From a virus: a DNA stretch of 23,150 bases. A program made the translations under genes and the position numbers. Position 1 is the stretch's first letter, and the number at the start of each line of letters is the position of its first letter. Below are positions 1-23,150 of the stretch, in pieces. The stretch is taken from positions 1 to 23,150 of the IMG/VR virus record IMGVR_UViG_3300025131_010066, one strand, 5' to 3'. The notes beneath the pieces are model-generated. The model was not told where the DNA came from, did no database searches, and worked only from the letters and a program-made list of their open reading frames with translations.

Positions 1-1
1 C

Positions 2-49
2 GCCGCCGGCGGATCATATGGTGGCGGAAAGGTTCCCAACAGCAAATAA
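2..49 (+). CDS. C-terminal end of an upstream gene (partial)
   Basis: A reading frame open from the left edge ends at TAA 47-49. It gives a glycine-rich tail, AAGGSYGGGKVPNSK. The direction and the short gap to the next gene fit the end of a gene that lies mostly outside the window. Only 15 residues are visible, so the product cannot be named. The other two forward frames also close soon, so the choice of frame is tentative. Confidence 0.35.
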   Translation, partial: AAGGSYGGGKVPNSK

Positions 50-52
50 AAC

Positions 53-103
53 ATTGAACATTGAAAGACAGATTACTACGATTGAAATATTAGGAATTGA
101 AAG
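53..103 (+). promoter_or_regulatory. Leader of the ssDNA-binding-protein gene with four ATTGAA repeats
   Basis: ATTGAA occurs at 53-58, 60-65, 81-86 and 96-101, twice extended to ATTGAAAG, in an A/T-rich stretch with little pairing potential. T4 gp32 is known to repress its own translation by binding an unstructured A/U-rich repeated leader, and this could be an equivalent operator. Alternatively the repeats are -35-like elements: TTGAAC 54-59 is followed after 17 bases by TACGAT 77-82. The sequence does not decide between these. Confidence 0.3.
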
Positions 104-171
104 TTAACATTTTGCAAGTAGCAATATCGTAAGCTAAGAAGAGTGCCAAACTATACTTTGGAGGTTAGAAA

Positions 172-948
172 ATGGCGATTGATCTAGACGCACTGCGTAA
201 AAAGCTGGCCCAGCTATCCGGGCAAAACTCACGAAGCAATTTGACGTGGAAGCCACAGAAGGGAAAGGAGTCGGTTGCTCGTCTCCTCTCATTCCCTGAC
301 AACGATGGCCAACCGTTCAAGGAGCTATGGTTCTATTACAACATTGGAAACAACCCGGGTCTTTTGACTCCCAATCAGTTTGGCGATCCTGATCCCATCC
401 AGGAGCTGATTAACAAGCTTCGTAGTGATGACACCAAGGAGTCGTATGATCTGGCCAAAAAGCTGTATCCCAAGATGCGCTCCTTTGCACCGGTTGTGGT
501 TCGTGGCGAAGAGGACAAGGGTGTTCGCATCTGGTCCTTTGGCAAAATGGTTTATCAGGATCTCTTGAAGATCATGCTTGACTCTGACTACGGCGATATC
601 ACTGATCCCAAAGAGGGATTTGACATCAAAATCAATGTGACTCAGCAGCCTGGCAAGATCTATGCTGAGACGTCTGTTCGGGCTCGTCCCAAATCGACAC
701 CTCTGTCTGATGACAAGGAGAAGATCACCGAGTGGATGGGCGGAATCCCTGATCTTGACAGCCTCTATTCTGCCAAAAGCTATGAGGAGCTGGAGAAGAT
801 TATCAATGCTTGGCTGGCTGACCCAGAAGCTGATTCTTCATCCGGATCGTTTCGTGGTCCGGCACCAAAAAGTGAGGAGCCCGTGACGGAAAAGAAAACA
901 TCTCTACAGGACTTGGATGACGCTTTCGCTGATCTCGAAAAACTGTAA
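172..948 (+). CDS. 32: gp32-like single-stranded DNA-binding protein
   Basis: The 258-residue product is the replication and recombination ssDNA-binding protein that coats single strands and recruits partners. Its organisation matches T4 gp32: a short basic N-terminus (RKK at 9-11) used in that family for cooperativity, an OB-type core with aromatic and basic residues (WKPQKGKESVARLLSFP near 26-42, ELWFYYNIG near 51-59, PVVVRGEEDKGVRIWSFGK near 107-125), then a Ser/Gly/Pro-rich linker and an acidic tail (LQDLDDAFADLEKL) like the T4 protein-interaction tail. Length is slightly below T4 gp32 (301). It contains no cysteine or histidine, so the structural zinc site of T4 gp32 is absent. The start is fixed by GGAGG at 160-164. 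The gene stands alone, followed by a strong terminator, as expected for an abundant protein. Confidence 0.85.
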   Translation: MAIDLDALRKKLAQLSGQNSRSNLTWKPQKGKESVARLLSFPDNDGQPFKELWFYYNIGNNPGLLTPNQFGDPDPIQELINKLRSDDTKESYDLAKKLYPKMRSFAPVVVRGEEDKGVRIWSFGKMVYQDLLKIMLDSDYGDITDPKEGFDIKINVTQQPGKIYAETSVRARPKSTPLSDDKEKITEWMGGIPDLDSLYSAKSYEELEKIINAWLADPEADSSSGSFRGPAPKSEEPVTEKKTSLQDLDDAFADLEKL

Positions 949-969
949 ACAAGTGACCTGACGGTCAAG

Positions 970-1003
970 CAGGGCGCCCTCAAAAGGGGCGCCCTGTTTT
1001 GTT
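970..1003 (+). terminator. Rho-independent terminator after the ssDNA-binding-protein gene
   Basis: A perfect 10-bp GC-rich stem (970-979 pairing with 987-996) with a 7-base loop is followed by TTTTGTT. It lies 21 bases after the stop codon. It is the only clear intrinsic terminator I see in the window and would isolate the ssDNA-binding-protein message from the recombinase gene. Confidence 0.92.
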
Positions 1004-1027
1004 CATTGGGCCGAAAAGTGCTAATAT
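999..1027 (+). promoter_or_regulatory. Candidate sigma70-type promoter for the recombinase operon
   Basis: TTGTTC (999-1004), a 17-base spacer, an extended -10 TG (1019-1020) and TAATAT (1022-1027). The -35 overlaps the T-tract of the preceding terminator, so transcription would restart here for the recombinase-exonuclease-helicase-reductase operon. The predicted start leaves only a very short leader before AAGGAG 1034-1039, as at other candidate promoters in the window. The -10 matches only 4 of 6 consensus bases. Confidence 0.45.
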
Positions 1028-1043
1028 CATCTAAGGAGCAAAA

Positions 1044-2249
1044 ATGGCAAAGAGGAAAAAGAAAGAGCAAATCAAAAGCCTAGTTGATGACTTTACATCA
1101 GATCTGATCAAGGCAATTAACAAGGATCACGGATCCAAGATCGCATACAACCTGCACCAGGAGATCTCGCCAACACACGTCAAGCGATGGGTTAGCACGG
1201 GATCAGTTCAACTTGACTATATTGCCTCCAACCGAAGAAATGGAGGGCTTCCAGAAGGGAGAATCATAGAGATCTTTGGTCCGCCCTCGATTGGAAAGTC
1301 CCATATCGCCATCCAGATCGCCCGATCAACTCAAAAAATGGGCGGAATCGTGGTTTACATTGACACTGAGAACGCCACCTCTGTGGAGAATCTGGGACTG
1401 TTGGGAGTCGACATCTCCAAGCGATTTGTCTATGTGGATACCCATTGCACTGAGGAGGTTCTCTCCACAGCAGAGTCAACCATCCTGAAAGCAAAAGCAA
1501 TGAACAAGGATGTTCCGGTGACAATTATCTGGGACAGCGTGGCAGCATCATCTCCCAAGGCTGAGCTTCTTGGAGATTATGATAAGGAATCAATCGGACT
1601 TCAGGCTCGAGCAATCTCGAAGGGAATGAGAAAGATCACCGGAGTTATCGGGGAGTCGAACGCCATGATGATCTGCCTGAATCAGGTCCGGACCAAGATC
1701 GGCGTTCTGTATGGAGATCCTGACACTACACCCGGCGGCCGTGCAATTCCTTTCCATGCATCGATCAGAATCAAACTGGGTGCAGGTCAGCAGATCAAGA
1801 ATAAGGATGATGAGGTTATTGGCATTCACGTCTGGGCAAAGACAATCAAGAACAAGGTCGCCGCACCATTCCGAAAAGTTCATTTTGAGATCCACTTCGG
1901 CAAGGGGATCAAGGAACATGAGCAGCTTTTCGATTTTCTTCGAGGTTTCGGTCCGGCAGAATCAGGTGAATTCCTGGTGGAAGTTTCCGGCAAGTCATCT
2001 TGGAGAGTCCTGACCATTGCCAACAAGGAAACCGGCGAGGTCAAAGTGGAGAAGAAGTTCTACAAGTCAGACTTCGACAAAATCTTGGCTGATCCTCAAT
2101 ACAAGGACTTTCTGGATGACCTAATCGAAGCTGCTTTTGTCAAGAAGCTATCCACCAATGACGGAATGGAACTAGATGTTGAGTCCTTCGAAGAAGTTCG
2201 AGCTGTGGCCGATGATCTGGATGATGTTCTGGAAGACCTGAGTGTGTAA
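1044..2249 (+). CDS. recA: RecA-type recombinase
   Basis: The 401-residue product is a RecA-family ATPase that would form a nucleoprotein filament on ssDNA for strand exchange and recombination-dependent replication. It has Walker A GPPSIGKS (79-86), an adjacent catalytic-Glu region (VVYIDTENA), a Walker B region (VTIIWDSVAA), and the L2 loop, NQVRTKIGVLYGDPDTTPGG, that closely follows bacterial RecA. An acidic C-terminus ends the protein. It looks closer to bacterial RecA than to T4 UvsX, although its neighbours are T4-like. The start is set by AAGGAG 1034-1039. The stop overlaps the next start as TAATG, indicating translational coupling with the exonuclease. Confidence 0.92.
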   Translation: MAKRKKKEQIKSLVDDFTSDLIKAINKDHGSKIAYNLHQEISPTHVKRWVSTGSVQLDYIASNRRNGGLPEGRIIEIFGPPSIGKSHIAIQIARSTQKMGGIVVYIDTENATSVENLGLLGVDISKRFVYVDTHCTEEVLSTAESTILKAKAMNKDVPVTIIWDSVAASSPKAELLGDYDKESIGLQARAISKGMRKITGVIGESNAMMICLNQVRTKIGVLYGDPDTTPGGRAIPFHASIRIKLGAGQQIKNKDDEVIGIHVWAKTIKNKVAAPFRKVHFEIHFGKGIKEHEQLFDFLRGFGPAESGEFLVEVSGKSSWRVLTIANKETGEVKVEKKFYKSDFDKILADPQYKDFLDDLIEAAFVKKLSTNDGMELDVESFEEVRAVADDLDDVLEDLSV

Positions 2250-3202
2250 TGACTGAGAATAGACCGATTCTACTGGTAGACGGACTTAATGTCTTCATGC
2301 AACATTTTGTGAAAAATCCCAGCATGGCAGAAACCGGGGAGCACGTCGGTGGGTTTTTGGGCTTCCTTGGAGGACTAGGAAACTTGTGCGAGAAATTCAA
2401 GCCCAGTCGGATCATCGTTGTGTGGGAATCGGGCGGCAGCATCAAAAAAAGAGGTGTCGATCCGACCTATAAAAACGGCCGGAGGCCGCCCACGCTGAAT
2501 AGGTATTATGGGGACGATATTCCCTCGACGGCTGAAAATCACAATATGCAAGTATCCCTTTTGGCAAAAGCTTTGACCCACCTTCCTGTGACACAGATTT
2601 ATGTCAGAGATTGTGAAGCCGATGACATCATAGGTTACCTAAGTCGCTATACTTTCAAGCCAGCACGCACAGTCCTGGTGTCTTCTGATAGGGATCTGTA
2701 TCAGCTGATTGATGACCGAGTGCAACAATGGTCTCCCGGACAAAAAAAGATGATCACCCGACAGGATGTGATCGACAAGTTCGGAGTATCGTCCGAGAAC
2801 TTCATCTCGGCCCGGGTCTTCATTGGAGATCCTGGAGACAATATCAAAGGGGTCAAAGGAGCAGGATTCAAGACTATGTCAAAATGGTTCCCGGAACTAT
2901 CTGGATCAAGTTTCGTCAGTTACAAAAATATTGTGGAAGCGGCAAAAATCCTTCATTACGACAAGAAGGGCAAAACAATCGGTAGCATTGCATCAGCTCA
3001 CGACTTGGCTGAGAAAAATTGGAAATTGATGTACTTGGACACGTCACAATTAGCTGCAAGCCAGATCCAAAAAATTGAAAGTCAACTTGAAAAACAGGGG
3101 AAAAGTAATAAAATGGGATTAATGAGGTTGCTACTGCAATCTGGTATGCAAAAATTTGACATCAATCGCTACTTTTTGGCGATAAACTCAGTGAGGCGAT
3201 AG
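2249..3202 (+). CDS. 5'-3' exonuclease / flap endonuclease (FEN/RNase H family)
   Basis: The 317-residue product belongs to the Pol I 5'-nuclease/T4 RNase H superfamily, which removes RNA primers and 5' flaps during lagging-strand maturation. Visible metal-ligand motifs are DG at 11-12, the acidic cluster in DCEADDIIGYL (E123, D125, D126), SSDRDLYQL (D147, D149) and GDPGDNIKGVKGAGFKT (D194, D197, then a helix-hairpin-helix at about 201-209). Length is close to T4 RNase H (305). It overlaps the recombinase stop (TAATG) and the helicase start (TAGTG), so the three genes are probably co-translated. An alternative is a general 5' exonuclease for resecting recombination ends. Confidence 0.88.
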   Translation: MTENRPILLVDGLNVFMQHFVKNPSMAETGEHVGGFLGFLGGLGNLCEKFKPSRIIVVWESGGSIKKRGVDPTYKNGRRPPTLNRYYGDDIPSTAENHNMQVSLLAKALTHLPVTQIYVRDCEADDIIGYLSRYTFKPARTVLVSSDRDLYQLIDDRVQQWSPGQKKMITRQDVIDKFGVSSENFISARVFIGDPGDNIKGVKGAGFKTMSKWFPELSGSSFVSYKNIVEAAKILHYDKKGKTIGSIASAHDLAEKNWKLMYLDTSQLAASQIQKIESQLEKQGKSNKMGLMRLLLQSGMQKFDINRYFLAINSVRR

Positions 3203-4629
3203 TGAGTAACTTGAACGGTTCCCTTCAGGAGATCATCAACAACGCAAACAATGTTCCGCATTTTTCTCAACACGGGAAAGGATTCCAGGAGAAAATCTTT
3301 CAAGGGCTAATTACAGATACCCAGTGGGCGGCTCAAATGGTAGAGGTCATGCGGCCCAACTTCTTTGACGTTGAGTATCTTCAATTTTTGAGTGAAAAGT
3401 ACTTCTCATATCATAACAAGTACAAGTGCTTTCCGACGCTGGGATTGCTGGTCAACGTTATCAAGGATGAACTGGCTGATGGAGCTGATGATATTCTGAA
3501 AGACCAGATCATTGAGTTCTTACTACGGGTCAAAGCCAATCGCAACCCGGGTGATATCGCTTACGTCAAAGATAAGACCTTGGATTTCTGCAAACGACAA
3601 GCTTTCAAGGCGGCTCTGGAGAAATCGGTCGATCTGATTCAAGGCGAGAATTTTGAGGAGGTCGTGTCCTTGATGAAGAGCGCGGTTTCTCTTGGAATTC
3701 CACACAGCACTGGACACGATTTCTTTGAGGATCTGGAGTCACGATTCATCCGCATCAACAGAATGGCATGCCCGACAGGATTCAAGAGGCTGGATGCAAA
3801 GGACATCTTCTCTGGAGGTCTGGGCCGCGGCGAGATTGGTGTTATTACTGCCAACACCGGTGTGGGTAAGAGTCATTGGCTGGTTGCTTTGGGCGCCAAT
3901 GCAATGCGTGCTGGCAAAAATGTTCTCCATTACACATTCGAGTTGTCCGAGACAGCAGTTGGAATTCGATATGACAGTAATTTGTGTCACATTGCTTCAA
4001 ATGATGTTCAAGATCATAAGGATCTCGTCAAGGAAACATACCAGAACAAGGATCTTGGTCGCCTGATCATTAAGGAATATCCTACAGGGAGTGCTACGAT
4101 TACAATGTTGAGGAATCACATTGAGAAATTGTCACTCAAGGGCTTCAAGCCCGGCCTGATCTTGGTCGATTACGCTGACATCATGCGGTCTTCTCGGGCA
4201 TACGATAGTCTTCGGCACGAGCTCAAGCTGGTTTACGAAGAACTCAGAAATCTATCTATGGAATTAGAGATTCCGGTCTGGACAGCTTCTCAAGCAAATC
4301 GCGATAGTGCGAATTCCGATATCGTGGGTCTTGAAAATATGGCTGAAGCATACGGTAAAGCCATGGTGGCAGATGTAGTGGTCAGCATCTCAAGAAAAGC
4401 AGCTGAAAAGTCAACTGGAGTCGGACGTCTTTACATCGCGAAGAACCGAGCAGGACGAGATGGAATTTTGTTCCCAATTTCCATCGACACAGCCACATCA
4501 ACATTCTCAATTCTTGATGAGAATTCATTGACCCTCAACGAAGCGGTCGAACAAACCGCCGGAGAAGCAAAAGCTGCCCTCATGAAAGCGTGGAATGAAG
4601 TTAAAAATGGCGATGAGGAGATGAAGTAG
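3202..4629 (+). CDS. dnaB: DnaB/gp41-type replicative helicase
   Basis: The 475-residue hexameric helicase would unwind the fork 5'-3' and cooperate with a primase. The N-terminal about 170 residues are helical, like the DnaB/gp41 N-terminal domain. The RecA-like motor has FSGGLGRGEIGVITANTGVGKS with Walker A at 217-224, the H1a Glu in TFELSE (E248), Walker B LILVDYADI (319-327), WTASQANRD (360-368) and an arginine-finger segment KNRAGRDG (414-421). Length equals that of T4 gp41 (475). GTG start overlaps the previous stop as TAGTG with GAGG just upstream. No primase gene is seen in the window, so priming must be encoded elsewhere or by the host. Confidence 0.92.
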   Translation: MSNLNGSLQEIINNANNVPHFSQHGKGFQEKIFQGLITDTQWAAQMVEVMRPNFFDVEYLQFLSEKYFSYHNKYKCFPTLGLLVNVIKDELADGADDILKDQIIEFLLRVKANRNPGDIAYVKDKTLDFCKRQAFKAALEKSVDLIQGENFEEVVSLMKSAVSLGIPHSTGHDFFEDLESRFIRINRMACPTGFKRLDAKDIFSGGLGRGEIGVITANTGVGKSHWLVALGANAMRAGKNVLHYTFELSETAVGIRYDSNLCHIASNDVQDHKDLVKETYQNKDLGRLIIKEYPTGSATITMLRNHIEKLSLKGFKPGLILVDYADIMRSSRAYDSLRHELKLVYEELRNLSMELEIPVWTASQANRDSANSDIVGLENMAEAYGKAMVADVVVSISRKAAEKSTGVGRLYIAKNRAGRDGILFPISIDTATSTFSILDENSLTLNEAVEQTAGEAKAALMKAWNEVKNGDEEMK

Positions 4630-7097
4630 TGTATACAAGAGCAGAAGTTTTAGAGTCATCCCGTGCCTACTTCAAAGGAGACGAATTAGCAGCAGATGTT
4701 TGCACAAAATATCTTCTGAGGAATGCAGAAGAATCATTTCTGGAGAAAACCCCAGACGACATGCACCGACGCCTAGCCCGGGAGTTTGCCCGGATCGAAA
4801 AGAAGTATCCAAACCCGATGTCGGAAGAGGAAATCTACCAGCTTTTCAAGAATTTTGGGGACGTTGTTCCGCAAGGTTCACCGATGTCGGGGATTGGCAA
4901 CAAACATCAGCTTCAATCTCTGTCAAACTGTTTTGTTATTGATTCTCCAAAAGATTCCTACGGTGGAATTCTACTAACTGATCAGGAACAAGTCCAGATC
5001 ATGAAACGCCGGGGCGGTGTGGGATTCGATATCTCTCCAATCCGACCAAAGGACATGGCAACATCGAACGCTGCCAGAACAACTGACGGCATTGGCGTTT
5101 TCCTGGAAAGGTATAGTAATTCTTGCCGTGAAGTTGCTCAAAAGGGTCGTCGCGGTGCCTTGATGATGACCATTGATTGTCGTCATCCTGAGATTGAAAC
5201 ATTCATCAACATCAAGCGAGACCTAAAGAAGGTCACCGGCGCAAACCTTTCGATTCGATTCACTGACGAGTTTATGAAGGCGGTGGTCAAAAAAGAGGCC
5301 TTCACTTTGCGTTGGCCTGTTGAGGCAAAACCGAAAGATGCCAAGACGACCCGGGTGGTCGATCCTGTTGCAATCTGGGAGCAATTTGTTGACAGTGCCT
5401 GGAGCGCCGCCGAGCCGGGTGCTCTGTTTTGGGATCAAGTCACTCAAAATACGCCTGCAGACATCTATTCCGCACTAGGATTCGGGTCCATTAGCACCAA
5501 CCCGTGCGGTGAGCTGGTTCTTTGCGCATATGACAGTTGTCGCCTGATGGTTATCAACTTGGCATCGTTTGTCAAGCAGGCTTTCGAAGATTGTCCGGTA
5601 TTCGATTTCAAGCGATTCCACGATGTGGCAATGAAAGCCCAACGACTAATGGATGATCTGGTCGATCTCGAACTGGAAGCAGTTGATAAGATCCTTGCCA
5701 AGATCGACAGAGACGAGTTGCCAGATCACGTGAAGCAGGTCGAGTTGGAGCTGTGGCAAAAAGTTAGAGAAAAATGTGTCCAGGGTCGACGCACCGGCTT
5801 GGGAATCACCGGTCTTGGTGATGCCTTGGCTATGCTCAATCTGAAGTATGGATCACCTCGATCAATCAAAATGACCGAAAAGATCTACAAGGCTTTGGCA
5901 GTTGGTGCCCACACATCAAGTTGTGTCATGGCTGCCGAACGCGGTGCCTTTCCGATTTTCGATTACGATCTGGAAAAGGATCACACCTATTTGAAGCGCG
6001 TCATTAATGCATGCGGTGACGATGTTGTTGAAATGTGGAAAACCACTGGGCGAAGAAACATTGCCTTGACCACAACGGCCCCGGTAGGATCAGGAAGTAT
6101 GATGACCCAAACAACGTCAGGAATTGAATCGGCGTTCTTGTTGTCATACAAACGCCGCCGGAAGCTGGTTCCTGGTGATTCAAGGGTTCCGGATTTCGAA
6201 GATGAAATGGGAGACAAGTGGCAAGAGTACACGGTTTATCATCACAACTTCAAGAAATGGATGGAAGTGTCAGGCAGTGAGGACGTAGAGGAAAGCCCAT
6301 ATTGGGAAGCTACTTCAAATGATGTAGATTGGCTGCAATCAGTGAAAATCCAAGCGGCAGCCCAGAAGTGGATCGATCATTCCATTTCAAAAACCTGCAA
6401 TCTACCTCGCAATGCAACTAAAGCTCTGGTGTCAGATGTTTATCTGGCGGCATGGAAAGCCGGTTGCAAGGGATTCACAGTCTACCGAGATGGATGCCGG
6501 GCCGGAGTATTGATCTCCGCTGAGGAAGCGAAACAAAAAAAGGAGAAGAAAGCCATCAAGCGGCCCAAGTCTTTGCCTTGCAATGTCCACCGCCTCAATG
6601 TCAAATCACCAGAGGGGAACACCGAGAGCTGGTTGGCTTTGGTTGGCATTCGTGACAACAAACCATACGAAGTTTTTTGTGGAATGGCCCAGCAAATTGA
6701 GGTTCCCAAAAAGACCAAGACAGGAATTCTGATCAAGAACGGAAAGAAGAACGGCGTGGTGACCTACAATCTTGAGGTTCCGATTGGGGATGATGACGAA
6801 ATCATTTTCCGCAACATCGTCGACCTGTTTGCCAACCCCACCCAAGGAGCTTTCACCCGGACAATTTCATTGGCGTTGCGCCATGAGATTCCGATTCAGT
6901 TCGTGGTTGAGCAGATCCAAAAGGAAAAGAGCGACGACATGTTCTCTTTCAGCAAGTGTTTGGCTCGTGCCCTAAAGACCTATATCCCAGATGGGACCAA
7001 GGCAGGAATCAAGCAATGTGATGCCTGTGGTTCAAATGCGCTGGCATACATTGAGGGTTGTGTCACATGCAAATCCTGCGGCAGCGGAAGATGTTGA
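4629..7097 (+). CDS. nrdJ: Adenosylcobalamin-dependent (class II) ribonucleotide reductase
   Basis: The 822-residue enzyme reduces ribonucleotides to deoxyribonucleotides, using B12 to generate the thiyl radical and needing no separate radical subunit. The signature is STNPCGELVL: N291, thiyl C293 and E295. The redox cysteines are C101 (SLSNC) and C304. The phosphate-binding region TTAPVGSGS is at 482-490. The C-terminus carries CDACG, CVTCKSCG and GRC, a zinc-ribbon-like/redox tail typical of NrdJ. GTG start overlaps the helicase stop (TAGTG). No nrdA/nrdB pair is present. Placement directly after replication genes suggests dNTP supply is coupled to the fork. No intein or frameshift is visible. 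Confidence 0.93.
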   Translation: MYTRAEVLESSRAYFKGDELAADVCTKYLLRNAEESFLEKTPDDMHRRLAREFARIEKKYPNPMSEEEIYQLFKNFGDVVPQGSPMSGIGNKHQLQSLSNCFVIDSPKDSYGGILLTDQEQVQIMKRRGGVGFDISPIRPKDMATSNAARTTDGIGVFLERYSNSCREVAQKGRRGALMMTIDCRHPEIETFINIKRDLKKVTGANLSIRFTDEFMKAVVKKEAFTLRWPVEAKPKDAKTTRVVDPVAIWEQFVDSAWSAAEPGALFWDQVTQNTPADIYSALGFGSISTNPCGELVLCAYDSCRLMVINLASFVKQAFEDCPVFDFKRFHDVAMKAQRLMDDLVDLELEAVDKILAKIDRDELPDHVKQVELELWQKVREKCVQGRRTGLGITGLGDALAMLNLKYGSPRSIKMTEKIYKALAVGAHTSSCVMAAERGAFPIFDYDLEKDHTYLKRVINACGDDVVEMWKTTGRRNIALTTTAPVGSGSMMTQTTSGIESAFLLSYKRRRKLVPGDSRVPDFEDEMGDKWQEYTVYHHNFKKWMEVSGSEDVEESPYWEATSNDVDWLQSVKIQAAAQKWIDHSISKTCNLPRNATKALVSDVYLAAWKAGCKGFTVYRDGCRAGVLISAEEAKQKKEKKAIKRPKSLPCNVHRLNVKSPEGNTESWLALVGIRDNKPYEVFCGMAQQIEVPKKTKTGILIKNGKKNGVVTYNLEVPIGDDDEIIFRNIVDLFANPTQGAFTRTISLALRHEIPIQFVVEQIQKEKSDDMFSFSKCLARALKTYIPDGTKAGIKQCDACGSNALAYIEGCVTCKSCGSGRC

Positions 7098-7123
7098 GCT
7101 AAACCGCATTTGAGAAGTGGGAA

Positions 7124-7249
7124 ATGGATGCAATTCGAAAAACTCGATTAGAGGACATGGGATATACAGTAATTGAAATTTGGGAGTCAGATAACTACAA
7201 TGATAAGAGACAAAAAATTATATCAACGTGCCTGGGAGAAGGAAAATAA
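7124..7249 (+). CDS. Mini-ORF, probable remnant of a Vsr/DUF559-like endonuclease C-terminus
   Basis: A 41-codon frame starts at ATG 7124; the frame is open from 7103. It encodes MDAIRKTRLEDMGYTVIEIW followed by ESDNYNDKRQ. The pattern R-x3-L-x3-GY-x-VI-x-IW-E resembles the C-terminal core strand and helix of Vsr or DUF559-type restriction-fold nucleases. The upstream part with the catalytic acidic residues is missing because the frame closes at TAA 7100-7102, next to the reductase stop. It has no strong ribosome-binding site. I read it as a decayed nuclease fragment inserted beside the reductase gene; a functional micro-protein is possible. The family assignment rests on a short pattern. Confidence 0.4.
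   Translation: MDAIRKTRLEDMGYTVIEIWESDNYNDKRQKIISTCLGEGK
7173..7201 (+). promoter_or_regulatory. Candidate sigma70-type promoter
   Basis: TTGAAA (7173-7178), a 17-base spacer, and TACAAT (7196-7201) followed by G. It lies about 50 bases upstream of the small gene at 7255 and could start a transcript covering that gene and the ClpP-like protease. It is inside the nuclease remnant. Confidence 0.4.
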
Positions 7250-7254
7250 GGAAA

Positions 7255-7551
7255 ATGAAAAAGATTCGATTTGAGTGGGTCAATACAGATGATAAGTCCG
7301 ACGACTTCCTTTCCATTATTTCTGAGGCAACCACACGTGAGGTGGCACAACTCAGAAAGAGCCCAAAATCATCTTCAGTCTGGGGAGATTATTATCGAAA
7401 TCAAGATCGGACATGGTGTTTGCATTCCACCAACATCACAGATGCAGAACTTAATGAACTCTTTGGTCAAAATTGGTATAATGAAACATACGGCGGATTC
7501 GAAACCGTTGAAAAGTTCAAGGCCTGGGCCAGAGGGAAGAAATGTTTGTAA
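7255..7551 (+). CDS. Hypothetical phage protein
   Basis: This 98-residue soluble product begins MKKIRFEWVNTDDKSDDF and is rich in Trp and charged residues, with no membrane segment, cysteine motif or nuclease motif that I recognise. An in-frame GTG at 7228 would add nine basic residues, but ATG 7255 is preferred because AAGG (7248-7251) sits just upstream and the GTG lies inside the preceding frame. The stop overlaps the start of the ClpP-like gene by 10 bases, implying coupled translation. Function unknown. Confidence 0.6.
   Translation: MKKIRFEWVNTDDKSDDFLSIISEATTREVAQLRKSPKSSSVWGDYYRNQDRTWCLHSTNITDAELNELFGQNWYNETYGGFETVEKFKAWARGKKCL
7454..7482 (+). promoter_or_regulatory. Candidate extended -10 promoter upstream of the ClpP-like gene
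   Basis: ATGAAC (7454-7459), a 17-base spacer ending TGG, then TATAAT (7477-7482) and G. The TGGTATAATG core is identical to the elements at 9009, 9210 and 17200, and the -35-like box has the same 17-base spacing. It lies within the preceding coding sequence, 60 bases before the protease start. Confidence 0.5.
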
Positions 7552-8147
7552 AGAAGACGATTGATGTATTGCTAAACAAAGAAACAGATCTTTTGAAAGA
7601 TCCTGTTATCATTCGTGTCAATAAGTTTGATGAAAAGTCTGCCAAAGAGTTTGCAGAGCAAATGGGAGCCGCCCACAATACTGGCCAGGCAATTATTCCA
7701 ATTGTTATTGATAGCTACGGTGGCCAGGTTTATTCTTTGATGTCAATGATTTCAAATATCAAACATGCCCAGTTACCAGTAGCAACCATTGTGGAAGGAA
7801 AAGCCATGTCTTGTGGCGCAATTTTGGCAACATTTGGAAAAGAAGGCCTGAGATTTTGTGATCCGGATGCCACCATTATGATTCATGATGTTTCATCGAT
7901 GGAGTGGGGTAAGGTTGAGGAAATGAAGGCCACAGCTGCCGAGGCTGATCGACTGAACGAGAAGGTCTACATCATGATGGCCCAAAATTGTGGCAAGACT
8001 GATAGGTACTTTCTGAAAATCGCCGATAAGAAAAAGCACGCCGACTGGCACTTGGACGCTGAGGAAGCTAAGAAGCATAATATCGCTAACCACCTTCGTG
8101 TCCCAACAATGTCTGTTAACGTTAGCGTTGAAATCGAGTTTGAGTGA
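7542..8147 (+). CDS. ClpP-like serine protease
   Basis: The 201-residue product matches the ClpP/crotonase fold. DSYGGQVYSLMSMISNIKHA resembles the ClpP oxyanion region, GKAMSCGAIL carries the nucleophile (S90), ATIMIHD the histidine (H115) and DWHLDAEEAK the aspartate (D168), so the catalytic triad is complete. Length is close to bacterial ClpP (about 200). In bacteria ClpP needs an AAA+ unfoldase; none is seen here, so it may partner a host ClpX/ClpA, act alone, or process phage proteins. It sits among replication and small genes, not beside capsid genes, which argues against a simple prohead protease. AGAGGGA lies just before the ATG. The stop overlaps the next gene (TGATG). Confidence 0.85.
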   Translation: MFVKKTIDVLLNKETDLLKDPVIIRVNKFDEKSAKEFAEQMGAAHNTGQAIIPIVIDSYGGQVYSLMSMISNIKHAQLPVATIVEGKAMSCGAILATFGKEGLRFCDPDATIMIHDVSSMEWGKVEEMKATAAEADRLNEKVYIMMAQNCGKTDRYFLKIADKKKHADWHLDAEEAKKHNIANHLRVPTMSVNVSVEIEFE

Positions 8148-8509
8148 TGGAAAACATTGCATCGAAACAGGCTGTTGTCAAGTGGACATCAGCACAAATG
8201 GAAACACGAAAGGAAATCGAGATTGACGCTGAGATTGTTGAAGACATGATCTCCTCATTCACCATTTTTGTACACCCAGAACCACTACCCAAAAAGGGTG
8301 ATTTGGTTCGATATAGACAAGATCCGCGCCGAAGAAATCCGGATGGAACCCGACAACCATGGATAGAGTTAAGCGGACTTTGCATACGTGCCTATAATCA
8401 TGAAACTTCGACACCTGGTGAAATCTTGTTTGAAGACGGAGATCTCAAGAATTTTGATCTGTTGCCAGCAGACAACACAACGCACGTTTCCCTGGAGATA
8501 ATTCAATGA
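8147..8509 (+). CDS. Hypothetical protein
   Basis: A 120-residue soluble protein starting at ATG 8147, which overlaps the protease stop as TGATG; a GTG at 8144 is a less likely start. The centre (PLPKKGDLVRYRQDPRRRNP) is basic and proline-rich and could be a small beta-barrel with an exposed nucleic-acid-binding loop, but that is inference only. I recognise no family. The stop overlaps the next start as ATGA, so it belongs to the protease transcription unit. Confidence 0.6.
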   Translation: MENIASKQAVVKWTSAQMETRKEIEIDAEIVEDMISSFTIFVHPEPLPKKGDLVRYRQDPRRRNPDGTRQPWIELSGLCIRAYNHETSTPGEILFEDGDLKNFDLLPADNTTHVSLEIIQ

Positions 8510-8733
8510 TTGATAGTAAAGAAAGATGTTATCGGTGCGCAGCACCGCTGGATGAGAAAAAAGACTGCAGAGGATCTGGATGGCTTCATCGCTGTGCAAT
8601 TTGCCCAAGCTGCATGGGAAAGGGAAATCATCCGACATGTCCCACGTGCGGCAAATGCTCTAAGTGCAATGAGTATCGGGTAAAGCTAAATCTCAAAACC
8701 GGAAAGCTGAGAATCCAACCCTGCGATTGTTGA
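8506..8733 (+). CDS. Small cysteine-rich zinc-binding protein
   Basis: A 75-residue product with 12 cysteines: C8/C11, C21, C30/C33/C36, C45/C48/C51/C54 and C73/C75. The arrangement CYRC ... CAICPSC ... CPTCGKCSKC resembles DnaJ-type or RanBP2-type zinc ribbons able to bind two or three zinc ions. A basic segment (YRVKLNLKTGKLRI) follows. It may bind nucleic acid or be an adaptor. The start overlaps the previous stop (ATGA). The exact family is not recognised. Confidence 0.65.
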   Translation: MIDSKERCYRCAAPLDEKKDCRGSGWLHRCAICPSCMGKGNHPTCPTCGKCSKCNEYRVKLNLKTGKLRIQPCDC

Positions 8734-8742
8734 GGTGATTCA

Positions 8743-8991
8743 GTGAAGAAAGGTGATATTGCATTGACATATGATCAAGAGACAAATGACATGCGCTATT
8801 GGCGAAGGAAGATTGCAGCAGGTATGGGAGTTCCCCAGTCGATGCTAATTAGCGATGAGTCATGCCAGCCGCCAGGTGTCCCATGTATGCTAATTGAAAA
8901 TGCTATCCCGGATATGACACTTTGGAATGTTCTATGCGAAGGCCAGATCACCCAGCGATTTGAAGCCGACCTGCAGCTTCTCGACATGTAA
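8743..8991 (+). CDS. Hypothetical protein with a portal-like segment
   Basis: An 82-residue protein begins at GTG 8743, supported by GAGGTGA 8732-8738. The segment MRYWRRKIAAGMGVPQSML resembles, over a short stretch, the helix of myovirus portal proteins of the form YFRRKLYxALxVPxSRL, but the rest is far too small for a portal. It could be a recruited fragment, or the similarity may be chance. The gene ends inside the start of the promoter element at 8987. Function unknown. Confidence 0.5.
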   Translation: MKKGDIALTYDQETNDMRYWRRKIAAGMGVPQSMLISDESCQPPGVPCMLIENAIPDMTLWNVLCEGQITQRFEADLQLLDM

Positions 8992-9015
8992 GATTTGTCC
9001 CTGCATGGTATAATG
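8987..9015 (+). promoter_or_regulatory. Repeated promoter element, copy 1
   Basis: ATGTAA (8986-8991), a 17-base spacer, TGG and TATAAT (9009-9014). The segment TGTAAGATTtGTCCCtGCATGG plus TATAATG is repeated at 9188-9216 with only two mismatches (lower case). It directly precedes the truncated small gene at 9035, with a short leader and AGAAGGGAG as ribosome-binding site. The extended -10 (TGN-TATAAT) suggests activity despite a poor -35. Confidence 0.6.
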
Positions 9016-9034
9016 AATCCAGAAGGGAGATTGA

Positions 9035-9169
9035 ATGAAATATGGAATGACAGGAACTCGAAAGGGAATGACTGATGCCCAAGCGCAGGCGTTCGTTTTC
9101 GCTCTCAAGAAGCACCCAAAACTTGATCATTTGGTTCATGGTGATGCCCGGCGCCTGGTGTTAATTTGA
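9035..9169 (+). pseudogene. Truncated SLOG/DUF2493-like gene (N-terminal remnant)
   Basis: A 44-codon frame from ATG 9035, with AGAAGGGAG upstream, encodes MKYGMTGTRKGMTDAQ, later HLVHGD, then an unrelated tail and TGA. The opening GxTGTRxGMTxxQ and the later HGD resemble the N-terminus of small SLOG-fold proteins, where the sequence normally continues HGDCxGAD and beyond. Here homology is lost right after HGD and none of the three frames restores it, so most of the nucleotide-binding domain is gone. The unit is bracketed by two near-identical promoter copies (8987-9015 and 9188-9216), a layout that could follow from duplication or decay. A functional micro-protein cannot be excluded. Confidence 0.45.
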
Positions 9170-9187
9170 TTCCCATCCTGTCTCTCG

Positions 9188-9216
9188 TGTAAGATTCGTC
9201 CCAGCATGGTATAATG
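9188..9216 (+). promoter_or_regulatory. Repeated promoter element, copy 2, for the ligase gene
   Basis: GTGTAA (9187-9192), a 17-base spacer, TGG and TATAAT (9210-9215), nearly identical to copy 1 at 8987. Transcription from here would begin near 9222, so the ligase must start at ATG 9250 rather than at ATG 9214, which lies inside the -10 element. Confidence 0.6.
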
Positions 9217-9249
9217 GTAAAGCGCCCGGGGTGGCGCGACGGAGATATA

Positions 9250-10482
9250 ATGAAGGTTTCAGAGATTCTGGTTCAGATCAACAACACCCAGGGAACCAAC
9301 GCAAAGCTGGACATCCTTCGTGCCAATAGCGATAACGAGCTCCTTCAGAAAGTTCTGAAGTACAGCTTGGACACGTTTATCAAGTTCAATGTCAAGAAAA
9401 TCCCAAAGGTGACCCACAGGTACAAGCCTATTCACACAGAACAAGAGGTTTGGGATCGCTTCTTCGAGGTTGCTGATCTCTGCGAAAAGAAAGAACTCTC
9501 CGGAAACGCGGCAATCGCAGCTTTCCAGGAAGTGTTCAGCCAGACACCGGTTGAGGATGAGTACTGGATGCGGCGAGTCCTGCTGAAGAAATCAGCCACT
9601 GGGCTGGCGCGGACCACCACCAACAAGGTGTTCCCTGGACTGATCAAGGTCTTCAAGGTCCAACTGGCAGAGAAATGGTCCGACAAGACGGCTTCCAAGC
9701 TTCCTACCCGAATCATGATTGAGCCCAAGCTGGATGGGATTCGATCCCTCAGCGTGGTTCAGGATGGAACCTGCCAGATGTTCTCCCGGAGCGGAAAGAT
9801 CTTCTCCAACTTCGATGACACCCTGGGTGCCGAGTTGGCCAAACTTCCCAACGGAGTTTATGACGGAGAAATCATGTCGGATAACTTCACAGCTCTGATG
9901 CGTCAGGTCCGACGGAAAACCAACGTGGATGTCTCCGACTCCTACTTGGCAATCTTTGATTTCGTCACCCTGGACGAATGGGAAACTCGGGTTGGTGTCC
10001 ATTCAATGTCTTACCGCCGAGCACATCTGGAAAAGGTCTTCTCCGAAAACCAGCTGGATGGCGTCTTCTTGGTTGAGCAGAAGGAAATCGATAATGACCT
10101 TGGTCAAGTGATTGTCTGCCAGCGGGAATGGGAAGCTCTGGGATACGAAGGAGCAATGGTCAAGAATCCTGATGCTCCTTACAACTTCGGCCGGTCAGAT
10201 TCAGTTCTGAAGGTCAAATCATTCCACGATATCGATCTGGAAGTTATCGGATTCAGGGAGGGCACCGGGCGCCACATCGGCCGGCTCGGCAGCATCCTGG
10301 TGGATTGCAACGGTGTGGAGGTCAATGTTGGCTCCGGTTTCAAGGATGACCAACGGACCGAAATCTGGGACAACCGAGATGATTACTTGGGCGTGACGGC
10401 AGAGTGTCGCTACCAGGAAATGACCGAAGACGGTTCCCTGCGCTTCCCAACCTTCGTTCATTGGCGACTCGACAAAAGTTAG
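9250..10482 (+). CDS. 30: ATP-dependent DNA ligase (T4 gp30-like)
   Basis: The 410-residue enzyme seals nicks using ATP through a lysyl-AMP intermediate. Motif I is EPKLDGIR (158-165) with the adenylated lysine at K160, nearly the same position as K159 of T4 ligase. Other motifs are DGEIMS, EGAMVKNPDAPYNFG (motif IV) and LKVK (motif V), followed by an OB-fold domain ending at FPTFVHWRLD. The N-terminus MKVSEILVQINNTQGTN and later NDNELLQKV parallel the T4 ligase N-terminal helices. An upstream in-frame ATG at 9214 overlaps the promoter -10; CGGAG 9239-9243 supports 9250. It would join Okazaki fragments with the flap nuclease and polymerase. Confidence 0.92.
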   Translation: MKVSEILVQINNTQGTNAKLDILRANSDNELLQKVLKYSLDTFIKFNVKKIPKVTHRYKPIHTEQEVWDRFFEVADLCEKKELSGNAAIAAFQEVFSQTPVEDEYWMRRVLLKKSATGLARTTTNKVFPGLIKVFKVQLAEKWSDKTASKLPTRIMIEPKLDGIRSLSVVQDGTCQMFSRSGKIFSNFDDTLGAELAKLPNGVYDGEIMSDNFTALMRQVRRKTNVDVSDSYLAIFDFVTLDEWETRVGVHSMSYRRAHLEKVFSENQLDGVFLVEQKEIDNDLGQVIVCQREWEALGYEGAMVKNPDAPYNFGRSDSVLKVKSFHDIDLEVIGFREGTGRHIGRLGSILVDCNGVEVNVGSGFKDDQRTEIWDNRDDYLGVTAECRYQEMTEDGSLRFPTFVHWRLDKS

Positions 10483-10483
10483 T

Positions 10484-10731
10484 CTTTGTTTACTGGAAGC
10501 TTGTCAAAAGATGTCTGATTCACATACAGGAGAAAAGTTTTCTGCTGATCGGTGTAAAAAATATCAAATTCGAATACTGGCAAAAAGCGATCGAATGCAT
10601 CATGTCTTAGAATTGCTGCCGGAAAGACCGGTGCATTTTGGTGGGTCAATAAAGATGGAATGACAAAACTATCAAAGAAGAGCCCTGGAACGGGATGGAA
10701 AAGAGGAAGAAAATGGGAATTGTGTATTTAA
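10484..10731 (+). pseudogene. Frameshifted NUMOD3-type homing-endonuclease remnant
   Basis: Two adjacent frames join into one recognisable protein. In the frame open from 10484 (ATG 10511), QKMSDSHTGEKFSADRCKK is read up to an A6 run near 10558. Adding one base there continues as KISNSNTGKKRSNASCLRIA, then GKTGAFWWVNKDGMTKLSKK and SPGTGWKRGRK, ending at TAA 10729-10731. The repeated KxSxSxTGxKxS pattern is the NUMOD3 DNA-binding repeat, and WWVNKDG...PGTGWKRGR is the usual C-terminal motif of phage HNH/GIY-YIG homing endonucleases. The catalytic domain is absent. It lies directly after the ligase stop and its 3' end overlaps the macro-domain start. I infer a decayed homing endonuclease; an error in the A6 run is possible. 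Confidence 0.6.
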
Positions 10732-11228
10732 GCGGTTCGGCAACCAAACCGGTTGGTGATGGCCCCAAGATCATCACCCACATTTGTAATGACATTGGAG
10801 GATGGGGTCGAGGTTTCGTCCTGGCAGTCTCAAATGATCATCCAAGCGCCGAGGTGGCATATCGAAGCTGGTATCAGGAGAACCCGGAGTGGAAGGCCAC
10901 TCCATTTGCCCTCGGCGAGGTGCAATTTGTTGACAGCACCAAGGACATCATCGTCGCCAACATGATTGCGCAGACAGGAATCTTCCCAAAGAAAGGACGA
11001 CCGCCCATCAGATATGATGCCTTGCACAAGGCACTCAAGAAGGTTGCCCACCTGGCCATGGATTTCGATGCCAGCGTGCACATGCCCCGGATCGGTTGCG
11101 GTCTGGCTGGCGGAAAATGGGCGAAGGTTGAGGAAGTCATCAAAGAAACGCTGGTGGGCATTCCTGTCTTCGTTTATGACTATGAGCCGTCCGGAGGTGA
11201 TGCTTCGGTGGTTCCATGGAAGGCATAA
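10713..11228 (+). CDS. Macro-domain (ADP-ribose-binding) protein
   Basis: The 171-residue protein fits a stand-alone macro domain that binds or hydrolyses ADP-ribose derivatives. MGIVYLSGSATKPVGDGPKI, then HICNDIGGWGRGFVLAVS, give the nucleotide-binding N-terminus with the NDIGGWG loop. LGEVQFVDSTKDIIVANMIA and SVHMPRIGCGLAGGKW are the core strands and the second ligand loop. The start is ATG 10713 with GAGGAA 10703-10708; an ATG at 10695 would add six basic residues and is less likely. Possible roles are NAD+/ADP-ribose metabolism or reversal of ADP-ribosylation used in host defence; the sequence does not decide. It lies near a minus-strand ADP-ribosyltransferase-like gene. Confidence 0.82.
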   Translation: MGIVYLSGSATKPVGDGPKIITHICNDIGGWGRGFVLAVSNDHPSAEVAYRSWYQENPEWKATPFALGEVQFVDSTKDIIVANMIAQTGIFPKKGRPPIRYDALHKALKKVAHLAMDFDASVHMPRIGCGLAGGKWAKVEEVIKETLVGIPVFVYDYEPSGGDASVVPWKA

Positions 11229-11229
11229 C

Positions 11230-11331
11230 ATGAGCAGAGTTTGGGTAAAGAAAACAGATGAGGAAAAAGCAAGAGTCAGAAAAGCTATGAAGGAGTATTG
11301 GCGTGCCAAAAAGAAAAAAGAAGATCGATAA
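11230..11331 (+). CDS. Small basic helical protein
   Basis: A 33-codon gene (MSRVWVKKTDEEKARVRKAM, then KEYWRAKKKKEDR) begins two bases after the macro-domain stop, with AAGG seven bases upstream. It is highly charged and likely a single helix, with a net positive charge. Its end overlaps the glycosylase start by 29 bases and contains that gene's ribosome-binding site. It may serve mainly for translational coupling, or bind nucleic acid. Confidence 0.45.
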   Translation: MSRVWVKKTDEEKARVRKAMKEYWRAKKKKEDR

Positions 11332-12094
11332 ACCTCCGCCTGAAGGTGCAGAAGTAAAGCTAATTGGCGAGAAGCTGGCAAAGCTTGTTGGGATTCGAAA
11401 GCTTGTGGCTGTTGTTCCTATGAATGGTCGCTATGTCAAGAAACCCATTTTTGGGCTAGAGGACATGGCTCCGCATCTTCCAACGAAGGTGATCGGAGTT
11501 GGTGTCAAGGGCAAACTGATATTCTGGATCCTAAGCAACGATCATTTCCTACTCAACACATTAGGCATGACAGGTACATGGTCTGGCCAGCACAGCATCC
11601 ATGCCCGTGTTCGATTTGACTTCGATTCTGGGGGTCCTGTCTATTTTGTTGACACTCGCAATTTCGGCAGCCTGAAGTTTGTTTACGGGCGTAATAGTTT
11701 CAAACGTAAACTAGACGAATTGGGACCTGATATGCTATCTGAGCCGATCACCTATCCGCAGTTCGCCGAGAGACTGGATGCCAAGTCACATTGGCCGATC
11801 TGCAAAGCGTTGATGGATCAACGCGTGATCTCTGGTGTTGGTAATTACGTCAAGTCCGAGTCACTCTATAGGGCCAAGATCTCTCCCCATCGATTGGTGG
11901 GATCTCTGTCTGGCACGGAGCTGAATGATCTGATGCGGGAAATCCAGTCGGTGTTGCGAGAGGCATACGAAAAGCCAAACTCTGATCGATTTCTAGTTTA
12001 TAGAAAGAAGACCGATCCGATAGGAAACCCCATCACTTCCGAGATGACAAAAGATGGCCGCCGGACCCACTGGGTGCCGGCAATTCAAATGTGA
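11303..12094 (+). CDS. Nei/Fpg-family DNA glycosylase-like protein with N-terminal extension and no zinc finger
   Basis: The 263-residue product resembles Fpg/Nei glycosylases, which remove oxidised bases. PPPEGAEVKLIGEKL (11-25) resembles the Nei N-terminus PEGPEI. K71 in VKGKLIFW fits the beta-elimination lysine, LGMTGTW follows, and the helix-two-turn-helix is clear: VISGVGNYVKSESLYRAKIS (N181). The C-terminal finger RFLVYRKKTDPIGNP...DGRRTHWVP keeps the shape and Arg but has no cysteines, a zincless finger as in NEIL1-type proteins. Known enzymes use a proline exposed right after the initiator Met; here ten residues precede it and no alternative start codon lies closer. GTG start is supported by AAGGAG 11290-11295. 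It abuts the convergent minus-strand gene. Confidence 0.78.
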   Translation: MPKRKKKIDKPPPEGAEVKLIGEKLAKLVGIRKLVAVVPMNGRYVKKPIFGLEDMAPHLPTKVIGVGVKGKLIFWILSNDHFLLNTLGMTGTWSGQHSIHARVRFDFDSGGPVYFVDTRNFGSLKFVYGRNSFKRKLDELGPDMLSEPITYPQFAERLDAKSHWPICKALMDQRVISGVGNYVKSESLYRAKISPHRLVGSLSGTELNDLMREIQSVLREAYEKPNSDRFLVYRKKTDPIGNPITSEMTKDGRRTHWVPAIQM

Positions 12095-13006
12095 TCAGAA
12101 ATCGTCTTCATCCATGGCATCCAAGTAGTTCTTGTATGATATTTCATCCTGTGAATCGATTGAAATAGCACGGGCCGGGATTCGGCTATACGTCCAGAAT
12201 GACATTCCCCTGTAGCTATTATCTTCAAATTCATCATCCATGTAGAACTTGGTTCCAGGCAGAGTTTTGCTAACATCAATTTGAAGCAATGTGTATGGAT
12301 CGAAGTTTCCGCTACCTGTGGACATAGCATCCTCCATGGCAGCATTTTGAAATGACAAGACTAACGAATTAGCCAGTTGTTTGCTGGATGTAAGATAGAC
12401 ACGCGGTGAGTATTGCCTTCCCTGCTTTAGATCTGGCTCATCTTCATCCTTTTCCCATTCGTGCTGCTGCGTCTCATGTGATGCCTTCTTGGGCAACAAT
12501 CCCCGCCTCAGTATTTTTTCAACATTCCATGATGGTGTGGTGTGATACAAAATCCGATTCACACGAGGTTTCAGTTTGCTGTAGTTTCCTTCCAGTGAGT
12601 ATCGAAGTTCAGAATTCCAGTCGAATCTATGTTTTGCTGATATCACCGACCAACCATATCGCTTGGCAACATCTCGGACCAACGCATCAATTTTCACTGA
12701 TATGCTTTTTGCATGCTTCCCAAACAGGCGAAGATCGATTCTTCCATTCACGTATTTCGGACCCACTTTCCAGTCCTTGTGAACGTATTCCATGCTGTTT
12801 TCTGCAAGCTCAGTCCAGACTTCGGGATCTGGGTTACCAATGAACGTCTTGTTGTGATCAAGGATATGTTGCCAGATGTCGGGCTGCCGGAACAGTTTTT
12901 CCATCTCGTCGCCCATGCGTTTGACCAGATGTTCGGCTGCAATGGGTTGCATTCTCCTCTCAGAAAGAAGAACCTCACGGATCATTTGCCGAAGAGAATT
13001 TGACAT
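12095..13006 (-). CDS. Putative ADP-ribosyltransferase-fold protein
   Basis: The only minus-strand gene; 303 residues from ATG 13004-13006 (upstream ATG 13030 or TTG 13048 are possible; none has a clear ribosome-binding site). The N-terminus SLRQMIREVLLSE is a short amphipathic helix. The C-terminal half has ILYHTTPSWNVEKILRRGLL, then SPRVYLTSSKQLANSL, LLQIDVSKTLPG and SFWTYSRIPARAI. This order (YHxT, helix ending in GLxP, VYLT strand, hydrophobic strand, final IP-x-x-I strand) is that of ADP-ribosyltransferase-like folds (PARP, Tpt1 and toxin types); the third catalytic Glu is not evident. It could be an enzyme carried in the virion or acting on host proteins or RNA. Its stop abuts the glycosylase stop. 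Activity is unproven. Confidence 0.6.
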   Translation of the reverse strand: MSNSLRQMIREVLLSERRMQPIAAEHLVKRMGDEMEKLFRQPDIWQHILDHNKTFIGNPDPEVWTELAENSMEYVHKDWKVGPKYVNGRIDLRLFGKHAKSISVKIDALVRDVAKRYGWSVISAKHRFDWNSELRYSLEGNYSKLKPRVNRILYHTTPSWNVEKILRRGLLPKKASHETQQHEWEKDEDEPDLKQGRQYSPRVYLTSSKQLANSLVLSFQNAAMEDAMSTGSGNFDPYTLLQIDVSKTLPGTKFYMDDEFEDNSYRGMSFWTYSRIPARAISIDSQDEISYKNYLDAMDEDDF

Positions 13007-13029
13007 GATGTAACTAAATATCTGCATCA

Positions 13030-13058
13030 TTGAACAAATGGGCTTCAAGTGATATGAT
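13030..13058 (+). promoter_or_regulatory. Candidate promoter for the 13079 operon
   Basis: TTGAAC (13030-13035), a 17-base spacer, extended TG (13050-13051) and TATGAT (13053-13058). The predicted start is just upstream of AGAAAGGG, the ribosome-binding site of the gene at 13079. It lies between divergent genes and partly inside the 5' region of the minus-strand gene if that gene uses its longer start. Confidence 0.55.
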
Positions 13059-13078
13059 AGAATCTAGAAAGGGAAAAA

Positions 13079-13672
13079 ATGAAGAAGAAAAAGACATCGG
13101 ACTATGGACAACCATCTAACATGTGGTCGAAGGTTTGCGACGATGCCGGGCATGAGCCAGATCCAAGATTTAGGGACTATTACAAAAAGCCAACAGAGGG
13201 TTCCCGAAACAAGCTTGTGCATGACTTCTACGATGCCGTCATTCGGAAATCATTCGTGCTGGGCACCGAAGGACGATTTATTTTTGATGAAGACACCTAC
13301 ACAAAGAATTCTCTTGCGTTCTTTGAACAGGTCTTTCTCAAGGTGACCATCGACACTGAAGAGGATAGGTGCTTGACATCTCTGATCGCTTTTGCCGACC
13401 TGGGCGGCCATGTAGATGATCACCCATTTGGTGAAGGTGAAAATGCTAAGCCCTGGAATGAAGCGCTGAAAGCCATTCGAGAAGGCGCCGGTGATCCAGG
13501 TTTAGACCTTGCAGACATCGGTTTGGATCCAGCAGAAACATCACGCATTTATGCGGACATGGAAAAAAACTGGCCGTCAAAAGAGATCGACACTTCAAAG
13601 CTACACAAATGTGGCGAATTTCACATACCGTTCGACAGACACAACAAAGGAAAAGACGATGAAACTATCTGA
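13079..13672 (+). CDS. Hypothetical protein
   Basis: A 197-residue acidic soluble protein (MKKKKTSDYGQPSNMWSKVC onward), with AGAAAGGG as ribosome-binding site. I recognise no domain. It has scattered His/Asp/Glu and one HVDDHPFG segment but no recognisable catalytic motif and no membrane segment. The last 14 bases overlap the next gene. It is the first gene of a rightward operon running into nucleotide metabolism, so a linked role is possible but unsupported. Confidence 0.6.
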   Translation: MKKKKTSDYGQPSNMWSKVCDDAGHEPDPRFRDYYKKPTEGSRNKLVHDFYDAVIRKSFVLGTEGRFIFDEDTYTKNSLAFFEQVFLKVTIDTEEDRCLTSLIAFADLGGHVDDHPFGEGENAKPWNEALKAIREGAGDPGLDLADIGLDPAETSRIYADMEKNWPSKEIDTSKLHKCGEFHIPFDRHNKGKDDETI

Positions 13673-13868
13673 TAACAGCATTGCACAGCTGGTTCGAGTG
13701 CTACAGCTCGCCATCATTACCGGAACAGACGTTAGCGATAACATCCGAATGATGCAGTTTGTAGAGGAGGATGGATACCTGATCCTGGATGAGGACTACC
13801 TGGAAACCTTCGAAGCCAATCTCCAACGATTGCAGGATGAAATTCCTGAAGACAAGGTTCCTAGCTAA
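13659..13868 (+). CDS. Small conserved-looking phage protein
   Basis: A 69-residue acidic protein from ATG 13659, with AAAGGA eight bases upstream. The sequence IAQLVRVLQLAIITGTDVSD, followed by a strongly acidic C-terminal half, suggests two or three helices; I have an impression of similar small phage proteins of unknown function. It overlaps the preceding gene by 14 bases in another frame and ends in TAATG shared with the next gene. Confidence 0.6.
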   Translation: MKLSDNSIAQLVRVLQLAIITGTDVSDNIRMMQFVEEDGYLILDEDYLETFEANLQRLQDEIPEDKVPS

Positions 13869-14233
13869 TGGGTAAATTCAAAAGAATGTTCGACCAGCAG
13901 GAGAAGTTCATTAAGCTCCTGCAGGAAAAACGCGGTCATCCTGAGGTTCCTCTGGACTTGTCTCTCAAGGAGAGTCAGATCTTTTTGAAGCATTTGTCTC
14001 ACGAATGTATGCATGAGCTATTTGAGTCCAACATGCTGCTAAAGAATTCGAAGAAGCACCGGGCCACAGATCTACCTGACTTTGATCGGGAGGCCTACAA
14101 GGAAGAGCTAGCTGATGTCTTCCACTATCTTGTTGGTATCCTGGTCTGTTCTGGAATTTCGTTTCAGGAGATTTACGACATGTACATGGACAAGGGACGG
14201 ATAAATATCGATCGAATCAATGGCGGTTACTAA
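13868..14233 (+). CDS. MazG-superfamily, dimeric dUTPase-like pyrophosphatase
   Basis: A 121-residue all-alpha protein likely to hydrolyse (d)NTPs to monophosphates. HLSHECMHELFES (E46, E50) gives the first acidic helix and KEELADVFHYL (E80, D83) the second, the E-x3-E plus E-x2-D metal site of the MazG/dimeric dUTPase superfamily. The end YMDKGRINIDRINGGY matches the typical Y-x-K-x3-N-x2-R-x3-GY ending. It could remove dUTP while providing dUMP for thymidylate synthesis, fitting the downstream ThyX. It overlaps neighbours on both sides by TAATG. Substrate is inferred, not visible. Confidence 0.7.
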   Translation: MGKFKRMFDQQEKFIKLLQEKRGHPEVPLDLSLKESQIFLKHLSHECMHELFESNMLLKNSKKHRATDLPDFDREAYKEELADVFHYLVGILVCSGISFQEIYDMYMDKGRINIDRINGGY

Positions 14234-14463
14234 TGCTATCGAACAAAGTCCGCGACAGGATCCGAGAGGCAGTTGCTTTGGGTGGCAAGGTTCTGGAACC
14301 CAAGCTGGTTCCCAATCATGCTCACCCAGTTCGTAACCCATATGCCCATCTCTGGCGTGAAGTCAAAAAGAAAATGGGCAAGTCATATCTCGAATGTGAC
14401 GATACAGATGAGGAGGTGATACTTGAAGTCATCAGACACTACGTCAACAACCCATGTTTTTGA
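14233..14463 (+). CDS. Hypothetical protein
   Basis: A 76-residue basic protein starting at the TAATG overlap with the pyrophosphatase gene. It contains a proline/histidine-rich middle (LVPNHAHPVRNPYAHLWREV) and an acidic stretch ECDDTDEEVILEVI near the C-terminus. I recognise no family. The last 40 bases overlap the next gene and contain its ribosome-binding site. Confidence 0.55.
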   Translation: MLSNKVRDRIREAVALGGKVLEPKLVPNHAHPVRNPYAHLWREVKKKMGKSYLECDDTDEEVILEVIRHYVNNPCF

Positions 14464-14737
14464 GCCAGTTCTTGAAGAGATTGCGAAAAAGACAGGTGTG
14501 GATATTGATCGTCTAGACATTTCGGTTACGTTTTTCAATGTAGAGGATTTCGCACCGAAAAAGTATGTCACCCTTGATGGAAAGAATCTGCCCACAAGTT
14601 GGTCACCAGAGCTCAAACAAGACATTAACATGCCACCTCATGAATGGCATAAGTTTGCAGAAGAAGCTGGACAAAAATTATCTGCAAGCATTGTAGAAAA
14701 TGCTGTCCGCGAAATCCTTGAGCACGACAGAAAATGA
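14423..14737 (+). CDS. Hypothetical protein, TTG start
   Basis: A 104-residue soluble protein. The TTG start is supported by a near-perfect ribosome-binding site, AGGAGGTGAT (14411-14420), at ideal spacing inside the preceding gene. Segments include HVFEPVLEEIAKKTGVDIDR and PHEWHKFAEEAGQKLSASIV. No recognised domain. The stop overlaps the next start as ATGA. Confidence 0.55.
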   Translation: MKSSDTTSTTHVFEPVLEEIAKKTGVDIDRLDISVTFFNVEDFAPKKYVTLDGKNLPTSWSPELKQDINMPPHEWHKFAEEAGQKLSASIVENAVREILEHDRK

Positions 14738-15681
14738 ACCTCAAAAAAATGCTCGCAATACAGAAGAAGTTCTCTGACCAGTTCTTTGATGCATCCAAAC
14801 TATCTGAAGCTGAGAAGATCGAGAGACACAAAACACTCTGCCTGTCGATGCACAGTGAGATAGCCCAGCTGGCCAATACAGTTCACTACCAAGATCACCG
14901 CCCAACCATTTCACCCACCCACCATGCCAACATTCTGTTTGAGACGATGGATGTCTACAGATACTGCTTGTCGATTTTGAACCTGTGGGGCTTCTCGGCC
15001 AAAGATGCAGCCAAGGCATTTGCAGCACGGGATGCTCACCTCAATTCTCGCGGAGAAAAGAGTTTATCTCGCTGGGATGGAAAACCGGTTGTAGTCGTGG
15101 ATGTGGATGATGTTCTGGCCAAGTTCAGGTCCAGATTCTACGATTGGGTTAACATGACTTACAGCTCCGACCTGACCGAGCTATCGCCTGAGTACTTCTT
15201 TACCCGAATCATTGCGGGAAAATCGGGTGACCAATTGCTGGCAGAATTTGTAGCGGCGGGCGAAGTCAGTCAGTTGGAGGTTTGTGAAAATCTACAGTCA
15301 GCTCTACATCACTTGCGAGCTTCTGGATATTGGATTCACATTCTAACCGCCAGACCAGCAGACGAACTGAAGTGTCTTTACGAAACCTACGCCTGGCTAC
15401 TAGATAATGTGGAGTTCGACTCATTGGCCTTGTTCCCAGAGAAGTACATTCATCTGGCTGCAACCGAACCCTACAAACAGGGCAAGGTCATCTGTGCCAT
15501 CGATGACTCACCCAAACATGCAGGAGAGTTGGCCCATCACGGCATCCACACCTTTGTCCCAATGCGAAGTTACAATCAGGCGGTTTGGAATCAAGATAAC
15601 ATCACCACTTTCATGTGGGATGTCGACGATGTTGCCAAGCTGGTCCACGATTTTGTTCGCGAAACAGAACAAAAGAAGTGA
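14734..15681 (+). CDS. Fusion of MazG-like pyrophosphatase and HAD-type nucleotidase
   Basis: A 315-residue two-domain protein. Residues about 30-105 form an all-alpha MazG-like domain (SMHSEIAQLANTVHYQ with E42; LFETMDVYRYCLSIL with E70 and D73). Residues about 117-310 form a HAD phosphatase like 5'(3')-deoxyribonucleotidases: motif I VVVDVDDVLAKF (D123, D125), motif II ILTARPADE (T205), a lysine near 249 and motif IV VICAIDDSPKHAG (D257, D258). Together these could convert a dNTP to dNMP and then to nucleoside, removing a particular nucleotide from the pool. Neither domain looks broken. It overlaps the preceding gene (ATGA). The link to ThyX and a deoxyribosyltransferase downstream supports a role in pyrimidine control. 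The N-terminal assignment is less sure than the HAD domain. Confidence 0.72.
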   Translation: MNLKKMLAIQKKFSDQFFDASKLSEAEKIERHKTLCLSMHSEIAQLANTVHYQDHRPTISPTHHANILFETMDVYRYCLSILNLWGFSAKDAAKAFAARDAHLNSRGEKSLSRWDGKPVVVVDVDDVLAKFRSRFYDWVNMTYSSDLTELSPEYFFTRIIAGKSGDQLLAEFVAAGEVSQLEVCENLQSALHHLRASGYWIHILTARPADELKCLYETYAWLLDNVEFDSLALFPEKYIHLAATEPYKQGKVICAIDDSPKHAGELAHHGIHTFVPMRSYNQAVWNQDNITTFMWDVDDVAKLVHDFVRETEQKK

Positions 15682-15706
15682 TTATTTGATCTACAAGGAC
15701 TATTAT
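15678..15706 (+). promoter_or_regulatory. Weak candidate promoter upstream of the ThyX-like gene
   Basis: GTGATT (15678-15683), a 17-base spacer and TATTAT (15701-15706), in the 61-base gap before the ThyX-like gene. The gap is one of the few real intergenic spaces in this operon. There is no extended -10, so support is modest. Confidence 0.28.
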
Positions 15707-15742
15707 TAGTAGGTTCGGCAACCATACCCACAGGAGAAACCC

Positions 15743-16717
15743 ATGCCAATGAATCGTGATCTGGAGCCGGTTGAGCTTCCGATGAGACTGAAGTTTGACG
15801 AGAAGCCAAAAACTGATTTTCACAACAACCTCCGGGCACTGAAGGTTGAATTAGTTGATGCACCCACAGCGGAACAGGCAAGGAATCTGGCTTGGCATTA
15901 TGTCAAGGCAACTTGGGCGGATGTTCCTGGCGAGGTGGAACCGGAAACTGCAACACCAAAGCTTTTGAGCAAGAACCTGCTGGATGTGATGCAGTATCGT
16001 GCTTTGCCAACTCCGATGGAATGCCTAGGTTTCACTTTCCGGCTGTCCGGCCTATCATTCCAAGAGGTGACCCACATCATCCGCCACCGGGGAGGATCAT
16101 TCGCAGCACAGTGTACCGGCGACCGCGATCTTCGTGATGATGCTGCCTTGATTCCTGAGGCGATTGAGAACTCTCCTGAGTTCCTGTCGAGATACAAGAC
16201 GCTTGTTAAGGAGTCAAAGCAACTCTACGCCGACATGACGGATTCGAAAGATGTGTCAATGATGGATGCCCGGTTGATCCTTCCCAAGTGCATGACGTCA
16301 TTCTACTACATGCGTCTCAACTTGAAGGATCTGCTGGCATTTGTCAAAGCTCGGCAAGACATGCAGATTCAACCCGCTGCTGATAACATCATTGCAGCAC
16401 AGATGGCGATTCAGGCTTGTCTAGCCATCCCAGAGCTTACCCAGGTGTTTGATTTCAATACCCCTGATTGGCATTATATTAAGACATTTCGGATTCAAGA
16501 GGCCAACAGGTGGGTGTCAAGGGGTACCAACCTGTACTATCCCGAGCCGAAGAACGACAAGTTCGACTATCACCCGGATGATACAATCTATCCAGGTCGC
16601 CGAGAAGACATTCGTGGAACAAACCCACCAGACAGTGAAAGCACGTTCACAGAGCTGTGGAATCGTTTGATGAAACAATTTAGCACCCTCAAGACGGGAT
16701 TTGAGAGAGGAAGATAA
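15743..16717 (+). CDS. thyX: ThyX-like flavin-dependent thymidylate synthase with altered signature
   Basis: A 324-residue member of the ThyX family, which methylates dUMP using FAD, NADPH and methylenetetrahydrofolate. FRLSGLSFQEVTHIIRHRGG (RHR at 114-116) continues SFAAQCTGDR. The usual signature is RHRxxSxNEQSxRY; here the NEQS segment reads AAQC, so the normally conserved Ser is Cys124 and Asn/Glu are Ala. The substrate-binding end is better kept: DARLILPKCMTSFYYMRLNL and LLAFVKARQDMQ. It has an N-terminal extension of about 75 residues and a C-terminal tail. AGGAG 15732-15736 supports the start. Options are an active divergent ThyX or an enzyme with changed substrate or one-carbon chemistry. 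Confidence 0.78.
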   Translation: MPMNRDLEPVELPMRLKFDEKPKTDFHNNLRALKVELVDAPTAEQARNLAWHYVKATWADVPGEVEPETATPKLLSKNLLDVMQYRALPTPMECLGFTFRLSGLSFQEVTHIIRHRGGSFAAQCTGDRDLRDDAALIPEAIENSPEFLSRYKTLVKESKQLYADMTDSKDVSMMDARLILPKCMTSFYYMRLNLKDLLAFVKARQDMQIQPAADNIIAAQMAIQACLAIPELTQVFDFNTPDWHYIKTFRIQEANRWVSRGTNLYYPEPKNDKFDYHPDDTIYPGRREDIRGTNPPDSESTFTELWNRLMKQFSTLKTGFERGR

Positions 16718-17172
16718 TGAGAAAGACAAGAGTTTACCTGGCATCCGGATGGTTCAATCCGACGCAGGCAGCAGAATTGGACCGGTTGGAAAAGATTTTC
16801 GATGCCCGTGAAAAGTGGATCAAGCTGAGCAGCCCACGACGAATCTTCGTGTGCCCACCGAGTGCACCTAAGGAGACACAGGATGCTACATTCTTTGGAA
16901 ACCTTGAGCACATCGACCGGGCGGATTTCCTGTTGGTGAACACTCGGGACAAGGACATTGGAACGATTTGGGAGGCAGGTTATGCCTACGCCAACAAGAG
17001 GCCCATCGTTTACTTCTGTGCCGGCCTTCCGAAAGGCGCCAAGTTCAATCTGATGCTGGCTCGAAGCGGGGTCAAGGTTTGCACATCGTTCGAAGAGCTT
17101 GAGGATTACCTGGATCGATGTCACAAAGAAGGCGATCTGTTGTCCGAGCCCTACACTGATGCAATCGAATGA
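16717..17172 (+). CDS. Nucleoside 2-deoxyribosyltransferase-like protein
   Basis: A 151-residue protein of the NDT family, which transfers or hydrolyses the base of deoxyribonucleosides or deoxyribonucleotides. RVYLASGWFNPTQAAELDRL is the N-terminal strand and helix; FGNLEHIDRADFLLVNTRDK then GTIWEAGYAYANKRPIVYF carry the conserved Asn, Asp70 and the nucleophile Glu86. Length is typical. It overlaps ThyX by TAATG. In this context it may salvage bases or remove a non-canonical deoxynucleotide such as dUMP or a modified dNMP; the substrate cannot be read from sequence. Confidence 0.8.
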   Translation: MRKTRVYLASGWFNPTQAAELDRLEKIFDAREKWIKLSSPRRIFVCPPSAPKETQDATFFGNLEHIDRADFLLVNTRDKDIGTIWEAGYAYANKRPIVYFCAGLPKGAKFNLMLARSGVKVCTSFEELEDYLDRCHKEGDLLSEPYTDAIE

Positions 17173-17177
17173 TTTCA

Positions 17178-17206
17178 TGTAATAGACTCCAGAATGTGGT
17201 ATAATG
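17178..17206 (+). promoter_or_regulatory. Promoter element related to the 8987/9188 repeats
   Basis: ATGTAA (17177-17182), a 17-base spacer ending TGTGG, TATAAT (17200-17205) and G. The -35-like box and spacing match the two repeats near 9 kb, while most of the spacer differs. It drives the gene at 17227 with a short leader. An in-frame GTG at 17194 lies inside this promoter and is not a credible start. Confidence 0.55.
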
Positions 17207-17226
17207 ACTATGTTGTGGAGGCTATA

Positions 17227-17406
17227 ATGACAATCTATCGTAATAAACGTGACGGAAAACTCTACATCCTTTCCCATAACAAACCACCATGCTACACGGG
17301 CAGCTGGCTTGAGTTTGCCCCTTACCGGCCGGGAAACACTTTCCCGAAATGGAAAAAGATTCCTCATGGTAAGGAAAGTGATTTCATCCCAGTAGGAGTT
17401 CGATAA
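17227..17406 (+). CDS. Small hypothetical phage protein
   Basis: A 59-residue basic protein (MTIYRNKRDGKLYILSHNKP onward), with GGAGG 17217-17221 five bases before ATG. It has aromatic residues throughout and a compact beta-rich look with a C-terminal ESDFIPVGVR. I recognise no named family. The start 33 bases further upstream is rejected because it lies in the promoter. It ends in the TAATG overlap with the next gene. Confidence 0.6.
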   Translation: MTIYRNKRDGKLYILSHNKPPCYTGSWLEFAPYRPGNTFPKWKKIPHGKESDFIPVGVR

Positions 17407-17963
17407 TGAAAAAGTTCGCAATCAGTGATTTCGTTCGACGTCAAACCCCAGGCAGCCGATTCAGCCATTTTGAAGGAACCGACATGTGCCTTCTTCGCCG
17501 GGTTGCTTACAACTTTCGGGATGCTGAGCCGGGATATCGTGATGGTGTTCTGGTAGTTCCAATTTCCAACATGGAGGGGTTTTTCGCCGGTGTATGTAAG
17601 CTAAAGTCCGGTGATAAACTGGCTGGCAACTTCATTCCACGCCGGGATGGTGAGGACCCCCGAAAGAACACGTGTGTCATTGGAGGCAAGAAGGAACCCG
17701 CCAAAAAGGTGAACGTCATCCTCTACCACCGCGATGTTCTTGGCGAGCAGCCGGATCATGTTTCACTGGCAGAATGGGAGATCGTTTCCATCAATTGCTC
17801 CCCTGTGGAAGGCGATATGCCAATTGATCCCATCACTCTGCTTCACAACCACTTCGGAAGCACCGGTGGAACCGCAACGGGAATGAGCGATTCAGAGCTG
17901 GTTGCACAGCTTCGAGAATCATTCGAGTGGTGGAAAGACAAGGCATTTGTGGAAGGTGAATAA
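17406..17963 (+). CDS. Probable DUF3228-family protein of unknown function
   Basis: A 185-residue protein beginning MKKFAISDFVRRQ. The C-terminal block DPITLLHNHFGSTGGTATGM followed by LRESFEWWKDKAF resembles what I recall of DUF3228, whose members carry an NHFxxxGGTxTxM segment and a final helix with W/Y-x-DKA. The middle includes VPISNMEGFFAGVCKLKSGD and EWEIVSINCSPVEG. No catalytic residues are known to me for this family. TAATG overlaps on both sides place it in the same operon as its small neighbours. The family assignment is from memory of the pattern. Confidence 0.6.
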   Translation: MKKFAISDFVRRQTPGSRFSHFEGTDMCLLRRVAYNFRDAEPGYRDGVLVVPISNMEGFFAGVCKLKSGDKLAGNFIPRRDGEDPRKNTCVIGGKKEPAKKVNVILYHRDVLGEQPDHVSLAEWEIVSINCSPVEGDMPIDPITLLHNHFGSTGGTATGMSDSELVAQLRESFEWWKDKAFVEGE

Positions 17964-18046
17964 TGGCTGAGATGATTGCGGTATTCTGCCTCCTAGTTCT
18001 GGGGCAGTTTACGTCTCTATATTACGCGCATCGAAATGACCCATAA
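17963..18046 (+). CDS. 27-residue single-pass membrane peptide
   Basis: A short frame from ATG 17963, overlapping the previous stop as TAATG, encodes MAEMIAVFCLLVLGQFTSLY then YAHRNDP. Residues about 4-20 are a plausible transmembrane helix with a short polar C-terminus. Its coupling to the upstream gene (GAAGGTGAA just before the start) supports translation. Phage micro-proteins of this kind can be inner-membrane peptides; no specific role can be assigned. Confidence 0.45.
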   Translation: MAEMIAVFCLLVLGQFTSLYYAHRNDP

Positions 18047-18350
18047 CGTCGTATGGCAAGAGTGAGCATGAAATTAGGCAAACTTTGCCAGAATACTCCT
18101 TCTCAAGGGGCAGAAATATGAATATGAACCTCGAAGTTTCCAACTTGATGAAACAACATCATACACGCCTGATTTCAAAGTAGGGGAGATGTATTATGAA
18201 ATCAAGGGATACATGACAAAAAAAGCTAAACGAAAAATTGATATGTTTCGAAAGCTCCATCCGGACATTTCTCTTGTAATTGTAGATGGAAATGAATATG
18301 ATAATTTAAGAACAGAGTTTCAAGAACTCATACTCTGGGAAGGAAAGTAA
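18043..18350 (+). pseudogene. Frameshifted PD-(D/E)XK endonuclease gene
   Basis: A long frame 18078-18350 has no start codon near its 5' end yet encodes a recognisable nuclease: ANFARILLLKGQKYEYEPRS, then SYTPDFKVGEMYYEIKGYMT, then KKAKRKIDMFRKLHPD. PD-x8-9-ExK is the restriction-fold catalytic motif, and ExKGY followed by KxKIxxF is typical of phage-associated endonucleases of this type. Just upstream in another frame, TSYGKSEHE (18046-18072) is the expected N-terminal part; in relatives the order is GKSxxEANFAR. Five extra bases (18073-18077, ATTAG) separate the pieces. No start codon serves the upstream piece either. It is therefore probably a decayed homing endonuclease beside the polymerase gene. 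Confidence 0.65.
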
Positions 18351-18354
18351 CATT

Positions 18355-18447
18355 ATGACTACACAAAAGGAGGCCCACGGGGCACTTGGGTGTATGCGGG
18401 AACCGAAGCGATTCGCCAGCCTGCATTCTCACTCAGGTGCCTCGTGA
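18355..18447 (+). CDS. N-terminal segment of DNA polymerase III alpha ending at an in-frame TGA
   Basis: From ATG 18355 (AAGGA ten bases upstream; ATG 18394 is an alternative) a 30-codon frame encodes MTTQKEAHGALGCMREPKRF then ASLHSHSGAS and stops at TGA 18445-18447. FASLHSHSGAS is the first metal-binding motif of the PHP domain (canonical form F-x-HLHxHSxYSxxDG). The downstream frame is the same one and resumes with STWDGLGYP, the continuation of that motif. So this is the missing front of the polymerase gene, cut off by the stop discussed at 18442-18456. A strong AAGGAGG at 18367-18373 lies inside it with no start codon at proper spacing. Confidence 0.6.
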   Translation: MTTQKEAHGALGCMREPKRFASLHSHSGAS

Positions 18448-18456
18448 CCTAAATCG
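18442..18456 (+). other. Candidate translational-bypass (or stop-readthrough) site in the polymerase gene
   Basis: The sequence is TCG TGA CCT AAA TCG, all in the frame of the polymerase. Deleting nine bases so that one TCG remains gives HSHSGAS-TWDGLG, which matches the PHP motif HxHSxxSxxDG with exact spacing. Identical take-off and landing codons with a stop immediately after take-off is the hallmark of T4 gene 60 bypassing. A 6-bp hairpin with one bulge (18466-18472 with 18478-18483) begins ten bases after the landing codon. UGA followed by C is also a leaky stop context; readthrough would insert three extra residues. Confidence 0.45.
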
Positions 18457-18468
18457 ACTTGGGATGGC

Positions 18469-21400
18469 TTGGGATATCCAGCCGAGCATATTGATTTCGT
18501 TACAAGTGAAGAGCAGGGGATGGACGCCTGGTCATTGACTGATCATGGTAACGGGAATGGCTTGGCGCATGCCCATGTTCACGCCAAGAAGATTCAGGCA
18601 TCAGGGAAAAAGTATCGGCAGCTTTACGGCGTCGAGTTTTATTTCGTACCGTCCCTGGAAGAGTGGAAACACCAATACGAAAATCGGAACGAGGAATCCA
18701 AGAAGAGGAAATCCGCCAATCCAACATCAGAGGAGGATCAGGGCGGGTTCACCATTGAGGATGAGTCTGAGACCAAGAGCTCTGGAAAACCCGAGTGGAA
18801 GAAGTATCATCACTTGATTGTTGTTGCCAAAAACCGTAAAGGCCTTGGTAACCTATTTCACTTGGTCAAACGATCCTACAAGGAGGGATTCTATCGATTC
18901 CCGCGTATTGACTACAAGATGCTAAAGGAGCACTGTGAAGGCTTGATTGTTTCGACGGCTTGTATTGGTGGCCGGCCAAGCGCTATCATTTACGAAGAGT
19001 TCCCAGATGTCAAATTCATGGATTTGAATCCCGGATTATTGACCGGCCCTGAAGCTGAGAATCATGTTCGAAATATCAACAACCGACTCGAGAACATGGT
19101 GGATCAGTTTGTTGATGCTGTGGGCAAGGATAACTTCTTCCTGGAGATGCAGTTCCATGATCTGCCAGCCCAGCACTTGACCAACAAGTGTTTGCTTGAG
19201 CTGGCTAAGAAAACTGGTGTCCCACTTATCGCCACACCTGATTCTCATTTTCCATCACCTGAAAGATGGGAGGCTCGGGAGCTCTACAAGAAGCTGGGTT
19301 GGATGAAATCCAAACCTGAGGGGCAGATTCTTCCCAAGAAAGAAGACATGAAAACAATGCTGTACCCAAAGAATGCGTCCCAAATGTGGGGAGAGTTCAA
19401 GAAAGGGTATGAATTGTATGACTTCTATGAGGGGTACGAGGATACGGTTCGTGATTCCATTGAGAGAACACACGATATCGCATGGGAGCAGTGTGAGGAC
19501 ACATGGATCGATCAGTCAGCCAAATTGCCACGTTACGATACTGCCGATAGCACAGCATTCCAAAAGCTTGCAGCTCTGGTTAAGAAAGGTCTGATTCAGG
19601 AGGGGCTGTCTGACAAGCCCGAGTATGTTGAACGTGCCAAAATGGAGTTGGGCGACATCAAGTACTTGGGTCACGAATCTTACTTCTTGGCGATGTTTGA
19701 CATCTTCAACAAAGCCAAGGATCACACATTGCTGGGGCCGGCCCGTGGTTCCGGTGGCGGCTCATTGGTGAACTTCCTACTGGGAATTACGCAGATGGAC
19801 CCGATTCTCCATGAGCTGTTGTGGAGTCGATTCCTTCATCGAGACAAAGCCGGATGGCCTGATATTGATACTGATGCTGGAGATCGGGATGCGTTGATTA
19901 CAGCAGCTCGTGAATTGTTTGGTGATGATTCAGTAATTCCAGTTAGCAATTTCAATACTTTGAAGCTGAAGTCTCTCATCAAAGATATCTCCAAGTTCTA
20001 TGGGGTTCCTTTTGATGAGGTCAATAAGCTAACTGGGCCTCTACAAGATGAAGTGATGCGGGCAGCATACGATGGGTCAACTGAGAAGTCGGTGTATGTC
20101 CTGACACACGAAGATTGCATGAAGCATTCCCAGGCGTATCGTGATTTCATGCTTCGCTATCCCGAGGTTGGCAAGCATGTTGAAACACTCTTCATGGAGA
20201 ATCGCTCAATTGGTCGCCATGCAGGCGGAGTTATTGTAGCACCAGCTGATGTGCTTGAAAGAACAATGCCATTGATTGGGGTGCGAGGAGAACTGCAGAC
20301 ACCCTGGACAGAAGGAATGAATTTCCGAACTCTGGAACCAAACGGGTTCTTGAAGTTTGATTTCCTCGGCCTGACACTTCTCAAGGATGTGGAGAATTGC
20401 ATCTATCGAATTCTCAAAAAGGACGGGAATCCCAATCCAACATTTCTTGATGCACGGAACTTCTTTGATGAGCATCTAAACTGTCGCTATAACGAGATGG
20501 ATGATCTTGGCGTGTGGAAGCATGTTTACGAAGATGGAAAAATGACCGGTGTATTCCAATTCACTGCAGCCGGAGCTCGAAACTTCTGCCTGGATGTGAA
20601 GCCCACCGATATCACAGAACTGGCAGCCATCACAGCAATCTATCGGCCAGGCCCGCTGAAAGCAAATGTGCATCGGAAGTATGTGAAGGCAAAACTGAAT
20701 AGGGAAGACATTGTTTATGATCATCCTATCATTGAAAAGATTCTGGGACCGACATGTGGGTTTGTTGTATTCCAGGAGCAATTCATGCAGCTGGCCATTG
20801 AATTGTCAGGATTCTCTCCTGGTGAGTCAGATAAGCTTCGAAAGACACTGGTCAAGAAATCTCTTGATTCAATCGGTGGAAAGCAGAATGAGCGTGAGGT
20901 GGCAAAGAAGAAGTTCATCGAAGGTGCCTTCAAGCTGAATCAGGTTGATAAGGGAATTTCAACCAAGCTCTGGGAAACCATTGAGGCATTTGCTGCCTAT
21001 GGATTCAACAAATCCCACGCCCTGGCTTATGCCATTGACTCCTACTACGCTGCATGGATGCACACTCACTATGAGGAGGAGTGGCTGGCAACAGTTCTTC
21101 AGTCGGAAAACAACAACGGAAAGGCTTTGACAAAGGCAATTGCCGAGATCAAGTCCTATGGGTTTGAGTTCTCCCAAATCGATGTGAATTACTCAGGCGA
21201 GTCCTGGGCATTCTCTCCAAAGATTGGAGCTTTCGTTCCTCCTCTATCTGCAGTAAAGGGAATCGGTGGCGCAGCCATGGATGAAATTGTCCAGATGCGT
21301 CCATATACTTCTCTCATAGACATGTTCTATGATGAGGATGGAGCCTGGAAGCATAGCAAGATGAACAAAACTTGCTTGTCTTCTTTGTGCAAGATTGAAG

Positions 21401-21978
21401 CCCTGGGTTCATTGCTGGAATTTGAAAGGGGAGAAATCTTCAATCATCGTCAGCTCTTTGAAGGATTGCACTTTGAGAAGAATTATGAATTCTTGCGGAG
21501 AGGAATTTTTGGAAAGACAAAAACTCAGGTCAAGAAGATTCGAAAACTAGGTGAGGAGCCCGAGATCTTTATTCACAAGATCTTGAAGGACTTTGCTGAC
21601 ACAGAAGATTGGACACGGATTGAGAAAGTCGACATGGCATTTGAGATGACATCAACTGTCGATGGTGGGCTATTATTTCCGGACAAACTGATGAAAAGGA
21701 TCGAGGAAAAGAACATCACGTCAATTCATGATATCCGTCCTGGAACATCCGGTGTGGGTTGGTTTGTAATCACTGACGTCATCAAGAAAAAAACCAAGAA
21801 CAACAAACCGTTCTATCGTCTCAAAGTGACTGATAACGATAATCAGGTAGGGTGGCTTCGAGTCTGGGGCGGAATGCAAAGGGATCCCGAGAAATACACC
21901 CTGTGGATGGCACACGCATCTCATGATGCTGGATGGGGAATGTCAACATCAGTCGCCAAGCTTCGGAGGGTTGCATGA
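18469..21978 (+). CDS. dnaE: DNA polymerase III alpha subunit (C-family replicative polymerase)
   Basis: The 1169-residue frame from TTG 18469 holds nearly all of a C-family polymerase. The rest of the PHP domain includes MDAWSLTDHGNGNG (18-31) and LIATPDSHFPS. Palm motifs are GPARGSGGGSLVN (423-435), GWPDIDTDAGDRD (D465, D467) and LKFDFLGL (D631). GVFQFTAAGARNF, AIYRPGPL, VFQEQFMQLA and YGFNKSHALAYA (844-855) follow in the usual order, then a helix-hairpin-helix and a C-terminal OB fold (about 1097-1150, GWFVITDVIKK). The catalytic triad is complete. The TTG has poor ribosome-binding support and would lack the first PHP motif, which is encoded upstream in the same frame across a TGA; the joined protein would be 1203 residues from ATG 18355. 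A T4-like phage would normally use a B-family polymerase. Confidence 0.9.
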   Translation: MGYPAEHIDFVTSEEQGMDAWSLTDHGNGNGLAHAHVHAKKIQASGKKYRQLYGVEFYFVPSLEEWKHQYENRNEESKKRKSANPTSEEDQGGFTIEDESETKSSGKPEWKKYHHLIVVAKNRKGLGNLFHLVKRSYKEGFYRFPRIDYKMLKEHCEGLIVSTACIGGRPSAIIYEEFPDVKFMDLNPGLLTGPEAENHVRNINNRLENMVDQFVDAVGKDNFFLEMQFHDLPAQHLTNKCLLELAKKTGVPLIATPDSHFPSPERWEARELYKKLGWMKSKPEGQILPKKEDMKTMLYPKNASQMWGEFKKGYELYDFYEGYEDTVRDSIERTHDIAWEQCEDTWIDQSAKLPRYDTADSTAFQKLAALVKKGLIQEGLSDKPEYVERAKMELGDIKYLGHESYFLAMFDIFNKAKDHTLLGPARGSGGGSLVNFLLGITQMDPILHELLWSRFLHRDKAGWPDIDTDAGDRDALITAARELFGDDSVIPVSNFNTLKLKSLIKDISKFYGVPFDEVNKLTGPLQDEVMRAAYDGSTEKSVYVLTHEDCMKHSQAYRDFMLRYPEVGKHVETLFMENRSIGRHAGGVIVAPADVLERTMPLIGVRGELQTPWTEGMNFRTLEPNGFLKFDFLGLTLLKDVENCIYRILKKDGNPNPTFLDARNFFDEHLNCRYNEMDDLGVWKHVYEDGKMTGVFQFTAAGARNFCLDVKPTDITELAAITAIYRPGPLKANVHRKYVKAKLNREDIVYDHPIIEKILGPTCGFVVFQEQFMQLAIELSGFSPGESDKLRKTLVKKSLDSIGGKQNEREVAKKKFIEGAFKLNQVDKGISTKLWETIEAFAAYGFNKSHALAYAIDSYYAAWMHTHYEEEWLATVLQSENNNGKALTKAIAEIKSYGFEFSQIDVNYSGESWAFSPKIGAFVPPLSAVKGIGGAAMDEIVQMRPYTSLIDMFYDEDGAWKHSKMNKTCLSSLCKIEALGSLLEFERGEIFNHRQLFEGLHFEKNYEFLRRGIFGKTKTQVKKIRKLGEEPEIFIHKILKDFADTEDWTRIEKVDMAFEMTSTVDGGLLFPDKLMKRIEEKNITSIHDIRPGTSGVGWFVITDVIKKKTKNNKPFYRLKVTDNDNQVGWLRVWGGMQRDPEKYTLWMAHASHDAGWGMSTSVAKLRRVA

Positions 21979-22907
21979 TGTATGAAATAAATCACCTCGT
22001 GATCGAAGGTGCGGACTTAAGCGGGAAGTCAACACTGATCAGCAACCTCCATGGTGCCACCAACTACCGGTGGAACATCCATGACCGATCATACTTGTCG
22101 CGAGTCTGTTGCGCGCAGATGTACGGGAGAGACAAGAAGCAACCCATTCGAGGGATGTGGAAAGAGTTGTCGAACCTGAACAACGTCTATGTCATCTTGC
22201 TCCCGTCGGCACACACTTTGCAAGAACGGTTCAAAGTCCGCGGTGATGACGTTCAAAGTCATGAGACACTGCCGATTATGCGCGGGTGGTTTGAGATTTG
22301 GGCATCCTCTCTGGAGGGGCTTCCGAACGTTATTGTGATCCGTGAAGAGCTGGATGAGCAGGACATGTGCGCAGCTGTGCTAGATAAGTTAACTGCCATG
22401 GAGAGAATGACGGAGATCCAGACAGGACATTTCGTCCGAGACTTCGCTAGGATGGCGCCAGAGCCCAATGGACCGGTGGACATAAGTCTGCGGCTCGATC
22501 CTAAGTGGGACTTCTCATCGATTTTGTTCCACCCGCGAGAAAAAGAGTACTATGATGCAGTTGAAGTGGATGCTTGTCGTGTCATCAGAAACGAGATGGC
22601 CGGCGACAACCCATACGGAAAAAGACAAGGGCTCTATAGCCGACGGTTTTACTACTCTAGTTCCGACTGTTTGTCTTCTGTACACTTTCTCGTGAAGGAT
22701 AAGTGTCTACAGGTCCTATCAGTTTTGAGGAGCACAGACGTGGACAGAAATGCTTCTATCGATTTGAAGTTCCTGTGCCATCTGTCAACAGTTGTTGCCC
22801 GAAAGTTTGGGTGGCCCATTGATGAGATTGAACTCAGCGTTCGTTATAACTGTGCACACGTAAGACATGACCTACCAAAATGGGACAAAGACGAAACCCA
22901 GGAATGA
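21975..22907 (+). CDS. Fusion of P-loop dNMP kinase-like and thymidylate-synthase-like domains
   Basis: A 310-residue protein from ATG 21975 (ATG 21978 possible), with GGAGGG 21964-21969. Residues 1-145 resemble thymidylate/deoxynucleoside kinases: LVIEGADLSGKSTLISNL (Walker A 12-19) and HDRSYLSRV (36-44). Residues about 190-285 resemble the C-terminal half of thymidylate synthase: SRRFYYSSSDCLSSVHFLVK with a Cys (C232) at the nucleophile position, LRSTDV for the phosphate-binding RSxD, and IDL where TS has the FN(I/L) segment. The residue aligned to the TS Asn that reads uracil is Asp263; the same Asn-to-Asp change is known in dCMP hydroxymethylases. The N-terminal half of TS is missing. Substrate and activity are inferred only. 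Confidence 0.65.
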   Translation: MMYEINHLVIEGADLSGKSTLISNLHGATNYRWNIHDRSYLSRVCCAQMYGRDKKQPIRGMWKELSNLNNVYVILLPSAHTLQERFKVRGDDVQSHETLPIMRGWFEIWASSLEGLPNVIVIREELDEQDMCAAVLDKLTAMERMTEIQTGHFVRDFARMAPEPNGPVDISLRLDPKWDFSSILFHPREKEYYDAVEVDACRVIRNEMAGDNPYGKRQGLYSRRFYYSSSDCLSSVHFLVKDKCLQVLSVLRSTDVDRNASIDLKFLCHLSTVVARKFGWPIDEIELSVRYNCAHVRHDLPKWDKDETQE

Positions 22908-22998
22908 AAACAGCAACATAATGCCTATGATTAGTCATGATGTCGCCTAACAAAAAAAAGACGATGAGATATTTAGACGCTGTATTTATGGAGAAAAA

Positions 22999-23150
22999 GT
23001 GAATCAGAGAGATCCAGAGTTTATAATCTATACGGGTCCCATGTTTGGCGGGAAGACATCTAAAATGTTGTCAGCTCTCGATCGGGCGAAGTACCAGACA
23101 AAAACGATCATCCTCTTCAAACCTGCGATGGACCATAGATATGCTGACAG
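22999..23150 (+). CDS. tdk: Thymidine kinase, N-terminal part (cut by window end)
   Basis: A frame from GTG 22999, with GGAG 22990-22993, runs off the right edge after 50 codons. PEFIIYTGPMFGGKTSKML is the type-II thymidine kinase P-loop (usual form GPMFSGKT), followed by TIILFKPAMDHRYA, matching the strand and the KPxxDxR segment of that family. The enzyme salvages thymidine to dTMP. The rest lies beyond the window. The 91-base gap before it holds no gene I can support. Confidence 0.85.
   Translation, partial: MNQRDPEFIIYTGPMFGGKTSKMLSALDRAKYQTKTIILFKPAMDHRYAD

Follow-up and report, generated by a model that had tools for sequence, protein, structure and literature searches.

In the 23,150-nucleotide stretch of viral DNA that we analyzed (here called the window), the DNA polymerase III alpha gene (dnaE) is interrupted by a stop codon. 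Based on sequence comparison, we consider it very probable that this gene carries a homing-endonuclease cassette of a kind found in phage dnaE, with a short insert that is skipped by programmed translational bypass.

A stop-containing insert in the window dnaE

The stop inside the window polymerase gene is real. PHP motif I is interrupted (GCC TCG TGA CCT AAA TCG ACT TGG GAT), and the reading frame is open from the landing site through position 21978, across the PHP, pol3_alpha, finger, and HHH domains. The features of the region are as follows.

18078..18350, + strand: C-terminal remnant, about 90 amino acids, of a PD-(D/E)xK homing endonuclease (PHROG endonuclease, E 2e-11)
18355, + strand: ATG start of the dnaE reading frame
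18355..18444, + strand: ORF1, the replacement dnaE 5' end, 30 codons, the last being the take-off Ser codon
18367..18373, + strand: AAGGAGG, an internal motif resembling a Shine-Dalgarno sequence, where the hairpin begins on its 5' side
18371..18400, + strand: hairpin 5' arms (18371-18373, main arm 18376-18392, inner arm 18394-18400; MFE fold, family covariation)
18420..18450, + strand: hairpin 3' arms (18420-18426, main arm 18430-18446, 18448-18450; MFE fold)
18442..18444, + strand: take-off codon TCG (Ser)
18445..18456, + strand: insert TGA CCT AAA TCG, predicted to go undecoded and absent in insert-free relatives; stop-first inserts lie at this site in 31 other contigs
18445..18447, + strand: in-insert stop TGA, followed by CCT (18448-18450) and AAA (18451-18453)
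18454..18456, + strand: landing triplet TCG
18457..21978, + strand: ORF2, the remaining dnaE (DNA polymerase III alpha), restarting at ACT

The bases that the first-pass annotation had reported, an in-frame TGA CCT AAA between two TCG codons, are confirmed by a second viral contig (L002, IMGVR_UViG_3300017703_001460), which matches the window over 10.5 kb at 99.7% identity, carries the identical insert, and differs from the window nowhere within about 200 nt of it. No second assembly lacking these bases was found, and a DNA similarity search of the region against phage isolates returned no match. Insert-free relatives (L011 to L014 and L025; 60 to 65% amino acid identity) read HxHSxxSTFDGLGYP and have no extra codons, and thus 12 bases are extra in the window dnaE. 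The annotation had taken out nine bases to restore HSHSGASTWDG, but that removal leaves ...GASSTWDG; to arrive at HSHSGASTWDG, 12 bases have to be left out of decoding, namely those nine and the TCG of the landing site, counting as for T4 gene 60. It had also judged code reassignment unlikely, and we reject TGA reassignment in the window as well, since TGA is the normal stop of several other genes there (RNR, ClpP, and others) and relatives use TAG or TAA.

A family of inserts at the same site

Such inserts occupy this position in 32 viral contigs (31 and the window) and comprise 17 distinct sequences, the window's included. Their lengths of 5, 7, 8, 9, 10, 11, and 12 nt cover all three reading frames. 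Each of the 17 starts with UAA, UAG, or UGA immediately 3' of the Ser codon, and the stop is kept although its identity varies. At the insert site, L021 (60% identical) reads TTC TCC TAG GTA TCT ACA TTT, and seven more contigs with the endonuclease gene of L021 have either the L021 insert or TCG TAG ATA TCT. Wider scans yielded inserts after a TCG take-off codon (TCG[TAAATAAAATCA], TCG[TAAAGTTACG], TCG[TAATAATATCA], TCG[TAGCTACG], TCG[TAACG], and TCG[TAGCTTG]), after TCT (TCT[TAAATAAACT] and TCT[TGAAAATCT]), after TCC (TCC[TAATGGAACC], TCC[TAATAATCT], TCC[TGAATAATCT], TCC[TAAGTAATCT], and TCC[TAAGTAACC]), and after AGT (AGT[TAAGT]). None of the relatives found has sense codons in place of the window's bases; they have other stop-first inserts instead.

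The inserts of the window, the L021 type, L162, L205, L303, and L309 are divisible by three, and that of L205 contains two consecutive in-frame stops. In about half of the lineages the insert shifts dnaE out of frame. The gene reopens 3' of every insert. On contigs of sufficient length the resumed frame runs on for hundreds of codons, whereas the zero frame of out-of-frame inserts closes within 0 to 26 codons. Where the resumed frame ended early, apparent split inteins were responsible in the cases examined. In pairs of insert-bearing genes, pN was well below pS on both sides of the stop, which indicates purifying selection, including on PHP motif I within ORF1. Moreover, the type of insert is conserved across near-saturated synonymous divergence of the downstream gene. 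The first in-frame ATG 3' of the insert is 11 to 35 codons away in 14 of the 15 genes tested, so that a fresh start would drop the conserved DGLGYP residues.

The last triplet of the insert (the landing triplet) agrees with the take-off codon at two or more of three positions in all 17 distinct inserts. The match is perfect in the window, L303, and L307 (AGT/AGT), and landing triplets often match at just two of the three positions. In total, 37 of 51 positions agree, compared to 28.5 after permutation (p 1e-4; the lineages are not fully independent). Where the first position is mismatched (UCN to ACN; n = 6), the remaining two match in every case. Part of this agreement may stem from descent from the resident Ser codon.

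A further dnaE clade (80 loci) held no new insert beyond a known contig (L210, the same as L203). A search of a genome collection with the dnaE alignment gave one match, an insert-free dnaE (L209, PBHZ01000014.1; 59% identical) in a MAG that carries the label Euryarchaeota. Either archaea may be among the hosts of this virus group, or the bin is mixed. In L314 and L316, the frame of a dnaE directly 3' of the endonuclease gene is offset by one nucleotide (HSTF, C, S-LGDG). Neither a stop nor a strong hairpin is present, and a +1 frameshift on UUU-C may take the place of a hop.

An RNA hairpin that includes the take-off codon

The first-pass annotation had placed a GC-rich hairpin ten bases downstream, but that stretch (18457-18500) is unremarkable (z -0.18). 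The actual structure lies upstream and includes the take-off codon: the window fold over 18367-18456 has an energy of -47.5 kcal/mol (z -5.4; 0 of 200 shuffles), and its main 3' arm contains the take-off codon and the UG of UGA. The gap itself is too short for a take-off stem-loop like that of T4, the take-off codon sitting instead in the 3' arm of this upstream hairpin.

Across the family, insert-bearing genes have a 5' extension that insert-free relatives lack. This extension carries the 5' arm of the hairpin, and the 3' arm passes through the take-off codon. AGGAG or GGAGG occurs in the ORF starts of 13 of 15 insert-bearing genes tested versus 15 of 195 insert-free genes. Duplex energies range from -24 to -45 kcal/mol in 18 insert-bearing genes, compared to a mean of -9.6 in 126 insert-free genes (Mann-Whitney p 8.5e-12). 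Covariation was measured on an alignment made from sequence only. RNAalifold recovers the helix, with two-sided changes in 7 of 8 pairs; in a 10-pair version, 7 pairs have two-sided changes, 88.7% of cells are paired, and covariation is 0.503 versus 0.176 in shuffled alignments (0 of 500) and at most 0.161 when the helix is slid. The N-terminal extensions vary between lineages and have only the DnaE motif in common; no conserved nascent-peptide signal was seen in the N termini of insert-bearing dnaE genes.

A conserved promoter-like stretch, ACGTGTAAATAA...TATAATAAA, lies between the endonuclease gene and ORF1 in L092, L094, L098, and others (the L021 group), and is also present 5' of dnaE in insert-free relatives.

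The adjoining homing endonuclease gene

The decayed endonuclease that the first-pass annotation had seen immediately upstream is indeed there (18078-18350). Its N-terminal two-thirds are gone or broken, with in-frame stops at 18063-18077, whereas intact homologues (L021, L121, L131, and others) have 297 to 305 amino acids, with a cysteine-rich N-terminal part, a conserved PDF...E-x-K motif, and PHROG endonuclease matches. At 18036-18077, the decayed endonuclease start overlaps the preceding small ORF and then runs through TGA..TGA..TAG before the conserved ANFAR motif. That this broken start marks another small hop was considered for the window and rejected, because the intact homologues show that the N-terminal two-thirds are missing.

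We modelled the endonuclease from a deeper alignment, which replaced a low-confidence first model; the C-terminal domain has pLDDT values mostly around 90. This domain superposes on T7 endonuclease I over 46 to 50 residues at 0.7 to 1.3 Å, with a modest Z of 4.7, and on I-Bth0305I with a modest Z of 6.9 (rmsd 3.2, 78 aligned). In a Foldseek search with the model, no match reached E 0.001, and whole-chain matches were weak. Among phage isolates, the endonuclease has distant relatives only. By its catalytic motif and predicted fold, the upstream gene is a PD-(D/E)xK nuclease.

Insert-bearing dnaE usually lies directly 3' of such a gene. In nine loci (L021, L092, L093, L095, L097, L131, L185, L191, and L205), the original dnaE 5' end is retained on the far side of the nuclease gene, some 1.2 kb upstream, and is severed near the Ser codon (e.g., MSIYLITPPDRFVSLHSHSTF, then a stop). 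Many members, among them the window, L121, L183, L198, and L199, have no upstream 5' end remaining. L097, which has the insert, is sister to L102, which has an empty site, and their comparison shows that the cassette went in after the Phe codon and before the Ser codon. Further, L021 and L092 are 62% identical in the upstream flank, 91 to 95% in the cassette, and 76 to 83% in the downstream dnaE. On a tree of 72 dnaE genes, the insert requires 13 changes, and it tracks the nuclease gene: of 12 independent pairs that differ in the insert, on average 8.4 differ in the endonuclease the same way and 0.3 the opposite way (median p 0.008). A nuclease gene that is inserted at or near its presumed target and absent from close relatives points to a mobile cassette, and the link to a mobile endonuclease is far stronger than a sequence-only reading of the window could tell. 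The window reads as a late stage, in which only the final 90 codons of the endonuclease are left and the original 5' end has been lost. In L111 and L162 the insert is present, and no endonuclease was found upstream.

The association also occurs the other way around: endonuclease-linked dnaE without an insert was found in L022, L189, L193 to L197, L200, L204, L297, L305, L318, and L321. The nuclease is thus not always in need of an insert, and other routes to immunity must exist. In L189, L193 to L197, L200, L204, L297, L305, L318, and L321, and also in L336, the endonuclease gene directly abuts an uninterrupted dnaE.

The dnaE genes of relatives have apparent split inteins elsewhere, at about residue 205 (L098, L113, and L171), at about residues 483 to 514 (L092, L094, L177, and L191), at about residue 785 (L184), and at about residue 871 (L119, L120, L162, L166, L171, and L185). 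Several have a separate endonuclease ORF between the halves, and some dnaE genes carry two. Other dnaE insertions of 1.2 to 1.5 kb in relatives proved to be apparent split inteins.

Proposed mechanism and alternative explanations

We propose that a free-standing PD-(D/E)xK homing endonuclease gene entered dnaE at the codons of PHP motif I (HxHSxF|S-TFDG), and that the cassette would have carried in, besides the nuclease gene, a dnaE 5' end of its own. Placed next to the resident STFDG codons, this copy would re-create the presumed target, and thus something must hold them apart; the insert of 5 to 12 nt would keep the cassette immune to its own nuclease. To judge from the anatomy of the site, the ribosome would read ORF1 and then pause, the take-off codon being held by peptidyl-tRNA-Ser while the stop occupies the A site. 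The upper part of the ORF1 hairpin should by then be refolding behind the ribosome, and by zipping further it would pull the mRNA. The peptidyl-tRNA would re-pair with the triplet that closes the insert, which matches the take-off codon fully or nearly, and decoding would resume to give ...HSHSGAS-TWDG.... The sequences show that the nuclease gene can decay, as in the window, or be absent, as in L111 and L162, with insert and hairpin persisting. The hairpin has the geometry of the 5' stem-loop motor of T4 gene 60, and the way of working suggested here is drawn by analogy from T4.

The first-pass annotation had suggested a very short T4-gene-60-like bypass tied to a homing endonuclease. That relatives have stop-first inserts at this very site, often out of frame, supports this reading; its hairpin position and skipped length do not hold. 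Among other explanations, readthrough of a leaky UGA-C, with three or four extra residues tolerated in the PHP loop, is compatible with the window taken alone, where the insert is in frame, and the inserts of the L021 type, L162, L205, L303, and L309 are likewise multiples of three. It is very unlikely nonetheless: inserts of 5, 7, 8, 10, and 11 nt, which share the site and the hairpin, throw dnaE out of frame, L205 would require two consecutive stops to be read, and the stop after Ser is preserved in all 17 inserts despite its changing identity. With all three frames represented, readthrough cannot explain the family. Some unknown hairpin-guided excision or splicing could instead remove the insert from the RNA. 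The strong conserved hairpin spans the left border and could in principle serve to guide another process, and several contigs keep the original gene 5' end before the nuclease gene in an intron-like arrangement. We consider RNA removal very improbable, however, as many members (for instance, the window, L121, L183, L198, and L199) have no upstream 5' exon and the stop after Ser and the match of take-off and landing codons would serve no purpose in excision. Group I or group II introns were rejected, with no Rfam match at the gathering threshold in the window and 17 loci.

Termination at the stop could also be followed by reinitiation of a second polypeptide, perhaps with the hairpin bringing in a Shine-Dalgarno sequence, the arrangement of T4 genes 38 and 25. 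An internal Shine-Dalgarno-like motif does lie at the foot of the hairpin, and initiation at AUG by this arrangement has been described in T4 (PMC3014915). Yet no consistent in-frame start lies by the junction, given the distance to the first ATG, and purifying selection acts on the PHP motif I of ORF1, which makes this reading most improbable. That dnaE in the insert-bearing contigs is a pseudogene or an assembly error, as the decayed neighboring endonuclease of the window might suggest, is exceedingly unlikely given 32 contigs with conserved insert types, intact downstream frames, and purifying selection. Protein trans-splicing by a split intein at PHP motif I, for which the apparent split inteins with nucleases between their halves at other dnaE positions would be a precedent, has a minimal probability: the left part runs into a stop directly after HSTF and has no N-intein, the HN motif of a C-intein is missing from the right part, and the N-terminal codons occur again 3' of the nuclease.

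Implications and comparison with known systems

If the bypass reading is right, dnaE would join T4 gene 60 as the second phage gene that encodes its own ribosomal hop, and it would be the first for which numerous natural variants can be compared. T4 gene 60 is the single phage case of endonuclease-linked programmed bypass, and the rules of bypass could thus be learned only through mutation so far; many natural gap lengths, stops, take-off codons, and hairpins would make them readable from evolution. Bypass that evolves to tolerate an endonuclease-protective insert would become a recurrent, testable pattern, and genes of this type are likely misannotated, with truncated starts, in viral metagenomes. 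We think it likely that these loci represent a widespread phage mobile element with its own recoding device, consisting of a homing endonuclease, a replacement gene start with a ribosome-driving hairpin, and a short stop-containing immunity insert. At least 17 short hops would then be available as a natural library, and the in-frame stop hops among them would be the first from nature. In the open-access literature, whose coverage is incomplete, we found no report of this dnaE insert family.

Genes fractured by split inteins and accompanied by free-standing homing endonucleases (I-Bth0305I type) involve the same host gene and likewise have the nuclease between the gene halves. The C-terminal domain of our nuclease model resembles I-Bth0305I; in contrast to that type, the halves in the dnaE family would be joined at translation and not by protein splicing. 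The mitochondrial byp elements of Magnusiomyces capitatus are also many short bypassed inserts, and they tolerate landing matches at two of three positions (PMC5009743). They are, however, mitochondrial and said to be independent of mRNA context, whereas the dnaE family has a conserved hairpin and a homing endonuclease. For in-frame stop hops, no natural example is known (PMC5009743); the synthetic ones in E. coli (Weiss et al. 1987, cited in PMC5009743) were test constructs.

The closest likeness is to T4 gene 60 and MobA, where a homing endonuclease adjoins a split replication gene and, as described for T4, a nuclease with a protective insert is combined with a stop after the take-off codon and a 5' stem-loop "motor" (PMC5009743, PMC11194080). 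The same target-protection reasoning has been given for the 50 nt of T4 gene 60 (PMC5009743). In both systems the insert is thought to protect against the nuclease, the stop follows the take-off codon immediately, the landing codon is matched, a 5' stem-loop is able to refold behind the ribosome, the two ORFs need not share a frame, and the hop comes early (codon 26 to 35 in the dnaE family, 46 in T4). The dnaE family differs in leaving 5 to 12 nt undecoded rather than 50, in using Ser rather than Gly codons, in having neither a take-off stem-loop in the gap nor a conserved nascent-peptide signal that we could see, and in its PD-(D/E)xK rather than HNH nuclease. Further, the gene concerned is dnaE, whose 5' end the cassette replaces, and the family extends over 32 contigs, while the bypass of T4 gene 60 has been called apparently unique (PMC3014915). 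Because the gap is much shorter and has no take-off stem-loop, we describe the dnaE inserts as working like T4 gene 60 and do not file them as the same element.
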